Positions 1 through 64,000 of a stretch of 64,000 nucleotides of DNA are shown here, piece after piece (positions within the stretch are counted from its first letter, which is position 1; the number at the start of each line of letters is the position of its first letter). Origin of the DNA: Fibrobacter sp. UWT2 (lineage in GTDB: Bacteria; Fibrobacterota; Fibrobacteria; Fibrobacterales; Fibrobacteraceae); NCBI RefSeq assembly GCF_900142545.1, contig NZ_FRBF01000004.1, positions 62,001-126,000 on the forward strand, read 5' to 3'. Below the pieces are notes generated by a model that was not told the DNA's origin, made no database searches, and worked only from the letters and a program-made list of their open reading frames with translations. Both the position numbers and the translations under genes were made by a program.

Positions 1-332
1 AATTTGGATACAGCGGCAATAGAGGCCACGGCTTCGCCTCTAAAACCATTTGTATGTAAATGGAACAGGTCGTCTGCACTGAAGAGTTTTGAGGTCGTGT
101 GGCGCAAATAGCATAGGTCCAGATCGGCGGCGTTCATGCCTTTCCCGTTGTCTGAAACCTGGATTTTTTTCTTGCCGCCTTCTTCGATGGAAACCTGTAT
201 ACGGGAGGCTCCTGCATCAATCGCATTTTCAATCAGCTCTTTTACTGCCGATGCGGGGCGCTCTATAACCTCGCCAGCAGCGATTTTATTGATGATTTCA
301 TCCGATAAAACGTGTATTTCAGCCGATTTCAT
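1..332 (-). CDS. mutL: DNA mismatch repair protein MutL, N-terminal part (cut by window edge)
   Basis: This leftward gene starts at ATG 332-330 and runs off the window. About 110 codons are visible. They hold the GHKL ATPase motifs of MutL: the start region with [12 protein letters not shown], then [19 protein letters not shown] (the Glu and Asn of motif I), DNGKGM (motif II) and TSKL...NGFRGEA (motif III). MutL couples MutS mismatch recognition to strand removal and acts in the cytoplasm. The start is where family members begin. A TATATTTG promoter box (337-344) lies only four bases upstream, so the mRNA may have no leader. The missing C-terminus would show whether the endonuclease motif is present. 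Confidence 0.95.
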
Positions 333-336
333 GCCC

Positions 337-344
337 CAAATATA
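337..344 (-). promoter_or_regulatory. Probable -7 promoter box of mutL
   Basis: On the minus strand the sequence reads TATATTTG, matching the Bacteroidetes -7 consensus TAnnTTTG. It ends four bases before the mutL ATG, leaving no room for a ribosome binding site. Confidence 0.5.
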
Positions 345-445
345 GCCTTTTGGGGGTGAAAATCATATTTTTTTTGCTAAATTAATAGTACGAAAAGGCT
401 GAGTGGCGTTTTTCAAAAAATACCATTCAATAGAGTGAGGTAAAA

Positions 446-1741
446 GTGCTTTCTAACCTATTCCTTCAGTTGACTCACATTGAGTTGCTCATCTCATACC
501 CTGTCAAGGACATCTTGACTCTAATTAAGCGTGATCCTCGTTTCAATGTCAAGTTGCTAAACGACATCTACTACGAAGATTCCTTTGTGGATGAGAGCGT
601 TCACCGCCTGATGATGAACAATGTGGTAAACTGGCTCTATGAACGTGGCGAAAATCCGGACGAATTTGTGCAGCGCATTATGGACCGTTGCGCCACCTTC
701 GAAGCGATTCCTGCTCGTAGCGTGCTTCGTTCTTACCTCCCGTACGTTTCGCAGTTCTATGCAACCGAAGACGTCCGTCAGCTCTGCCTCGATATTATTC
801 CGAAACGTTATCCGCTGCTTTCCAATGCGAAGTTCCTCCGCCGCGAACTGACCGATGGTTTCCGCAAGGAATACTTCACCTATCGGTTTGACTCCCCGGG
901 CATGCTGATTACGAACCCCATGCGCTGGTTCAACGGCCTGGTGCAGATCGGTGCAATTCTTTTGAACACTCCGCCTTACGAAAAGATCGAATACAAGGCT
1001 TGCCAGACCTCTTTTGTCGAAGCTCTTGAAAATCGTGCTACGGCCGAAGTCCGCGATGGCTTTGTGTATGTGAACGGAAAACAGGTAGGTGAATACAAGA
1101 CCTTTGGCGATTGCCTTGCTGAATATGGTCTTGAATGGGAATTTGAAGCCGAAAAGAAGATGGCTTGCATCCGCGCAACCGAAGATGTTGTCGACGAAAA
1201 GGTGGGTGCAACTCTGATTCAGAAGGGCTGCTATTACGGCGCACCGGCTAGCGTGGTCTACTTTGATTACAAGGCCAATGTGATCGCTCCGGAACCGTTC
1301 AACAAGCTCATGAGCGCAGTGGTCAAGCAGGAATTCGATTCTTGGGAACCCATCCAGAAGGCTCAGGAACAGTTGCTTGAAGCCATGAACGACTCCGTGA
1401 CAATCATCTACTACAAGAGCGATGATTCGATCTCGGTGAACAACAAGCACTTGATGCGTAATGTGCCTGCTCGTATTCTTCGTAACCTGCTCCGCGAATA
1501 CAGCGCTACCGGTCGTGAAGAATTTGAAAACCGTGAATTTAAGCGTGATCCGTCTATCTGCATGGATCCGCTGCGTCCGAACTTCGAAAGCCGCTTGAAC
1601 CGAGTCATTGCTCATATCAACGGTTCTGATGATCCGGAACATCCGTCTGAAGGCGTGAAGAAGTTCTTCGAAATTGAACGTCACCGCCGCGGTGGTTTCC
1701 GTTTCGTTCCGAAGTGCAAGATTATTTTCCGCGAAGAGTAA
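446..1741 (+). CDS. Uncharacterised 431-aa protein, possible C-terminal winged helix
   Basis: I do not recognise this family. The gene begins at GTG 446, with GAGG at 437-440 as a plausible ribosome binding site. There is no signal peptide or membrane segment, so the protein is probably cytoplasmic. The last 100 residues resemble an OmpR-type winged helix: a short strand and helix (DDSISVNNKHLMRNVPARIL), a possible recognition helix (ESRLNRVIAHIN) and a final hairpin (RHRRGGFRFVPKCKIIF) like the 'GxGY' wing of response regulators. That is inference from pattern only; no receiver domain is visible. The gene diverges from mutL and seems monocistronic. Confidence 0.8.
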   Translation: MLSNLFLQLTHIELLISYPVKDILTLIKRDPRFNVKLLNDIYYEDSFVDESVHRLMMNNVVNWLYERGENPDEFVQRIMDRCATFEAIPARSVLRSYLPYVSQFYATEDVRQLCLDIIPKRYPLLSNAKFLRRELTDGFRKEYFTYRFDSPGMLITNPMRWFNGLVQIGAILLNTPPYEKIEYKACQTSFVEALENRATAEVRDGFVYVNGKQVGEYKTFGDCLAEYGLEWEFEAEKKMACIRATEDVVDEKVGATLIQKGCYYGAPASVVYFDYKANVIAPEPFNKLMSAVVKQEFDSWEPIQKAQEQLLEAMNDSVTIIYYKSDDSISVNNKHLMRNVPARILRNLLREYSATGREEFENREFKRDPSICMDPLRPNFESRLNRVIAHINGSDDPEHPSEGVKKFFEIERHRRGGFRFVPKCKIIFREE

Positions 1742-1826
1742 ACACCAGTTTACTGAATCCGAAAATGTAATTGAAACGGATTTAGAAAATAAGCAAATTG
1801 GTAGTTCTCAAGGGCAAATAAAAGGG

Positions 1827-1834
1827 TATATTTG
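1827..1834 (+). promoter_or_regulatory. -7 box upstream of a putative small RNA
   Basis: The sequence TATATTTG matches the box seen before several genes in this window. No reading frame follows; instead about 110 bases later there is a strong hairpin, so it probably drives a non-coding transcript. Confidence 0.4.
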
Positions 1835-1840
1835 GAATCG

Positions 1841-1973
1841 TGAACGGTAGAAGGGTAAATCCTGAAACGACTCTATCATTGCTCCCCTCCTGGTAGGTTC
1901 AAGGTTCCACATACCGATTCATATTTTCTCCTTCTTAGGAAAGGGTTCCCGCAAGGGAGCCCTTTCTTTCATT
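1841..1973 (+). ncRNA. Candidate small RNA, about 130 nt
   Basis: A TATATTTG box at 1827-1834 is followed by about 100 bases without a convincing reading frame and then by a strong hairpin (stem 1940-1950 with 1955-1965, GCAA loop, one G-U pair) leading into CTTTCATTT. An inner hairpin GGTA...TACC is possible. A C-rich stretch (CCCCTCC near 1884) could pair with Shine-Dalgarno sequences, which is inference. It does not show the signal recognition particle RNA loop, the tmRNA ends or a convincing 6S RNA bulge, so its class is unknown. It could instead be the 3' UTR of the gene ending at 1741. Confidence 0.4.
1940..1973 (+). terminator. Rho-independent terminator of the putative small RNA
   Basis: An 11-bp stem with one G-U pair and a GCAA tetraloop is followed by a T-rich tract. 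Confidence 0.6.
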
Positions 1974-1997
1974 TGTTTCTTTAGAAACAAATGAAAG

Positions 1998-2218
1998 CTA
2001 ACTCTTCGGCTCGGTCATGTACAAGTCTTTGGCTTGTCCGCGACTCTCGCCTTACGAGTTAGTCTTTTTTAATGCATCAATGGCGCATAAAGAAAGCTTG
2101 TTCTGGGCCTCGGTCATGTGCAAACAAGTTTGCCTGCGACGCTCGGCCTGCGAACATGTCTTTAAAAAATAAGTGCTCGGCTCGGCAATAGAATTGTCAT
2201 GCCCGCGAAGGCGGGCAT
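1998..2218. repeat. Cluster of intergenic repeats between the putative small RNA and topB
   Basis: This stretch has no gene. Two diverged units of about 45 bases (2006-2050 and 2107-2150) share CTCGGTCATGT, then a small hairpin of different sequence (2021-2037; 2120-2133), then a CGAC-CTCG block. The first lies between CTAACTC (1998-2004) and GAGTTAG (2055-2061), followed by a T tract, so it may also end transcription. A separate perfect palindrome at 2199-2218 (ATGCCCGC, GAAG, GCGGGCAT) is followed by a T run. Upstream, 1971-1992 is another inverted repeat (ATTTGTTTC and its complement). Confidence 0.6.
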
Positions 2219-2230
2219 CTCCTTTTTTAC

Positions 2231-5056
2231 TTAAGGCTTTTTCGTTTCAATGACTTCGACGGTTAATTTGTTGAAGGCGAGTTTGCCGCCGTCGCGGATT
2301 TCAAGTGCGGCGCGGAAGGTCGTGTCATTTTTCTTGAATGGTTCAAGAACCGGCGTGAGTTTGTTCTTAAGCAATCCTTCGACTTCTTCGTCGGTGAATT
2401 TACGCTGGTAAAACACTTGGGGAATGCCAAAGCCACATTGCGGGTTCATGCACACGTAAGCGGCGTGTGTGGCCTCGTTTGCGCCTTGGCCCGATGTCCC
2501 GCTGCGGAAACGTAGCTGATCGCCGCAAATGGGGCAGGGAAGGTTCCTGTGCAAGAATTCAAAGACGGTGCGGCCCTTGTCGGCGCCTTCGCCCCACTTA
2601 AGGCTTGCGGCGAATTCGGAGCCCTTCTTGCTTTTGAAATCTTGAATCAGGGGCGTGCGTCCGTTGGTAAAGAGTTCGCTTATTTCAGCGGCGGTAAGCG
2701 TGTGTCCAGCGACGGTTTTGAATAATGTGAATTTGCAATCGACGCCGTCAGTTGCATTGGCGCAGAATAGTGCGTTCTTATTTTCTTCGAGGGTGGCGCC
2801 GCAGAGCGGGCACTTATATTCCGTCTTTTGTCCGTGGAATTTGCCGTCGCTTTCGAATTCAAACTGAATGTTGAAATCCTTATCAACCGAAAGCTTTGCT
2901 GAAAATTCGGTGCCTTTCTTGCTTTTGAATCCGGCGAGGGGGCCGACATGACCTTCGGCAAGGAGAGTCTTCATTTCGGAATGAGAAAGCATCTTGCCTG
3001 CCTGGGTGTGCCCAATCTTGAATCCGCATTCGGCTTTGGGGCACACGTAGCCCCAAGGGGCTACTTCGAGCGCGCTTCCACATTTCGGGCAGGGGATCGC
3101 TTCGGTCACGGTTTCGCGCTCGAACTGGCAGCCGTATCGCGCATGCAAATCGGCGAACAGCTGCTTCACGTATTCAACGATTCCGTCGCGGAATTCTACG
3201 GGCGTAAGCGTTCCTTTTTCGACCTGCGAAAGTTTGTATTCCCATTCGCCGGTCATTTCCGGGGATTTCACTTTTTCGTCCATCAACGCGATGACTTCGC
3301 GCCCGCGGGCGGTACTCACCAGGTAATTCTTTTGCGCCTCGATAAAGCCGCGTTTCTTGAGGGTTTCGATAATGCCTGCTTGTGTTGCCGGCGTACCCAA
3401 GCCACGGTCTTTCATGGCTTCGGCAAGTTCTTCGTTTTCGATTTGCTTACCGGCGGTTTTCATTGCGGCAAGGAGTGTCGCCTCGGTGTAGTATTTGGGC
3501 TTGCTCTTCTTTTTCTTTTGCAATTCTACACTGTCAAAAGGAGCGCTGTCGCCGACATTCCATTCAGGGAAAACTTCAACCAGGTTTGTAATTTCGTCGC
3601 TGTCGCCTTTGCCCTCGGCGGCTGTTGCGTTTCCATCTTCCGAGCCGGAATCAGCTTTCTTCTTTTTCTTTCCCTTCGTATCTTCTTTGACGAGTGCGCG
3701 GAATCCTAAATCTTCATTCCGCTTGAGCTTTAATCGGAATAATTCTCTCGTCTCTCGTCTCTCGTCTTTCGTCTCAAGAATCACCTCCATTTCATCCCAC
3801 ACGTACGGCTTCAGCCACGCCTGTACAAAGCGTTCCTTGGCTAGGTCGTAAATCTTTTGCTCCATTTCGGGCAAATCGTTCGGAGCTTCGCCGGTGGGGA
3901 TAATGGCAAAGTGGTCGGTCACCTTGCTGGAATTGATGAATACGAAATTTTCGTCAAAGCTACGGAAAATTTTTTGTTGCTCGGGTGTCGCCAATTTTTG
4001 CGCGAGGGCGAATGCCTCCTGCTTCATGGTATCGGGCAGGTACTGCGAATCGGTACGCGGGTAAGTCAGCAATTTCTTTTCGTACAGATTCTGGGCGCAA
4101 TCCAAAACTTGCTGGGCGCTGTATTTAAAACGCTTGTTGCCTTCTTTCTGCAATTCGGTCAAATCGAAGGGCTTTTGTGGAAATTGCTTTTTCTGCTGGG
4201 TGTCGATTTTGGCAATTGCGGCTTCTGTCGGCGGGTTGCATCGTGCCACCACCGCATTCGCTTCCGCCTCTTTTTCAAAGACGGCTACTTTGAGAGTTGG
4301 CGTATTTTTTGCAGCATCTCTCTCGTCTTTCGCCTCTCGTCTCTCGTCTAACACATATTGAGCTTGATACCCTTTCCATGTGCCTACGACGCTGTAGTAA
4401 AACAGTTCCTTGAATTGCTCCACGATGGTGTCGCGTTCTACAATCAAGTTGAGTGTAGGCGTTTGCACACGGCCTACTGAAATCATCTTGCCGCGGCCTG
4501 CCGTAAGCGTATAGGCGCGTGTCGCGTTCAGGCCCACCATCCAGTCGGCGCGTTGGCGCAGTCTTGCTGCATAACTCAAGTTGAGACGCTGGGTGGCATC
4601 TTCCAAGTTTTTCCAAGCCTTGTCCAAGTCTTTGGCGACATAGCTGTTCACCCACAGGCGCTTAATCGTCTTTTGCTTGAAGGCGGGGGTGTAATCGAGC
4701 ACCAGGTCAAAAATCAAATTACCTTCGCGACCGGCATCCGCGCCGTTCACCAGAACATCGGCCTGTTCCATCATTTGACGCACCACATTCAGCTGCTTCT
4801 TGGTGCTCTCGATTTCCATGAGCCGGAATTTTTCGGGCAATAGGGGCAAGTTCGAAAGTCGCCAGCCGCCTTCAAAACCGGGGTAGGCGTCGAGCGGGGC
4901 GAGCGTAATCAAGTGACCCACGCACCAAGTGATGCAGTGGTTCTTACCTATCAGACAGCCGTCGCCTTGGGTGAACTTTTCACCTTCCAACCGCTCCAGC
5001 ATAGGGCGGTAATGTTGGTTTGCGACAGACGGTTTTTCGGCGACAAGCAGGATCAC
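2231..5056 (-). CDS. topB: DNA topoisomerase III (TopB-type, 941 aa) with in-frame heptamer repeats
   Basis: A type IA topoisomerase that passes one DNA strand through a break made by a tyrosine. The Toprim domain opens with VAEKPSVA (5-12) and has NGADAGREG (104-112). GRVQTPT (195-201) is typical of TopB. The catalytic tyrosine is Tyr332 in TYPRTDSQYL. The C-terminus has three units, each pairing a Cys-type zinc ribbon (the first at about 656) with a topoisomerase C-terminal repeat. It starts with GTG 5056; GTGA overlaps the stop of the upstream gene. Two segments rich in DERRE (237-248 and 428-438) are encoded by four-unit GACGAGA heptamer repeats and look like insertions. A Lys/acidic linker lies at 461-482. 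Confidence 0.93.
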   Translation of the reverse strand: MILLVAEKPSVANQHYRPMLERLEGEKFTQGDGCLIGKNHCITWCVGHLITLAPLDAYPGFEGGWRLSNLPLLPEKFRLMEIESTKKQLNVVRQMMEQADVLVNGADAGREGNLIFDLVLDYTPAFKQKTIKRLWVNSYVAKDLDKAWKNLEDATQRLNLSYAARLRQRADWMVGLNATRAYTLTAGRGKMISVGRVQTPTLNLIVERDTIVEQFKELFYYSVVGTWKGYQAQYVLDERREAKDERDAAKNTPTLKVAVFEKEAEANAVVARCNPPTEAAIAKIDTQQKKQFPQKPFDLTELQKEGNKRFKYSAQQVLDCAQNLYEKKLLTYPRTDSQYLPDTMKQEAFALAQKLATPEQQKIFRSFDENFVFINSSKVTDHFAIIPTGEAPNDLPEMEQKIYDLAKERFVQAWLKPYVWDEMEVILETKDERRETRELFRLKLKRNEDLGFRALVKEDTKGKKKKKADSGSEDGNATAAEGKGDSDEITNLVEVFPEWNVGDSAPFDSVELQKKKKSKPKYYTEATLLAAMKTAGKQIENEELAEAMKDRGLGTPATQAGIIETLKKRGFIEAQKNYLVSTARGREVIALMDEKVKSPEMTGEWEYKLSQVEKGTLTPVEFRDGIVEYVKQLFADLHARYGCQFERETVTEAIPCPKCGSALEVAPWGYVCPKAECGFKIGHTQAGKMLSHSEMKTLLAEGHVGPLAGFKSKKGTEFSAKLSVDKDFNIQFEFESDGKFHGQKTEYKCPLCGATLEENKNALFCANATDGVDCKFTLFKTVAGHTLTAAEISELFTNGRTPLIQDFKSKKGSEFAASLKWGEGADKGRTVFEFLHRNLPCPICGDQLRFRSGTSGQGANEATHAAYVCMNPQCGFGIPQVFYQRKFTDEEVEGLLKNKLTPVLEPFKKNDTTFRAALEIRDGGKLAFNKLTVEVIETKKP
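3746..3773. repeat. Heptamer tandem repeat inside topB (copy 1)
   Basis: Four 7-bp units, TCTCGTC three times then TTTCGTC (GACGAGA on the coding strand), are translated in topB as about residues 428-438. The frame stays open. Confidence 0.9.
4321..4348. repeat. Heptamer tandem repeat inside topB (copy 2)
   Basis: Four 7-bp units (TCTCGTC, TTTCGCC, TCTCGTC, TCTCGTC) are translated in topB as about residues 237-247. They are the same family as 3746-3773 and the intergenic copy at 23527-23552. Confidence 0.9.
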
Positions 5057-5676
5057 GATTCAACGTCCACTTGCAAAAGGTCTTTTTCCCAGGCTTCCTT
5101 GGCGGTGCGCAATTTTTTGAGCGACTCTTCGTCGGCTCCGCTTTGGTCGCGCAGGTCCATCAGGTCGCGGTATCCCTGGGCGAGTTGCTTTGCCTTGGGG
5201 TAATCCTGAACTAGGGACTCTAGTTCGTTTAAAATGGCCTGGTCCGAGTAAAGGCGGGCGACTCCTTCCAAAGAGTGCAAGATGTAGTCTTCGAATCGAT
5301 TTTCTTGCTTGGCGAGTTTTGCCTCTTCGAATTCCAGGGGCTTAATTTTGTCGATCCATTCGGCTTCGGCGGTAAAGAGCTCGTTGTCTTCGGCAAGGGC
5401 GTCTTTGCGACGGCTCAATTCCAGTTGTTTTTTCAAGAAGGGCTTGTAGGACTCGATGTCGATATTCGTGCCTTGTTTGTCGCCGAATTCCTTCAGGTTC
5501 TGCAAATTGGTTGTCGTAGGGTTGTTCAAAAGGCATTCCTTTAGGACCGAAAGTTGGTCTTTGGCGGGAAGCTTCTTGAAAGATTCGCTTTTCATGCTCA
5601 CATCTTTGATTTTTAACCAAAAAATGCGCAAAAGCACCAGCGTCATTACGATTGTGAAAAGGGTTGAAAGGCTCAT
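5053..5676 (-). CDS. Uncharacterised 207-aa membrane-anchored helical protein
   Basis: I do not recognise this family. One N-terminal hydrophobic helix (about residues 5-21) is followed by a soluble, highly charged and mostly helical region with many Lys, Glu and Leu, suggesting a single-pass anchor with a helical body. No catalytic motif is visible. The gene is directly upstream of topB and overlaps it by four bases, so the two are almost certainly co-transcribed. The start ATG at 5676 places the hydrophobic segment at the very N-terminus. Confidence 0.8.
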   Translation of the reverse strand: MSLSTLFTIVMTLVLLRIFWLKIKDVSMKSESFKKLPAKDQLSVLKECLLNNPTTTNLQNLKEFGDKQGTNIDIESYKPFLKKQLELSRRKDALAEDNELFTAEAEWIDKIKPLEFEEAKLAKQENRFEDYILHSLEGVARLYSDQAILNELESLVQDYPKAKQLAQGYRDLMDLRDQSGADEESLKKLRTAKEAWEKDLLQVDVES

Positions 5677-5839
5677 TCTGTGCCACTATTTAGAAATTTA
5701 AGAGGGCCTGTGGAAAAATTGAACAGGAATGTTCCGCTAGGAAGCAAAAAATAAGTGTTTTAGGGCACGAAGTTCCCGCAAATGGCTTGTTTAAAGGATT
5801 TTTCACAATAAAAAAGTTAATAAATTGAAAAAAAAGGTG

Positions 5840-5847
5840 TATATTTA
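5840..5847 (+). promoter_or_regulatory. Probable promoter box of the fibro-slime gene
   Basis: The sequence TATATTTA lies 50 bases before the start codon, in an AT-rich stretch preceded by TTGAAA. A GGTAAGGTG motif closer to the ATG is a plausible ribosome binding site. Confidence 0.45.
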
Positions 5848-5896
5848 GGGGGGTATACTTTAAACCTATATTATTAGGTAAGGTGATTGGATTATT

Positions 5897-8695
5897 ATGA
5901 AATTGAATGCTGTTAAGCGTATTGCACTTGGTGCGACTATTTTTGGACTTGTTGGGGCAGTGACCTCGCAGGCTGTGGTTGAGGATAACCAGAGAGAATT
6001 GGATATCATTATCCGCGACTTCCCTGTGACTCACCAAGACTTCGAAAACTTCCAGGAAGAAGCCCATAACAGTATTGTTAACGGCGGAAAAAAGAGTGGT
6101 GGCAGGACCATCGGCAGGTATCCGGATACTTGGCATGCCTCCTATACAAGCAATACGGAATGGGCGACTCGCCGTAGTAACGAAGATATTTTTGGTTGCG
6201 GAAATACGCAGACTCCGCAATACGGTATTGCAGTTGGCGTAGAAGGTTACCCCCATGACATAGCGAGTGCAAGCGGTGCTACCTCTACCGTTCCTGATTA
6301 TATCAAAACGGTGACGGACCCGACTGGTTTCGCCTGGTATGGCGAATTTAAGGATTGTACCAAGGATGCTAAGTGGAACCCCCTTGGCCTTCAGGTGATG
6401 CGAGGTCTGGTTTCGGACTTGTGCTCCGATGCTTCTGGCTCTTGGGCTGCAAACTTGTCTGACGATAAGAAAAATTGCTCGGGTACAAAAGTTTGTAAGA
6501 CCCATTCCTGGTCCCAGATCGTTTATACGACTCCGGGCATGGTGGAACAGAGGTTGATTTTCCCGCCTGATCCCAATGACTGCGATCCGAACGACCCGAC
6601 CAAGTGCGCTCTTGACATATACGAGCCTGTCATTACGAAGGCAAGGTCTGCTTGCGATAACGAATATTTTGCCCAGTGGTATTCCGATGCTAAGGACGCC
6701 TTTGGTAACGAAGTCAATAAGCGTACGAATACGACTTTGATTCTGGATCAGGATCCGCAAGATGGCCGTTATTTTGAAATTGACAAGAACTGGAACAATG
6801 GTGGTTACTTCCCGTTGGATAGTATCACGGACGACGGTCAGTTCCAGTGGGTTTCTCAGAAACTGATGTTCCCGAACCAGTATGGTCCTCAGAGCCTCTC
6901 GATTTTCTGCCCGCCTTACGATTACCAGTGGGCTGATACCCAGACGGACTTTATGGGCGACAATACTGAGGCCCTTTGTAATGCTTGGAAGTCTGCCGGT
7001 GGCCCCAGAAGTCCAACCGCAGCCTCCGATGTTGCTGTGTCCTCTGGAAAGATGGGCCTTCGCCACTTGCGTAACTATGGCTTTACCATGATGGGCGTTG
7101 CCAAGTTCAAGTACAAGAAGGGTAAAGGTGAAGTCTTTAAGTTCACCGGTGACGATGACATGTGGATCTTTGTGGACGGTGTGCTGGTGGTTGACCTGGG
7201 TGGTACTCACCTTGCTGCTTCCGGTACTGCCAATATGGACTACTTGGCTGCCAATGGACATGGTTGCCATCCGGGTGATCCGATGCTTGACTCCTGCGGT
7301 TTGAAGCTCGATAACGAAGGCTGGATTGATGACTCCTGGCACTATCTGCACTTCTTCTATGCTGACCGTCAGTCCGATGGTTCTAACCTGCGTATCCGCA
7401 GCTCCCTTTCTGAACTTGCTCCGTCTCGCTACGGTCAGCCCGCTATCGGTAGCGTGCTTGCCAAGTTGGACTCCAACGGCAACCAGACGGTGACTATGTT
7501 CTTGAATACGACTCTGGACGCTACGACTATTCAAAACATTGCGACATTTGGTTCAACGCAACCTACGATTATTGTGATGCGTACGGAAACTGACCCGGCA
7601 ACGGGCGCCAAGACGATCAAGACCTATGGCTACTATGTAACCAGCATTGAACAGGGCGCCAGCATGGGTTCTGCCGGTGTGCAGTATACCTTTACGGGTG
7701 TCTTGATGGATGAAAATGGTCAGCCTGCTGCGAATCCGATTATCGTGGGTGGCGACAAGATTGCATTCAACTCGCCCACAGATACGGAATTCTTGAATAG
7801 TGATGAATATAAGATCCAAAAGGCTGACTATGCTGCTCAGGGCATTGACGAAGCAACTTGGGATGCCTTGATGAGATGGAACTCTAAGATGACGTTCAAG
7901 GTGACTTCTGCTTCCGGTAAGCCCGTGGTCGGTTATCCGGATACTCCGGAAGATTGGCCGGGTGCAGAATTCAAGGCTCCGACACAGGGCTCTCCCTTCG
8001 TGATGGACTCTGCCATTGTTCGTCCGGACTTCACCAACCAGGCAACCGTGCTTACCACTATTGCCGAAAACAAGGGTGGCGAACTCCCGCTGGATTACAC
8101 GGCTGACCTCTTGTTCACCTCTGTGCCGAGTGGCGTGGGTAAGAACAATAACCCGCTCGCTTTGACCAACGATGAAAAGAAGATTTTCTCGGCGACGACT
8201 TTAGATGGTTCTACCAGCGCAACGACTACCGCTTATGTGGGCGGTCAGGAATCTGCAACTTCGATGTGCTACTCGAACGGCGTTGAAAGCTGCTTCAGTG
8301 TGTCTTACCCGGTGATGGGCCCGTTCCGCATTAACGTTCGCGTGTTCGACCATCTGGGTCACTTTGTGAGCCAGTATCAGAAGAGCATGAACGAAGAAGA
8401 ACTTCATAAGGCATTGGCCGGCAAGGGTGGTAACGTTGCTGGCGTCGATGAAGCTGGCTGCGATACCAAGCTGTATGGTGAAACGGGTGCAGGCTTTATC
8501 ACGATCAAGATGTATCCGGTGTCCCAGAACGGTAGAACCGTTGCAACGGGTCCTTACATCTATCAGGTGACCTTTGTTCAGGAAGCCTACACGGCTTGCA
8601 TTAAGGAAGGCTCTTCTGCTTGGCCGCACACGATTTACTACTCTCGTACGTCGGAAACTTACAGACGAGGCTATAAGCGCGCTAAGGTGAAGTAG
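5897..8695 (+). CDS. Fibro-slime domain surface protein (932 aa)
   Basis: A secreted protein with an N-terminal signal peptide (lysines at 2 and 7, hydrophobic core, likely cleavage after SQA near residue 26). The central part carries the fibro-slime domain (TIGR02148), with KFTGDDDMWIFVDG, VVDLGGTH and WHYLHFFYADR, a PA14-like calcium or sugar binding fold. The C-terminal half is beta-rich, with repeated segments about oxidised pairs of Cys, and ends in a basic tail (RRGYKRAKVK). In Fibrobacter, fibro-slime proteins are outer-membrane or surface proteins linked to adhesion to cellulose; a role here is inferred from that. It is monocistronic, with its own promoter and terminator. Confidence 0.88.
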   Translation: MKLNAVKRIALGATIFGLVGAVTSQAVVEDNQRELDIIIRDFPVTHQDFENFQEEAHNSIVNGGKKSGGRTIGRYPDTWHASYTSNTEWATRRSNEDIFGCGNTQTPQYGIAVGVEGYPHDIASASGATSTVPDYIKTVTDPTGFAWYGEFKDCTKDAKWNPLGLQVMRGLVSDLCSDASGSWAANLSDDKKNCSGTKVCKTHSWSQIVYTTPGMVEQRLIFPPDPNDCDPNDPTKCALDIYEPVITKARSACDNEYFAQWYSDAKDAFGNEVNKRTNTTLILDQDPQDGRYFEIDKNWNNGGYFPLDSITDDGQFQWVSQKLMFPNQYGPQSLSIFCPPYDYQWADTQTDFMGDNTEALCNAWKSAGGPRSPTAASDVAVSSGKMGLRHLRNYGFTMMGVAKFKYKKGKGEVFKFTGDDDMWIFVDGVLVVDLGGTHLAASGTANMDYLAANGHGCHPGDPMLDSCGLKLDNEGWIDDSWHYLHFFYADRQSDGSNLRIRSSLSELAPSRYGQPAIGSVLAKLDSNGNQTVTMFLNTTLDATTIQNIATFGSTQPTIIVMRTETDPATGAKTIKTYGYYVTSIEQGASMGSAGVQYTFTGVLMDENGQPAANPIIVGGDKIAFNSPTDTEFLNSDEYKIQKADYAAQGIDEATWDALMRWNSKMTFKVTSASGKPVVGYPDTPEDWPGAEFKAPTQGSPFVMDSAIVRPDFTNQATVLTTIAENKGGELPLDYTADLLFTSVPSGVGKNNNPLALTNDEKKIFSATTLDGSTSATTTAYVGGQESATSMCYSNGVESCFSVSYPVMGPFRINVRVFDHLGHFVSQYQKSMNEEELHKALAGKGGNVAGVDEAGCDTKLYGETGAGFITIKMYPVSQNGRTVATGPYIYQVTFVQEAYTACIKEGSSAWPHTIYYSRTSETYRRGYKRAKVK

Positions 8696-8716
8696 TAGAC
8701 GCTTTGCAAAAAATTT

Positions 8717-8744
8717 AAAGCCTCGGCGATGCCGGGGCTTTTTC
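8717..8744 (+). terminator. Terminator after the fibro-slime gene
   Basis: AAGCCTCGGC and GCCGGGGCTT form a stem (one mismatch) with a GAT loop, followed by TTT. Confidence 0.75.
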
Positions 8745-8790
8745 GTATTTATTCTCGAATAGGCGATGGGTGTGCGAGGTGAAATGTTGA

Positions 8791-10092
8791 TTAGTTAATG
8801 CGGCCGATAAGGGCGAAGGGTTCGGCGTCGGTAATGGAGACGGCGAATCGTTCGCCCGGAAGTAACGGCTTGTCGCTTGTGATGGCGACGGGGCGGTAGG
8901 CGGCGTTTCGGGCGATGTAGGTGCCCTTGCGGTAGCCGGGCTTTTCGATGACCACGGTTTCGGTTTGGCCCACCCAGCGGGCGTTATTTTCGGTTGCGAT
9001 GCGTTGGAAGGCTTCGGCAAGGGCGGCAGAACGAATATGCTTGACTTCGTCGGGAACGGCGCCGGCCATGTTGTAGGCGGGCGTGTTCGGGCGTGCTACA
9101 AATCGGGTGATGTTGCAGACAGTCGGACGAGTCTTTTGCAGGACACTTAGAGTGTCTTGGAAGTCTTGTTCCGATTCTCCGGGGAAACCTACAATCATAT
9201 CTGTACTCAAGGTGAATAGCGGAAAATTCTTGTTGAAGGTTTCGGCTAAATCGATGTAGTCTTGCGCGTTGTGCTTACGGTTCATTGCCTTAAGAACGGA
9301 GTCGCTGCCGCTTTGAACGGGCAGGTGAATGAACTTGTAGACGCGTTCGTCCTTAAAGCATTCCAGCAAAGGATCGATGTATTGCTGCATGTGCCGCGGG
9401 TTTCCCATGCCAAGACGCATCTTGTAGTTGCCGGGAACTTCTGCTAGAATTTGCTGCACCAGTTCGGCAAGGTTGGTTCCGGTGTCGAAGCCGTAACAGC
9501 CACAGTCTTGACCGGTCAGCTGAATTTCGATGCAGCCGTCGCTTACAAGGCTTTTTACTTGTTGCACGATGTCTGCGGCGGGGTAGCTGTGCAAACGGCC
9601 CTTGACGAGCCTTGTAGAGCAATAGGCGCACGCGTCGAGACAACCTTCTTCGATGTTGACTATCCCCACCAGCGACGACTCCCGCAACGTGTCCCGCCCA
9701 ACGTCACCCTGAACGTCATCCTGAACTTGGTTCAGGATCAGCTTTTCCTTCTTAAGCTCGTTTAGTGATGTGAATACAACCTTCTCCGTTATCTTCGCGA
9801 CTTCTTCTCTAAAGTCCTTCGGTGCGCACCCTGTAATGAACAACTTTGCTTCGGGAACATAGCTTAAGGCTTCACGCAGCAGCTTGAGCGCTCCTGCGTT
9901 CCCTTTGACAGTACAAACGTTTAGTACGAAGGCATCGGGCATTTCCGCTTCATTGCCGCTTGCAGTTTCTTTGGGCATTCCAAAGACGACACGGTAATCG
10001 TCTGCGAATATTCGGGCGATTTTTTCACCATCGCCAAAGTTGGCTGCGCAACCTTGGCTAATGACGGCAAGTAACGGCTTTGCGACGTTCAT
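8791..10092 (-). CDS. MiaB-family tRNA methylthiotransferase, closest in motifs to the CDKAL1/e-MtaB type
   Basis: A radical SAM enzyme that adds a methylthio group to a modified adenosine (A37) in tRNA. The N-terminal UPF0004 domain supplies cysteines 15, 60 and 89 for one Fe-S cluster; CLDACAYC (151-158) binds the radical SAM cluster; the C-terminus is TRAM-like. Motifs such as QLTGQDCGCYG, GMGNPRHM and FIHLPVQSGSDSVL resemble the archaeal/eukaryotic e-MtaB (CDKAL1) group, which acts on t6A, more than classic bacterial MiaB; that subgroup call is from memory of motifs. Residues 118-130 (LILNQVQDDVQGD) come from a palindromic repeat inserted between the first two domains. Last gene of a yajC-def-spoIID-mtaB-like run. 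Confidence 0.88.
   Translation of the reverse strand: MNVAKPLLAVISQGCAANFGDGEKIARIFADDYRVVFGMPKETASGNEAEMPDAFVLNVCTVKGNAGALKLLREALSYVPEAKLFITGCAPKDFREEVAKITEKVVFTSLNELKKEKLILNQVQDDVQGDVGRDTLRESSLVGIVNIEEGCLDACAYCSTRLVKGRLHSYPAADIVQQVKSLVSDGCIEIQLTGQDCGCYGFDTGTNLAELVQQILAEVPGNYKMRLGMGNPRHMQQYIDPLLECFKDERVYKFIHLPVQSGSDSVLKAMNRKHNAQDYIDLAETFNKNFPLFTLSTDMIVGFPGESEQDFQDTLSVLQKTRPTVCNITRFVARPNTPAYNMAGAVPDEVKHIRSAALAEAFQRIATENNARWVGQTETVVIEKPGYRKGTYIARNAAYRPVAITSDKPLLPGERFAVSITDAEPFALIGRIN
9714..9741. repeat. Palindromic repeat inside the mtaB-like gene
   Basis: The palindrome ATCCTGAAC-TTG-GTTCAGGAT (9718-9738) sits in a longer element with a half copy (GTCACCCTGAAC) beside it. It is translated as ILNQVQDDVQ without breaking the frame. 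Confidence 0.85.
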
Positions 10093-10108
10093 TAAATGGA
10101 CCTCGCGT

Positions 10109-11614
10109 TTACCGTTCGAATTTTTCCAGAGTGATTCCCTGGTAGTAATGACTCAAAATTTCTTGGTAGCTCTGGCCGGCCTGGGCACGAGCCCGCACTC
10201 CCATTTGGCACATGCCCACGCCATGTCCGAATCCTGTACCGGTAAGGACCCATTCCTTGCCTTCTTTTTTGATGGTAAAGAAAGAGGAGGGTAGGATGGT
10301 GCCGGCTTTTTTGAACAGCCAGCGGGTGCGATCGGTCAATACGTCGAAATAGCCTTTGTCGGTTTCGACGCGGAGTGTCATGATGCGGCCGCTTTTCAGC
10401 TTGTCCTTGATTTTGATGGATTTGACTTTCTTGAAGTCTTTTCCGGTTGCGGTGCTAAAAGTCGCTTTCGCTTCAACGGCGTTCGCCTTGAAAAGCTTGA
10501 CGATTTCTTTGTTTGCAAAACGGCGTTCCCATTTGATATAGCTGGATTCATCGCACCAAGGCTTGCCATTGGGGCGCTTGTCCGGTTTGCTTTGCAGGTA
10601 GGGAACATCAGGGCGGTTCCAAGTGGCAAGCGTTTCTGTAACGCCGCCACAAGTGGAATGGTAGTAGGCGATAATGAATTCGCCGTCATAAGTCATGACC
10701 ACGCCTGCAGTCGCCTTGACTGCCGCATCGGTCAAGGGAGTTGCCGATTCTAGGCCCTTGTAAACCTGGTCCTTGGTGTCTGCGAAAACGTCAAAGCCCA
10801 TGGATTCGCGGCTGTTGAAATGCTTGTAGGCGTAGGTGCGAGCAGCCACGGCTTGGGCCTTCAGGGCTTCTATGCGGCTGGAATCCAACTTTCCGATTTC
10901 GTAGGGAATGACGCCTCGCAAGTAGTCTTCTACATCCACCGAATTGATAGCATCGAGCTTGCCGTTGGTGGTGCGGAACATGATGCTTCCGGGGTAGCAG
11001 GCCTTGCCGAGACTCTTCTTGTCTGCAGCGACTGCAAGGCATCCGCCATCTTCGCTGTTGAATTCGTGAGCGATGTCTTCAGTAGAATTTCCGTCGGCTT
11101 CGAATCGCACCATTTTGCCGTGCGGAGTGACGTGTACCGTTTCGCCTTGGTACTTGAGGTAGAGCTCTTTTACGCCGGTGTAAATTCCTACGCGAAGCGG
11201 ACGGTCCAAATCTTCAGGAATCTGATGCGCCTTAAACGCCGCCGGCTTATCCCCGTCATCCTGACCTTGCCCCCTTACGTCATCCTGAACTTGTTTCAGA
11301 ATCGGCTTTTTCCCTTGAACAGCCTTTTCTTTCTGAGCCGGCTTCTTCTCTTCAGGGATCGGCGGCAAGTAGCTTTCGGCAATGTCTTTTGCAGACTTGT
11401 TTTTGACGGGGAGAGGCTTTGCAGGAGCTTCGCTTGTTGTCTCGGTAGTCGTCGCCTCAATCGGGGCGAAATTGACGGGAACATCAGTAATGTCTTCGGC
11501 GTTGGCTGGCACTTCCGCTTTTTGCACATCATCGGGTAAATCGAAATCGTCGTCTGCAAATGCAGACGAGATCCCGAGTGTAAAAGCAAAAATCAGTGGA
11601 AGCTTAAAAGACAT
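10109..11614 (-). CDS. SpoIID/LytB-domain protein, secreted peptidoglycan hydrolase candidate (501 aa)
   Basis: The first 20 residues are a signal peptide (cleavage near SSAFA), then a low-complexity Pro/Glu/Lys region to about residue 135. The SpoIID domain follows: VEDYLRGVIPYEIG with candidate catalytic Glu239, LKAQAVAARTYAY, YHSTCGG and GFGHGVGMCQMG near the C-terminus. SpoIID of Bacillus is a lytic transglycosylase that acts on glycan strands without stem peptides; here sporulation is not implied and a cell-wall remodelling role is inferred. Residues 105-118 (ILKQVQDDVRG) come from a palindromic repeat in the linker. The gene lies 17 bases after def and 16 before the mtaB-like gene. Confidence 0.88.
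   Translation of the reverse strand: MSFKLPLIFAFTLGISSAFADDDFDLPDDVQKAEVPANAEDITDVPVNFAPIEATTTETTSEAPAKPLPVKNKSAKDIAESYLPPIPEEKKPAQKEKAVQGKKPILKQVQDDVRGQGQDDGDKPAAFKAHQIPEDLDRPLRVGIYTGVKELYLKYQGETVHVTPHGKMVRFEADGNSTEDIAHEFNSEDGGCLAVAADKKSLGKACYPGSIMFRTTNGKLDAINSVDVEDYLRGVIPYEIGKLDSSRIEALKAQAVAARTYAYKHFNSRESMGFDVFADTKDQVYKGLESATPLTDAAVKATAGVVMTYDGEFIIAYYHSTCGGVTETLATWNRPDVPYLQSKPDKRPNGKPWCDESSYIKWERRFANKEIVKLFKANAVEAKATFSTATGKDFKKVKSIKIKDKLKSGRIMTLRVETDKGYFDVLTDRTRWLFKKAGTILPSSFFTIKKEGKEWVLTGTGFGHGVGMCQMGVRARAQAGQSYQEILSHYYQGITLEKFER
11252..11306. repeat. Palindromic repeat inside spoIID-like gene
   Basis: A full copy (11279-11306, CATCCTGAAC-TTG-TTTCAGAATC) and a partial copy just before it (11254-11268, GTCATCCTGACCTTG) are translated in frame as ILKQVQDDVRGQGQDDG. 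Same family as 9714-9741. Confidence 0.85.
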
Positions 11615-11631
11615 TACTTGAGTAATGATTG

Positions 11632-12171
11632 TTAGTGCTTCTTCAGTTTTGCTTGAGTTTCCTTAGCCATTTTCTTCAGCTTGGACTGATTCATGGTACG
11701 GTCTGCCGTCGAAATCTTGTCGACAAACAGGTCACCGTTCAGATGGTCCGTTTCATGCTGAATGCAACGCCCAAAGAGCCCGTCGCAATTATGAATTTCT
11801 TGGGGTTCGCCATTGATATCAAAGAAACGGACGCACACCTTGTCGGGGCGAATCACGTTGCAGAAGATATCGGGCACCGAAAGGCAGCCTTCGTCGTAGG
11901 GAACCGGCTTTGCATCGGGTTCAGCTTCCCATTCGGGGTTGAACATGATGTAGGGACGCGGATCTTCTTCGCCAGGAATGGCCGTGTCGATTACCACAAG
12001 GCGGATGTTCTTGCCGATCTGCGGAGCGGCAAGGCCACAGCCCGGAGCATCGTACATGGTTTCGAGCATGTCCTTTGCAAGCTGTCGCAATTCGGGAGTG
12101 ATTTCGGTGATGGGCTCGCATTTTTTGCGGAGCACCGGGTCACCGTATGTCTTGATTTCCAGAAGTGCCAT
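11632..12171 (-). CDS. def: Peptide deformylase (179 aa)
   Basis: Removes the formyl group from the first methionine of new proteins, using a bound metal ion. All three family motifs are present: GCGLAAPQIG (motif 1), EGCLSVP (motif 2, with the metal-binding Cys) and QHETDHLNG (motif 3, HExxH-type with both His and the catalytic Glu). Length is usual for the family. The gene follows yajC by 10 bases and precedes the spoIID-like gene, so the three are probably one transcript. Confidence 0.97.
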   Translation of the reverse strand: MALLEIKTYGDPVLRKKCEPITEITPELRQLAKDMLETMYDAPGCGLAAPQIGKNIRLVVIDTAIPGEEDPRPYIMFNPEWEAEPDAKPVPYDEGCLSVPDIFCNVIRPDKVCVRFFDINGEPQEIHNCDGLFGRCIQHETDHLNGDLFVDKISTADRTMNQSKLKKMAKETQAKLKKH

Positions 12172-12181
12172 CGGCTAATCC

Positions 12182-12559
12182 TTACTTCTTTTCTTCGGTC
12201 TTTGCCGGAGCTGCAGTTTCAGCGTTCAGTACGCGGAGAATGGCGGACTTTTCAAAATCGATAATGGTAGTAGAACCGGTGCGCACAGAAACGGTGGTGC
12301 TGGTTTCGTCGATGTTGGTGACAGTACCGATGATACCGGCGGTGGTAATCACCTTGTCGCCCTTCTTGAGGGCCTTGCGCATTTCTTCCATCTTCTTCAT
12401 TTCCTTATTCTTCGGACGAATGAAGAACAGCCACATCACCACGAACAAGAGAATGAGCGGCAAAAAGCTGCCAATGGCGCTCGGTTGCTGTTCGGGAGCG
12501 GCTTCTTCGGCGAAGGCGGCAATGGAGGAAAGGGTCACGAGAAGTGCAGAAAGTTTCAT
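12182..12559 (-). CDS. yajC: Preprotein translocase accessory subunit YajC (125 aa)
   Basis: YajC is a small inner-membrane partner of SecDF. A first hydrophobic segment (residues 1-18, perhaps a signal peptide) is followed by the conserved membrane helix (about 28-48, ending in FFIRPKNKEMKKMEEM) and the cytoplasmic domain with KGDKVITTAGIIGTV. An Ala/Lys tail follows. It begins a leftward run with def. A TATCTTTA box (12597-12604) 38 bases upstream is a probable promoter. secD and secF are not next to it. Confidence 0.93.
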   Translation of the reverse strand: MKLSALLVTLSSIAAFAEEAAPEQQPSAIGSFLPLILLFVVMWLFFIRPKNKEMKKMEEMRKALKKGDKVITTAGIIGTVTNIDETSTTVSVRTGSTTIIDFEKSAILRVLNAETAAPAKTEEKK

Positions 12560-12596
12560 AATTTTACCTGCTAGGGGTTAATTGATTTTACGGGTC

Positions 12597-12604
12597 TAAA
12601 GATA
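12597..12604 (-). promoter_or_regulatory. Probable promoter box of the yajC-def operon
   Basis: TATCTTTA on the minus strand, 37 bases before the yajC ATG, in the gap after the preceding gene. Confidence 0.4.
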
Positions 12605-12611
12605 GAAAATT

Positions 12612-13520
12612 TTAGACCAGCTTCTTGTCGAGTAACGGGTAAATGCGGTTCAGTTCCATCAAATCGAGGATGGTGTCGAAATCGCCAGAGAAAGACGGTA
12701 TGGCTTCGATTTCGGGAAGGACGCTTCCGTCTCCAAGGGAAATGGCTGAACTCAGTAGCTTGCGTTCCAAAAGCGGGAACAGGGTGCGAGTGGTGAGCGT
12801 GGCGCCGAACATAGCTCGCTTGGCGACCTTCAACAATGCTTCCGTCTTGACGGTGAACGTCCCGTTATTGAGAGGTTCCTTGCTCTGCTGCACGGTCTTG
12901 ATGACGGCGTTTAAAACCATCTGCTCGGTCATCGAAAGAATCTGCGGAGGCGTTTTCTTGTAGCGTGCGCGGTAGAGAATGGAATCGTACAGGAGATGAA
13001 CTACGTTCGTATTCTTGACGTGAACCTGTGTGCCTTGAATCTTCAGAATTTCGAGGTCTTCAAGAATCTGCAAAAGATCGTTGACGCAATCTTTTGAAAT
13101 GTTGAAAAGGTTATGAACGCTTTCAACGATGTCTGCAATAGAGTTGTCCGCTTCCAGAACGTAAAGCAGGCTGGGGAGCGCTTTGATCTTGTCGCTCTTG
13201 CGCTTGTTTTCGCCTGCAATCTGGAGCCTGCCCGTGAGGAACGTGATGATGGATTTGAACCAGGCGGGTTCCTGCTCCAACGATTCGTCCAAGGCGTCGG
13301 GCGTGATTTCGATCAGCTCGCAGTCTTCGGTGGCGGTAATCGTTTCAGTGTAGGGTTCTTTCTTAAGGAACGCCAATTCGCCGATCAAGGCGCCCGGGCC
13401 ATAGGTGTTGATGGCGGTGCCGAGAGAACTCTTGCCTTGCAGTTCGCCGTCGCGAACCACGTAAAGGTTTTCGCCGGGATCCCCTTCGCGAAATAAAATC
13501 TGTCCTTCTTCAAGCGTCAT
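12612..13520 (-). CDS. Cyclic-nucleotide-binding-like regulator B (302 aa)
   Basis: The N-terminal 100 residues form a Crp-type cNMP-binding barrel: EEGQILFREGDPGENLYVV, then GPGALIGELAFLKKEPYTETITA. The phosphate-binding cassette usually reads GE...RxA; here GELAF is kept but the Arg is replaced, so true cyclic nucleotide binding is uncertain. The rest is helical with a possible wing-helix like part, without a clear Crp helix-turn-helix. I chose ATG 13520 because it overlaps the stop of the upstream gene (ATGA); longer frames back to 13637 lie inside that gene. It is a paralogue and likely partner of the upstream gene. Confidence 0.8.
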   Translation of the reverse strand: MTLEEGQILFREGDPGENLYVVRDGELQGKSSLGTAINTYGPGALIGELAFLKKEPYTETITATEDCELIEITPDALDESLEQEPAWFKSIITFLTGRLQIAGENKRKSDKIKALPSLLYVLEADNSIADIVESVHNLFNISKDCVNDLLQILEDLEILKIQGTQVHVKNTNVVHLLYDSILYRARYKKTPPQILSMTEQMVLNAVIKTVQQSKEPLNNGTFTVKTEALLKVAKRAMFGATLTTRTLFPLLERKLLSSAISLGDGSVLPEIEAIPSFSGDFDTILDLMELNRIYPLLDKKLV

Positions 13521-14434
13521 AGCACCCCTCGAATGTTGGTCTCGTAGCGTAACGCCTTCAAGAAATATTGGACTTTGGTAATGTGAATTTTGAACCGGTC
13601 GCAATCGGGATCGTTCGGGTCCGCTTTCACGAACCACTGGATTTGCAACAAATTAATCCATTGCGAAACGTCTGCGTCGGGGAATTTTTCGTGGATGAAA
13701 GCAATCCAGTCGGGACCAGTCTTTTCGGGAGCGCCTTCCATGGTAGACAAAAAGACAAGAATCTTTTTCTGGACAAAGCTCAACTTGTAAGGAGCGAAGC
13801 CCGATTCGGTTTCTTGAGCCCGGATGTAGTCTGTAAAGATATGCAGCAGTTCCGGATCGATAATTCGGCAGAACACGCGCCCGTTCTTTTGCGAAAGCTT
13901 GATCAAGTGCCTACGTAAAAGCGACTTGAAATCTTCTTGTGCGGCCGTGGTCGAAATCTTGGTCAAGAAAGAGAATTCGCGAAGCAGTTCGGCCAGGTTG
14001 AAGTCAATATCGCTGGGCTTGTGGCTCAAGTATTCGGCGAGGCTCTTGAGGGTGTTCCTGACGCGGGTCTCTACTGCGGCGCGCTTTAGCAGGTGGGTCT
14101 TTGCCGAAAGATTTCGGATCAAAGCCAAAAGCCAGAGGGGGAGCCGCTTGAGTTCCGATTCCATGCATTCTTCGGTTACCACTGTGATCTTGGAATCCTT
14201 GCCTGCCGAAAGTTCGTACTTGAAGGGTTCACGTTCCAGTAGGGCGGCTACACCGACCAGGTCACCCGGTCGCATGGTAAAGACGACGGAATAGGGAGGC
14301 GTCGTTTCGCGGGCGACAAGTTCGCCTTCTTCGAGTATGATAATGCTTCGATTTTCGCTCTTGGGCGAATAAACAACAAAACCCGCCTTTACGCTTTGAT
14401 GCGTAGGCGGGATTAATTGTTGACGCGAGGTCAT
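13517..14434 (-). CDS. Cyclic-nucleotide-binding-like regulator A (305 aa)
   Basis: An N-terminal cNMP-binding-like barrel (IIILEEGELVARE, then RPGDLVGVAALLEREPFKYELSA) is followed by a long helical region. The cassette departs from the Crp consensus (GVAALLEREPF rather than GExAL), so the ligand is unknown. Residues 120-200 look like a helical DNA- or protein-binding region, but I cannot assign it. The gene follows rplS by 21 bases and overlaps the next regulator by four, suggesting translational coupling of two related proteins, perhaps a heterodimer (inference). Confidence 0.78.
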   Translation of the reverse strand: MTSRQQLIPPTHQSVKAGFVVYSPKSENRSIIILEEGELVARETTPPYSVVFTMRPGDLVGVAALLEREPFKYELSAGKDSKITVVTEECMESELKRLPLWLLALIRNLSAKTHLLKRAAVETRVRNTLKSLAEYLSHKPSDIDFNLAELLREFSFLTKISTTAAQEDFKSLLRRHLIKLSQKNGRVFCRIIDPELLHIFTDYIRAQETESGFAPYKLSFVQKKILVFLSTMEGAPEKTGPDWIAFIHEKFPDADVSQWINLLQIQWFVKADPNDPDCDRFKIHITKVQYFLKALRYETNIRGVL

Positions 14435-14455
14435 ATTCCTCGAGTGTAAAGCTGA

Positions 14456-14803
14456 TTAAGCCTGACGTTCGTCGATACGTGCAGCCTTACCGCGGAGGTC
14501 GCGCATGTAGTAAATGCGAGACTGGCGAACCTTACCGGCGCGGTCGAGTACGATGGAGTCGATGCGGGGGGAGTGGAGCGGGAAAATACGTTCCACGGCC
14601 ACGCTGCCGGACATCTTGCGAACGGTAAGAGTTGCAGAAATACCGGAGTTCTTCTTCTGGATCACGACGCCCTTGAACGGCTGGATACGTTCCTTGGTGC
14701 CTTCGATCACCTTCACGTTCACGGTGACGGTATCGCCAGCGCGGAGTTCAGGAAGGTCGGTCTTCAAGTTTTCGTTATGGATTGCTTCAATGTTCAGGGA
14801 CAT
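14456..14803 (-). CDS. rplS: 50S ribosomal protein L19 (115 aa)
   Basis: L19 lies at the subunit interface of the ribosome. Typical motifs are RAGDTVTVNVKVIEG, RIQPFKGVVIQKKN, VERIFPLHSPRID and the final RRKLYYLR-like stretch (RQSRIYYMRDLRGKAARI). Length is usual. It is the last gene of the classic rpsP-rimM-trmD-rplS cluster, 15 bases after trmD, with the ribosome binding site ACGAGGT upstream of the ATG. Confidence 0.98.
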   Translation of the reverse strand: MSLNIEAIHNENLKTDLPELRAGDTVTVNVKVIEGTKERIQPFKGVVIQKKNSGISATLTVRKMSGSVAVERIFPLHSPRIDSIVLDRAGKVRQSRIYYMRDLRGKAARIDERQA

Positions 14804-14818
14804 TTGTGTACCTCGTTT

Positions 14819-15523
14819 TTATTTGATGCCAAATTTAGTATCTTCTTCAAGATTTTTAAAGATGTCTGGGCGTCTTTCCTGCGTTCTTTTTAACGATTCT
14901 TGGCGCCTCCAGGCTTTAATGTTCGCGTGATGACCCGATAAGAGCACTTCGGGCACCTTTTTTCCTTCAAAAACTTCGGGTCGAGTGTAGACCGGCCATC
15001 CCAGTACGCCCTGGGCGAACGAGTCCGTTTCACCGGATTCCTTGTTGCCGAGAGCCCCGTCCAGGAGTCTCACGACGGCGTCGGTCACGAGCATCGCGGG
15101 CAGTTCGCCCCCGCTCACGACAAAATCACCGATAGAAATCTCCAAGTCGACCTCGGACTGGCGGATGCGGTCGTCGATTCCCTTGTAGTGCCCGCAGACC
15201 AGCACCAGGTGGCTTTCTTTGGAAAGCTCCTTTGCTAGTTTGTGTGTAAACGGCACTCCGTCGGCAGTAAGGTAAATGACCTTGCCGCCGTCTTCCTTGA
15301 CTCCCGTGCTGCGGATAGCGTTGGCGAGCGGTTCCGGTCGTAGGACCATTCCCGGTTCGCCGCCATAGGGCACGTCGTCTACCTGGCCGTAGTCGTTGAT
15401 GGCAAAGTCGCGCAGGTAGATGGTATTGAACTCCATCAGGCCTTTGCTCTGGGCGCGACCCATGATTGATTGCTTCATGGGAGTGAACATCTCGGGAAAG
15501 ATGGTGATGCAGTCGATCTTCAC
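14819..15523 (-). CDS. trmD: tRNA (guanine-N1)-methyltransferase TrmD (234 aa)
   Basis: Methylates G37 next to the anticodon, preventing frameshifts. It has the SPOUT knot motifs: start KIDCITIFPEMF, DDVPYGGEPGMVLRPEPL, LVCGHYKGIDDR, EISIGDFVVSGGELPA and the C-terminal LLSGHHANI. I chose GTG 15523, since GGAGGAAAG lies just upstream and its GTGA overlaps the rimM stop; a GTG at 15538 would be upstream of that ribosome binding site and give five extra residues. Coupled to rimM. Confidence 0.96.
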   Translation of the reverse strand: MKIDCITIFPEMFTPMKQSIMGRAQSKGLMEFNTIYLRDFAINDYGQVDDVPYGGEPGMVLRPEPLANAIRSTGVKEDGGKVIYLTADGVPFTHKLAKELSKESHLVLVCGHYKGIDDRIRQSEVDLEISIGDFVVSGGELPAMLVTDAVVRLLDGALGNKESGETDSFAQGVLGWPVYTRPEVFEGKKVPEVLLSGHHANIKAWRRQESLKRTQERRPDIFKNLEEDTKFGIK

Positions 15524-16077
15524 CTTTCCTCCGGGCACAGGCTCTTGAGGTAGTCTGCGCTGAACTTGATGCTCTTGCCTTCTTCGTCTATGTCCAAGAC
15601 ACAGTCGTCTATCCAGGGAGCGAGGATTGTTTTTGCGGAAAATTCGCTCTGGAATGGGGCGTCGAACTTGACGTGAAACGCGTTCACGGTAGGCAGTTCC
15701 TGGACTTCAAGAACTTCGCCAATGTCGCGGCCATCTTCCAGTTTTACGCGGAAACCTTCCAAATCGTCTAGGTAATATTCACCTTCGGGGGCGGGGAGCC
15801 TCTCCGATTCGGGAATCATTACGTCTGCATTCACGAAATGTACCAGGGATTCCGGCGTGTCGTACCCCTTGAACTTTAATAACCACAGATTGTTTGCAAG
15901 CCTGGAATCTTCCAGAGTCAATTGTACCGTCTCACCATTGGTCTTCTTTAGCATCACATCCTTAAGCATCTCATGACGGTTGATGTCATGAGTGAACGGC
16001 ATCGCCTTGATGTAGCCCTTGACGCCATGTGTGCGCATGAGCTGGCATACGGTGATGTATTCTTCGGATTCAGACAT
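15520..16077 (-). CDS. rimM: 16S rRNA processing protein RimM (about 185 aa)
   Basis: RimM helps assemble the 30S subunit head and binds S19. The N-terminal RimM domain includes RTHGVKGYIKAMPFT and the C-terminal PRC-barrel part runs from about YYLDDLEGFRV to ILAPWIDDCVLDID. ATG 16077 gives the usual N-terminus (SESEEYITVCQLMRTHG); a longer frame from 16128 is possible but adds an untypical leader. It lies 114 bases after rpsP, separated by a hairpin, and overlaps trmD by four bases. Confidence 0.93.
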   Translation of the reverse strand: MSESEEYITVCQLMRTHGVKGYIKAMPFTHDINRHEMLKDVMLKKTNGETVQLTLEDSRLANNLWLLKFKGYDTPESLVHFVNADVMIPESERLPAPEGEYYLDDLEGFRVKLEDGRDIGEVLEVQELPTVNAFHVKFDAPFQSEFSAKTILAPWIDDCVLDIDEEGKSIKFSADYLKSLCPEER

Positions 16078-16143
16078 GAAAGACTTAGTGGGGTTTTGAA
16101 TCAGCGGAAGGTGATTACTTGGGTTCAAGCGGTTTTTGCTAGA

Positions 16144-16173
16144 TAAAAAAGCCCCGTGCTTTTAGGCACGAGG
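16144..16173 (-). terminator. Hairpin between rpsP and rimM (terminator or attenuator)
   Basis: On the minus strand CCTCGTGC and GCACGGGG form a stem with one mismatch, then TTTTTT. Lying inside the ribosomal operon, it probably lowers read-through into rimM-trmD rather than ending transcription fully (inference). Confidence 0.65.
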
Positions 16174-16191
16174 TTTCTTTTCAAGCGAAAA

Positions 16192-16632
16192 TTATGCTTC
16201 GGCAGCGGGTGCTTCTGCAGGAGCTTCTGCGGCGGCAGCGGCTTCAGCAGCGGCGGCTTCCTTAGCGGCCTTTTCAGCTTCGATCTTGGCGAGAGCCTTA
16301 GGACCGAGCTTGGCCTTCTTGGCCTTTTCAGCACGCGGAGTAGCGGTCTTGCCTTCGATAGAACGGCCAGCGCGGATTTCGTGGAAGAGATCCATGATGC
16401 CGACCTTCTTGAGGAGGCTGCGGACGGTGTCAGACGGCTGAGCGCCAATCTGGAGCCACTTCAGAACCTTTTCCTGATCGAACTTGATGTCCGGGGTCTT
16501 CTGGTTCGGGTTGTAGAAACCGACCTGTTCGATAAAGCTATCGTCGCGGGCCTTGCGGGAGTCGATGACCACAGCGCGGTAGATGGGGTTGTGACGCTTG
16601 CCGAAACGAGCGAGACGGATAACGGTTGCCAT
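16192..16632 (-). CDS. rpsP: 30S ribosomal protein S16 with Ala/Glu-rich tail (146 aa)
   Basis: S16 is an assembly protein of the 30S body. The core has VIRLARFGKRHNPIYRAVV, FIEQVGFYNP and WLQIGAQPSDTVRSLLKK. ATG 16632 fits the usual MxTVIRLAR start; the reading frame extends upstream to 16701 but without family similarity. From about residue 95 there is a Lys then Ala/Glu/Pro-rich tail of 50 residues that the core family (80-90 aa) lacks; such tails occur in some Bacteroidetes. First gene of the rpsP-rimM-trmD-rplS cluster. Confidence 0.97.
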   Translation of the reverse strand: MATVIRLARFGKRHNPIYRAVVIDSRKARDDSFIEQVGFYNPNQKTPDIKFDQEKVLKWLQIGAQPSDTVRSLLKKVGIMDLFHEIRAGRSIEGKTATPRAEKAKKAKLGPKALAKIEAEKAAKEAAAAEAAAAAEAPAEAPAAEA

Positions 16633-16698
16633 TTTAACCTCTTTATGTTTATTTTCCCGTTTTTCAGGGAAAATGGGGTTTGTTTTATTGTTTTGGGC

Positions 16699-16706
16699 CA
16701 AAGATA
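16699..16706 (-). promoter_or_regulatory. Probable promoter box of the rpsP operon
   Basis: TATCTTTG on the minus strand fits the -7 consensus TAnnTTTG, leaving a leader of about 60 bases before rpsP. Confidence 0.5.
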
Positions 16707-16838
16707 GAAAAAAAAATCTTGTGTGTAAAGGACGGAATGTAAAATTTTTCCGTTCTTTACATATAAATTAACTGTATTTTGAGGCGGTAAATTCGCAAAA
16801 ATGCTGTTTTTGAGCTAAATTCGCCATTTTTAGACAAT

Positions 16839-16869
16839 AAAAGCAAAATCCCCGCCCAACGGGCAGGGG
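16839..16869 (-). terminator. Terminator after purF
   Basis: On the minus strand CCCCTGCCC and GGGCGGGG pair around GTT, followed by ATTTTGCTTTT. Confidence 0.8.
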
Positions 16870-16899
16870 TGCGCTTGAAAGTCCTAATTGAGGATTAAA

Positions 16900-18375
16900 C
16901 TACTCTTTATCCTTGTTTTCGCTATCGCCAGCGTGGCAAGGGCAGTGGTAGCAGTCGCCCGTTTCGGCGTAGTCCTTACCGCTCCAGCAGTAGGTGCAGA
17001 GCTGTTCGGCAGGGAGGCCGATAGCGTGAATCAGGTCGTCGATGCGCTGGAACGCAAGCGTCGTCAGGTTCAGCTTCTGGCGGATGTATTCCACCATGCC
17101 CTTGTAGGCTTCGCCATCCGGATCGGTGTACTTGTCCAAATCGGGATTCTCGCCTTCCTGGTCGCGGATGTAACGACGGGTAATCAGGTCGTATTCGTTC
17201 TTGGAACGGGAGAAGTTGATGAACTTACAGGGGTAAACGAGCGGCGGGCATGCGATACGCATGTGGGTTTCTTTACAGCCCAGGGAGTAGAGCTTCTGAG
17301 CCTGCTTACCGAGCTGGGTGCCGCGCACGATGGAGTCGTCGCAGAACACCAGACGGCGATCCTTGATGAGTCCCGGAATCGGAATCAGCTTCATGGATGC
17401 CACGCGTTCGCGTTGCTTCTGGTCTTGCGGCATAAAGGAACGGGCCCAAGTCGGAGTGTACTTCACGAACGGGCGGGCGAACTTGATGCCTGCTTCGTGT
17501 GCGTAACCGAGGGCGTGAGACGTACCGGAGTCGGGAATACCGCAAGCGGCGTCAGCTTCGGTGGGAGTACGCTTTGCAAGTGCGGAACCGCAGCGGTAGC
17601 GGGTCATTTCCACATTGCGGCCTTCGTAAGTGGATGCCGGATAACCGTAGTAAACCCAGAGGAAGGAGCAGATTGCCATCTTCTTGCCCGGAGCGACGAG
17701 CGTCTTGTCGCCATCCGGTGTGAGTTCGGCGATTTCGCCCGGACCCATGTCGCGGACATATTCAAAGCCGAGGTTGTGGAGGGCGCAGCTTTCTTGCAGG
17801 GCGATCATGGCGCCGTCCTTCTTGCCGAGCACGATCGGCGTACGGCCCCACTTGTCGCGGCTGGCGTAGAACTTGCCGGTTTCGTCCATCAAGAGAACGG
17901 AGCAGCTGCCCTTGATTTTCTCTTGTACGTACTTGAGACCTTCGACGATGGAATCCTGCGTGGCGATCAGGGCGGAGACCACTTCGGTCGGTCCGACCAT
18001 TCCGCTGGTCGTGGAGTACTGGAGCTGCATGCAGTTGTTCTTGAACAACTCGTTCTTGATTTCTTCGATATTCGTAATCAAGCCGACAGTCACGATGGCG
18101 AACGTGCCGAGCTTGGAGGTCATGACGAGCGGCTGCGGGTCCGTATCCGAGATAACACCGATACCGACATTGCCTGCGAACGAAGGCAGGTCGTGTTCAA
18201 ACTTGCTGCGGAACGGGGTGTTCTGGATATTGTGGATTGAACGATGGAAGTGTCCGTTAGCCTTGAGAACAGCCAAACCGCCACGGTGGGTTCCCAGGTG
18301 AGAATGGTAGTCGGTTCCGAAGAAGAGATCGCTCACGCAATCTTCTTTAGAAACAACACCGCAAAAGCCGCCCAT
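16900..18375 (-). CDS. purF: Amidophosphoribosyltransferase (491 aa)
   Basis: Makes phosphoribosylamine from PRPP and glutamine, the first step of purine synthesis. ATG 18375 gives MGGFCGVVSKED; family enzymes have a nucleophile Cys that becomes the N-terminus after a short propeptide is cut, so Cys5 is the likely nucleophile after removal of four residues. The glutaminase domain continues with GTHRGG. The transferase domain has the PRPP motif VFCDDSIVRGTQ. Cysteines near the end (LCTYCWSGKDY) match the Bacillus-type 4Fe-4S ligands. A longer frame to 18483 lacks similarity. TACCTTTG at 18411-18418 is a likely promoter box. Confidence 0.93.
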   Translation of the reverse strand: MGGFCGVVSKEDCVSDLFFGTDYHSHLGTHRGGLAVLKANGHFHRSIHNIQNTPFRSKFEHDLPSFAGNVGIGVISDTDPQPLVMTSKLGTFAIVTVGLITNIEEIKNELFKNNCMQLQYSTTSGMVGPTEVVSALIATQDSIVEGLKYVQEKIKGSCSVLLMDETGKFYASRDKWGRTPIVLGKKDGAMIALQESCALHNLGFEYVRDMGPGEIAELTPDGDKTLVAPGKKMAICSFLWVYYGYPASTYEGRNVEMTRYRCGSALAKRTPTEADAACGIPDSGTSHALGYAHEAGIKFARPFVKYTPTWARSFMPQDQKQRERVASMKLIPIPGLIKDRRLVFCDDSIVRGTQLGKQAQKLYSLGCKETHMRIACPPLVYPCKFINFSRSKNEYDLITRRYIRDQEGENPDLDKYTDPDGEAYKGMVEYIRQKLNLTTLAFQRIDDLIHAIGLPAEQLCTYCWSGKDYAETGDCYHCPCHAGDSENKDKE

Positions 18376-18410
18376 ATGTACTCCTTGAGTGATTGGGGAA
18401 AATTTGCACT

Positions 18411-18418
18411 CAAAGGTA
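18411..18418 (-). promoter_or_regulatory. Probable promoter box of purF
   Basis: TACCTTTG on the minus strand, 35 bases before the purF ATG. Confidence 0.45.
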
Positions 18419-18656
18419 GAAATTTTGCGAGATATGGTGGAATAAAATTCCTTATTATTGCTTTCCAAGAAAATTACAATCAAGATATAAATGGGGTTTA
18501 GGGCGCTTAAAGCGCAATTCGAAGTGAACGCATGTGCATTCTCTTGTCGGAAGGCGGCCTTATCTAGATTTTTTTGTAGGAAAATTCTATTTGCAATGCC
18601 CTTTTGTTAAAATAATGTTATTTTAAAGGTATCTTGATTTTGCTTTGGACCTGTTT

Positions 18657-20033
18657 ATGAATTCGCTTTTGTCCATTGATGATGTGTCGCTTGCTCTATC
18701 GCTCGATTACGAGTGCGTGTTTTTTGTCGATATAGAAAGCGATAACTACGCCATGTTTGCGTTCAGCGGGAACCATAAAAATCTGGAATTGAGTGAAACC
18801 AGCAATTTTTGGGCGGATTGCCGGGTAAACCTCGAGATGATTGTTTATGAAGGCGACAGGGAATGGTTTGGTCAAAACATTGCCAACAAGGATTCGCTGA
18901 TTGCCTCGGTACAAGACGGTAAAGCTTTTAGAGGAAAGTACCGTATTATGGCAGGGGATAAACCTGTCTGGTATTCCATGAAGGTGGTTCTTGGGCGTGC
19001 GGAACAACGCAATTACCTGATTATCGGTGTGACCAATATCGATACCCAGGAACGTGAGCGCTTGGCTCTTGAACAAAAAGCGACCAAGAGCGAACTTTAT
19101 GGCCAAATCGTGATGGCCCTTGCCGAACGCTACGATGCCCTTTATATGGTCGACTTGGATACGAACCATTATGCGCTGTACAAGAGTGAACGGGTGTTCT
19201 GCGAATTGAGCGTGGCACTCGAAGGCGAAGATTTCTTTAACCAGCTGAAAAAGGATGCTTTAAACGTCGTTTACAAAGAAGATATTCCCTTGATTGTGGA
19301 TGCTTTGGATAGGCGTACGCTTTTAAAGGGACTTGATGATAATGGAGTGTTTTCGTTGACGTACCGCCTGAACACTCCGAAGGGTCCTTTGTATGTAAAC
19401 ATGGTGGCGGTTTATGCCGATAAAAAGCATATTGTTATCAGCGTGACCAATGTGGATGCTCAGGTTCGCCGCGAACAAAAAATCAGGGAAGAGGTGAGCG
19501 CTGCTTACGAAAAGGCTCGTCGCGACGATTTGACCGGGATTAAGAATAAGACCACATATGGTGAATTTGAAGCCAAACTGAACCAGCAAATCCAGTCGGG
19601 CGAAAACGTGAAATTCGCAATCGCCTTGTGCGATGTAAACGGTTTAAAGACGGTGAACGATACGCTGGGGCACATTGCCGGTGACGAATATATTCGCTCG
19701 GCCAGTAGGCTTGTGTGCCAGACTTTTGCCCATAGCCCGGTGTTCCGTATTGGTGGCGATGAATTTGTTGCGATTCTGCGTGGTTCCGATTTCGAAAACC
19801 GTGAAAAGCTGGAAAAGGAATTTACTGAAGCGATTGAGAAAAACGTTGACAAACATAAGGTTGTGGTTGCTTGTGGAATTTCTGTATTTGACAAGGAACA
19901 TGACAAGGATGTTTCGTCTGTCTTTGAACGAGCCGATGCGCTCATGTATAAAAACAAAGTGCGCATGAAGAATGGGCATGATGAAATTATCGGAACGATT
20001 ATTCAATCGATTGGAGCCAAATTAACTAATTAG
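18657..20033 (+). CDS. GGDEF-domain protein, probable diguanylate cyclase (458 aa)
   Basis: The C-terminal GGDEF domain (from about residue 290) has DLTGIKNKTTY, CDVNGLKTVNDTLGH and the intact active-site loop RIGGDEFVAI, so it probably makes cyclic di-GMP. No RxxD inhibitory site is seen ahead of the loop. Two repeated N-terminal regions (about 5-130 and 150-270) each start with a VFFVDIES/LYMVDLDT strand and end with LIIGVTNID/IVISVTNVD, a PAS-like pattern, so the protein may sense a small signal in the cytoplasm. ATG 18657 was preferred over TTG 18645. Neither start has a strong ribosome binding site. Monocistronic. Confidence 0.88.
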   Translation: MNSLLSIDDVSLALSLDYECVFFVDIESDNYAMFAFSGNHKNLELSETSNFWADCRVNLEMIVYEGDREWFGQNIANKDSLIASVQDGKAFRGKYRIMAGDKPVWYSMKVVLGRAEQRNYLIIGVTNIDTQERERLALEQKATKSELYGQIVMALAERYDALYMVDLDTNHYALYKSERVFCELSVALEGEDFFNQLKKDALNVVYKEDIPLIVDALDRRTLLKGLDDNGVFSLTYRLNTPKGPLYVNMVAVYADKKHIVISVTNVDAQVRREQKIREEVSAAYEKARRDDLTGIKNKTTYGEFEAKLNQQIQSGENVKFAIALCDVNGLKTVNDTLGHIAGDEYIRSASRLVCQTFAHSPVFRIGGDEFVAILRGSDFENREKLEKEFTEAIEKNVDKHKVVVACGISVFDKEHDKDVSSVFERADALMYKNKVRMKNGHDEIIGTIIQSIGAKLTN

Positions 20034-20063
20034 AGCCTAGCCGTGCTCTTCATGGTAGATTGC

Positions 20064-20105
20064 AACGTCATAGCATTACCCGCAATGACGTTCTTTTTTT
20101 TATTT
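20064..20105 (+). terminator. Terminator after the GGDEF gene
   Basis: AACGTCAT (20064-20071) and ATGACGTT (20085-20092) form an 8-bp stem followed by a run of T. Confidence 0.7.
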
Positions 20106-20147
20106 TTGTGCAGATAATTTTTATGATTTTCTAGATGGACAAAAAAG

Positions 20148-21632
20148 ATGTTTAAAGTAGGGTTTGATAACGACGCGTACCTGAGGACGCAGTCCGAAAA
20201 GATTGCCGAGCGCATTGCGAAGTTCGGCGGAAAACTTTATCTGGAATTTGGCGGAAAACTGTTCGATGACCATCACGCATCCCGCGTGTTGCCTGGCTTT
20301 GCGCCCGACAGTAAAATCCGCATGCTCGAAAAGCTCAAGGACAAGGCCGAAGTCATTATCGCCATTAACGCCGGCGATATCGAAAAAAACAAGGTCCGTG
20401 GCGACTTGGGCATTACCTACGATCAAGATGTCTTGCGCCTGATTGATGCCTTCCGTGGCTATGGCCTGTACGTGAGCTCCGTGGTGCTGACCCGCTGGCA
20501 GGAACAGCCGAGCGCTATTGCTTACCAGAAAAAGCTCGAAGATCTTGGCCTCAAGGTTTATCGTCATTACCCGATTGCGGGTTACCCGAGCAACATTCCG
20601 CTGGTAGTGAGCGACGACGGTTACGGCAAGAATGAATTTGTTGAAACCTCTCGCGAACTTGTGGTGGTGACGGCACCGGGTCCCGGAAGTGGAAAGATGG
20701 CTGTGTGCCTTTCGCAGATTTACCACGAAAACAAGCGTGGCGTGAAGGCTGGCTACGCCAAGTTCGAAACCTTCCCGATTTGGAACATTCCGCTCAAGCA
20801 CCCGGTGAACCTCGCATACGAAGCCGCCACCGCCGACTTGAACGATGTGAACATGATTGACCCGTTCCACTTGGAAGCATACGGACAGACGACTATCAAT
20901 TACAACCGCGACGTGGAAATCTTCCCGGTGCTGAACGCCCTGTTTACACGTATTCTCGGTGAATCTCCGTACAAGAGTCCGACCGATATGGGCGTGAACA
21001 TGGCCGGCAACTGCATTGTTGATGACGATGCTGTTTGCGAAGCCGCTCGCCAGGAAATCATCCGTCGCTACTACAACACGCTTTGCGACGTGCGTAAGGG
21101 CAACGCCGACAAGGATCAAGTTTACAAGCAGGAACTGATTATGGAACAGGCCCAGATCAGCACTGCAAACCGCCCCGTGATTGCGGCTGCCGTCAAGAAG
21201 GCCGAAGAATCCGAAGGCCCGGCTGTAGCAATTCAGTTGAACGATGGCGCTATTATTACGGGTAAGACTTCTTCGCTGCTCGGCGCCTCTTCTGCAATGT
21301 TGCTGGATTCACTCAAGCATTTGGCCGGTATCCCTGACGAAGTGCGCCTGCTTTCGCCGATGGTGATTGAACCGATTCAGAACTTGAAGACCAAACAGCT
21401 CGGCCACAAGAACCCGCGTTTGCACATGGACGAAGTCCTGGTGGCTCTCTCTGTTTGCGCCCTCACGGATTATAACGCGAAAATTGCCATGGAAAAGCTC
21501 CCGGAACTTCGCCACTGCGAAGTGCACTCCAGCGTGATTCTTTCTCAAGTTGACGTGGGCGTGTTCCGCCGCTTGGGCGTAAATCTCACCACGGAACCTA
21601 CTTATCAAACGAGTAAGTTGTACCACGGATAA
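20148..21632 (+). CDS. DUF1846 (UPF0371) family protein (494 aa)
   Basis: Full-length member of the DUF1846/UPF0371 family, recognised from the start (FKVGFDNDAYLRTQSEKI), VLTRWQEQPSA, VVTAPGPGSGKMAVCLSQIYH, KYAKFETFPIWNIPL-like text (GYAKFETFPIWNIPLKHPVN) and NAFLLSALRNIKT-like C-terminal lobes. GPGSGK resembles a nucleotide-binding loop. The biochemical function is not established, as far as I know. No signal peptide, so cytoplasmic. It stands alone between two terminators. Confidence 0.88.
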   Translation: MFKVGFDNDAYLRTQSEKIAERIAKFGGKLYLEFGGKLFDDHHASRVLPGFAPDSKIRMLEKLKDKAEVIIAINAGDIEKNKVRGDLGITYDQDVLRLIDAFRGYGLYVSSVVLTRWQEQPSAIAYQKKLEDLGLKVYRHYPIAGYPSNIPLVVSDDGYGKNEFVETSRELVVVTAPGPGSGKMAVCLSQIYHENKRGVKAGYAKFETFPIWNIPLKHPVNLAYEAATADLNDVNMIDPFHLEAYGQTTINYNRDVEIFPVLNALFTRILGESPYKSPTDMGVNMAGNCIVDDDAVCEAARQEIIRRYYNTLCDVRKGNADKDQVYKQELIMEQAQISTANRPVIAAAVKKAEESEGPAVAIQLNDGAIITGKTSSLLGASSAMLLDSLKHLAGIPDEVRLLSPMVIEPIQNLKTKQLGHKNPRLHMDEVLVALSVCALTDYNAKIAMEKLPELRHCEVHSSVILSQVDVGVFRRLGVNLTTEPTYQTSKLYHG

Positions 21633-21740
21633 AAAAATCGTATAAACTTCGTCTAGCTTCGTTCTCGCCCCTCTCGTCGTACTAATTGTACGCCTTCGGG
21701 GGCTGTGGCCTCGCTATACTCGCTTATCCGATTTTTTATT
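21629..21740. repeat. Long imperfect palindrome after the DUF1846 gene
   Basis: The 110-base element is bounded by ATAAAAAAATCG and CGATTTTTTATT and centred on GTAC-TAATT-GTAC flanked by GCCCC and GGGGGC. It resembles the small repeat units at 1998-2218 in build (CTCG blocks around a short hairpin). No gene fits here. Confidence 0.55.
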
Positions 21741-21766
21741 GATTTAGTAAAAAAGTTATGAAAAAT

Positions 21767-21795
21767 AAAAGTCGCGACACCGTCGCGACTTTTTA
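21767..21795. terminator. Bidirectional terminator
   Basis: AGTCGCGAC and GTCGCGACT form a perfect stem, with A runs before and T runs after, so it can serve both converging genes. Confidence 0.85.
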
Positions 21796-21829
21796 GCTTG
21801 TATGCAATTACTTTGTTTGCTAGGAAGAA

Positions 21830-22528
21830 TTACTTCTTCTTAGAAGCCTTCTTGCCACCCTTCGGAGGATGGACTGCAATCTTCTTAACGCTCTTGTCTT
21901 CAGCCTTGGCGAGTTCTGCTTCTTCAGCTTCGAACATAGCCTGAGCCTGCTTCAGAGTGTCGGTCGGATTGATTTCAATTGCTTCGGAAGCTTCGTCCAC
22001 CAGTTCGGCGAAGTCATCGTACCAGTCAGCGAAGATTTCGACTTCCAGGTGGTCAACGCCCGGAACCGTGAGGCGTGCGCCGCAGGCTTCGCCGATGCGG
22101 TCGAGGTACTTAGCCATTTCCGGCTTCAGGAGAGTGAGGTCGAGACCATCGAGATCTTCGGGTTCGAACCAGACGCCATCCACATCGGAATCGTCGTCCT
22201 TGGCGTTCTTCTTGGACTTCTTGCTTTCGCACTTGCCGCACTTGCACTGACCGTCGCAGCAGTTTTCGTTACCGTACAGGGCCATGTATTCTTCATCGTC
22301 CATGCCGCTGTCGTAGTAGAATTCGTCTTCTTCGAGGTAGAGGGTTTCGACAAAGATTCCCTTGGCGCCGAGAGTCTTAGCGGCGGCAATGAATTCCTTG
22401 AGGTCGCCACCAAAGTAGCGGGTCGTTTCCATGTCTTCGTTCAGAGTCTGAACGGGAATGGGGGAGAGCTTCTGCTTCTTGAGGTAGTCGCAGATTTCGT
22501 CACTGATGGATTTCTGAATCTTAGCCAT
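21830..22528 (-). CDS. Uncharacterised acidic 232-aa protein with a Cys cluster
   Basis: I do not recognise this family. The protein is acidic, with a basic C-terminal tail (HPPKGGKKASKKK). A central low-complexity insert near residues 89-115 has five close cysteines (CCDGQCKCGKC) then Lys and Asp runs; such a cluster could bind metal (inference). Flanking parts (FFVETLYLEEDEFYYD-like before it, FADWYDDFAELVDEA after it) look folded. It starts 20 bases after dapA in the same direction, so it is probably in its operon. Confidence 0.8.
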   Translation of the reverse strand: MAKIQKSISDEICDYLKKQKLSPIPVQTLNEDMETTRYFGGDLKEFIAAAKTLGAKGIFVETLYLEEDEFYYDSGMDDEEYMALYGNENCCDGQCKCGKCESKKSKKNAKDDDSDVDGVWFEPEDLDGLDLTLLKPEMAKYLDRIGEACGARLTVPGVDHLEVEIFADWYDDFAELVDEASEAIEINPTDTLKQAQAMFEAEEAELAKAEDKSVKKIAVHPPKGGKKASKKK

Positions 22529-22548
22529 GTGAATCTCCTAGGATAAAT

Positions 22549-23505
22549 TTAAACGTGGTACTTCTTGAGGCTCTGAGCCTTTTCTTCGATGAGCTTCATG
22601 ATGCGGGCCACAGCTTCGTCACCGCGGGCAGTATCCTTGACGCTGGTCATCGGCTGGAAAAGCGGGCTGTTGAACATGGTTCCCAGAGGAATCGGGTTCT
22701 TGCGGCAGAAGGTTGCTTCCACATAGTCGCGGGCGGCGTCCTGCAGGTCGTCGCACTTCTGGAATTCGCCAGCCTGGAAAGCCTTGTAGAGGTCTACGAA
22801 AATCTTGGCTGCTTCGGGGATGTTTGCCGTTGCGCTCACGAGGCCCGTGCCGCCCATTTCGAGCATGTCGATGAAGAATCCGTCTTCGCCGCTGAGCACG
22901 GCAAAGTCGTTGTTCTTTGTTTCGTTAATGACGCGCTTCGTGTCTTCGTGGAACTTTTCGCCAATACGGAAATCGACCGCCTGCTTGAGTCCGATGATGT
23001 TCTTGTCTTCGGACAGGGCAATCAGAGTGTCGGGATGCACGTAGCTGGCGGTGCGGCCCGGAACGTTATAGATGATGATCTTGGCGCCGGTTTCGGAGCT
23101 CAAGGTCTTGAAATGCTTTTCGATGCCTTCCTGCGAGGGGTTGTTGTAGTAACCGGTCACGCAGAGAACGGGGACTTCCGCAATCTTCAGGACTTCTTCG
23201 ATCATCTCGACGGATTCGCGGGTGCAGTTGGAGCCTGCGCCGGCAATCACGGGCACGCGGCCGTTTACGTAGTCGAGCGTGAACTTGATGATATCGAGGT
23301 GCTGCTTGTGGGTGACGGTTGCACTCTGACCCGTAGTACCAACGGGGAGAATACCAGAAACACCAGAGGCAATAAGGTCGTCAATCATCATTTCCATCTT
23401 CTTGTAGTCGATGGAGTTGCGAAGGTTCTTGGGATCGTCGTTCTTGAGCGGGGTGAACAACGCGGGGAAAACACCAGTAAGTTGAGAAGCTTTAGTAATC
23501 TGCAT
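22549..23505 (-). CDS. dapA: 4-hydroxy-tetrahydrodipicolinate synthase DapA (318 aa)
   Basis: Condenses pyruvate with aspartate semialdehyde in lysine and diaminopimelate synthesis. Active-site motifs are LPVGTTGQSATV (catalytic Thr pair; the usual GES is GQS), IIIYNVPGRTASY with Tyr and Arg, and the Schiff-base Lys in NIIGLKQAV. The family also includes other pyruvate aldolases, so the substrate is inferred. ATG 23505 is used; an upstream TTG (23514) would add three residues. A TATATTTTGG box sits five bases upstream of the ATG, so the mRNA may lack a leader. Confidence 0.9.
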   Translation of the reverse strand: MQITKASQLTGVFPALFTPLKNDDPKNLRNSIDYKKMEMMIDDLIASGVSGILPVGTTGQSATVTHKQHLDIIKFTLDYVNGRVPVIAGAGSNCTRESVEMIEEVLKIAEVPVLCVTGYYNNPSQEGIEKHFKTLSSETGAKIIIYNVPGRTASYVHPDTLIALSEDKNIIGLKQAVDFRIGEKFHEDTKRVINETKNNDFAVLSGEDGFFIDMLEMGGTGLVSATANIPEAAKIFVDLYKAFQAGEFQKCDDLQDAARDYVEATFCRKNPIPLGTMFNSPLFQPMTSVKDTARGDEAVARIMKLIEEKAQSLKKYHV

Positions 23506-23510
23506 AGTGG

Positions 23511-23520
23511 CCAAAATATA
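23511..23520 (-). promoter_or_regulatory. Probable promoter box of dapA
   Basis: TATATTTTGG on the minus strand, ending five bases before the dapA ATG. Confidence 0.4.
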
Positions 23521-23526
23521 GCATTA

Positions 23527-23552
23527 GACGAGAGGCGAGAGACGAATGACGG
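23527..23552. repeat. Heptamer tandem repeat upstream of dapA
   Basis: Units GACGAGA, GGCGAGA, GACGAAT and a partial GACGG. Same heptamer family as the two copies inside topB, here in a non-coding position. Confidence 0.85.
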
Positions 23553-23832
23553 AAGAAAAAGGAGTTGTCGAGGCGACAAATTGGCTGAAATAATCAAGTC
23601 GTTAAGCTTTACATACAAATTATATTTTGAAACGGAATGTAGTACTTGCTTGTTTGAATGTGGTTGCACAATAAATGTAAAATGTTGAAGCACAATAGAA
23701 TGCGAACTTAGCTCAAGGTTGCTTGGACGGTCCTAATAACGTTTTAATGTGCTACAAATAAGCAGAAAAGCTCCTGCGAAAACACTTTTTTTTCTAAATT
23801 TTCCCCGTAAAATTTCAAATACAGGAACCCTT

Positions 23833-25446
23833 ATGGAAAACATTACGCAGATTTGGAAAAAGATTCAGTCCCCCGAATTCAACCCGGCTACCGATATGAA
23901 CCTGGTTGAAACTGTCAAGCAGGTCGCCCTGACTTCTCAAGAGCCCGCCAAGGTGAGCTTTGGTACGTCTGGCTGGCGCGGCGAAATCGGTTCTGAATTT
24001 ACGCTCCGCAACTTGCAGGTGGTGGGTGCCGCTATCGTGCGCCTCTATAAGGAAGCTACTCCGGAACTTTTCGAAGCTCTCGGCGTGAAGGACTTTGCCG
24101 AACTCCAGAAGCGCGGCGTGGTCGTGGGTCACGACAACCGCTTGCTCGGTCACGAATTCTGCGAAGCTGTGGCTGACCAGTTCGCCAAGGCCGGCGTGAA
24201 GGTCTACTACGGTGGCGAAATGCCGACTCCGGAATTCAGCGCCTGCATCGAAATGCTCGGTGCCGCCTGCTCTATCAACATGACTCCGAGCCACAACCCG
24301 AGCCACTACAACGGTATCAAGTTCAATCCGGCCGACGGCGGTCCTGCAGGTCCGGAAATCACGAACGTCATCACCAAGCTCAGCAACGAAATGATGGCCA
24401 CCTGGAAGTTTGAACCGGTGGGCAAGGTTGACTGGGAATTGATCGACTCCCTCAAGATTTACAAGGAATTCCTCGTGAAGCAGGGAACCATCAAGTTCGA
24501 CCGCATCAAGGAATTCATCAAGAAGGGCCGCCTGACCCTCGTGTGCGACCACGTGCACGGTTCTACCCGTCGCCGTCCGGCTGCGCTGCTCGACAATCCG
24601 GAATGCCTCATCACGCTCCGTAACGAAGACGACTCCCTGTTCGGTGGCATCGCTCCGGAACCGTCCAGCAAGAACCTCGAAAAGGTCCGCAAGGTCCTCG
24701 ACGAAAGCAAGTCCTGGTTCCGCCTGGGCGCAATCTTTGACCCGGATGGTGACCGTATCCGTTTCTACGACGGCACTCGCGAAATCGATATGAACCAGTT
24801 CGGTGCTATCGCTTTCCACTACATGGCTACCTGGCGCAAGGAACAGGGCTGCGTGGCTAAGTCCGTTGCTACTTCTAACTTTGTGAACATCATTGCCGAA
24901 AAGCTCGGCGTGCCTGTGATGGAAACTCCGGTGGGCTTCAAGAACTTCCGCCCCTGGCTCTCCCGCAACGCCAAGCAGAAGGCTCTCGTGGCTTTCGAAG
25001 AATCCGATGGTATCTCCGGCCTGAACAACACGCTGGAAAAGGATGCCCAGTTCGGTCTCCTCATCGCTCTTGAAATCATGGCTGTCACCGGCAAGAACCT
25101 CGGTGAATACCTGGATGCCCTGTACGAAGAATACGGCCGCTTCTACCCGACCCGTTCTGGTTTCGAAGTGGACAAGTCCCTCGTTGGTGCTCCGCTCAAG
25201 GCCAAGGTTGACGCTATCGCCACGATTGCCCAGCCGGGTGCTAAGGTCATGGTCGGTAACAACGAAAAGACCGTGAAGCAGCTCCTCACGCTCGACGGCG
25301 TGAAGGTGATCTTCGACGATGACTCCTGGATGCTGGTGCGTCCGTCCGGTACCGAACCGAAGGTTCGTATCTATACGGAATGCCGCAACCCGGATGAAAA
25401 GGACCCGATGTTCGAGGCTGCCAAGGCTCTGTTCTTTAAGAATTAA
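23833..25446 (+). CDS. Phosphohexomutase (phosphoglucomutase/phosphomannomutase family, 537 aa)
   Basis: Moves a phosphate between C1 and C6 of a hexose through a phosphoserine. Motifs: FGTSGWRG near the N-terminus, catalytic Ser in MTPSHNPSHYNGIKF, metal loop DPDGDRI, sugar-binding EESDGISG and phosphate-binding RPSGTEPKVRIY. The exact sugar (glucose or mannose phosphate) cannot be told from the sequence. ATG 23833 follows CAGGAACC and fits family N-termini; an upstream start at 23749 would add 28 untypical residues. First of four rightward genes. Confidence 0.92.
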   Translation: MENITQIWKKIQSPEFNPATDMNLVETVKQVALTSQEPAKVSFGTSGWRGEIGSEFTLRNLQVVGAAIVRLYKEATPELFEALGVKDFAELQKRGVVVGHDNRLLGHEFCEAVADQFAKAGVKVYYGGEMPTPEFSACIEMLGAACSINMTPSHNPSHYNGIKFNPADGGPAGPEITNVITKLSNEMMATWKFEPVGKVDWELIDSLKIYKEFLVKQGTIKFDRIKEFIKKGRLTLVCDHVHGSTRRRPAALLDNPECLITLRNEDDSLFGGIAPEPSSKNLEKVRKVLDESKSWFRLGAIFDPDGDRIRFYDGTREIDMNQFGAIAFHYMATWRKEQGCVAKSVATSNFVNIIAEKLGVPVMETPVGFKNFRPWLSRNAKQKALVAFEESDGISGLNNTLEKDAQFGLLIALEIMAVTGKNLGEYLDALYEEYGRFYPTRSGFEVDKSLVGAPLKAKVDAIATIAQPGAKVMVGNNEKTVKQLLTLDGVKVIFDDDSWMLVRPSGTEPKVRIYTECRNPDEKDPMFEAAKALFFKN

Positions 25447-25470
25447 TAAGCTTTTCAAAGGGAGGATCCT

Positions 25471-26271
25471 ATGAAAAAACTTATAGTGTTGCTTTGTTTG
25501 GTTTTTGTCGCGGTTTGTTCGGCGCAAACGCTGAAGCCTGAGTTCCAGGCTTTTTCGGGTGCCCTGCTCAAGCTGAAAAAGGCCGATAAGGGCTATCATA
25601 AGTTCCGCTTGACGGTGGATGTCGCTCCGTGGGCTTTCCAGGCTGACGGTGAAGTGCAGGCCCCGGGCGGTGACGGTGATGCTTTGATTACTGGCCTTTT
25701 CGATGGCGATGTCTATGCTGTGCTTGCCTATGTTCCTTCGACGGCCGTTGGCTCTGACAACAAGGAATACCAGGTGGGTTTCTTCGACATGATGCTTTAC
25801 TTCGAAGACGAACCGACCAAGATCCGTAACTTGCGTTTCAAGCTGTTGCCGCCGGCAAACGACGAATGGGCCATGGGTATTCTGAAGGATGCCTTGGAAT
25901 CCGGTTCCCTGGTGGGTAACGTCTGGGGCGGTAAGTACGACAAGGACATTACTAAGGCTTCTGCCGATCCGATGGACAAGGCGAAACTCCGTGCTATGCA
26001 GAAGAAGAGTGCCAATCATTCGGATGACGAATCGACGATTACGACTCGCAAGCGCCGCGTAGAGGCTGACGAAGAAGTCGCCCCGAAAAAGAAGAAGGCC
26101 AAGCCGGTTGAAGACGATGCTGCGATGAACAAGCGCAAGCGTCGCGTCGAAGCTGAACCCGAGGCTGCTCCGGTCGCTAAGAAGAAAAAGAAAAAAAGGG
26201 CTGGTGATGAATGCGATGACCCGAGTCTTTCGGTCAAGGAAAAGCGTCGCTGCCAGCTGAAGCACAAGTAA
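25471..26271 (+). CDS. Uncharacterised secreted protein with basic repeat tail (266 aa)
   Basis: I do not recognise this family. An N-terminal signal peptide (KKLIVLLCLVFVAVCSAQ, probable cleavage after SAQ or CSA) is followed by about 150 folded residues. The last 90 residues hold two copies of a unit: TRKRRVEADEEVAPKKKKA and KRKRRVEAEPEAAP followed by KKKKKKR, ending in a Cys-containing basic tail. Such Lys/Arg runs are unusual in an exported protein; they may bind nucleic acid, lipopolysaccharide or peptidoglycan (inference). AGGGAGG precedes the ATG. It lies 24 bases after the mutase gene. Confidence 0.82.
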   Translation: MKKLIVLLCLVFVAVCSAQTLKPEFQAFSGALLKLKKADKGYHKFRLTVDVAPWAFQADGEVQAPGGDGDALITGLFDGDVYAVLAYVPSTAVGSDNKEYQVGFFDMMLYFEDEPTKIRNLRFKLLPPANDEWAMGILKDALESGSLVGNVWGGKYDKDITKASADPMDKAKLRAMQKKSANHSDDESTITTRKRRVEADEEVAPKKKKAKPVEDDAAMNKRKRRVEAEPEAAPVAKKKKKKRAGDECDDPSLSVKEKRRCQLKHK

Positions 26272-26300
26272 TTTTAAACTAATCCAACTAGAGGTAATCT

Positions 26301-27044
26301 ATGTCAGGTCACTCCAAATGGGCCACCACCAAACGTAAGAAAGCCAAGACTGACGTTGCTCGCGCCAAGGCTTGGAACAAGCTGATCAAGGAAATCTCCA
26401 TTGCTGCTAAGCTCGGCGGCGGAAACCCCGACGCAAACCCCCGTCTGCGTGCGGCAATCCTCAAGTCCAAGAGCCAGAGCTTGCCGACTAAGAATATCGA
26501 AAGCGCTATCGCCAAGGGTACGGGAGCCAACTCCGGTACCGAAATGACGGAACCGCTGTACGAAGGCCGCGGCCCGGCCGGCATTGCCATCATGGTGCAG
26601 TGCCTGACCGACAACAAGGTCCGTACCGTTGCTGAAATCCGCAACATCTTCAACAAGAACAACGGTGCCATGGGCGAATCCGGTTCCGTTTCTTGGGCAT
26701 TCACCTACAAGGGTGTGATTATCGTTGATGCTGAAAAGTATCCGGAAGACCAGGTCATGGACCTCGTTCTCGAAGCCGGTGCCGAAGACATGTCCACCGA
26801 AGACGGCGTGCATGAAATCTCCACCTCTCCGGAAGCCTTTGACGCTGTTTCCAAGGCTCTCGAAGCTGCCGGTATCGAAATGATGAGCGCTGAAATCACC
26901 TACGTCGCTAACGACCCGGTGAAGCTCGGTCACGACGACGCCCAGAAGCTCCTGAAGCTCATCGATAAGTTCGAAGATCACGACGACGTCCAGGACGTTT
27001 ATCACAACGCCGAAATCGACGAAGCCGATATGGACGCTGAATAA
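26301..27044 (+). CDS. yebC: YebC/PmpR family protein (247 aa)
   Basis: YebC proteins were long called transcription regulators; some are now tied to easing ribosome stalling. The family start SGHSKWATTKRKKAKTDVARAK is clear, then GGGNPDANPRLRAAI, YEGRGPAGIAIMVQCLTDN and GSVSWAFTYKG. Length is usual (about 245). Ribosome binding site TAGAGGT before the ATG. It lies 29 bases after the secreted protein gene and is followed by a terminator. Confidence 0.96.
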   Translation: MSGHSKWATTKRKKAKTDVARAKAWNKLIKEISIAAKLGGGNPDANPRLRAAILKSKSQSLPTKNIESAIAKGTGANSGTEMTEPLYEGRGPAGIAIMVQCLTDNKVRTVAEIRNIFNKNNGAMGESGSVSWAFTYKGVIIVDAEKYPEDQVMDLVLEAGAEDMSTEDGVHEISTSPEAFDAVSKALEAAGIEMMSAEITYVANDPVKLGHDDAQKLLKLIDKFEDHDDVQDVYHNAEIDEADMDAE

Positions 27045-27077
27045 GGTCTCAATCTTCTTATTTAAAGATATCATTGT

Positions 27078-27108
27078 TCTCCCGCTTAAACGCGGGAGAC
27101 TTTTTTTT
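27078..27108 (+). terminator. Terminator after yebC
   Basis: TCTCCCGC and GCGGGAGA pair around a short loop, followed by eight T. The XPB promoter box starts three bases later. Confidence 0.85.
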
Positions 27109-27110
27109 GC

Positions 27111-27118
27111 TAAATTTG
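27111..27118 (+). promoter_or_regulatory. Probable promoter box of the XPB helicase gene
   Basis: TAAATTTG fits the -7 consensus and ends six bases before the ATG at 27125. Confidence 0.45.
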
Positions 27119-27124
27119 GCGCCT

Positions 27125-28903
27125 ATGAATCCGAATGGCGCCATTATTGTTCAGAGTAATATGGAAATCATGGTGGAGGTTGACGCCCCTACCTACGAAG
27201 CAGCTCGCGATGCGATTGCACCCTTTACCGAGCTTGTGAAAAGTCCCGAACACTTGCACACTTACAAGATTAGCCCCTTGAGCCTGTGGAACGCCGCAGC
27301 AACCGGGCTCCGTGCAAAAGAAGTGCTTGAACGTCTCGAAAGCCAGAGCCGCTTCCCGATCCCGGAAACGGTGGTGACCGAAATTGAAGATTACATGGCG
27401 CGTTACGGCCTCCTTCGCCTCAAGAAGGACGGCGACCGCCTGATTGTAGAATCCGATGACAAGTACATGTTCACCGAAATCTGCAACCTCAAGGAAGTGC
27501 AGCCGTATGTGCTCCACTTTATCGATGACTTGCACGCCGAAGTGGATCCGGAGCGCCGCGGTCACCTGAAGATGGCTCTGACCAACGCCGGCTTCCCGGT
27601 CGAGGACTTGGCCGGTTATACCGTGGGCGATCCGCTGCCCATTCATTTGCGCGAAACCACGGTTAGCGGAAAGCCTTTTGCGCTCCGCGACTACCAGAAG
27701 GAAGCCGCCCAGGTGTTTTACGCCAGCGGATCCGAGAAGGGCGGTTCGGGCGTGATTGTGCTGCCTTGCGGTTCGGGTAAGACGGTGATCGGTCTTGCCA
27801 CCATGGCCTTGGTACAGACAAAGACTTTGATTTTGACGCCGAACATTTCGGCTAGCCGCCAGTGGATTCGCGAAATTTGCGACAAGACGGATTTGACAAT
27901 TGACCAGGTGAAGGAATACTCTGGCGAAGTCAAGGAAATCGGCCCGGTGACGGTTGCTACCTACCAGATTTTGACCCAGCGTAAGCGTGCCAAGAAGGCT
28001 GAAAACGAAAAGCCCGAAACCGAGCTGGATGACTTTACCGACGAAGAAGTCAAGAAGGAATTGGCCAACTTCCCGCTGTTTAGTCAGGAGAAGTGGGGTC
28101 TGATGATTTACGACGAAGTGCACTTGCTGCCGGCTCCGGTGTTCCGCCTGAGTACCGAAATGCAGGCCACTCGCCGCTTGGGCCTTACGGCTACGCTCGT
28201 GCGTGAAGACCACAAGGAAACTGAAGTGTTCAGCTTGATTGGTCCGAAAAAGTACGACATTCCGTGGCGTATTCTCGAGGCCCAGGGCTGGATTGCAACC
28301 GCCGACTGTAACGAAATCCGCATCCCGATGGAAGCGGAACTCAAGATGAAGTATGCGCTGGCTCCGGTGCGTGAAAAGATTACGCTCGCTTCTACGAACC
28401 CTGAAAAGACGGATATCGTGGAACGCCTGCTCAAGTACTTTGACAAGCCCGATGACCGTGTGCTGATCATTGGCCAGTACATCGACCAGCTGGAAGCACT
28501 CTCCGAAGATTTGCAGATTCCGCTGATTACGGGTAAGACTCCGAATAAGGACCGCGAAAAACTTTATGCCGCTTTCCGTAACGGAACGCAGAAGAACCTG
28601 ATGGTTTCTAAGGTGGGTAACTTCGCGATTGACTTGCCGGATGCTAACGTGCTGATTCAGATTTCGGGTACCTTCGGAAGCCGACAGGAAGAAGCTCAGC
28701 GCCTCGGTCGCGTGCTTCGCCCCAAGAGCGACGGTGGCGCGGCCCACTTCTACAGCATCGTGACGCAGGATTCCAAGGAACAGGAATTTGCCATGAATCG
28801 CCAGCTGTTCCTTACGGAACAAGGCTACGCGTACAAGATTATCAAACGCGGCGACTGGGACATCCTCGCAAGAACGCCCGAAGAATTAGCTGCTAGAAAA
28901 TAA
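27125..28903 (+). CDS. XPB/SSL2-type DNA helicase (592 aa)
   Basis: A superfamily 2 helicase with the XPB layout. The N-terminal third is the helicase-associated XPB domain (LIVESDDKYMFTEICNL). Motifs: Walker A VLPCGSGKTVIG, DEVH box MIYDEVHLLP, motif III GLTATLVRED, motif VI QRLGRVLRPKSD. A charged insert (KRAKKAENEKPETE) lies between motifs Ia and II. Eukaryotic XPB opens DNA in repair and transcription; bacterial homologues are known but their roles are not settled. ATG 27125 is used; the upstream frame crosses the terminator. Confidence 0.9.
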   Translation: MNPNGAIIVQSNMEIMVEVDAPTYEAARDAIAPFTELVKSPEHLHTYKISPLSLWNAAATGLRAKEVLERLESQSRFPIPETVVTEIEDYMARYGLLRLKKDGDRLIVESDDKYMFTEICNLKEVQPYVLHFIDDLHAEVDPERRGHLKMALTNAGFPVEDLAGYTVGDPLPIHLRETTVSGKPFALRDYQKEAAQVFYASGSEKGGSGVIVLPCGSGKTVIGLATMALVQTKTLILTPNISASRQWIREICDKTDLTIDQVKEYSGEVKEIGPVTVATYQILTQRKRAKKAENEKPETELDDFTDEEVKKELANFPLFSQEKWGLMIYDEVHLLPAPVFRLSTEMQATRRLGLTATLVREDHKETEVFSLIGPKKYDIPWRILEAQGWIATADCNEIRIPMEAELKMKYALAPVREKITLASTNPEKTDIVERLLKYFDKPDDRVLIIGQYIDQLEALSEDLQIPLITGKTPNKDREKLYAAFRNGTQKNLMVSKVGNFAIDLPDANVLIQISGTFGSRQEEAQRLGRVLRPKSDGGAAHFYSIVTQDSKEQEFAMNRQLFLTEQGYAYKIIKRGDWDILARTPEELAARK

Positions 28904-28910
28904 ATGAAAA

Positions 28911-28940
28911 AAATCCCGCTCGTCGAGCGGGATTTCTTTT
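28911..28940 (+). terminator. Terminator after the helicase gene
   Basis: AATCCCGCTCG and CGAGCGGGATT form a strong stem followed by TCTTTT. Confidence 0.8.
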
Positions 28941-28971
28941 CCCAAATATCAGGGGACTTCGGGAATATCGG

Positions 28972-29127
28972 TTAGACGTTCTTGTTGTTGGCTTCAGGAA
29001 TATTAAAGCCCAGTTCGTCACAGTATTCGCTGTCGCATTCAGCTTCGCCGCTTCCGCTCAGTAGGACTGTCTCGTGATTGTAGCGGATGATTTCCATTTT
29101 CGGTGCAAAATATTCTTTCTTCTTCAT
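28972..29127 (-). CDS. Small 51-aa protein of unknown function
   Basis: A short gene with start ATG 29127 and ribosome binding site GGGAATAGGATA immediately upstream. The product begins MKKKEYFAPKMEII and continues through a VLLSGSG segment and two nearby cysteines (ECDSEYCDE) to an Asn-rich end. Short proteins starting with MKKxYxxPxxEII/V are common beside secreted-protein genes in this broad group, but I know of no function. It follows the 326-aa secreted protein by 17 bases and is probably in its operon. Two Cys after a Gly-Ser-Gly break could be a modified-peptide core (speculative). Confidence 0.6.
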   Translation of the reverse strand: MKKKEYFAPKMEIIRYNHETVLLSGSGEAECDSEYCDELGFNIPEANNKNV

Positions 29128-29143
29128 TATCCTATTCCCAAAA

Positions 29144-30124
29144 TTAGTGGTTGGCTCGTGCGTTGTTGATGAACACGCTGTTGTTCGTGGGTTTGTTCTG
29201 GAACTTACGACCTTTCAGATCGTACCAGTGATTCAACTTCTTGATTTCGCCGGTTGCAGTGTTCCACTTCGCGAGACTGGTTGTGCCGTCGTCTTCGATG
29301 AGGTGGACATCAATCGTTTTCGGAAGAGCGAAAACCTGCCCGTTGTCTTGTGCCGATTCAGCAGTCTTGGCGAGAGCCTTGTTCTTTTGGGATAGAGGTT
29401 CTTTGCCGATGTACTTGAGATAGGCGCGCAGAGGCGGAATGTAGGCATTGGAACCGACTTGGACAAACTGCCCTGGAGTGACTTTTCCCTTTTCCTTGGC
29501 GGCGTAGCCGTAAACCATGCCCAATTCGGCATTGTCCTTTTCCCAACGGATAAAGGAGTAGGTTCCTTCAAGGGACCAGTCATTGTTCTGAGTTTTGTTG
29601 TTGTAAAGCCAAACATAGGTGACTGCATGTTCTGTAGAACGCAATTCGCGTCCCGTAAACTCGATGTCCTTGATGTCTTGGCATTCATTTCTGTCTGTGT
29701 CGGTAATCATCAGCATGGGCTTGTTGCCATCACCTTCGCCCTTCAGGTGCGAAGCAGTGACGCTCCAGTTGCCTTCGGCATCAGTAGAAAATTCGACAGG
29801 TTCATAGAGCTTGACACAATCGTTCTGGATTTTGAAATTAGCCGGAAGAACGATAGTGGAATTGGCGGCGAGAGCCGTGTTACGTGCCACAATCAGCTTG
29901 AATTCGCTTGTTTTGCTATTTACGCACTGAGCGGCTTCGTTACTGATTTCGACTTTGGCGTTGTCATCGGCGAACGATTCCAAACGGAGCGTGTTTGTTG
30001 CTTCGTAATAGGCGCCACCAGGGAATTCGCAGTCGGGCTTAGGCTCGTCTGCCCAAGCGATGGATGAAAATGCTGCAAAGGTAACGACTGCAGCAGTCGT
30101 CTTAAAAAGAATCTTTGTCTTCAT
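29144..30124 (-). CDS. Secreted protein of unknown function with a C-terminal sorting-like motif (326 aa)
   Basis: The signal peptide (KTKILFKTTAAVVTFAAF, cleavage near SSIAWA) sends it out of the cytoplasm. The mature part is beta-rich with three pairs of Cys and an extracellular look (VEFSTDAEGNWSVTASHL). The final residues, HWYDLKGRKFQNKPTNN, resemble C-terminal ends of many Fibrobacter secreted proteins (xDLxGRKxxxKPT), a pattern like type IX sorting tails. The GH9 enzyme here ends in a related KRFDLLGNKI. No enzyme motif was seen. The 51-aa gene follows. Confidence 0.82.
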   Translation of the reverse strand: MKTKILFKTTAAVVTFAAFSSIAWADEPKPDCEFPGGAYYEATNTLRLESFADDNAKVEISNEAAQCVNSKTSEFKLIVARNTALAANSTIVLPANFKIQNDCVKLYEPVEFSTDAEGNWSVTASHLKGEGDGNKPMLMITDTDRNECQDIKDIEFTGRELRSTEHAVTYVWLYNNKTQNNDWSLEGTYSFIRWEKDNAELGMVYGYAAKEKGKVTPGQFVQVGSNAYIPPLRAYLKYIGKEPLSQKNKALAKTAESAQDNGQVFALPKTIDVHLIEDDGTTSLAKWNTATGEIKKLNHWYDLKGRKFQNKPTNNSVFINNARANH

Positions 30125-30236
30125 GATTAACCCTATGTTAATTTGCTTAAAGCGAGGCGAAATTGAGAAAAATAATTGGGTTTTGGCAATGAAAAATTAC
30201 GTTGTATGAAAAAAGTAAAGAACGCGTAATTAAAAT

Positions 30237-30272
30237 GCAAAAAAGCCCTGGTTCCTTGTGAACCAGGGCTTT
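30237..30272 (-). terminator. Terminator after tRNA-Thr
   Basis: AAAGCCCTGGTTC and GAACCAGGGCTTTT form a long stem on the minus strand, followed by TTTTTT. Confidence 0.85.
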
Positions 30273-30274
30273 AG

Positions 30275-30347
30275 AGCCACCCAGCAGATTTGAACTGCCG
30301 ACCTGCTGATTACGAATCAGCTGCTCTACCAGCTGAGCTAGAGTGGC
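30275..30347 (-). tRNA. tRNA-Thr (anticodon CGU)
   Basis: On the minus strand the acceptor GCCACTC pairs with GGGTGGC; the D arm is GCTC-AGCTGGTA-GAGC; the anticodon arm is GCTGA-TTCGTAA-TCAGC, giving anticodon CGT, which reads ACG (threonine). The T arm is GGCAG-TTCAAAT-CTGCT. CCA is not encoded. A terminator follows immediately. Confidence 0.95.
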
Positions 30348-30456
30348 ATAGTAGGCGCAAAATTAGCAAAAGGGGGGTGTTTTGTCAAGGTGTGCTGACA
30401 ATACATTAAAAATTTTCTATGATTGGAACACAAAATTTTAAACATGGACCAAAAAA

Positions 30457-31140
30457 ATGGCTAACGAATCGAATACCAACAATTCTGAAATTAAGGAATT
30501 TTTTGTTACTCACGGCTCTAAGGTTGTAGCTGCTCTCGTAGTAGTTATGGTTATTGTGGTGGGTGTGGTGCAGTTCCGTGACTATCGCAAGGCTGCTGCT
30601 GCCGAACAGGCTGAACTCCTCGGTCCGGGTATGACGCTCCTTTATGCAGATCAGAAGGACTCTGCCTTCGTGGAATTCGAATCCAAGATCAACTCCGGCA
30701 AGCTTAGCGGTGTGGCTTTGGCTAAGGCTGCTCTCTATGCCGGTAACATCAAGTACCAGGCTGGCGACTTCGATGCCGCTGCAGTGTTCTTCCAGAAGAG
30801 CCTCGACAACGCTGGCTCTGTGGCTCTGGTCCGTTCGGCTGCCATGCATGGTCTTGCCTCTGTGAAGATCGAAAAGGCTGACTACTCTGCCGCTGCCGGT
30901 CTCCTCGAAAAGTACATCGCTGAATTTGCCAAGCGTACGGGCGACAAGGAAGACCGTTACCAGAAGGACGAACCGGTGGACGAGGTCCCGATGGTGGCTG
31001 ACGCCATGTGGAAGCTCACGCTCGTTTACGAACAGCTCGGTGCTGCCGACAAGGCCAAGAAGACTGCTGAACGCATTCTCGAAGTCTACGGCGACAATCC
31101 GGCTTACGCTGACAAGGCCAAGAAGTTCTTGAACATCTAA
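30457..31140 (+). CDS. YfgM-like membrane-anchored TPR protein (227 aa)
   Basis: One membrane helix near the N-terminus (VVAALVVVMVIVVGVVQF, about residues 23-40) is followed by TPR-like helical pairs (ALAKAALYAGNIKYQAGDFDAA; AADAMWKLTLVYEQLGAADKA). This matches the YfgM/TPR_21 type, in which an inner-membrane anchor displays a periplasmic TPR domain that works with the Sec machinery and chaperones in E. coli; that function here is inferred. Starts at ATG 30457 and is followed by a terminator. Monocistronic. Confidence 0.8.
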   Translation: MANESNTNNSEIKEFFVTHGSKVVAALVVVMVIVVGVVQFRDYRKAAAAEQAELLGPGMTLLYADQKDSAFVEFESKINSGKLSGVALAKAALYAGNIKYQAGDFDAAAVFFQKSLDNAGSVALVRSAAMHGLASVKIEKADYSAAAGLLEKYIAEFAKRTGDKEDRYQKDEPVDEVPMVADAMWKLTLVYEQLGAADKAKKTAERILEVYGDNPAYADKAKKFLNI

Positions 31141-31163
31141 TCAGTTCAGCTTTGAATTTTAAG

Positions 31164-31190
31164 AAAGGCAGTCGTTTGACTGCCTTTTTC
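31164..31190 (+). terminator. Terminator after the YfgM-like gene
   Basis: AAAGGCAGTC and GACTGCCTTT pair around GTTT, followed by TTTC. Confidence 0.85.
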
Positions 31191-31201
31191 TATTTCAGGA
31201 T

Positions 31202-32206
31202 TTATGCCATGGCAAGTTTCCACGCGACAATGTAGAACGCGTAGTAAAGCAACAAGCCGATTCCGTCGATGGTAGAAAGCGGCGTCCCCCAGCGGAGCGC
31301 CTTTTTGCTGGGTATGAACCCGCAGAAGAGTCCTGCAATAAAGCCGTAGGCGTGCCCTAGGATGTCGGCGTTTTCACCGAGCCCGAGGAAGACTGCAAGT
31401 GATGCGGCACCGCAGAGCGGCGCGAATCTGCGAAGCAGACCGTGCGTTTCCTTGGGCATGAGCCTGAACTCAATTACCGAGAGGCAGCCGATTGCGGCAA
31501 ATACAAAAGTGGAAAATCCGAGCGAACGGAAGTTTGTCTGCACTGTCAAGGAAACGCACAGGTTCGCGATTGCGGATGCAATCACGATGAACGGCGCAAG
31601 CCTCAGTAGAGGAATGCGGAACGTAATCATGTTCATCACGATGTAGCCGCACAAAAGGTTTGATGCGAGGTGCCGTACGTCGCCGTGCAAGGTTTGCGCC
31701 GTGAAGCTTCGCCACCATTCGCCCTTAAGGACTTTACTAGCGTCAGAAATCCCGCGAGTGTGAAAATTTACTTTGTCTGTAAAATCGATAAGGGTGACTA
31801 TCGTAGGCGCGAGTAAAACCCATAGGGGCTGCAAGCTAAAGCTTAAAGGCAGGGGAGGGTTTTCTTCTTTGGGCGGATTCTCTTTGCGGTAAAGCGCCAG
31901 TTGCAGCCGAGCGCGGTCTTCGTGTTCGGGCAGAATGAAAATTTGGAAGGGACCTTCTTCGGAACGGATCAGTCGATGTGAAATTCCTTGCGATAGAAGA
32001 ACCAGGCTGTCGTCGCGGATTTGGCGGAAGGTTCCTTCGGAAGCGCATACGGTTTCTGGGTACTGCGGTTCTTCTGGATTTTCGCTGTCGTTTGCGGTGT
32101 CGGGCGCCGTTTGCTGTGGCGTCGGAGTGATTTGCAAGCCTTCTTTGGGAATGTCCGAAGGAGAGCGCATGTAACGGGGGCGCAAAGGCGACATGAATCG
32201 TGGCAT
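31202..32206 (-). CDS. Rhomboid family intramembrane serine protease (334 aa)
   Basis: Cleaves proteins inside the membrane with a Ser-His pair. The first 100 residues are soluble, then six or more membrane helices. The family signs are HGDVRHLASNLL (His and Asn in helix 2), the nucleophile in LGFSTFVFAAIG (GxS, with T in place of the usual G) and DILGHAYGFIAGL (His). The missing final Gly of GxSG is a mild oddity. AGGAGG sits just before the ATG. It follows the PHP hydrolase gene by 8 bases in the same leftward run. Confidence 0.88.
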   Translation of the reverse strand: MPRFMSPLRPRYMRSPSDIPKEGLQITPTPQQTAPDTANDSENPEEPQYPETVCASEGTFRQIRDDSLVLLSQGISHRLIRSEEGPFQIFILPEHEDRARLQLALYRKENPPKEENPPLPLSFSLQPLWVLLAPTIVTLIDFTDKVNFHTRGISDASKVLKGEWWRSFTAQTLHGDVRHLASNLLCGYIVMNMITFRIPLLRLAPFIVIASAIANLCVSLTVQTNFRSLGFSTFVFAAIGCLSVIEFRLMPKETHGLLRRFAPLCGAASLAVFLGLGENADILGHAYGFIAGLFCGFIPSKKALRWGTPLSTIDGIGLLLYYAFYIVAWKLAMA

Positions 32207-32214
32207 GGGACCTC

Positions 32215-33891
32215 CTAAAGGACTGCGGCAGACGTCATGGCGAATTTGCCAGTGGCGGTTTCACATTCGGCACGCAAGTAGGCAAAGTCGTCGGCGTTCA
32301 CGGTGATGTCTGTTTTAGAAGGCGGTAAGACGAGGCTTTCCATGCAAATGCTTTCTTGTGCGGCGAGTTTTCCGCTGCTGTTGCGGCGTCTGCCGTAAAT
32401 GCGAATGTAGCGGAAGGCTCCGCCAAAGTCCTGGGTGTTGCGGGCGTGGAAGGTGATTTTCTTTTCGCCGCGTTCCCACCAGAGTGCCGGACCATCGGTG
32501 ATGTAGCAGTTGTCGCCCGCAAAAGCCTCGTTGAGCGTTTCAAGGGAGAGATTCTTTTTAGATCCTTCGACTCCGACCTGACGGTCTTCTCCACAAAGTG
32601 GATAACAGCCACTAAGGGACTCCGTCCCAAGTGTTGTATAGCTCAGGATGACACTTGGGGGCAATTTCACGACTGTGCGGACTTTCCCGAATACGTGTGC
32701 GCGGCTATGTTTCAGCGATACTAGCGGAATGCTGACGGCAGTTGTGTCGTTTAAATCGCCGTGGGCGTCGTTTCCGCCGATGGGCAACAGGTAATTCCCT
32801 TTGCCGAGTTCTTCGATCCACCATTCGCGTCCGAGTTTAAAGCCTTCATCGCGGATTCCGTTCCAGAACTGGATTCCGCGAATCTTGTGGGAGGCGTCCA
32901 AGTTTAAATCTTTGTGATTCCAGTAACCGCGACGGAAGATGAACTTTTCGAGGTATCCCATCGGCTGCATGGGGTGGGCCGCAAAGCAATGCGCTTCGGT
33001 CATTTCCAGTAGCTTCGGAATTTTAAAAGTCGGTTTATTGTCGAGCCAATTGCGTCCGCAGTCGCCGAGACCGGGCAAGTAACCGTTGGGTCCGAGTACG
33101 GTCATATGCACGTTTTCGCCCTTGGAATTGCCTGCAGAAACTTCTTCGCCGGCAACCATCAGGGGCATGTCGGTCGCTTTATTCAGTTCACGGATTTCTT
33201 CACGGAGGGCGTCGAAGCGGGTGAGCGGAGAGTCCGCTTCTTTGGTGTAGTCTTCGGTGGTGTAGGCAAAGTCGTAGGCGTGATCTGTGCAACTGACAAA
33301 ATCAAGGCCGACGGCTTGGGCCGCCTGTTGCATGACTTGAGGCGTGGCGCCGTGTTCTACGTGGTCTGCCGAGTAATGTGTGTGGCAATGCATTTCGCCG
33401 GCCACAAAACCTGGTGCTTTAGGCGGTTCTTCTGCAAGCACCTGAATTTTGAGGGGAACAGACTTGAGCCCGGGATGATTCCACCGTTCAAAAACTTTTG
33501 TCTTGTCTAAATCGGCTCCACTGTTGGAATCGATTCGTCTTGCGTAAATCTTGCACCGGATTTCGTAGCAGCCGGCAGGGAGTGTGTCTAAATGGATCTG
33601 GTAAAAACAGAATTGCTCTGTCGCACGGTATTGCAAATCCAGGGATCTTTCAGGGATGGCCTTTGCATCGGCATCAGTTCCCTGGATGTTGATTTCCATC
33701 TTTTCGATTAGAGTCGGAAACCGATGGGCGTCTCGCACCACAATCCACAGCATGGGCTTTACGCCGGGAACAAACTGAAAGGGTGCATCTACTAGAATTT
33801 CGGGCCAGGGCTTGTACAGCAACGACCACGGAAGCTTGAACTTAAAATGCGTTTCGGCGTAATGCAACTTCTCGCCTGGAATAAAACTCAT
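32215..33891 (-). CDS. PHP-domain (CehA/McbA-type) metallohydrolase with in-frame repeat (558 aa)
   Basis: The N-terminal 160 residues form a beta-rich domain. The PHP domain begins with GEMHCHTHYSADH (metal-binding HxH), DFVSCTDHAYDF and later GGNDAHGD, typical of CehA/McbA-like phosphoesterases. The substrate is unknown. No signal peptide. Residues about 410-444 (VILSYTTLGTESLSG...) are encoded by a repeat-like insert (32560-32660) bearing GTCATCCTGAGC and GTCGAAGGATC. Its start overlaps the stop of the outer-membrane protein gene (TAATG), suggesting coupling. Confidence 0.85.
   Translation of the reverse strand: MSFIPGEKLHYAETHFKFKLPWSLLYKPWPEILVDAPFQFVPGVKPMLWIVVRDAHRFPTLIEKMEINIQGTDADAKAIPERSLDLQYRATEQFCFYQIHLDTLPAGCYEIRCKIYARRIDSNSGADLDKTKVFERWNHPGLKSVPLKIQVLAEEPPKAPGFVAGEMHCHTHYSADHVEHGATPQVMQQAAQAVGLDFVSCTDHAYDFAYTTEDYTKEADSPLTRFDALREEIRELNKATDMPLMVAGEEVSAGNSKGENVHMTVLGPNGYLPGLGDCGRNWLDNKPTFKIPKLLEMTEAHCFAAHPMQPMGYLEKFIFRRGYWNHKDLNLDASHKIRGIQFWNGIRDEGFKLGREWWIEELGKGNYLLPIGGNDAHGDLNDTTAVSIPLVSLKHSRAHVFGKVRTVVKLPPSVILSYTTLGTESLSGCYPLCGEDRQVGVEGSKKNLSLETLNEAFAGDNCYITDGPALWWERGEKKITFHARNTQDFGGAFRYIRIYGRRRNSSGKLAAQESICMESLVLPPSKTDITVNADDFAYLRAECETATGKFAMTSAAVL
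32560..32660. repeat. Composite repeat inside the PHP hydrolase gene
   Basis: On the coding strand it begins with CCAAGTGTCATCCTGAGC and ends with GTCGAAGGATC. Inside are CCAAGTGT/ACACTTGG (32627-32658) as an inverted repeat and GGGACGGAGTCCC as a hairpin. It is translated throughout. Confidence 0.75.
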
Positions 33892-34724
33892 TATTCCTCC
33901 GAGGATTTTTTGTCATCATCGTCGTCGTCATTATCATCATTAACTTCTATAGGTTCGGGTTCGTTCCAGAGCCCAAAACCAATGCGCACCTGCATCGTGA
34001 GTCCACCGATGTTCCATTTGGCCTTCTTTTCGGGGCCGTCGGGAACAATGCTAGAGAATTTCTTGTTCGATTCGACCTTGATGCTGCTGAATCCGACATC
34101 TCCGTAAATGTTGAAGTTCTTCCAGTTTGCGATCAGGTAGCCGACGCTTACGCCAAAGCCTGCTCCCAACAGGGGCGTTTTAGCTTCCATCCTGCCCCAG
34201 GTGGAGTAAATTTCTGTGCCGGGCAGCACCCAGTACCAGCGCACGGCGATGCTAAAGAGGCTTTCGCCCGAAAGCGTCATGAGGTTCTTGGGAATGCCTA
34301 GACGGTATTCCAAGAAGAACGGCATGCCTTGAATGGTATAGCTGTAATTGTGGGTGCGGTTCTTTCGGTCGGTAAGCACGACGGATTCGTTGTCGTAAAT
34401 AAAACTGACGCCAGCGCTGACGAAATTGTCACGAAAAATCTGGTACTGCAACCCGGCTGTAATGGGGAAGCAGAAGTTTACCTTTTGAAAGTCCTGCTTG
34501 GCGACACTCAGGGATTCGCTTTCGGTGAGGGCGTCTTCCCTAAAGCTGCGGTAAAGCGTGTCGATGGCGTTCTGGAAATATTCACGTTCCGGAAAGTCCA
34601 AAAAAGAAACGGCGGGCTGCAAGAAAATGGAAAGCTTGGAACGGTCGCGGGTCGAAGTTTCTTCGGCGGCCATCGCAGATGCGGCAAAAAGTGCCACAAG
34701 GAGGATGTATGCAAGTTTTCGCAC
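33891..34724 (-). CDS. Predicted outer-membrane beta-barrel protein (277 aa)
   Basis: A signal peptide (RKLAYILLVALFAASAMA) is followed by alternating hydrophobic strands ending in aromatic residues (AGVSFIYDNESVV, FFLEYRLGI, SIAVRWYWVLPG, VRIGFGLW), as in porin-like barrels. The last strand is followed by an acidic tail (Asp run, DDKKSSEE) encoded by repeated GAT/GAC triplets, which could change length by slippage. Function unknown. Its stop overlaps the PHP hydrolase start. It lies downstream of bamD, with a heptamer repeat between them. Confidence 0.75.
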   Translation of the reverse strand: MRKLAYILLVALFAASAMAAEETSTRDRSKLSIFLQPAVSFLDFPEREYFQNAIDTLYRSFREDALTESESLSVAKQDFQKVNFCFPITAGLQYQIFRDNFVSAGVSFIYDNESVVLTDRKNRTHNYSYTIQGMPFFLEYRLGIPKNLMTLSGESLFSIAVRWYWVLPGTEIYSTWGRMEAKTPLLGAGFGVSVGYLIANWKNFNIYGDVGFSSIKVESNKKFSSIVPDGPEKKAKWNIGGLTMQVRIGFGLWNEPEPIEVNDDNDDDDDDKKSSEE

Positions 34725-34737
34725 CTTTTTGTTTCTG

Positions 34738-34765
34738 CCTACTGTCTACTTCCTACTGCCTACTA
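34738..34765. repeat. Heptamer tandem repeat between bamD and the outer-membrane protein gene
   Basis: Four 7-bp units: CCTACTG, TCTACTT, CCTACTG, CCTACTA. It is a different sequence from the GACGAGA family but has the same period. Confidence 0.85.
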
Positions 34766-34769
34766 ACCA

Positions 34770-35624
34770 TTAGTTTTGCATTTCTCGGTCTTCCTTAAAG
34801 AAGCGCTTCTTCTGGGAATCCTTTTTCATGCGCTTGGCAAAAGCGATTTCGGCCTTGTCGATTTTCTTTTCGGTCTTTGCAATCTGCTTTTGAATCTTCT
34901 TGTCGTCGGGGCTTGCTTCGTTGCGAGCGATGTTAAGGTAAAGCTTGGCGGTTTCAAACTGGTCCAGTTCGTTGTAGGCCTGTGCAATCATAAACAAAGC
35001 TTCAGTACGGCGCTTGCTGTTGGGGTAGGTTTCCAGGAATTCCTTGAAATAAATCACGGCAGCCTGGTACTTGTCCATGCGCAGGTAAAGTCTTGCGGTC
35101 TGGAATTCCTTTTCGGCAAGGCGTTCAACGAGCAGGTTGTAGTAGTAGTTCACCGAGTCGCGAAGCGGAGAATCGGGGTAGTTGGACAGGTAACGTTCAA
35201 AGTCCTTCATGGCGATGGTGGTGTTCGCCTCGTCACGGCTCACGCGGAATTCCATATTGAAAGAAGAAACGGCCTTGCGGAATTCGGCGGTTTCAATAAA
35301 GGGCGAGCCCGGAAAGTTCAAGATGAAGCTTCCGTATTCACCGCGGGCGTCAATCCATTCTTCCATGTTGAAATAGCTTTCGGCCATCAAGAATTGAGCC
35401 TGTTCCATATAGCCAGTGCCGGCGCAGGTCGAAAGAATTTCTTCCAATCTATCAGTGGCGCGACCATATTTTTCTTTCTTGAAAAGTTCCTCTGCACCTT
35501 CAAAGCGGATACGGCACCACTCGGTGTGTTTCATCTTGGATTTACCGCTAGAAGAACAACCGACCAAAAATGCAGTTTCAGCTAAAATACAAAGGAATAA
35601 GGGAATCTTTTTGAACAGGTTCAT
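34770..35624 (-). CDS. bamD: Outer membrane assembly lipoprotein BamD-like (284 aa)
   Basis: A lipoprotein signal with lipobox LVGC (Cys23) is followed by TPR-like helical pairs: ELFKKEKYGRATDRLEEIL, AQFLMAESYFNMEEWIDA, LLVERLAEKEFQTARLYL, ALFMIAQAYNELDQFETA. This is the BamD/ComL layout; BamD joins BamA in inserting barrel proteins in the outer membrane. A Lys-rich C-terminal tail extends past the core family. It diverges from lptF, with promoters for both in 35625-35688. Confidence 0.88.
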   Translation of the reverse strand: MNLFKKIPLFLCILAETAFLVGCSSSGKSKMKHTEWCRIRFEGAEELFKKEKYGRATDRLEEILSTCAGTGYMEQAQFLMAESYFNMEEWIDARGEYGSFILNFPGSPFIETAEFRKAVSSFNMEFRVSRDEANTTIAMKDFERYLSNYPDSPLRDSVNYYYNLLVERLAEKEFQTARLYLRMDKYQAAVIYFKEFLETYPNSKRRTEALFMIAQAYNELDQFETAKLYLNIARNEASPDDKKIQKQIAKTEKKIDKAEIAFAKRMKKDSQKKRFFKEDREMQN

Positions 35625-35688
35625 TTTTTTTCTTTGGTTAATTCTAATTTTACTCCCGTAAAGTAGAAAATTTTGTAAGTTCAGAAAA

Positions 35689-37101
35689 ATGATTTTAGTC
35701 CGCTACGTGTTGAAAGAGCTCATCGGTCCCTTTTTGGCCGCTCTTTTTGGGATCACGTTCCTGTTCGTGGTGGATTTTCTCGTCAAAATCCTTGATAATG
35801 TGCTGTCGAAGGGGCTTCCCGCCTCGACGGTTCTTGAAATCTTCGCGCTGAATCTGGCGTGGATGCTTTCGCTTTCGATTCCGATGGCGGTCCTTGTGGC
35901 AAGCCTCATGGCCTTCGGTAGGCTTTCGGGCGACCAGGAAATCACGGCTTGCAAGGCGGCGGGTGTTTCGCCTCTTTCACTTATGCGCCCGGTACTTCTT
36001 GTGTCGATGCTGATTTCGGTGTTGATGGTGGTGTTCAATAACTGGGTGTTGCCTGAAGCGAACCACCGCTCCGTAGAACTCATGAATGCGGTGTCTCGCA
36101 AAAAGCCGCACGTGTTCATTGATGCAGGCCGACTCATTACGCAGTTCCCCGATGTTCAACTTTGGGTGAACCGCATTGATCCTGTAACGGGAACTTTGTA
36201 CGGAATCCAGATTTTTGAAATGGAAAAGAAGGGGGCTCCCCGTATCGTCTATGCCGACAGTGCGACCATGGAATACGAAGACAATGGGGCTACCCTTATG
36301 CTGCGCTTGCGCAGTGGTGAAACCCACATGACCGATGCGGACAATCCGGAAAACTACTTCCGCATCCGTTACTTCTCGCAAGACCTGGCCATGAAGAATG
36401 TGGACGATCGATTGGAACGCCGCAGCCGCAGTTATCGCAGCGACCGTGAAATGCCCATCGAGATGATGACCGAAGTGGTGGAAGACGCTGAAAAACGATA
36501 TGGAGAATATCGCGAACAGGCTCTCGAAAAGAGGTTGAATACGCTAGTCGAATTGCGTGACCATGCAGTGGGTGACTCCATTATTCCCGAAACGATGGAA
36601 AGTGGAACGAAGATTGATTCTATCCAGCGTAGGCGGTCCTTGCAGCGACTACGCGTGCAGGAAATTGCAGCGCTCCGTACTACCGAAAGATTGTATGGAC
36701 GAATGGAAACGGAACTTAAGCGCAAGGCGCAGTACACCGTTGAAATCCACAAGAAGTACAGCACCGGTTTCGCCTGCTTTATTTTTATCTTGATTGGAGC
36801 ACCCCTCGGAATTATGGCCCGCAAGGGCGGTATCGGTACAGGCATTCTTTATAGCCTTGCCTTCTTTGTCATTTACTGGATTTGCCTGATTGGTGGCGAG
36901 AATATGGCCGACAGGCTCCTGATTGATCCGGTCCTTGCCATGTGGGCGTCGAACATTATCATTGGCACCTTTGGCATTTTCATTACGATTGCGATGGTGC
37001 GAGACCGTTTCTCGGGTGACTCCAGGTTCTTCAGGGTGCTGCGAGCCATTGGCGGATTCTTCAAGAAAATTTTTGGCATCTTTACTAGGAGGATCGGATG
37101 A
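35689..37101 (+). CDS. lptF: LPS export permease LptF/LptG-type (470 aa)
   Basis: Member of the YjgP/YjgQ family that forms the inner-membrane channel lifting lipopolysaccharide to the bridge LptA. N-terminal membrane helices (VLKELIGPFLAALFGITFLFVVD; LSIPMAVLVASLMAFGRLSGDQEITACKAAG) carry the conserved LSxDxExxAxxxxG motif, then a large periplasmic jellyroll domain and three C-terminal helices. A charged coiled segment (about 250-330) is longer than in E. coli. Paired with the next gene by an ATGA overlap; lptF versus lptG is by position. Confidence 0.88.
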   Translation: MILVRYVLKELIGPFLAALFGITFLFVVDFLVKILDNVLSKGLPASTVLEIFALNLAWMLSLSIPMAVLVASLMAFGRLSGDQEITACKAAGVSPLSLMRPVLLVSMLISVLMVVFNNWVLPEANHRSVELMNAVSRKKPHVFIDAGRLITQFPDVQLWVNRIDPVTGTLYGIQIFEMEKKGAPRIVYADSATMEYEDNGATLMLRLRSGETHMTDADNPENYFRIRYFSQDLAMKNVDDRLERRSRSYRSDREMPIEMMTEVVEDAEKRYGEYREQALEKRLNTLVELRDHAVGDSIIPETMESGTKIDSIQRRRSLQRLRVQEIAALRTTERLYGRMETELKRKAQYTVEIHKKYSTGFACFIFILIGAPLGIMARKGGIGTGILYSLAFFVIYWICLIGGENMADRLLIDPVLAMWASNIIIGTFGIFITIAMVRDRFSGDSRFFRVLRAIGGFFKKIFGIFTRRIG

Positions 37102-38237
37102 AATTCTCCCGATACATGATGTGGAATTTCATGAAGATGTTCCTGATTGTGCTGTTGGGCGCAATCCTCATGTTTGCGGTCATCGACTTCGTGGGCAACA
37201 TCAAGACTTGGCTGGCCCGCGATACCAAGGATGCGATTGATTACTACGTAAGTTACTTGCCATACATGATTTACCTGATTTCGCCGGTGGCCTTGTTTAT
37301 TGCGGTTCTGGCTTCGATCGGTAACATGACGCGCCATCTTGAAATGAGTGCCATGCAGAGTTCGGGGCAGGCTCCGTTCAAGACCTTGATTCCGATTTTC
37401 CTGTTCGGTGTCCTGGTGTCTGTCGGTTCTTACGAAATGAGTGAACTCTGGCTCCCTGACGCAAACCATAAGCGTCTCGAGACCATGGAAACGAACGCCC
37501 AGAAAAAGAAGAATCCCCGCATCAAGGAAAAGCGCGACTTTACCTTTATCGACAGCGAACGTGCGAGTTGGTTCTTTAGGCACTATTCTGGCAAGGGCCG
37601 CTTCGGTCGCGACGTAGTTTTGCTTCTACGAGAAGACGGTCGCCTGGTGGAACGCTACGATGCAAAGATTGCCCGCTGGGTAGAAGACGCTCCCAAGGAT
37701 TCCCTAGATTCCATAGCAAGATTGAGCAGCATTGACCCGCCGCCGGGTTGCTGGCAGTTTGAACGTGGCAACCGTCGTGAATTCCACAAAGATGGTACGG
37801 TCAACGTGTACCCAATTCAGCGTGAAAAACTGTGCGGCAAGGTGACTACCTATCCGGGCGACTTGATTAACGAACGCCAGACTGCTGACGAAATGGATTC
37901 CAAGATGGTCATGGCCCGAATCAACGTGCTTAGGCGTTCCGGTGAAGATACCCGAGCCATGGAAACGGCGCTTCAGTTTAAGCGTTCTGCTCATTGGATG
38001 AATTTGATTGTACTACTCATCGGTGCAGCCCTCTGTCACCGTTATAGTCGTTCTGGGGGCCTTTCCCAGAAGTTCGGGGTTGGCCTCTTAATTGTTTTTA
38101 GCTATTATATCCTTGAAAGAATTGGCTTAAAGATGGGAGAAAATGGTGCACTTTCGCCTTTTTGGGCGGCATGGATCAGTCATTTTGTATATGGCGGAGT
38201 CTCTGTAGTAATGCTGTACCGTTCTTTCCGTTTATAA
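37098..38237 (+). CDS. lptG: LPS export permease LptG/LptF-type (379 aa)
   Basis: Second YjgP/YjgQ family permease, partner of the upstream gene. It shows N-terminal helices (FMKMFLIVLLGAILMFAVIDF; MIYLISPVALFIAVLASIGNMTRHLEMSAMQSSG), a periplasmic domain (about 115-285) and three C-terminal helices (WMNLIVLLIGAALCH; FSYYILERIGLKMGENG). The two should form a heterodimer with the ATPase LptB, which is not in this window. The ATG overlaps the lptF stop; AGGAGG lies just upstream. Confidence 0.88.
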   Translation: MKFSRYMMWNFMKMFLIVLLGAILMFAVIDFVGNIKTWLARDTKDAIDYYVSYLPYMIYLISPVALFIAVLASIGNMTRHLEMSAMQSSGQAPFKTLIPIFLFGVLVSVGSYEMSELWLPDANHKRLETMETNAQKKKNPRIKEKRDFTFIDSERASWFFRHYSGKGRFGRDVVLLLREDGRLVERYDAKIARWVEDAPKDSLDSIARLSSIDPPPGCWQFERGNRREFHKDGTVNVYPIQREKLCGKVTTYPGDLINERQTADEMDSKMVMARINVLRRSGEDTRAMETALQFKRSAHWMNLIVLLIGAALCHRYSRSGGLSQKFGVGLLIVFSYYILERIGLKMGENGALSPFWAAWISHFVYGGVSVVMLYRSFRL

Positions 38238-38247
38238 CGGGATTGAT

Positions 38248-40083
38248 ATGTCTGTTGCAGAAATTTTATTCGTGGTCGCAGGCCTTTTGCTTGGCCTTGC
38301 ATTCCAGGGGGGAATGTTCCTGTTTCTCATTCCCTTTGCCGTTGTCGCGTTTGTGCTCGCCTGCATGAACCGTCCGCGTCTTGCCGGTCCGAATTCTCAG
38401 CAACCTGCAACCGCTCCGATTCCGACGATTTTCAAGAATCGCTCGACGACTACGGCTCCGGTTATCACTCCGACGTTGCAGAACGAATTTTCCAATGCCC
38501 CCAAGGGTATGGCTAACGAACCTGAAGCCGCTCTCAAGGTGAGCCAGGTTTGGGCCCGTGCCAATGCCGACATCAACCGCTCCATGACGGACATGTTGCT
38601 CGCACTCAAGATTGTGGTTCCTCATGTGAATTCTGTCATCGTGTTTACGCAGATGGAAAACCAGAAGGAATGGGGTATCCGCAATTTCGCAAATGATAAA
38701 GAAATTTCAGTGAACCTTCGTACGCGCATCACGGAAACCTCGGGTCTTTTGGGTCAGTTGTTCCGTAGCAATGTGAACCGCCTGTTGGAAGGGGACCTTC
38801 CGGGTGCCAAGAGCGTGATGTACTATATCGACAATCCGTCTATCAAGTCGGTGGTGGCTGTTCCCATGATCGATCACGCTTCTGGTCTTCGCGTGGGTGC
38901 CCTGGTGATGGATTCTGTATATCCGAACGCCTTTAACGACATGACGGCCAATGCCCTTAAGTTTGTGGCTAGCGCTATTTCGATGCTTGACTACAAGGGC
39001 TTCTACTCTGCACAGAAGCATATTGCCCTGCAGCAGTATGGTGGACTTTACAGCTACCTGCGCAAGTTCTTCCAGACCATGACGGTGAAGGACATTTACA
39101 AGCAGATTATCAATTATGTGAAGGCTAATATGGCCTACGACCGCTTGACGATTCTCGCCTTGGATCAGGGTGACGATATGAACGGTCGTGTGGTGTTCTG
39201 CGATGGTGTCGATTCCGAACAGTTCGCGAACAAGACCTTCACGCTCTCGGATAAGGGTGTCTTTGTTCTGGCGCTTTTGCGCAACCGTCCCATGGAGCGT
39301 TCCTTCTTGCCGGGCTTTAAGGACTACCTGCCTCGGTTGAACGACTCTGAACGCAAGAACTTGAACCTGCGCCAGATTCTGGTGATGCCGATTGCGGCCG
39401 AACATGATTCCGATACGGCTGAAATTGCGATTTGCCTTGAAAGCAGCAGTTCCATGCCCTACAACGATCACGAAAAGGAATTGCTCAAGGCGTTTGCCGG
39501 TGTGGCAGGCTTTGCCTACAATCGTGCCCGCAAGTACGAACAGGGTTGCGACCAGGCTATGCGCGATGGTCATACGGGTCTCATTAACAAGAAGACGATG
39601 TTTGAAAAGCTCCGCGCCGAAAAGGTTCGCGCCGACCGCAGCAAGTATAGCATCGGTCTCTTGATGATGGATATTGACCACTTCAAGCATGTGAACGATA
39701 CTTATGGACACCCGATTGGTGACGTGGTCATCAAGGGTATTGCCGATACCATCAGTAAAGAAATCCGCGGTGAAATCGACGTCGTTGCGCGCTTCGGTGG
39801 TGAAGAATTCGTGGTGGCACTTATCGATACCAATGCCGAAGGCATGGTGGAAACTGCAGAACGAATCCGCAAGTCGGTGGAAAAACTGGTATTCGATGTG
39901 CACCAGGCAGAACCTTTGCGTGTCACGGTGAGCGTGGGAGCCTTCTTGCTCACACAGGGCTTTAACGGCGACTTGCAGAAGGCAATCAACAATGCTGACC
40001 AGGCTCTGTACCGCGCCAAGGAAGGCGGCCGTAACCAGGTGGTGCAATTCCAGACTGCCGAAGCCGAACCTGCCGCAGTGTAA
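38248..40083 (+). CDS. Membrane-anchored GAF-GGDEF protein, probable diguanylate cyclase (611 aa)
   Basis: Two N-terminal membrane helices (about 5-42) are followed by a GAF-like region around residues 180-240 (SVVAVPMIDHASGLRVGALVMDS), a second GAF-like region (270-430, QILVMPIAAEHDSDTAEIAICLES) and a C-terminal GGDEF domain: GHTGLINKKTM, MDIDHFKHVNDTYGHPIGD and ARFGGEEFVVAL. The active loop GGEEF is intact; the RGEID before it is one residue longer than the RxxD inhibitory site. It probably makes cyclic di-GMP in response to a signal. It lies 10 bases after lptG, perhaps co-transcribed. Confidence 0.9.
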   Translation: MSVAEILFVVAGLLLGLAFQGGMFLFLIPFAVVAFVLACMNRPRLAGPNSQQPATAPIPTIFKNRSTTTAPVITPTLQNEFSNAPKGMANEPEAALKVSQVWARANADINRSMTDMLLALKIVVPHVNSVIVFTQMENQKEWGIRNFANDKEISVNLRTRITETSGLLGQLFRSNVNRLLEGDLPGAKSVMYYIDNPSIKSVVAVPMIDHASGLRVGALVMDSVYPNAFNDMTANALKFVASAISMLDYKGFYSAQKHIALQQYGGLYSYLRKFFQTMTVKDIYKQIINYVKANMAYDRLTILALDQGDDMNGRVVFCDGVDSEQFANKTFTLSDKGVFVLALLRNRPMERSFLPGFKDYLPRLNDSERKNLNLRQILVMPIAAEHDSDTAEIAICLESSSSMPYNDHEKELLKAFAGVAGFAYNRARKYEQGCDQAMRDGHTGLINKKTMFEKLRAEKVRADRSKYSIGLLMMDIDHFKHVNDTYGHPIGDVVIKGIADTISKEIRGEIDVVARFGGEEFVVALIDTNAEGMVETAERIRKSVEKLVFDVHQAEPLRVTVSVGAFLLTQGFNGDLQKAINNADQALYRAKEGGRNQVVQFQTAEAEPAAV

Positions 40084-40113
40084 GACGACTCTAACCATTA
40101 ACCCCTGTATTCT

Positions 40114-41607
40114 ATGTTTACGTTACTTGATTGGATTGTTCTCGTCGCTTACTTGTTGCTTTCTGTTGCAATCGGTTTGTTTGTTTCTCGCGGGAACAAG
40201 AATCTCAAAGAATACATGTTGGGTGGCGGCTCTATCCCGTGGGTGGCGGTAGGCATTAGCCTTATTGCAACGTCTGTCAGTGCTACGACGTTCCTCGGTG
40301 CTCCTGCCGATGTGTATGGCGACAACATGACCTTCCTCATGTTCCAGATAGGAGCTCTCATCAGTATTGTGGTGGTGGGTCTTGTCTTTATTCCGCGATT
40401 CCGCACTTCGGGCATCAATAGCGCCTATGAACTTTTTGAAGTCCGCTTTTCTAAGCCCGTGCGTCGAATTGCGGCGATTTTTTATTGCTTGCATTTGCTG
40501 CTCCGTACAGGAATTCTGTTGTTTGCTCCGTCGCTGGTGCTTGCGCAGATTTTGCATATCGACTTGAAACTTGCAATTATCGTTTCGGCTGCCGTCGCCA
40601 TTTTCTATACCTGGTTTGGTGGAATCAAGGCGGTTATCTGGACTGATGTGATGCAGTTCGTCGTCTTCTTTGGCGGCGGAGTCCTGGTGCTTTTGATTAT
40701 TTCGAATTCGGTGGGAGGCTTTAGCGAAATGGCCGCCCTTGCTAGCGAAGCGGGCAAGACTAAGTGGTGGGACGCCTCAATGGATATCTCCAATGCACGC
40801 ACGCTTGTTTCGGCGGGCTTTGCCTATGCGATTCTTGAAATTGCCATTCGCGGTTGCGACCAGCAGTTCGTGCAACGCTACTTGAGCTGCAAGGATGTGA
40901 AGGCTGCAAACCGTTCCAGCATTCTTTCGATGGTGCTTGGCTGTGCGGTGTCCATTCTGTTCTACTGGGTGGGCGCGGCTCTTTATGTTTATTACCAGAA
41001 GGCTCATGCAGCACCTCTTCCGGAGGGCTTGGGCCAGAACGACGTGTTCCCTTACTTTATTGTAAATGGACTTCCGGTGGGCGTGACGGGGCTGATTGTT
41101 GCCGCCATTTGTGCTGCGGCCATGAGTAGCCTTTCGGGTGCCATCAATTCCTTGGGCAATACCTCGGAACGAGACTTCTTGGGCTGGGATGAAAACGCTG
41201 GTATCGGTGGACTCAAGCGTGCCAAGATTTGGACTGCCGTCTGGGGAATTCTGGGAATCTTCTTTGCCTTGTTTGCAGCAACCCAGCAGGGGAGTTTGCT
41301 TAAGAATGCGCTGTTCTTTACAGGTCTTTTCACGGGCCCGCTTTTGGGAATGTTCTTGTTGGCTTTCTTTGCCGACAAGGTCTTTGGAACAGGTGCCAAG
41401 AAACTTCGCGGTTGGGTTGTTATTGTAGCTGTTGTTTTGGGTATGGCAAGCCTTATCCTGGTGCAGGGAATTCCTGCCTTTGGAGTGCCTGCGGTGTTGG
41501 GAGGAATTTTCAGCTGGCCTTGGATGCCCTTTATTAGCATGACCACGACTATCGTGATGGCTCTACTGATTAATGCGGTCACCAATTTGGTATCAACAAA
41601 GAAATGA
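40114..41607 (+). CDS. Sodium:solute symporter family (SSS) transporter (497 aa)
   Basis: An inner-membrane transporter with about 13 predicted helices and the SSS signature: SLIATSVSATTFLGAPADVY (sodium site region), GINSAYELFEVRF, GGIKAVIWTDVMQFVVFF and AAICAAAMSSLSGAINSLG. The substrate cannot be told; sugars, amino acids, carboxylates and sialic acid are all known for the family. It starts 30 bases after the GGDEF gene and is followed 20 bases later by the SIMPL gene. Confidence 0.9.
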   Translation: MFTLLDWIVLVAYLLLSVAIGLFVSRGNKNLKEYMLGGGSIPWVAVGISLIATSVSATTFLGAPADVYGDNMTFLMFQIGALISIVVVGLVFIPRFRTSGINSAYELFEVRFSKPVRRIAAIFYCLHLLLRTGILLFAPSLVLAQILHIDLKLAIIVSAAVAIFYTWFGGIKAVIWTDVMQFVVFFGGGVLVLLIISNSVGGFSEMAALASEAGKTKWWDASMDISNARTLVSAGFAYAILEIAIRGCDQQFVQRYLSCKDVKAANRSSILSMVLGCAVSILFYWVGAALYVYYQKAHAAPLPEGLGQNDVFPYFIVNGLPVGVTGLIVAAICAAAMSSLSGAINSLGNTSERDFLGWDENAGIGGLKRAKIWTAVWGILGIFFALFAATQQGSLLKNALFFTGLFTGPLLGMFLLAFFADKVFGTGAKKLRGWVVIVAVVLGMASLILVQGIPAFGVPAVLGGIFSWPWMPFISMTTTIVMALLINAVTNLVSTKK

Positions 41608-41627
41608 ACTTGTCATAGGGGTTGAAT

Positions 41628-42398
41628 ATGAACAAAGTTACATTGGGCCTCGTCTTCTTGGTGGTGCTGCTGGGATTCCTGCTGCTTACCACGGATAACG
41701 GTTGCATGAATATGAAACCGGGGCAACCTTCCTTGAACGTGCCGTCGGCTTTTGGCGGCCAGAGTGCCACGGTCAAGGTGTCTGCTTCTGAATCTCGCAA
41801 GTACGAAGCCAACGAATTCGTGACGGTGGCGATGCTCGAATTGCGTGGCCGTGATAAGGAACTGCTCTATAAGCAGCTCGAAGCTCGTCGCCAGGCGATT
41901 TTTGAACAAATGAACAAACTCGATATCCAGAATACCGATATCGAACAGAACAGTGTAGATATGCGCAAGGAATGGTCTTACGACAAGGGAACCCGCAGTC
42001 TTACGGGGTATGTGGTGAGTCAGTCTTTTGCAATACGCTGCTCGTCAAGGCCGGTGGCCGCCGCTGCTGTGGCGGTGCTTTCTGCTGAACTGGATGTGGA
42101 AATTGATCGTACGACTGCGCGCCTTAAAAGTGAAGATTCCTTGCGTAAGGAATTGGTTCTCTTGGTGGGCAAGAAGGCTTTGGACAAGGCCGGAAGTTAC
42201 GCCGAAAGTGTGGGTGGCTCTCTTGGCAAGGTGATCTCGGTCAGTGAAAATGGTGGTAACGACGGCGTTGTTTACGGAAGAACCGTCTTGGGTGCAGCCA
42301 AGTTCAATGACTATAGTGAAGATGCCATGCTGGCTTCCATCGCGGACTCGGTGAGTATCTCTGCGTCAGTTCATTTGGTCGTAGAATTGATTCAATAG
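41628..42398 (+). CDS. SIMPL-domain (DUF541) protein (256 aa)
   Basis: One N-terminal membrane helix (VTLGLVFLVVLLGFLLLTT) followed by the SIMPL/DUF541 fold: ATVKVSASESRKYEANEFVTVAMLELRG, IQNTDIEQNSVDMRKEWSYD, then an alternating C-terminal part ending SISASVHLVVEL. Such proteins sit in the periplasm or outside the membrane; their role is not established. ATG 41628 is used; TTG 41622 would add two residues. AGGGG lies upstream. Downstream is a 400-base intergenic stretch. Confidence 0.88.
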   Translation: MNKVTLGLVFLVVLLGFLLLTTDNGCMNMKPGQPSLNVPSAFGGQSATVKVSASESRKYEANEFVTVAMLELRGRDKELLYKQLEARRQAIFEQMNKLDIQNTDIEQNSVDMRKEWSYDKGTRSLTGYVVSQSFAIRCSSRPVAAAAVAVLSAELDVEIDRTTARLKSEDSLRKELVLLVGKKALDKAGSYAESVGGSLGKVISVSENGGNDGVVYGRTVLGAAKFNDYSEDAMLASIADSVSISASVHLVVELIQ

Positions 42399-42466
42399 AG
42401 CGGCTAGTCACACTAGTTTTGTTTGTCAAGACGTAGATTACAAAAAACTTTTATTTTTCTGTTGAT

Positions 42467-42570
42467 AAGTAACCTCGATGGTTACAATTAGCTAACTGCT
42501 TATAAATAAAGGCGTTAGCTTTTTTTATGTTTATTTTGTTCGAAACGGGTTTTGGCGCCCCCGTTCCGAA
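42467..42570 (+). other. Structured intergenic region before nrdD
   Basis: The 400 bases between the SIMPL gene and nrdD hold no gene. They contain a hairpin GTAACC-TCGAT-GGTTAC (42469-42485), a terminator-like hairpin GCTAAC...GTTAGC followed by T7 (42491-42526), and a strong hairpin TTCGAAACGGG...CCCGTTCCGAA (42539-42570). The 11-mer TGTTGATAAGT occurs at 42460-42470 and again at 42572-42582, bracketing these hairpins. Confidence 0.6.
42491..42526 (+). terminator. Probable terminator after the SIMPL gene
   Basis: GCTAAC (42491-42496) and GTTAGC (42514-42519) pair across 17 bases, followed by T7. Confidence 0.6.
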
Positions 42571-42671
42571 GTGTTGATAAGTTTAGTTTTGTAATCTTAA
42601 ATTTACACAAAAAGCGTTATTTTTTTGAAAAATGTCTTCCAATGACACTTACTTTTATTATATTGTTTTCC

Positions 42672-42710
42672 ATATCTTGTGCTTCGCCCCAAAACTTAGA
42701 CGCAAGATAT
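42672..42710 (+). promoter_or_regulatory. Inverted repeat in the nrdD upstream region
   Basis: ATATCTTGTG (42672-42681) and CGCAAGATAT (42701-42710) can form a 10-bp stem with one G-U pair around a 19-base loop, 88 bases before nrdD. It could be an RNA hairpin or a spaced operator. It does not match the NrdR box. Confidence 0.5.
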
Positions 42711-42798
42711 AGTAAATACCGGAATTGAAAGAAAAAAGTATGCTCGACACGAATTTTGCTCATCGGGAGCCTATTCGCCGGGCAGCAAGGATTGGTAG

Positions 42799-45129
42799 AT
42801 GATTGTTTCTGTAAGGAAGCGCGACGGCCGTGAGATGCCGTTCAACATTGAAAAAATTGCCGACGCTATTGTCAAGGCATTCCGCGCATCGGGCGAGCTC
42901 GACGAACAGATTAAGGCCGCCCAAAGTCAGTTGAATTTGTTGGGAAGCGATGACGTGCTTACGAGCACGGCCCTCAAGGTGTCTGCCGATGTGGTGGGCA
43001 GGCTTGAATCCGAGGGCAAGAATGTTCCCGAAATCGAAGAAATCCAGGATGCTGTCGAAAAGGCTCTTACCGAAGGTGGCTATGCCGATACCGCCAAGAG
43101 CTACATCTTGTATCGTGCCGAACGTACCCGCGTGCGCGAAGTCAATACTCGCCTCATGCATACGCTCCGCGACATTACTTTCAGTTCTGCCAAGGAATCT
43201 GACCTCAAGCGTGAAAATGCAAACATCGATGGCGATACCGCCATGGGTACCATGCTCAAGTATGGTTCCGAATCGGCAAAGCATTTCTACACGATGATGA
43301 TGCTCAAGCCCGAGCACAGCCGCGCCCACATGGAAGGCGATATCCATATCCACGATTTGGATTTCTATTCCCTTACCATGACCTGCTGCCAGATTGACCT
43401 CAAGAAGCTTTTCAAGAACGGCTTCAATACCGGTCACGGTCATCTGCGTGAACCCAAGGATATCCGTAGCTACGCCGCCTTGGCCGCTATTGCTATTCAG
43501 TCTAACCAGAACGACCAGCATGGTGGTCAGTCCATTCCGAACTTCGACTACGCCATGGCCGATGGCGTGCGCATCACTTACCGCAAGGCCTACCTTTCCA
43601 ACATGGTCAAGGCTCTCATTCTTCTCACGGGCAAGACCGAAGAAGAAATCCAGCCGGTGGTAAAGAAGCTCCATACCGAAATGGCTGAAATGGACATGGT
43701 GGCAACGCTTGTTCCGAACGAAAAGTTCCAGGAAGCCGAAGCTCGCGAACTGTCCAAGACTTATGGTGAAGAAATCACCAAGAATGCACAGAAGTTTGCC
43801 GAAAAGATGGCCTACGAAGAAACCGACAAGGCGACCTTCCAGGCTATGGAAGCCTTTGTTCATAACCTGAACTCCATGCACAGCCGCGCCGGTGCCCAGA
43901 CTCCGTTCTCCAGCATCAACTATGGTATGTGCACCGAGCCTGAAGCTCGCATGGCTATGCGTAACTTGCTCCTCACCACCGAAGAAGGTTTGGGTGGTGG
44001 CGAAACGGCTATCTTCCCGATTCAGATTTTCCGCGTCAAGGAAGGTATCAGCCTGAATCCGGGCGACCCGAACTATGACTTGTTCAAGCTGGCTTGCCGC
44101 GTGAGTGCCAAGCGCTTGTTCCCGAACTTCAGCTTCCAGGATGCCCCGTACAACTTGCAGTACTACAAGCCGGGTCACCCTGAAACCGAAATTGCCTACA
44201 TGGGTTGCCGTACCCGCGTGATTGGTAACCACTACGATCCGTCTCGCGAAATCAGCTTTGGCCGTGGCAACCTGAGCTTTACGTCGATCAACCTTCCGCG
44301 TATCGCCATCAAGATGAAGTCCGTGGACCTGTTCTTCAAGGAACTCGACCGCATGCTTCAGCTGGTGAGCGATCAGCTTATGGAACGCTTTGCCGTCCAG
44401 AGCCGTCGCAAGGTCAAGAACTTCCCGTTCCTTATGGGACAGGGCGTGTGGATTGATTCCGACAAGCTCGGCTGGGAAGACACCGTGGGTGAAGTCATCA
44501 AGCACGGTACGCTTTCCATTGGCTTTATCGGTCTTGCCGAAACTTTGGTGATGCTTACGGGCAAGCACCACGGCGAATCCGAAGAATCCCAGAAGCTGGG
44601 CCTCAAGATTATCGGTCACATGCGCGAATTCTGCGACAAGGAATCCGAACGTCTCGGCCTCAACTTCAGCTTGCTTGCTACGCCGGCCGAAGGCCTTTCT
44701 GGCCGATTCGTCCGCATGGACAAGAAGAAGTTCGGTATTATCCCGGGCGTTACCGACCGCGATTACTACACCAACTCTTTCCATGTGCCGGTGTACTACA
44801 AGATTTCCGCTTTCAAGAAGATTTCCTTGGAAGCTCCCTATCACGCACTCACCAATGCAGGTCACATCAGCTACATCGAACTGGATGGTGACCCGACCCA
44901 GAACCTGGATGCATTCGAAAAGATCGTGCATCACATGGCAAAGTCCGGCATTGGTTATGGTTCCATCAACCACCCGGTGGACCGCGACCCTGTCTGCGGA
45001 TTCGTAGGTGTGATTGGCGATGTTTGCCCTCGTTGCGGACGTAGCGAAGGTCATGCCATCTCGGAAGAAAAACTGAAGGAACTGCGTAGGCTTTATCCGG
45101 GTATGCCCGCCTTCAAGGGCATCCGCTAA
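42799..45129 (+). CDS. nrdD: Anaerobic ribonucleoside-triphosphate reductase, catalytic part lacking the glycyl-radical segment (776 aa)
   Basis: Class III reductase making deoxynucleotides without oxygen. An ATP cone (1-95) is followed by the barrel with TMTCCQIDL (Cys196/197, candidate active-site Cys), YGMCTEPEAR and conserved C-terminal text (VDRDPVCGFVGVIGDVCPRCGRS). The zinc site has Asp730 where the first Cys of a CxxC...CxxC set is usual, then Cys733, 743 and 746. The protein stops with PAFKGIR at 45129, before the RRxTGYL segment that bears the radical glycine in normal NrdD. That segment is the next gene. Antisense open frames here are shadows. Confidence 0.95.
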   Translation: MIVSVRKRDGREMPFNIEKIADAIVKAFRASGELDEQIKAAQSQLNLLGSDDVLTSTALKVSADVVGRLESEGKNVPEIEEIQDAVEKALTEGGYADTAKSYILYRAERTRVREVNTRLMHTLRDITFSSAKESDLKRENANIDGDTAMGTMLKYGSESAKHFYTMMMLKPEHSRAHMEGDIHIHDLDFYSLTMTCCQIDLKKLFKNGFNTGHGHLREPKDIRSYAALAAIAIQSNQNDQHGGQSIPNFDYAMADGVRITYRKAYLSNMVKALILLTGKTEEEIQPVVKKLHTEMAEMDMVATLVPNEKFQEAEARELSKTYGEEITKNAQKFAEKMAYEETDKATFQAMEAFVHNLNSMHSRAGAQTPFSSINYGMCTEPEARMAMRNLLLTTEEGLGGGETAIFPIQIFRVKEGISLNPGDPNYDLFKLACRVSAKRLFPNFSFQDAPYNLQYYKPGHPETEIAYMGCRTRVIGNHYDPSREISFGRGNLSFTSINLPRIAIKMKSVDLFFKELDRMLQLVSDQLMERFAVQSRRKVKNFPFLMGQGVWIDSDKLGWEDTVGEVIKHGTLSIGFIGLAETLVMLTGKHHGESEESQKLGLKIIGHMREFCDKESERLGLNFSLLATPAEGLSGRFVRMDKKKFGIIPGVTDRDYYTNSFHVPVYYKISAFKKISLEAPYHALTNAGHISYIELDGDPTQNLDAFEKIVHHMAKSGIGYGSINHPVDRDPVCGFVGVIGDVCPRCGRSEGHAISEEKLKELRRLYPGMPAFKGIR

Positions 45130-45140
45130 AAATTTCTAGT

Positions 45141-45146
45141 AAGGAG
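45141..45146 (+). promoter_or_regulatory. Ribosome binding site of the small glycyl-radical gene
   Basis: AAGGAG lies six bases before the ATG at 45153. It shows that the 48-aa segment is translated on its own rather than by read-through of nrdD. Confidence 0.8.
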
Positions 45147-45152
45147 AATCAA

Positions 45153-45299
45153 ATGTCTGAAAAAGAACTCAACAAGTATGGTGAAGGTATCGGATTCGAA
45201 CGTATCCGCCGCATCACGGGTTACCTGGTCGGTACCGTTGATCGCTTCAATAACGCTAAGCGTGCCGAAGTGAACGATCGCGTGAAGCACGGCGTATAA
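45153..45299 (+). CDS. Stand-alone glycyl-radical segment of NrdD (48 aa)
   Basis: A tiny gene encoding a 48-residue protein that matches the C-terminal end of ordinary NrdD: FERIRRITGYLVGT followed by RFNNAKRAEV and NDRVKH. In complete NrdD the Gly of the GYL motif is made into a radical by NrdG; here this is Gly23. The gene starts with ATG 45153 after AAGGAG, is in a different frame from nrdD and is separated from it by 23 bases. nrdG begins one base after its TAA. It most likely joins NrdD as a separate subunit (inference), comparable to the small glycyl-radical cofactor YfiD (GrcA) for pyruvate formate-lyase. Confidence 0.88.
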   Translation: MSEKELNKYGEGIGFERIRRITGYLVGTVDRFNNAKRAEVNDRVKHGV

Positions 45300-45300
45300 T

Positions 45301-45858
45301 ATGGACGAATATCCTCGCTTGCGAATTGCCGGAATCGAACCCGAATCTTTCGTGGACGGTCCCGGAATTCGTATGACAATCTTTACTCAAGGTTGTCACC
45401 ATAATTGTCCCGGGTGTCAGAACCCGCAGACCCACGATTTTAACGGGGGTCATTTTATTGAAATTGATGAAATCCTTGAGATGATCGAGGAAAACCCGCT
45501 GCTGGATGGCATTACGTTTAGCGGTGGAGACCCGATGGATCAGGCTGCGGCTTTGATCCCTTTGGCTCGTGAAATCAAGGAACGTGGTATGAACCTGGTG
45601 ATCTTTACCGGTTATACCTACGAACGCCTGATGGATCTAGCCCATGAACGCCCTGAAATGTTCGAGCTGTTGACTTTTGCCGACATCTTGATCGATGGAC
45701 CGTTCATTATGGCGAAAAAATCCCTCGATATTAAATTCAGGGGATCGACGAACCAGCGCATTATCGATGTGCAGCAGAGCCTTGTAGAAGGCCATGTGGT
45801 GCTTCACCAGATCCAGCTGGACGAAATGAAAGCACGTCCGGAACTGGTGCCGGCGTAA
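45301..45858 (+). CDS. nrdG: Anaerobic ribonucleotide reductase activating protein NrdG (185 aa)
   Basis: A radical SAM enzyme that makes the glycyl radical of NrdD with S-adenosylmethionine. Motifs are ESFVDGPGIRMTIFTQGC, the cluster-binding CHHNCPGC (CxxxCxxC) and GGDPM (binding the methionine part). Length is typical for the family. It starts one base after the small glycyl-radical gene, so the three genes form nrdD-small-nrdG. Its target here would be Gly23 of the 48-aa protein. Confidence 0.95.
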   Translation: MDEYPRLRIAGIEPESFVDGPGIRMTIFTQGCHHNCPGCQNPQTHDFNGGHFIEIDEILEMIEENPLLDGITFSGGDPMDQAAALIPLAREIKERGMNLVIFTGYTYERLMDLAHERPEMFELLTFADILIDGPFIMAKKSLDIKFRGSTNQRIIDVQQSLVEGHVVLHQIQLDEMKARPELVPA

Positions 45859-45859
45859 C

Positions 45860-46852
45860 TTACGCCTTTTTCTTGTCGTGCCAGGCAAAGAAGTTTGCGA
45901 GTACTGTACCGCTAATGGAATGGTAGGCGCAACTCAGGGCGCAGGGAACTACACAAAGCACCGCTTCGGGGTGTTGCGTCACATTATCAGGATTCGCGAA
46001 GAAGGCGGCCGCAAGAACGGTCGCCATTCCTGCATTCTGTACACCCACTTCGATAGCAATGGTGCGCTTTTTGGCGGTATTGAACTTGAAAAGGCGACCC
46101 ACGCTATAGCCAAGAATATAACCTAAGGCGTTGTGGCAGAACACCACCGCAAGTACCAAGAAAATCAGTCCGAGGCCATTCGTCAGGAGCTGCGGACGAA
46201 CGGTTACAACTACGCCACCCACAATGCACATAAGTCCAATCACGCTCACGGCGGGCATGTTCGCCTGGATTTCCTTGAATACGGCGCGCTTGCCCAAGAA
46301 ATGGTTGCAAAGGAATCCGATGGTTATCGGGGCGACGGTTACGTACAGAATGTTCAAGAACATTCCCTTTGCGTTCACGTCGATGCTCGTATCGGCAAGC
46401 CACAAGACCAAAAGCGGGGTCATGATGGGGGCAAGAAGCGTCGAGACCATGGTCATGCTCACCGAGTAAGTGACATCGCCTTTGGCGAGGAAACTCATCA
46501 CGTTGCTAGAAACGCCGCCCGGGCAGCAACCCACTAGAATAATGCCTACGGCCAGGTACGGATCCAATCCGAACAGCTTTGTGAGCCCGAAGGCGACAAA
46601 CGGCATGATGGTGTATTGTGCGACGGCTCCGAGCAGAATGTGGAGCGGCTGTTTCATCAGGTTTCGCACATCGTCCATCGAAATCGTAAGTCCCATGCTC
46701 AGCATAATGATGCCGAGAATCACGGAAGAAACGTTCCCGTGCACCCATCCGAAGGCGATGGGGAGGAAGAAGGCGACGACTGCGCTTGCGATGACGAATG
46801 GGGAAGCGTAAGAAGAAAGAATGCGGCAACAAGCCTTAACTATCTTAAACAT
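45860..46852 (-). CDS. Bile acid:sodium symporter (BASS) family transporter (330 aa)
   Basis: About ten membrane helices with the BASS signature VGIILVGCCPGGVSSNVMSFLAKGDV (CCPGG..SN region) and EVGVQNAGMA near the second repeat. Family members carry bile acids, pyruvate, pantothenate or other acids with sodium; the substrate is unknown. ATG 46852 is used, since the upstream frame (to 46924) runs through the promoter box and GH9 terminator. TATATTTA lies four bases upstream of the ATG, so the mRNA may be leaderless. Its 3' end meets nrdG one base apart. Confidence 0.88.
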   Translation of the reverse strand: MFKIVKACCRILSSYASPFVIASAVVAFFLPIAFGWVHGNVSSVILGIIMLSMGLTISMDDVRNLMKQPLHILLGAVAQYTIMPFVAFGLTKLFGLDPYLAVGIILVGCCPGGVSSNVMSFLAKGDVTYSVSMTMVSTLLAPIMTPLLVLWLADTSIDVNAKGMFLNILYVTVAPITIGFLCNHFLGKRAVFKEIQANMPAVSVIGLMCIVGGVVVTVRPQLLTNGLGLIFLVLAVVFCHNALGYILGYSVGRLFKFNTAKKRTIAIEVGVQNAGMATVLAAAFFANPDNVTQHPEAVLCVVPCALSCAYHSISGTVLANFFAWHDKKKA

Positions 46853-46856
46853 GCCA

Positions 46857-46864
46857 TAAATATA
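46857..46864 (-). promoter_or_regulatory. Probable promoter box of the BASS transporter gene
   Basis: TATATTTA on the minus strand, four bases before the ATG, the same spacing as for mutL. Confidence 0.4.
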
Positions 46865-46879
46865 GATATAAACGGAACG

Positions 46880-46907
46880 AAAAACAGGCCCGATAAAATC
46901 GGGCCTG
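46880..46907 (-). terminator. Terminator after the GH9 gene
   Basis: CAGGCCCGAT and ATCGGGCCTG pair around a TTT loop on the minus strand, followed by TTTTTCG. Confidence 0.85.
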
Positions 46908-46936
46908 GCATTTGAAATGCTCAAAAAGAGAAGGAA

Positions 46937-48940
46937 TTAGTGAATCTTGTTGCCGAGAAGGTCGAAACGCTTGCCGTTCTTTTCGACATAGAGCTTGTGG
47001 CCGTTCTGATGAATGCGCGGAGCTGCCTTGTTCTGCATGCTGGCGGGCAAAGTTTCGTGAATGGCTGTAGTCGCTGAACTGCTCGAAATCCACGGATTCC
47101 ACTGCGAAGAACTCGAAGCGAGCGACTGCGAAGAGCTGGATTTTTGTTCAGACGAGCTAGACTCCGGAGCGACAGAAGAGCTAGAAGCCACCTGAGAACT
47201 GGACGAAGCGACCGAAGAACTCGACGAGACAACAGTAGACTTTCTAGCAACGCCATTCGCTGCGAACGAGGGCGCGTAACCAGCGTTCAAAGCTTCAAGG
47301 GCTCCAGCGAGGTAAGCAAAAGGAGCGTTCCAGTTGATAGCTACTTCGTTGGTAGCGTAGCTGCAACGCTGATCGGTATAAGCGGTTGCCGCATTGCCTG
47401 TTCTGTAATCGCTGCACTTCCATTCGGCAGCAGAGCCAACGTCTTCGCCACCGGGCTGCGGGCCACCCACAAGCATACCTGGAATCGGATCTTCTACGTT
47501 GTCCGAAGTACTCGGGCGGTGGTGCGGCATCTTGGGAGACTTCGTGCCGTAACCTGTAACAAATGACATGTCAAGCGGATTCTTGCCGAGCAAGTAATCA
47601 AGCACCTTGAGCGCTGCGGTGTAATACTTTTCGTCGCCGGTGAGGTAATAGGCATGCAAAAGCCATACGCCCTGATTGGAGGCCACGGCGTTGGAGCCCC
47701 ACACAAAGTCATCTTTCGCCATCACCACGCCAAAGCCCGACTTGGTACGGTTCACGAAACCATCTGCAGTGCCCAAGATTTTCTGTTTGGCTTCGTTTGC
47801 ATCGCCAAACACAGATGCATGCGTCGCCTTGCCATAAGTGGCAACGCCCGAAAGGTCGCCCCAGTACGACACATATTCCGAAGAACCATTCTGCTTGTAA
47901 GAATTATCGCCCGTGGTAATGGCAAGTTCCGTACCGGCAAAAAGTTTTTCGTCTGCCGCGTTGTTGCCTTCGTATGCACCCGTCGCCACATCGGAGGGGT
48001 TTGCGGTAAAGTGGTAGCTCATATTCGAAGAGCCCCAGCTATAAGCCTTCTTGGCTGCATCAAGGCACTTAGCGGCGTAATTGGAATCAAACGGCTTGTA
48101 CACGCGAGCTGCTACCGCCATCACGCCGGCAAAGTCAAGGGCGGCTTCGGCACTCTTACCGATAACATAAAGTTTTGCATTGTCTTGCGCAGGCATCACA
48201 TCGCCCGGGAAAGCAAGAGAGGTAAGCTTGTGATAAACGCTACCGTCATTGGCCTGCATAGTCAGCATCCAGTCCAAATTGTACTTGATTTCGGCGAGCA
48301 AATCCGGCAAAGTTCCATCGGCAGGAATATTCCACTTGGCCGTCTTGAAAAATTCCGGGAAATGTTCGTAAAGCGAAAGGAGCGTGTAGGTGGTAATGCC
48401 CGAATTCACGATATAGCGTCCGTAGTCGCCGGCATCGTACCAGCCCTTGCTCGAATTGATGGTGCCCGAAGCGCGCGTAGAATTATGAAGTTCGACAGTC
48501 GCATTCGTATGGCCTGCGGCTCGCGCCCACTTGCCCGCATACGAGCTTTCGAGCGCCATGGAAGCACGCTGGTAGTAGAACCACTTGATAGCCGCCTTGT
48601 AAATGTCGGCGAAGGTGTTATTCTTGACCACCAGATCCTGGCGAAGCGTCTGGCCGCCCACCTTGATGGTGTACGTGCCTTCGGCAGTCAGCTTAGAGAT
48701 ATCGACCAGCTGTACATTCTGGCCGCTAGCATCCCAGTAAGAGGCGGCACCCGGCGTTACCGTGAGCATGGTCTTGCCCGAGGCATCCTGAATTTCGACA
48801 TTGCCAGAAGCACCGACAAGCGAAAATTCCTTGGGGTCGGAAGGGCGGAAACCCACCTGGTTAATGTAAGCGTTAGCAGCAAATACCGGCGCACCGGCAG
48901 AAACAATCGCGGTGATCGCGATAAACGTATTTTTATTCAT
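46937..48940 (-). CDS. Secreted glycoside hydrolase family 9 endoglucanase (667 aa)
   Basis: Cuts beta-1,4-glucan chains outside the cell. A signal peptide (NKNTFIAITAIVSAGAPVFA) is followed by an N-terminal Ig-like CelD-type domain (NAYINQVGFRP, about 22-110) and the GH9 catalytic (alpha/alpha)6 barrel: GWYDAGDYGRY (catalytic Asp pair, 169-172), PHHRPS and YATNEVAINWN (Glu acid). A Ser-rich linker (about 575-630, repeats of VASSSS and EQKSSSS) leads to a C-terminal segment ending KRFDLLGNKI, like Fibrobacter sorting tails. ATG 48940 has GAGAGG nine bases upstream; ATG 48949 is too close to it. TATATTTA lies at 48985-48992. Confidence 0.93.
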   Translation of the reverse strand: MNKNTFIAITAIVSAGAPVFAANAYINQVGFRPSDPKEFSLVGASGNVEIQDASGKTMLTVTPGAASYWDASGQNVQLVDISKLTAEGTYTIKVGGQTLRQDLVVKNNTFADIYKAAIKWFYYQRASMALESSYAGKWARAAGHTNATVELHNSTRASGTINSSKGWYDAGDYGRYIVNSGITTYTLLSLYEHFPEFFKTAKWNIPADGTLPDLLAEIKYNLDWMLTMQANDGSVYHKLTSLAFPGDVMPAQDNAKLYVIGKSAEAALDFAGVMAVAARVYKPFDSNYAAKCLDAAKKAYSWGSSNMSYHFTANPSDVATGAYEGNNAADEKLFAGTELAITTGDNSYKQNGSSEYVSYWGDLSGVATYGKATHASVFGDANEAKQKILGTADGFVNRTKSGFGVVMAKDDFVWGSNAVASNQGVWLLHAYYLTGDEKYYTAALKVLDYLLGKNPLDMSFVTGYGTKSPKMPHHRPSTSDNVEDPIPGMLVGGPQPGGEDVGSAAEWKCSDYRTGNAATAYTDQRCSYATNEVAINWNAPFAYLAGALEALNAGYAPSFAANGVARKSTVVSSSSSVASSSSQVASSSSVAPESSSSEQKSSSSQSLASSSSQWNPWISSSSATTAIHETLPASMQNKAAPRIHQNGHKLYVEKNGKRFDLLGNKIH

Positions 48941-48984
48941 TCCAAACATCCTCTCTTGTTCAAGAAAGTTCCAAACACCGTTGC

Positions 48985-48992
48985 TAAATATA
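48985..48992 (-). promoter_or_regulatory. Probable promoter box of the GH9 gene
   Basis: TATATTTA on the minus strand, 44 bases before the ATG. The GH9 and TIGR02147 genes diverge across 288 bases that hold no gene; an imperfect inverted repeat (TTATACGGC...GCTGTATTATA, about 49076-49102) could be an operator. Confidence 0.4.
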
Positions 48993-49228
48993 TAGAAATG
49001 CCGTTTATAACGGCTTTCGTATTTGAATAATTTGAACAGTACTGTATCGAATGTTTTTTAAGGACGCGCACTCTGTTATACGGCTTTTAGGCTGTATTAT
49101 ACGTCTTGTATAATTTAGAGAAAAATATTTGTGAAAATGAACTAAATGTTGTTGATTTTAATCAAAAATACTGATTTTTGTATAATAAATTGTTGACTGA
49201 CTCCTAGAAAAAAGATATATTCCTTAGT

Positions 49229-50062
49229 ATGAAATCGGTACTTGAATATAAAGACTATCACCTCTTTATGCAGGATTACTACGACGAACGCAAACGTCTT
49301 GGTGCGTTCTCGTGGCGCGAGTTCTGCAAGAGTGCCGGTTTTACTTCGCCGAATTTCTTGAAGCTTGTGTGCATGGGCCAGAGCAAACTCAGCAAGGTCA
49401 AAATAGACGATGTGGCGAAGGCGATGGGCCTTGCCGGCTACGAGGCGGATTATTTCCGCGAAATGGTCCTGTTTTGCAATGCGGATAAAGATGAGGCCAA
49501 GAAGACGGCTCTCCTCGAAATGCAGAGGATTGCGCTGGAACATAAGGTGCGCGTGGTCGATGGCGATGCCTTCCAGTATTATGAATCCTGGAAGTATCCG
49601 GTTTTGAGGGAACTCATTCCGATGATGCCGGGGGCGACTCCTCGCGACATTGCCGACGAATGCAAGGAGCATGTGTCTGCTGAAGAAGTCCGCGATGTGT
49701 TGAATTTCTTGGTGAAAGCCGGGTTCTTGAAAAAGGACGGCGAAAAGGTCTATTCGCAGACGGAGCAGACCGTGATCGGTTCGCAAGAGGCTTTGCCCAT
49801 TGCCATTCGAGCCATGCATAAAGAGATGGCGAACATGGCGGCCCGCGCCGTAGACCGCTATTCCGTAAATGAACGTCATTTTACGGGTGTCACGCTCAGC
49901 GTGAATCAAGAGGCGCGCGAACGAATTGCGAAGGAACTCGATGCCTGCTGCAGAAGGGTGCTTGCGATTGCGAACGAATACAGTGATCAGGATCAGGTTT
50001 GTAGAGTCAATTTCCAGTTTTTCCCGGTAACGGACAAAGTTAAAGGGGTGCACCATGTTTAA
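49229..50062 (+). CDS. TIGR02147 family protein, probable regulator (277 aa)
   Basis: The family was named from Fibrobacter. The start VLEYKDYHLFMQDYYDERK and the next SWREFCKSAGFTSPNFLKLVCMGQSKLS look like a helix-turn-helix (aligned region about 28-60), then a helical body (LNFLVKAGFLKKDG as a second winged-helix-like part). Function is not established; the HTH suggests DNA binding. It overlaps the following lipoprotein gene by eight bases, so it is coupled to it and may control the pair. It diverges from the GH9 gene. Confidence 0.85.
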   Translation: MKSVLEYKDYHLFMQDYYDERKRLGAFSWREFCKSAGFTSPNFLKLVCMGQSKLSKVKIDDVAKAMGLAGYEADYFREMVLFCNADKDEAKKTALLEMQRIALEHKVRVVDGDAFQYYESWKYPVLRELIPMMPGATPRDIADECKEHVSAEEVRDVLNFLVKAGFLKKDGEKVYSQTEQTVIGSQEALPIAIRAMHKEMANMAARAVDRYSVNERHFTGVTLSVNQEARERIAKELDACCRRVLAIANEYSDQDQVCRVNFQFFPVTDKVKGVHHV

Positions 50063-50900
50063 GAAGTTTGCACTTGCCGTCAGTTCCCTTTCCTCCATTT
50101 TCATGGTGGCCTGCTCCAGTGAAAACGTGGCTGGCGGGACGATTGACCCGAATTCCATTGCCGAAATCAGCTGTTCCTCCGAAATCAGTTCTTCGGCGGT
50201 AGCTCCGGATGAGGAATTGTCCAGTTCGTCTGTAGGAGGCGGGAAGGATGTTCCTCCTGTAGAATTGAGCTCGTCTAGCAACAATGTGGATATCGTTATC
50301 GAATCCGGCTCATCTGTAAAGAAATTTGAGGTAGAGTCTAGCTCTTCGTTTGTAGATTCAAAGGATGTGAGCAGCAGTTCGATTGAAGATAAGGGTCTTG
50401 TGCCGGATCCGATACCGGTGTCATCTTCGTCGGAATCGTCTGATACCATAAATCCGAACAGTCCTTTAGTCTATTGCTTGGGCGAAGTATACGAGTTGGA
50501 TACCTCTGATCAAAAAAAGGATTTTGGATTCACGCCTTCCGCCCAAAAATATGTGGAGAATGATTGGGTCAAGGTAACTTTGATTGATGTTGCACTCGAA
50601 GTTCCGTGTGCGGCTTCTAGTCGGGAATTGTTCTTGAAAATGCTGGGGAACGGGAGCCAGATTCAGGTGAAACTTGAAAGCGATACACTGTATGTTGCCG
50701 ATTCGAGGAGCGATGAAAAGCGCAATAAGAGATCTACATACGGTTGTGTTTGTGCGGCCAGAATTGAATTTTCACTGGATAAGTTGTATTCGGACTTTGA
50801 CTATGCGGTATTTAATCGAAGGGAGGCTTTCCCGGTGGAAGATTTGACTCCCGTTCCGGAGCAGCCTAAACAGAATAAACAAGAAGGAGGATTCATATGA
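50055..50900 (+). CDS. Ser-rich lipoprotein with one copy of a Cys-containing domain (281 aa)
   Basis: Lipobox MVAC (Cys20) ends a lipoprotein signal. About 110 residues of Ser/Glu/Val-rich low complexity (SSSS runs) follow, then a folded domain from about residue 137: LVYCLGEVYEL, VKVTLIDVALEVPC, then GCVCAARIEFSL. The same spaced pattern (C; V.V.L.NV...C; CxC...I.F) occurs twice in the next gene. The family is unknown to me. It overlaps the upstream regulator (ATG 50055) and the next gene by four bases. Confidence 0.82.
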   Translation: MFKKFALAVSSLSSIFMVACSSENVAGGTIDPNSIAEISCSSEISSSAVAPDEELSSSSVGGGKDVPPVELSSSSNNVDIVIESGSSVKKFEVESSSSFVDSKDVSSSSIEDKGLVPDPIPVSSSSESSDTINPNSPLVYCLGEVYELDTSDQKKDFGFTPSAQKYVENDWVKVTLIDVALEVPCAASSRELFLKMLGNGSQIQVKLESDTLYVADSRSDEKRNKRSTYGCVCAARIEFSLDKLYSDFDYAVFNRREAFPVEDLTPVPEQPKQNKQEGGFI

Positions 50901-52048
50901 AAAACGCGAAAATTTTGACCGGTATTGCTTCCGCCTCAATTACGGCAGCGCTCTCGTTCGCGTTGCTCGCCTGCGGCGACGATTCGTCTTCGAGTATGGC
51001 ACCTGAGCCTATTACTGAAGGCAACAGTTCCGCTGTGGAGGTGTCGTCCTCTAGCGAACTTCTGCCCGATACGACCTGTTGCAAGGTGACGAGTTCTTCG
51101 TCTAGTGGGGAACAGGGGACATCCTCTAGCGAAGAACCGAGTTCATCTTCTGTGTTGTCGTCATCGAGCTTTGATATTCACATGTCGAGCATGACTTGTT
51201 GTGAAGATATCATTCAGAGAACAGATGATGTTTTCGGAATGTGCCTCGATAAAAATGTGGATCCCATGGCTGATGCAGCCTTGCCGCCTGTTGCCTATAT
51301 GATTCCGGAAGAGGGAACCGATTCGGTGGCGATTGTTATCGAAAATGTATCTATGGCTTGCGAGGCTATTAGTGGAACGACAGGCATGATTAGGCGTCCC
51401 CCTATCAAACAAATATCTGTAGGGACGAACTATTCTTATCTTAATGTGGTCCCGAAAATGGATGAATCTCGCGTGCAAGAAGATTGCATTTGCGGTGCAC
51501 GGCTTATTTTCAAAATCGAGGCAAAATCCAATTTCATAAGTGCTACGACTTTGAATGTTGTCTTTGACGATAATACGATTAACGAAATCCCTATCGTTAA
51601 GGAAGATTCTACGGTTGTAGTGGATACAATCCCTTTCGCACTGGATAGTGTTCCTGAATCGACTCCGACGGAATTGGAATTGAACGGCTATGCGCGAGGC
51701 AAATGCATGGATAATGACCTTGCCGTAAAGCCTGTTACAAAAAGTGCAGTCTCTGACCTTCCCGAAGCAAGGCAGATTACTTACATGAACGGTATGACAG
51801 TCTTGACCTTGGAAAATGTGATGGACTATTGCGGAATAGACGCGAAGGTTTCTCAAAAGATGGTCGGTGATACGTTGATACTCGATTACTACGATCAGAG
51901 CGCGGTGACGAAGTGCATTTGCAACTTTGATCAAATCGAGTTCCTGCTTGAACCGGAAAATACGGCTGCCAGATACGTCAAGTTCAAAGATGTCGTGTAT
52001 TGGATCGACGTGATTATGTACGAGGTTCAGTTTAACTGGAAAGGGTGA
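50897..52048 (+). CDS. Ser-rich lipoprotein with two copies of a Cys-containing domain (383 aa)
   Basis: Lipobox LLAC (Cys26). A Ser-rich stalk to about residue 95 is followed by two related domains: copy 1 (about 114-230) with GMCLDKNVDPM, VAIVIENVSMACEA and EDCICGARLIFKI; copy 2 (about 269-380) with GKCMDNDLAV, TVLTLENVMDYCGI and TKCICNFDQIEFLL. Each shares the CxC-x5-F end. No enzyme motif. A lipoprotein with exposed domains on the cell surface is a reasonable picture (inference). It is the last gene before a strong terminator. Confidence 0.82.
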   Translation: MKNAKILTGIASASITAALSFALLACGDDSSSSMAPEPITEGNSSAVEVSSSSELLPDTTCCKVTSSSSSGEQGTSSSEEPSSSSVLSSSSFDIHMSSMTCCEDIIQRTDDVFGMCLDKNVDPMADAALPPVAYMIPEEGTDSVAIVIENVSMACEAISGTTGMIRRPPIKQISVGTNYSYLNVVPKMDESRVQEDCICGARLIFKIEAKSNFISATTLNVVFDDNTINEIPIVKEDSTVVVDTIPFALDSVPESTPTELELNGYARGKCMDNDLAVKPVTKSAVSDLPEARQITYMNGMTVLTLENVMDYCGIDAKVSQKMVGDTLILDYYDQSAVTKCICNFDQIEFLLEPENTAARYVKFKDVVYWIDVIMYEVQFNWKG

Positions 52049-52070
52049 TTGTTTTTTCTACTCACGAAAA

Positions 52071-52099
52071 AACAGGCGCTCCATCGGAGCGCCTGTTTT
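52071..52099 (+). terminator. Terminator after the TIGR02147-lipoprotein operon
   Basis: AACAGGCGCTCC and GGAGCGCCTGTT form a perfect 12-bp stem with a 3-base loop, then TTTG. Confidence 0.9.
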
Positions 52100-52141
52100 G
52101 CTAATGTCCGGAAAAACGGTTTGATCTTGTCCGTGAGTAAC

Positions 52142-52167
52142 AAAGCCCTCGGGTGTTAACCGAGGGC
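52142..52167 (-). terminator. Weak terminator candidate after the GH116 gene
   Basis: GCCCTCGG and CCGAGGGC form an 8-bp stem on the minus strand, followed only by TTTG. Confidence 0.4.
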
Positions 52168-52222
52168 GGTTGCGAGAGCGAGGCAATATCACATTTTTAA
52201 TCAGCGATAGAGCCGAGCGGTC

Positions 52223-55200
52223 TTATAGAAGTGCGAAGATCATACCCGGGCGGAAGTACTTACCGGCGGTGTACTTCAGAGCCGTGCTGTGGAGCAGCAT
52301 GAACAGCGCGCTTGCTTCAACCTTGTTGGCCTTGGCGATGCTGCCGAATGCCTTGGTGAAGGCGGACAGGTTGCGCGGGAGCTTCGGGCTGATGCGGCTG
52401 TCGGCAAGGAGGGCGCCTTTCTTCAGGAGTTCCTTGTGCATCTTGTCGGCGGCAGTGGTGCTGAGGCTAAACGCCTTCACGAGCGCTTCCGGGTGCAGGC
52501 GGCAAGAACCGTTGAATCCTTCCGGTGCGGCGAACGGGATGCGGGCTTCTTCGTAGAGGTTGCGGATCATGGAATCGCCCATGTCGGCAGCCTGCTTTTC
52601 CAACCCGTGGTGCATCATGGCGCACATGATGCTGTACTGGATACCGATCCACACGTCGTGAGCCTGGAAGTTGAATTCGTCGAGCGGAGAGCCGTCCTTA
52701 CGAACAAGGTTTGCTGCACCGATGAGCGGGCTGTTTGCTTTGTAGTTCGTGTTGAATACGCGGAGCAAGTTGGCCTTGGCCTTCTTCTCGTCGCTAATCG
52801 GCTTGAGGCTGAGCAGGCGGAGGTAAGTGTCGGCGAGCATCGTGTCAGCGAAGACGTCGTCGCAGTCGTTAGCGATCTTTGCGTTCCAGCTGGCGGTAAA
52901 GGCTTTCTTGCACTGGGCGGTGAGCCATGCCTTCTTGAGGCCGCGGAGTTCGTTCTTGGAAAGTTCCACGTCGCTCGGGATTTCGCCAGAGTTCAGCCAT
53001 TCGTTGATGGTCTTGAGGGCTGCCTTCACGTTGGTGCCGTCGATAACGAGCGTTTCCTTGATGGCGTCGGCGAGTTGCGGGAGCTTGTCTGCCACAACGT
53101 CCTTCGCTTCTATCGGGGTCACGAAGAAGTGGTAGTAGCCTTCGGCTTCGTCCCACAATGCTTCGTCGAATTCCTTGTTGGCGTCGTCGGCCTTGGCGTT
53201 CCAGGTGTCTGCCTGAGCCTTGTCGCCGAGGATTTCGGCAATCTTGGCGGCGGCGCGGAGACCTGCAATCCAGAGGCTACCGCAGTATACGGAAATGCCG
53301 TGGCTGGAGAGGTTGTCGAAGGTGTCGTCGGTACCGTGGGTGAGCGGGAAGTTTTCGCCTTCGTTCACCATCTTTTCGAGGTATTGCATGGCTGCGTAAA
53401 CGGCTTCCTTGCAATCCTGCAAGTTCTGCTTGTCCTGCGTCTTCACGTAGTGGCGCAGCACCATCAAAACATACTTCGGAGCGAGATCCTTCCATTCCTT
53501 CACGTTGTGCCAGTCGTAGGCATCGGGTTCAGCATCAAAGGGGCTTCCGAGGTCATGAATCACGGCACCGCGAACAGCGCGCGGGCCTTCAAGTTTCGGG
53601 TCCGGAAGGTCGGCGAACGGGTGGTTCACGTATTCGTGGTGACGGCGACGGTTGTTGTTCACGGCGAGAATCGCATCACCGAAGCGCTTCATCACCACAC
53701 CGTCGAGGCGCGGCATCAGGGCCATCAGGCTGAAGCTGCCGTAGAAGTAAACGTCGAGGGAGTTGAAGAACGGATAGTCAGCGCATTCGCGGACGAGGAA
53801 ACGGTCGTCCTTGTCCCACACGGTGGCTTCGGCGAGGAAGCTGAGCGTGTTGATGGCGAGACTCTTGAATTCGTCCTGCTTGGCGGCAGTCTTGTAGAGC
53901 TTGGCCACGGCCTTCTTCGGGACGAGTGCTTCGAATGCCTTGAGGCGTGCGTCAAAGTTCTTGTCGGCGGCGAGGGCTTCTTCGAGGATAGCGCCCACGC
54001 GGCCATAAGCTTCGGGGAAGAAAGCGGTGTACTTCTTGGCGGAAGTAAGCTTGTTCAGCTTGATTTCGGGGAAGTCGAGCACCAGGTTGAACTGGAAAGA
54101 AACCTTCTGCTTCGGCTTGAGAACGGCGGTAACGGCAACAGCACCGGCCATCGTTTCGCGACCGCTGTAAACGTTCTTGACCCAGGCTTCGCAAACGCGG
54201 CCGCTGCGGAGAGCGCCCTTCAGCACAGAGGCTGCGTCATCCTGGTAGAACATCGGCTTCACGGAAACGTTCAGGTTGTCCTTCTTATTCCAGGCGACGG
54301 ACACGCCCATGCATCCGTTAAAATCGCTTTCGGCGAGCGGCTTTTCGTTGTAAAATTCGAGACCGCGGACTTCGCGACCGTCATTGGCCTGCTTGCTAAA
54401 CTTGACTCCCTTCGGGAAACGTGCAGACGGCACGAGCACGAAGCTAGAGTCCTGAACGCCCTGGCGGTCCTTCTTCGCCATGTAACCGGCGATGCAGTCC
54501 TGCACCTGCACGATCGTGATTTCGCGGGTTTCCTTGGTGGTATTTTCGAGAGTGAACACGGTAGCGTTCACGGGGAGGCTAGAGAGGCGTTCGTCACCCG
54601 GAGTCACATAGCTGGACTGGGTCTTGGTAATCTGCACGCCCTTGCCTTCATACTTGGTTTCGCTCACCGGATAGAGTGCGGCGTACTGCATCTTGGCGGC
54701 ATCGTAACCGGCCTGGCCCAAGAATTCGCTGTCGTTTGCCCAAGCGGCGGTGAGGGCGCCCTGACGCACAACCTTTTCGCCCACGACACCGTTGAAGAAG
54801 TCGATGACGGCGCTGCGGTTGAGTTCGGCACCGGCCTTGTTCAAGAGAGCTGCGGTGCGGTCGCTCCATTCAATGTGCCAGCGTTCAAAGTCGGCAGCGT
54901 TGTTCTTGAAGAAATCACTCCCTGCAATGGCCTTGTTGAACTTGGCTTCGGCCTTCTTCTGATTAGCAAGTTCAGCGGCGGTAAAGAGTGCTTCGCCCTT
55001 GGCGTCCACGAGCGGGTACTTGGCGAGCATCTGCGTAAAACCAGCGAAGTCGGCAATTTCGAGAGCGGCCTTTGCGTCAACCACGGATTCGCGGAAGAAG
55101 AAGTTGTTGAAGCGGAGGTCAGAGGGCTTTTCGGTGCGGACCTGCACGCCCGGCATCACGTTCATCACGGGAGTGGTGCCTGCAGGCGTTGCGGTGAATG

Positions 55201-55357
55201 TCGAGCCGATACCGCCGACAGCAATACCCGTGGTAGAGGGGGTCGTAGAAAGCGGGGTGTACCAGGGCTGGATAAATTCCACGGCGAGGCCCGGGGTCAT
55301 CAGCTTCTGGACGGAACCGGCCTGTTTTGCGCCGGCGAGGTAATCTTTAATGCTCAT
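52223..55357 (-). CDS. Glycoside hydrolase family 116 (beta-glucosidase/glucosylceramidase-like, 1044 aa)
   Basis: Family GH116 includes human GBA2 and bacterial beta-glucosidases that act with retention. The N-terminal beta-sandwich (to about 440) leads to the (alpha/alpha)6 barrel with VIHDLGSPFDAEPDAYDWHN, EWKDLAPKYVLMVLRHY, SVYCGSLWIAGLRAAAKIAEIL, DEALWDEAEGYYHF and DTMLADTYLRLLSL, which holds the acid/base Asp. No signal peptide is seen, so it probably acts in the cytoplasm, perhaps on imported cellodextrins (inference). An insert of about 60 residues splits the last two motifs. ATG 55357 (GGA upstream) was preferred to ATG 55369. Confidence 0.87.
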   Translation of the reverse strand: MSIKDYLAGAKQAGSVQKLMTPGLAVEFIQPWYTPLSTTPSTTGIAVGGIGSTFTATPAGTTPVMNVMPGVQVRTEKPSDLRFNNFFFRESVVDAKAALEIADFAGFTQMLAKYPLVDAKGEALFTAAELANQKKAEAKFNKAIAGSDFFKNNAADFERWHIEWSDRTAALLNKAGAELNRSAVIDFFNGVVGEKVVRQGALTAAWANDSEFLGQAGYDAAKMQYAALYPVSETKYEGKGVQITKTQSSYVTPGDERLSSLPVNATVFTLENTTKETREITIVQVQDCIAGYMAKKDRQGVQDSSFVLVPSARFPKGVKFSKQANDGREVRGLEFYNEKPLAESDFNGCMGVSVAWNKKDNLNVSVKPMFYQDDAASVLKGALRSGRVCEAWVKNVYSGRETMAGAVAVTAVLKPKQKVSFQFNLVLDFPEIKLNKLTSAKKYTAFFPEAYGRVGAILEEALAADKNFDARLKAFEALVPKKAVAKLYKTAAKQDEFKSLAINTLSFLAEATVWDKDDRFLVRECADYPFFNSLDVYFYGSFSLMALMPRLDGVVMKRFGDAILAVNNNRRRHHEYVNHPFADLPDPKLEGPRAVRGAVIHDLGSPFDAEPDAYDWHNVKEWKDLAPKYVLMVLRHYVKTQDKQNLQDCKEAVYAAMQYLEKMVNEGENFPLTHGTDDTFDNLSSHGISVYCGSLWIAGLRAAAKIAEILGDKAQADTWNAKADDANKEFDEALWDEAEGYYHFFVTPIEAKDVVADKLPQLADAIKETLVIDGTNVKAALKTINEWLNSGEIPSDVELSKNELRGLKKAWLTAQCKKAFTASWNAKIANDCDDVFADTMLADTYLRLLSLKPISDEKKAKANLLRVFNTNYKANSPLIGAANLVRKDGSPLDEFNFQAHDVWIGIQYSIMCAMMHHGLEKQAADMGDSMIRNLYEEARIPFAAPEGFNGSCRLHPEALVKAFSLSTTAADKMHKELLKKGALLADSRISPKLPRNLSAFTKAFGSIAKANKVEASALFMLLHSTALKYTAGKYFRPGMIFALL

Positions 55358-55391
55358 AGTCAATTCCATGAATTGGGGTTAAATTTTTACG

Positions 55392-55405
55392 AGTTAAAAG
55401 TTAAA
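55392..55405. repeat. Short heptamer repeat upstream of GH116
   Basis: Two exact AGTTAAA units followed by a partial one. Third heptamer sequence in the window. Only two units, so the call is weak by itself. Confidence 0.5.
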
Positions 55406-55588
55406 AATTATAAAGACTGTAAAAAGGAATACATTTCTTAAATGTGTACACAAAATGAACGATTTTCAAGACGTGTTACTCCTCACACAAATTTGCAAAG
55501 AAAGCAGTTTTTTTTGAAAATGTTCAAAAAAGCCGATGAAATGCAAAAATCAGGTTTCAAAATGTTTGCATAGAGGTTGTCAATAAAG

Positions 55589-55596
55589 TATATTTA
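55589..55596 (+). promoter_or_regulatory. Probable promoter box of the outer-membrane protein operon
   Basis: TATATTTA lies 24 bases before the ATG. AAAAAGGAGAACTT just before the ATG is a strong ribosome binding site. Confidence 0.5.
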
Positions 55597-55620
55597 GAAA
55601 GGATTAAAAAAGGAGAACTT

Positions 55621-56652
55621 ATGAAAAAGATCCTATTAAGTGTACTCGTTCTTGCCGTTGCCTTGTTTGCCGCCGAAAAGGTTTACCTTGCTCCGGTTGG
55701 CCTTACTGGTATGCATGACGACTATGCCGTGGCTTCTTCCAAGCTCATGAAGGCATACATTGAAGATGACGGCCGCTTTATCTTGGTGGTGGGAACTGCA
55801 GAAGATTCTGTTACTGCTGACAACCAGGAAGCTGTGCAGAAGAAGGCTGCCGAAAAGGGCTGCTCCAAGTACATTATTGCCGAATTTACTCGCCTCGGTG
55901 AAAATGTCATTATGTCCTTCAAACTTTATAAAGTCGGTTCTGAAGCTCCGATTTGGGATGACCGCCTCAAGGCCCGCAATCCCGATGACTTCGATCCGAT
56001 TATCCAGCGTGTGGCTCGCAATATCGGTACCAAGCGCAAGGCTGTGGATGATTCCGATATTTACAGCGTGACCGAACAGGAAACGAAGACTCCGAAGCGC
56101 AAGGGCGTCAATGCTTATATCGGTATGTCCGTGGGTGGCCTCATGGCTGTTCAGCCCGATGTGGAAGTCTTTGCTGGACTTGATTTCTGGCTCCTTTACG
56201 ATGCTCAGGTGATTTTATTCGGTATCGATTGGGACATGTACGGCCTGGGTGACGATGCTCCCCTTGATTACATGGACTTTGCCATTTCGGCTTACTATCC
56301 CTTCGGAACCAAGGCGATTACTCCCTTTGTGGGCGGTGGCCTTGCCTTCAGCCAAACCGAATACCAGAGCGACATGCCGAGCGAATATCGCCGCAACTCC
56401 TATAGCTACTACTACGACGACAATGATTATTCTAGCGAAAAGTCCGGACTTACTGGCTTTATCGGTGGTGGCGTGATGTTTAACCGTTCTAGCCGTGTGA
56501 TGTTCATTGCCCAGGTAAAGTATATGCTGAACTTCTACAAGAACGACATCTACAGTTCCAAGAAGAACGAAAACGGCGATACGATTATCTCGGCCAAGGA
56601 TCACGCTATTCAGGGCTTGATTTTCAACGTAGGCATCGGTTACGGGTTCTAG
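55621..56652 (+). CDS. Predicted outer-membrane protein (343 aa)
   Basis: A signal peptide (KKILLSVLVLAVALFAA) leads to an N-terminal periplasmic-type domain (SKLMKAYIEDDGRFILVVG...YIIAEFTRLGENVIMSFKLY, about 30-130), similar in pattern to CsgG/TolB-N folds. From residue 155 there are barrel strands (AYIGMSVGGLMA, FAISAYYPFG, PFVGGGLAF, GFIGGGVMFN, GLIFNVGIGYGF), ending in Phe as barrel proteins do. Function unknown. It lies one base before the lipoprotein gene, so the two are one operon. Confidence 0.78.
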   Translation: MKKILLSVLVLAVALFAAEKVYLAPVGLTGMHDDYAVASSKLMKAYIEDDGRFILVVGTAEDSVTADNQEAVQKKAAEKGCSKYIIAEFTRLGENVIMSFKLYKVGSEAPIWDDRLKARNPDDFDPIIQRVARNIGTKRKAVDDSDIYSVTEQETKTPKRKGVNAYIGMSVGGLMAVQPDVEVFAGLDFWLLYDAQVILFGIDWDMYGLGDDAPLDYMDFAISAYYPFGTKAITPFVGGGLAFSQTEYQSDMPSEYRRNSYSYYYDDNDYSSEKSGLTGFIGGGVMFNRSSRVMFIAQVKYMLNFYKNDIYSSKKNENGDTIISAKDHAIQGLIFNVGIGYGF

Positions 56653-56653
56653 C

Positions 56654-57124
56654 ATGTTTGCTAAACGATTCGGCCGGATAATGCTTGTTGCTTTTGTGGC
56701 GACAATGCTTTCCGGCTGTTATTTTGGACGCTCTACGATTAGGGCTTCTGACGGTGGATCTTACGACATCTATGCCGATGGTCGGTATCTCTGTTCTACG
56801 GATGAGGATTGTTCCGTAACGACTCGTGGCGGCATGGGCAAGACCTTGTTTGAAGCACAAAAGGGTGAAACCGTGGTGGGGCAGGATATTGTTTCCCGCG
56901 AAATAACGTTTGCATCCGTTATTTGGATGCCCTTCACTTATTGCCTATCTTTGTTTGTCTATCAGGCGTACCCTGATGAAATTGTCATTCCGATTGATCC
57001 TGCGCTTGTTCCTGCGAATAGTGGAAATTCTTGGCAGGCGGAATCTTCTCCGACGCCGTCGGCAACAACGACGAGAACGACTCAATCGACGGGTGGAAGC
57101 GTTTGGGATAAACCGATTTATTGA
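56654..57124 (+). CDS. Small lipoprotein of unknown function (156 aa)
   Basis: Lipobox LSGC (Cys22) follows a basic N-terminus and hydrophobic core. The mature part has GGSYDIYADGRYLCSTDEDC, a second hydrophobic stretch (VIWMPFTYCLSLFVYQAYP, about 89-107) that could be a membrane or beta segment, and a Ser/Thr/Pro tail. The family is not known to me. One base separates it from the upstream gene; the FISUMP gene starts 10-21 bases later. Confidence 0.75.
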   Translation: MFAKRFGRIMLVAFVATMLSGCYFGRSTIRASDGGSYDIYADGRYLCSTDEDCSVTTRGGMGKTLFEAQKGETVVGQDIVSREITFASVIWMPFTYCLSLFVYQAYPDEIVIPIDPALVPANSGNSWQAESSPTPSATTTRTTQSTGGSVWDKPIY

Positions 57125-57145
57125 TGGAGGAAAAATGAAGTTTTC

Positions 57146-58474
57146 ATGGAGTCTTCTATTAGGGGGTGCTTTTTTTCCGTATTCTTTTTGGCTTGTTCGG
57201 AAAGTGAAGAGCATGTCGTCAAGACAATCTCTGACTATGAATTGAACGGAATTACCATCAAGGATGGCTTTTATACCGACAATCGTGATAATCACAAATA
57301 TCGGATTATGATGGCCAAAAGTCCAGAGTCGTATGTGGATGATTATGACTTGTGGTTTGCCGAAAATTTGGATTATGTGGATTCTGCACTAGAAGATAGT
57401 TCCTGGTGCTATGAAGACAATAAGGACAACTGTGAAAAATACGGTAGACTTTATAATTGGTCCGCCGCGCAAAAAGCTTGTCCGGAAGGGTGGCATGTGC
57501 CAAGTCGTACTGACTGGGAAAACCTTTATAAGGCTATAGATGGTGACCGAATTGAACCTGCCGGTACCAAACTGAAAACCGTTGATCAATGGCAGAACGG
57601 TGATTCTGTGTCGCAGGGCTCCAACCGTTATGGATTTTATGGACTTCCTGCCGGTCGAAAGAATGTCGAAGGAGGTTGGCTTCCGACGGGTAAGTTTGCC
57701 TATTTCTGGTCAAGTACGGCATCTATTGCAGACGCTGAAATCGCTAATGGTTGGCAGCTGACTTATGAAACAGATGTGCTTGGATATGGAGAATATTACA
57801 AGGGACATGGAATGTCCGTGCGTTGCATGGCTTCTAGGACTTGGGCGACTAAAGATGTCTTCCATATCGAAGGGGACTTTGATTCTACGTACTTAGAAGA
57901 GATTCCGCGTCACGAAGGTAAGTTGGAATACAAGGGCCAAACGTACAAGACGATAGAAATTTGGGGTAAAACCTATATGGCCGAGAATATGAATTACGAA
58001 ACCGGAAATAGTTGGTGCTACAACAATAGTGCTGATTCCTGCAAAAAGTACGGTCGCCTGTATGACAAGGAAACTGCGGCTAAAGTATGCCCTGAAGGTT
58101 GGAAACTGATGACCGCCACGGTTTCGGAAGAAGTGGATACGAGTGAACGCGCTGCTGTTTTGCGAGCAATGGGCGTGTCGCGTACCCTTTATGATTTTAC
58201 CGCTGAAGAAACCAAGTCAATTGAAGGATGGGTGAAGGAACCTGGCAACAATATATCGGGCTTTAATCTGCTTCCGGCTGGAGGCTATGACATTGGCAGC
58301 GAATCTTTCTTTGACTTAGGCTACACGGCCTATTTGTGGGTAAATAAGGAATACGCTGATTCAGCAGATTTGCACGATACGATTTCGGTAGCTCTGCGCT
58401 ATTTTGACGTGAATTTCAATATTGCAGAAAACGGCGGAAACTTTGCTTACTCTGTCCGCTGCTTGAAAGAATAA
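57146..58474 (+). CDS. FISUMP lipoprotein with two paralogous domains; start disturbed by a T7 tract (442 aa as read)
   Basis: Two FISUMP domains (TIGR02145, about 35-225 and 258-440), each with the hallmark order ENLDYV/ENMNYE, WCYEDNKDNCEKYGRLYNW/WCYNNSADSCKKYGRLYDK, CPEGWHVPS/CPEGWKLMT and VRCM/VRCL at the end. These are surface proteins of unknown function, many in Fibrobacter. The start is odd: GGAGG precedes ATG 57135, whose frame is not the main one. With one more T in the run 57170-57176 it would read KFSWSLLLGGAFFSVFFLAC, a perfect lipoprotein signal. The listed ATG 57146 has no well-spaced ribosome binding site. Confidence 0.85.
   Translation: MESSIRGCFFSVFFLACSESEEHVVKTISDYELNGITIKDGFYTDNRDNHKYRIMMAKSPESYVDDYDLWFAENLDYVDSALEDSSWCYEDNKDNCEKYGRLYNWSAAQKACPEGWHVPSRTDWENLYKAIDGDRIEPAGTKLKTVDQWQNGDSVSQGSNRYGFYGLPAGRKNVEGGWLPTGKFAYFWSSTASIADAEIANGWQLTYETDVLGYGEYYKGHGMSVRCMASRTWATKDVFHIEGDFDSTYLEEIPRHEGKLEYKGQTYKTIEIWGKTYMAENMNYETGNSWCYNNSADSCKKYGRLYDKETAAKVCPEGWKLMTATVSEEVDTSERAAVLRAMGVSRTLYDFTAEETKSIEGWVKEPGNNISGFNLLPAGGYDIGSESFFDLGYTAYLWVNKEYADSADLHDTISVALRYFDVNFNIAENGGNFAYSVRCLKE
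57170..57176. other. T7 homopolymer tract in the FISUMP signal peptide
   Basis: The run of seven T lies just after the signal start. Reading frames before and after it fit together only if the run has eight T (or loses two), so its length decides whether the good start produces the lipoprotein. Confidence 0.7.
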
Positions 58475-58495
58475 TTAGAAACGATATTAAACAAC

Positions 58496-58523
58496 AAACG
58501 CCTCGTTTACACGAGGCGTTTTG
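58496..58523. terminator. Terminator after the FISUMP gene
   Basis: AAACGCCTCGT and ACGAGGCGTTT form a perfect stem followed by TGC; on the other strand A and T runs allow it to serve the nuo genes too. Confidence 0.75.
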
Positions 58524-58558
58524 CTTATAAGGTTAGAGCGGTCTTACCGTGAGCAGTC

Positions 58559-59992
58559 TTAAAAAGTAAAGCCTGCGAAGATGTTGTCGCTCAGGAACGG
58601 TAGTACACCGAGAACGATCACCGCGACAGTCAAGAGAACAATCACGGCGCGCTGACGCTTGGTCATGCGGAGCGGATTTAGGTGTTCGTCCGTGTCGTCA
58701 ATCCATGCGCTCTTAATCAGCTGCAAGTAGTAGAACAGCGCAAGTACGTTGTTCAGTACGGCGAAGGCGACGATGCCGTAGTGGCCCGTAGAAGCACCGC
58801 TGAAGAACAGGTGGAACTTACCGAAGAAACCTGCAAGAGGCGGAATGCCCGCAAGGCTGAACATGGCGACGGCAAGAGCGATGGCGAGCATGGGTTTCTG
58901 CTTGGAAAGTCCACGCAAGGAATTGAATGTCTCTTCGCGGTGATGCCCGATAATGCCGAAGATGAAGAAGGCGAGGTAATTAGAAACCGCGTAAACGAAC
59001 AGGTAGTAGATAATGGCTGTCTTTGCAGTGGCTGCAGGACCGAGGAGGGCAACCATGATATAGCCGGCTTGAGCGATAGAGCTGTAGGCCATGAAGCGGC
59101 GGAGCCTGAACTGCTTTAACGCGCCAAGGTTACCAACAAAGAGCGTGGTTCCTGCAAGGAGCGCGATGAACGGGGCAACCTGTTCTTGAATCGGGGCCAG
59201 GGGGCCAAAGACCAACACCACGAGGAAGGCGATAGCGGTAGCTTTCGAGGTTACCGAGAGAATGGCCGTTACCGGAGTGGGAGCGCCTTCGTAAACGTCA
59301 GGGGCCCAGGTGTAGAACGGGAACAGGGTGAGCTTGAAGCCGATACCGGCAAACAGGAACAGCACTGCAATCCACAGCAGGGGAGAGGTGCCTGCGGCAA
59401 CGGCTTGCTGAATCGCTTCAAAGTGAATGGATCCGGCGAAACCGTACAGGTAGCTGAATCCGAAGAGCTCGAAGGCTGTGGCCACGGAGCCCATCAAAAT
59501 GTACTTGGTGGCTGCTTCAGAACCATATTGGTCTTGCTTATTCCAAGCGGCAAGGGCATACATCGGAATCGTTGCGATTTCAAGGCCCAAGAAGAAGGTG
59601 AGCAAGTCGCAGGCCGAAACGACGGTAACGCCGCCGAAGGTGGCGAAGGCTACGGTGCCGATAAATTCCGCAATCTGGTGCATGGCGGGCTTTCCGTCGC
59701 CGCCGTGTTCGAAGTAATCTTTGGCAAGCCAGATGCCGAGAATGGCGGACACCATGAGAACTTCGCGCATGAGCACGCCAAAGTCGTCGATGTGCCAGTT
59801 GTTAATGAAGAACCTGCCTGTTCCGCTGGCAAGCGGAATGAGGTTCAGTAGCACGAAAATCAGGATGAAGCCGATATTCGCGATGCGCCAGGACACTTTA
59901 GAGCGGTCGGTGCAAAAGAGTCTACTCCCGATAACGATAAACGGGAACAATAGCAGGAGTAAGTCGGGTATGATAAAATTAGAGATATACAT
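58559..59992 (-). CDS. nuoN: NADH-quinone oxidoreductase subunit N (477 aa)
   Basis: Antiporter-like membrane subunit of respiratory complex I, which couples NADH oxidation to proton pumping. It has about 13-14 membrane helices and the conserved GLEIATIPMYAL (Glu of helix 5), FAGIGFKLTLFPFYTWAPDVYEGAPTP (Lys of helix 7) and RFMAYSSIAQAGYIM. It is the last gene of the nuoJKLMN run in the window, 8 bases after nuoM, with a terminator beyond. Confidence 0.95.
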   Translation of the reverse strand: MYISNFIIPDLLLLLFPFIVIGSRLFCTDRSKVSWRIANIGFILIFVLLNLIPLASGTGRFFINNWHIDDFGVLMREVLMVSAILGIWLAKDYFEHGGDGKPAMHQIAEFIGTVAFATFGGVTVVSACDLLTFFLGLEIATIPMYALAAWNKQDQYGSEAATKYILMGSVATAFELFGFSYLYGFAGSIHFEAIQQAVAAGTSPLLWIAVLFLFAGIGFKLTLFPFYTWAPDVYEGAPTPVTAILSVTSKATAIAFLVVLVFGPLAPIQEQVAPFIALLAGTTLFVGNLGALKQFRLRRFMAYSSIAQAGYIMVALLGPAATAKTAIIYYLFVYAVSNYLAFFIFGIIGHHREETFNSLRGLSKQKPMLAIALAVAMFSLAGIPPLAGFFGKFHLFFSGASTGHYGIVAFAVLNNVLALFYYLQLIKSAWIDDTDEHLNPLRMTKRQRAVIVLLTVAVIVLGVLPFLSDNIFAGFTF

Positions 59993-60000
59993 GGTAAAAT

Positions 60001-61512
60001 CTATAATGCAGAGTTAATCTTCTCAAAAATAGGTGCAATACTCTGGTCGAGCATGTCGGCAATCCATCCGGGGAACACACCAATCAAAAGGAGGCAAAGA
60101 ACCAAGACCACGACCACGATTTTTTCGCGGAAGCAAGCGTCGGTAAGTGTTGCGTACTTGGCAGGCATATTGCCGTGCAACATTCGGTTAGCTGTTTGCA
60201 AGATGTAAACGGCGGTTGTCGTAATCGAGAGGATCGCAAGCACTGTCACGACACGGGTGATGGTGGAATCTTGCTGGAAGGCTCCGATAAAGATGTTGCT
60301 TTCGGCGATGAATCCGCTGAAGCCCGGGAGGCCGAGGCCTGCAAAGCCTGCAATCACAAAACCTACGCCGAGGAACGGAAGCTTGCGCATGATGCCGCCC
60401 ATTTCGGTGATGTCGCGGGTGTGGGTGCGTTCATAAATCATGCCGATGGTAGCGAAGAACAGCCCCGTCAAGAAACCGTGAGAAATCATCTGGAGGCTTG
60501 CACCGCGGAGACCTACGGGGGTCATGGCGGCAAGGCCGAGGAAGATGAGGCCCAAGTGGCTAATGGAACTGTAGGCAGTAATGTACTTGAGGTCTTTGTG
60601 GCGAAGCGCAATGAAGGGACCGAGCACCACGTTAAAGATCAAGAGCGCTACAACATAGGGGAGCCAAATCTTGGCGGCTTCAGGCATCAGGAACATGGCA
60701 ATGCGCAAGCAGCCGTAGGCGCCCATCTTCATCATGACACCGGCTGCCAGCATCGAGACTGCGGTCGGTGCGGCGGAGTGGCCGTCCGGACTCCAGAAGT
60801 GGAACGGGAACAGGGAACTCGAAACGGCGAATCCCATGAACATGAGCGGGAATGCCCACATCTGGAAATCCATCGGGAGCGTTACCTTGGAAAGTTCCAC
60901 AATGCTCCAACTGCTGATTCCGCTTTCAAAATAAAGACCGAACAGAGTTGCCAAAATCATGGAAGAGCCGAAGGCGAGCGTCAAGGTCAGCTTTTTACCG
61001 CCGTAGTCCTTGCGGCCGGAACCGTAGCCTGCAATCATCAGGTACATGCAGAGCGCTTCCATTTCGTAGAATACAAAGAACAGCACCAAGTCCATGCTCA
61101 TGAACACTCCGTAGACGCTGGTGGCCAAGAGCTGGATGAGCGCGAAGAATACCTTTTGGTTTCCTTTGATGTTCCAACTGACGAGAATGCCTCCCCAGAC
61201 GATGACTGCCGTCAGGAACAGCAGGAACATGTTCAGACCATCGGCGCCGACAGAGTAGTGGGCGTTCAATGTATGAATCCAGGGAATGTCCATGTAGTAA
61301 TGCAGAAGGAGCGGGGCGGAATCAGCGCTTGCCGAACCGATGCCAAGCGTGTAGAGCCTATAAGTCAAGTGGCCTACAAGCAACAGCACGAGTGTTCCCG
61401 AGAACGCATGGATGGTCTTGAGAAGCGATTCCTTATGGGAGGGAATCGGAGCGCAGACCAGCACCGTGAAAAGCGGGATAATCCAGATTAAGTTAAAAAG
61501 CAAAGTGTCCAT
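60001..61512 (-). CDS. nuoM: NADH-quinone oxidoreductase subunit M (503 aa)
   Basis: Antiporter-like subunit of complex I with about 14 helices. Motifs are FFVFYEMEALCMYLMIA (helix 5 Glu), FHFWSPDGHSAAPTAVSMLAAGVMMKMGAYG (helix 7 to 8) and DLKYITAYSSISHLGLI. ATG 61512 was chosen, as TAAGG lies nine bases upstream; a TTG at 61518 would add two residues. It lies 14 bases after nuoL. Confidence 0.95.
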   Translation of the reverse strand: MDTLLFNLIWIIPLFTVLVCAPIPSHKESLLKTIHAFSGTLVLLLVGHLTYRLYTLGIGSASADSAPLLLHYYMDIPWIHTLNAHYSVGADGLNMFLLFLTAVIVWGGILVSWNIKGNQKVFFALIQLLATSVYGVFMSMDLVLFFVFYEMEALCMYLMIAGYGSGRKDYGGKKLTLTLAFGSSMILATLFGLYFESGISSWSIVELSKVTLPMDFQMWAFPLMFMGFAVSSSLFPFHFWSPDGHSAAPTAVSMLAAGVMMKMGAYGCLRIAMFLMPEAAKIWLPYVVALLIFNVVLGPFIALRHKDLKYITAYSSISHLGLIFLGLAAMTPVGLRGASLQMISHGFLTGLFFATIGMIYERTHTRDITEMGGIMRKLPFLGVGFVIAGFAGLGLPGFSGFIAESNIFIGAFQQDSTITRVVTVLAILSITTTAVYILQTANRMLHGNMPAKYATLTDACFREKIVVVVLVLCLLLIGVFPGWIADMLDQSIAPIFEKINSAL

Positions 61513-61526
61513 AATCAAACCTTACC

Positions 61527-63482
61527 TTACAGGGGAAGCTGCCCCAAAAAACGCCACAACAAAAGGCCAACAATCAGGGTGCCCAAATAGAAACTCAAAT
61601 TGCCACCCTGGGCGTAGCGTACCAAGTCGCCCAGCTTGTGTACAAACCAGACGCAGAAGGCGAGAATTCCTTCGATAATGTAGTCTTGAATGAATCTAGC
61701 CACGCGAGCGATGCCGCCAATGACGAACTGGCGAACCACGGCGTAGTACATTTCGTCGAAGTAGAACTTGTGATAGACCACTTTGTACAAGCCGCTGCGG
61801 TTTGTTTCGTCGAGGGCGCGTTCCACTTTAGCCTTGGGGCTTGCGTAGAAGAACCATGCAATCAAGAGCGCGACGGCTGCTACAGCCACGGCAACGTACG
61901 GAATCCATTCAGCGTGGGGAAGCAATACCAGTTGCGGAACGCGGAGTCTACCCGGCACAAAGTAATGTTCGAAGAGTCCCTTGCCCAAGATACCGCTCAA
62001 GAGAGCCGGTACGGCGAGAATCACAATAGGAAGCGTCATGAAGAAGTCTTCGTGCACATGACCTTCAGCAACGGACTTGCAACGGGGCTTGCCGTGGAAG
62101 GCGAGGAAGAACAGGCGGAACATGTAGAAGGTGGTGAGTCCGCTTGTGAGGAGTGCCAAGGCGAAGACCACGTAATGGTGCCCCTGGAATGCTGCCAAGA
62201 TGATTTCGTCCTTCGAGAAGAATCCGGAGAAGGGCGGAATACCTGCGATTGCCAGCACGCAAATGAGGCTGCTCCAGTAGGTGAGCGGCATCTTCTTGCG
62301 GAGTCCACCCATGGCGTCGAGGTCGTTGGTATGCACCTGGTGAATCAGGCTACCCGCAATCAAGAACAAGGCGCACTTAAAGAAGGCGTGCGTAAAGATG
62401 TGGAAGGTGGAGGCTGTCCAACCGGTGGTAATCACGGCGTCGCCGATTTTGCAGGCGCCCAGTGCAAACATCATGTAGCCCAGCTGCGAAAGAGTAGAGT
62501 AGGCGAGAATGCGCTTGATGTCCTTTTGCGTGCAGGCGATGACTGCGGCAAAGACCATCGTGAAGGCGCCCACCCACATAATCAGCGTGAGGGAGTTGCC
62601 GCAAACGGCGAAGAAGGGGAAGAGTCTAGCAACTAGGTAAACACCGGCCACCACCATGGTGGCACTGTGAATGATCGAAGAAACCGGGGTCGGACCTTCC
62701 ATAGCGTTCGGAAGCCAGATATGCATCGGGAACATGGCCGACTTGCCCCAGCCACCGGTAAAGATAAGAATGGAACCGAGAATGAGGGCGTCTGCCTTGG
62801 TGACCACCATCAGGCCCAAATCAATAGTTTCTTTTCTGAAAACGGAAAGGGTAAGGCCGTTCAGGGCGAAGAAATCGAAGCTCTGTACCACATAGCTCAC
62901 GATCACGATACCCAGCAAGAAGAAGCTGTCGGCAAAGCGGGTGAGAATGAAGGCTTGTTTCGATGCGCTCACGGCCGAGGGCTTATGGTACCAGAAACCG
63001 ATGAGGAGGTAACTGGAAACGCCCACCAGTTCCCAGAAGATGAACATCTGGAAGAGGTTGGTGGCGGCCACGAGGCCCAGCATGCTGAAGCTGAACAGCG
63101 AAAGAATCGAGAAGAATCGGCCGGCAGAGCGGTCGCCCTTCATGTAGCCGATACTGTAGATGTTCACCAAGAAAGAAATCACGGTGACCACCACAAGCAT
63201 CATGACGGACAGCGGGTCAATCAGGAGTCCGATTTTTGCGGCAAAATTTTCCGCAAAATTCAGGAATGGGAAGTCGAACAGAACCGCTTTCTGGGGGGCG
63301 AATGTAGAACTGAAGTAGTGGACTGCCACAATCAGGGCGGCAATCATTGCAATTCCGTTGCCGATGACAGCGAAGCCTGCGGCAGCCTTGTCCGATTTGC
63401 GGCCCAAGAAGAGTCCGTTTACCGCGAATACGAGAAGCGGCATCAAGAAAATCAAGTAGCTGATGGAAACGTCATTAATCAT
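61527..63482 (-). CDS. nuoL: NADH-quinone oxidoreductase subunit L (651 aa)
   Basis: The largest antiporter-like subunit, with the long lateral helix at the C-terminus that links the pumping units. Motifs are FWELVGVSSYLLIGFWYHKPSA, FPMHIWLPNAMEGPTPVSSIIHSATMV and DIKRILAYSTLSQLGYMMFA. Length is usual. Its ATG lies inside the end of nuoK, overlapping by eight bases in a different frame. Confidence 0.96.
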   Translation of the reverse strand: MINDVSISYLIFLMPLLVFAVNGLFLGRKSDKAAAGFAVIGNGIAMIAALIVAVHYFSSTFAPQKAVLFDFPFLNFAENFAAKIGLLIDPLSVMMLVVVTVISFLVNIYSIGYMKGDRSAGRFFSILSLFSFSMLGLVAATNLFQMFIFWELVGVSSYLLIGFWYHKPSAVSASKQAFILTRFADSFFLLGIVIVSYVVQSFDFFALNGLTLSVFRKETIDLGLMVVTKADALILGSILIFTGGWGKSAMFPMHIWLPNAMEGPTPVSSIIHSATMVVAGVYLVARLFPFFAVCGNSLTLIMWVGAFTMVFAAVIACTQKDIKRILAYSTLSQLGYMMFALGACKIGDAVITTGWTASTFHIFTHAFFKCALFLIAGSLIHQVHTNDLDAMGGLRKKMPLTYWSSLICVLAIAGIPPFSGFFSKDEIILAAFQGHHYVVFALALLTSGLTTFYMFRLFFLAFHGKPRCKSVAEGHVHEDFFMTLPIVILAVPALLSGILGKGLFEHYFVPGRLRVPQLVLLPHAEWIPYVAVAVAAVALLIAWFFYASPKAKVERALDETNRSGLYKVVYHKFYFDEMYYAVVRQFVIGGIARVARFIQDYIIEGILAFCVWFVHKLGDLVRYAQGGNLSFYLGTLIVGLLLWRFLGQLPL

Positions 63483-63780
63483 GGAGGTCCCTCAACTGTT
63501 CAACGTCCAGACTCTTGTAGCGACGATACATCGACACGATAATGGCGAGTGCAATCGCCATTTCGCAGGCGGTCACTGCAATCACGAAAATGCTGAAGAG
63601 CGCACCTGCAGTAGAGTCTTTTGCGCTAAAGTAAGCAAAAGAAATAAAGTTGATGTTGGCGGCGTTCAGCATGAGTTCAATAGAAATCAGCATGCCGATC
63701 AAGTGGCGGCGACGCATAAGGCCCCAGACGCCAATGCCGAACAGCAAAAACGCAAGAATAAGACAATTCATCAAAGTCAT
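63475..63780 (-). CDS. nuoK: NADH-quinone oxidoreductase subunit K (101 aa)
   Basis: Small three-helix subunit of complex I. It has LFGIGVWGLMRRRHLIGMLISIELMLNAANINFISF with the conserved Glu of helix 2, and VTACEMAIALAIIVSMYRR with that of helix 3. Its ATG overlaps the nuoJ stop by four bases. Confidence 0.97.
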   Translation of the reverse strand: MTLMNCLILAFLLFGIGVWGLMRRRHLIGMLISIELMLNAANINFISFAYFSAKDSTAGALFSIFVIAVTACEMAIALAIIVSMYRRYKSLDVEQLRDLHD

Positions 63781-64000
63781 TTTTCTTCGTCCTCCTTCCC
63801 TTTACGGGCGATAGTGATGGCGCATATTAGAGTCATCAACAGGAGAATACTTACTACTTCAAAAGGAATTACGAAGCCGTCGGGACCGTAACCCAAAAGC
63901 CTGAGAGCAAAAGCCTTCAGGGAGGCGTAGCCTTCGGGAGCAGCCACAGCGCTGGTCGAAAGAGCTTCGATGGGCAAGAGGCACTTGACCATGACCAGGG
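63777..64000 (-). CDS. nuoJ: NADH-quinone oxidoreductase subunit J, C-terminal part (cut by window edge)
   Basis: The last 70-odd residues are visible: FVIPFEVVSILLLMTLICAITIARK followed by an acidic-lysine tail (GKEDEEK). This fits the last helix of NuoJ, and the position before nuoK supports it. The gene continues to the right of the window, so its start is not seen; ATG 63992 is internal, not the start. Confidence 0.9.
   Translation of the reverse strand, partial: LVMVKCLLPIEALSTSAVAAPEGYASLKAFALRLLGYGPDGFVIPFEVVSILLLMTLICAITIARKGKEDEEK

Follow-up and report, generated by a model that had tools for sequence, protein, structure and literature searches.

The window considered here is a 64,000-nucleotide stretch of the 3.49-Mb genome of Fibrobacter sp. 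UWT2, in which three forward-strand genes overlap one another. The first (49229–50062, +) encodes a 277-aa TIGR02147 protein, a predicted autoregulator with a predicted XRE-type HTH (approximately residues 22–79) and DUF4423. It is followed by the genes for lipoprotein a (50055–50900, +; 281 aa) and lipoprotein b (50897–52048, +; 383 aa), each with a signal peptide, a lipobox (MVAC in a, LLAC in b) and a Ser-rich stalk; in both, the lipobox Cys closes the hydrophobic leader, which by inspection and by our own pattern rule is a type II signal peptide. The overlaps are 8 nt between the TIGR02147 gene and lipoprotein a and 4 nt between the two lipoproteins, so that the arrangement reported in a preliminary description of this DNA, a TIGR02147 gene overlapping two lipoprotein genes, is borne out by the ORF coordinates. 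A G+C-rich hairpin visible in the sequence 24 bp past the last stop codon (52072–52096, no strand assigned) is flanked by T-runs on both sides (4 on the + strand and 6 on the − strand, the + side falling under the T-run rule of the terminator scan) and is the probable end of the operon. Neither lipoprotein has a match in Pfam or NCBIfam, and PADLOC found no defence family. Divergent to the TIGR02147 gene lies a GH9-type cellulase gene (46937–48949, −; identified by eye from the sequence), and the 279-bp gap between the two includes the distal operator candidate described below. Because this neighbor is not conserved at orthologous loci, co-regulation of the cellulase was set aside.

The regulator and the Cys domain

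The first gene belongs by curated cut-off to TIGR02147/DUF4423 (NCBIfam 'Fsuc_second', Pfam PF14394): its product matches TIGR02147 over residues 1–269 of 277 (E 1.2e-82; 277.5 bits against a curated cut-off of 50) and Pfam DUF4423 at E 4e-25. The database entry, as consulted here, describes just a paralogous family of unknown function and says nothing of lipoproteins as partners, of operators private to each member or of an HTH. The HTH assignment comes from family profile positions 22–79, which match XRE-type DNA-binding chains in the PDB weakly (E 8e-4 to 1.6); the best of these matches (E 8e-4) is an uncharacterised protein, the weak ones include the restriction-modification regulators C.BclI and C.AhdI, and HTH_3 is matched at E 0.01 by only 2 of 30 TIGR02147 members. 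Profile positions 183–251, in the DUF4423 part, weakly match the acetolactate synthase small subunit (6u9h_F, E 0.0019), which may hint at a ligand-binding fold or be due to chance. The literature searched names TIGR02147 nowhere, which is weak evidence of novelty as most subscription papers lie outside its coverage, and mentions DUF4423 in one paper, solely in a Bdellovibrio proteome table.

Lipoprotein a carries one copy and lipoprotein b two copies of a Cys-containing pattern of ~110 residues. Pairwise BLAST relates the three copies poorly (one pair aligns at E 0.001, and the other pairs do not align); they were therefore evaluated with an independent profile built from 64 relatives, each <35% identical to the window copies, with the window copies themselves left out. 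Searched against the 257 ORFs of the window, this profile returns exactly three matches (i-Evalues 2e-17 to 8e-17) and none beyond them: copy 1 in lipoprotein a (50475–50828, +, approximate bounds from the alignment; 7e-17), and copies 2 (51221–51625, +; 8e-17) and 3 (51686–52027, +; 2e-17) in lipoprotein b. Shuffling the two lipoproteins (400 versions) gives at most 8.7 bits, versus 55–57 bits per real domain. The three copies of the Cys pattern proposed in the preliminary description are thus real, and more than chance.

The domain is also found in other proteins, with 174 copies in 41 loci (40 fetched loci and the window) and 1–4 copies per lipoprotein. A profile of the three window rows matches 61 of the 168 phylum genomes, all within the genus; with an 83-row profile the number rises to 78, comprising 73 of 81 Fibrobacter genomes and 5 genomes in 4 other Fibrobacteraceae genera, and none of the 168 genomes has it outside Fibrobacteraceae. 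Pfam and NCBIfam give only scattered matches at E > 0.002 and no family, the best PDB match by sequence has E 0.41, and a Foldseek comparison of the predicted fold with the PDB and BFVD (viral models) gives nothing at E ≤ 0.001. As far as the libraries searched go, the domain appears to be new, as the preliminary description had supposed. Fib_succ_major and fibro-slime, two surface families of Fibrobacter, are likewise lineage-specific, rich in paralogs and made up of envelope proteins, but share no profile match with it.

For copy 3, AlphaFold2 run on the 83-sequence alignment predicts an all-beta structure (pLDDT 86, pTM 0.78); the model is alignment-based, and a single-sequence prediction of the two-domain part reached only pLDDT 36. 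Four Cys residues are conserved among the 83 domains, C1 in 61, C2 in 73, C3 in 73 and C4 in all 83. C2 and C3 are both present in 73 domains and both missing in 10, with zero exceptions (p 4e-13), and the ten domains lacking them retain C1 and C4. From this joint presence and absence we infer disulfides C2–C3 and C1–C4, which supplies the fold and disulfide predictions that the preliminary description had called for.

Some Cys-domain lipoproteins have no TIGR02147 gene within ~5 kb. One is in the UWT2 genome itself (L230:5665–6654, on contig C28 of G000) and others form a group (L129, L133, L134 and L143), several of these stand-alone genes being at a conserved location. Cys-rich repeats that look unlike the Cys domain occur in other lipoproteins that partner TIGR02147 proteins (L034:4957–6987, L036:5799–6980, L037:5668–6996).

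Regulator–lipoprotein pairing across genomes

All 23 TIGR02147 genes of the UWT2 genome adjoin a lipoprotein gene, directly downstream in 22 cases (where the codons usually overlap or abut) and divergently in one; as many as 58 matches to the family are found in one genome. The second species analyzed (G101) has a lipoprotein gene downstream of 29 of its 30 TIGR02147 genes, and in other families of the phylum about 25 of 29 loci with downstream sequence are paired, as judged by inspection. The control value set against the G101 count is 45 of 381 (12%) for other genes in the fetched loci. TIGR02147 genes do not, then, lie beside unrelated genes, an outcome on which the unit proposed in the preliminary description depended. 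The divergent case (L031:6989–9595), where the two genes have the intergenic region in common, belongs to a TIGR02147 subgroup with no downstream lipoprotein gene in either genome; the exception in G101 (locus L310) is a close relative of this odd gene and also lacks a downstream lipoprotein gene.

The ectodomains of the partners are mutually unrelated, and include LamG, CBM_4_9, pectate-lyase beta-helix, carboxypeptidase-regulatory-like, Fib_succ_major (carried by two partners), LRR and Reg_prop domains. Phylum-wide pairing with such varied ectodomains makes the Cys domain one payload of a general arrangement. An N-terminal domain of the VAGVSQKGPFVKGSAV type is common to several partner lipoproteins (for example L028:3845–5179 and L029:5212–9777); two of three lipoproteins of this type have no Pfam match, and in the third the sole match is to Fib_succ_major, further along the protein.

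Related pairs extend to the Bdellovibrionota. In ten genomes of that group the TIGR02147 gene abuts or overlaps one that encodes an exported protein, in some cases a lipoprotein, at 15 of 28 readable loci, and the remaining TIGR02147 genes stand alone and mostly belong to a longer, high-scoring subfamily. At loci L279–L293 exported-protein genes whose products have a GNGG..VC-like motif past the signal peptide often overlap the TIGR02147 gene (−4 nt).

Upstream repeats and their private words

Upstream of the TIGR02147 gene two operator candidates precede a promoter. The distal candidate (49095–49114, +) is an inverted repeat, TATTATAC-N5-GTATAAT; the proximal candidate (49175–49189, +), TTTTTGTATAATAAA, contains the word of the distal right half-site again, 72 bp downstream. 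The best promoter match of the region, TTGACT-17-TATATT (49193–49221, +), has a −10 that stops 7 nt short of the ATG, and with so short a distance the regulator mRNA is predicted to be leaderless.

This layout was compared in the regions before the start codon at 29 loci, whose TIGR02147 genes are orthologous or closely paralogous to the one in the window. The distal left half-site is kept in 29 of 29; the right half-site, which reads TGTATAAT, TGTATAGT or something very similar, lies near −122 in the 29 loci; and a second copy of the word is found near −50, abutting the −35, at a spacing of 70–73 bp from the distal right half-site in every locus. A TAnnnT hexamer 7 nt ahead of the ATG is present in 28 of 29. 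The genes upstream of the unit vary among orthologous loci, and the upstream signal therefore travels with the unit.

In all 29 loci the word is of the same type at both sites (15 A-type, 14 G-type and 0 mixed A/G), with two loci, having TGTATAGTA at both sites, typed by eye from the sequence. The G-type loci form one supported branch (100/98), which implies one joint change of the two sites rather than many; the co-variation thus rests on this single switch together with the comparison of paralogs. Residues that differ between A-type and G-type regulators include 51–61, just past the putative recognition helix.

Paralogs in the UWT2 genome show the same geometry with other words: TGTACTAT (TIG07, retained in its G101 counterpart at L308), TGTGTTAT (TIG16), TGTTGCAT (TIG10) and TGTATCAT (TIG13). 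In a cognate test, in which the word adjacent to the −35 was asked to recur better in its own distal region than in those of the other paralogs, cognate matches exceed non-cognate ones in both species (p 6e-4 in the UWT2 genome, p 2e-4 in G101). Exact 8-mers recur in the own regions of 5 of 13 testable genes (UWT2) and 4 of 14 (G101), against 0.7% and 2.4%, respectively, in foreign regions. The anchor and scoring were picked after the window case had been seen, so that G101 is a partial and not a fully blind replication. The operator half-sites are AT-rich, and a longest-common-word test (p 2e-4), inflated by AT-rich words, is weaker than the cognate/non-cognate comparison. Only some of the paralogs have clear private words; the pattern suggests an operator word private to each paralog and constant within orthologs.

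Together with the pairing, these sequence comparisons support a phylum-wide array of regulator–lipoprotein modules with private upstream signals. The idea of the preliminary description that the unit joins a regulator to its surface partners is strengthened by the conserved private repeats. It needs correction in two points: the Cys domain is a single payload among many, and it occurs in stand-alone lipoproteins as well.

A proposed self-regulated surface-lipoprotein module

The reading that we favor, and hold to be fairly probable, is that the three genes form one operon, which would belong to an extensive set of self-regulated surface-lipoprotein modules governed by TIGR02147 proteins via private words. 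The TIGR02147 protein would bind its word through the N-terminal XRE-type HTH, at the distal inverted repeat and at the proximal site ~72 bp (~7 helix turns) downstream, and would thereby set the transcription both of its own gene and of the lipoprotein genes co-transcribed with it. The mRNA would begin at the regulator ATG, and the lipoprotein genes would be read on through the overlapping stop and start codons. The lipoproteins would be lipidated and then moved to the outer membrane, where the Ser-rich stalks presumably display the disulfide-stabilised beta domains at the cell surface, probably as binders of external ligands.

The sign of the control is less certain. The proximal site abuts the −35, where class-II activators sit, and for that reason positive feedback is likelier, the TIGR02147 protein being an activator of its own operon; a repressor or a combined activator–repressor is less probable. 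Many XRE proteins repress, and the TIGR02147 protein may be a plain repressor exerting negative autoregulation only, relieved by a cytoplasmic metabolite at DUF4423, with a distinct nutrient state inducing each lipoprotein. This sub-case of autoregulation overlaps our preferred explanation except in sign, and we give it a real but minor chance: the distal and proximal sites are in helical phase (~72 bp), which suits looping, and the weak acetolactate synthase match of the C-terminal part, which may be chance, points the same way; however, the proximal site lies against the −35 without overlapping it, as activator sites do, and the ligand pocket is hypothetical.

It is unlikely, though conceivable, that the lipoprotein is instead a sensor and the TIGR02147 protein its signal output, the binding of a surface ligand being relayed to the cytoplasmic regulator, which would then act elsewhere, for instance on genes for carbohydrate degradation. 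Having a regulator for each surface protein would suit such a system, as would the LamG, CBM_4_9, pectate-lyase beta-helix, Reg_prop and LRR ectodomains, which are typical ligand binders, the GH9-type cellulase gene next door in the window, and the statement that most regulators of the F. succinogenes cellulase genes have yet to be identified (Suen 2011, PMC3079729). Yet the pair has no transmembrane partner to span the inner membrane and the Cys domains are extracytoplasmic; the full palindrome has a single occurrence in the whole genome (≤1 mismatch), so that no wider regulon shows; and the cellulase neighbor is not conserved among orthologs. Quite improbable is historical hitch-hiking, by which an ancestral TIGR02147–lipoprotein unit was duplicated, its functional link is gone and the upstream repeats reflect common promoter ancestry: duplication of whole units is conceivable, the genes being paralogs, but pairing is kept though the ectodomains are mutually unrelated, it persists phylum-wide and at about half of the Bdellovibrionota loci, and the words differ between paralogs while remaining constant within orthologs and at both sites.

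For the self-regulated module several known systems offer comparison. SusR/ECF-type regulators in Bacteroidota likewise provide one dedicated regulator per surface-protein locus, whereas the TIGR02147 pair has no SusC/SusD, anti-sigma factor or membrane relay. The C proteins of restriction-modification systems (C.PvuII, PMC2997769; C.AhdI, PMC5333194) are close: the gene of an XRE-type HTH autoregulator comes first and an overlapping effector gene second, the autogenous transcript has no leader, and the sites at the promoter are paired. The window sequence fits this geometry, with a predicted leaderless start and candidate operators. C proteins are ~80 residues long, lack DUF4423, control an endonuclease and bind adjacent sites, whereas the TIGR02147 operator candidates are ~72 bp apart and the payload is a surface lipoprotein. 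Membership in the C-protein family was rejected for a protein three times longer, with DUF4423 and with lipoprotein neighbors in place of a restriction endonuclease; the best reading is that the TIGR02147 protein works like a C protein without being one.

Recognisable regulators are scarce near cellulase genes in the F. succinogenes genome (PMC3079729), and in an envelope proteome 40 of 49 quantified lipoproteins decrease on cellulose (PMC6851124); several of the cellulose-responsive lipoproteins have a carboxypeptidase-regulatory-like domain, the link to TIGR02147 partners being this shared domain type. A bolder and rather doubtful extension of the self-regulated module is that each Fibrobacter genome has tens of mutually insulated, self-activating switches, each with its own operator word and one lipoprotein, with related pairs in Bdellovibrionota; positive feedback would then make every module bistable, so that clonal cells differ in the surface proteins shown. 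If true, this would be a transcription-factor-based, non-recombinational route to surface diversity.

Few protein families of the phylum are as expanded as TIGR02147/DUF4423, which was previously without function; with a fixed class of partner and an upstream signal private to each member, it now has a role that lends itself to direct testing. The paralogs, as naturally orthogonal autoregulators, would be suited to the study of how HTH proteins gain new specificity, and the modules are candidates for how Fibrobacter regulates its cell surface.
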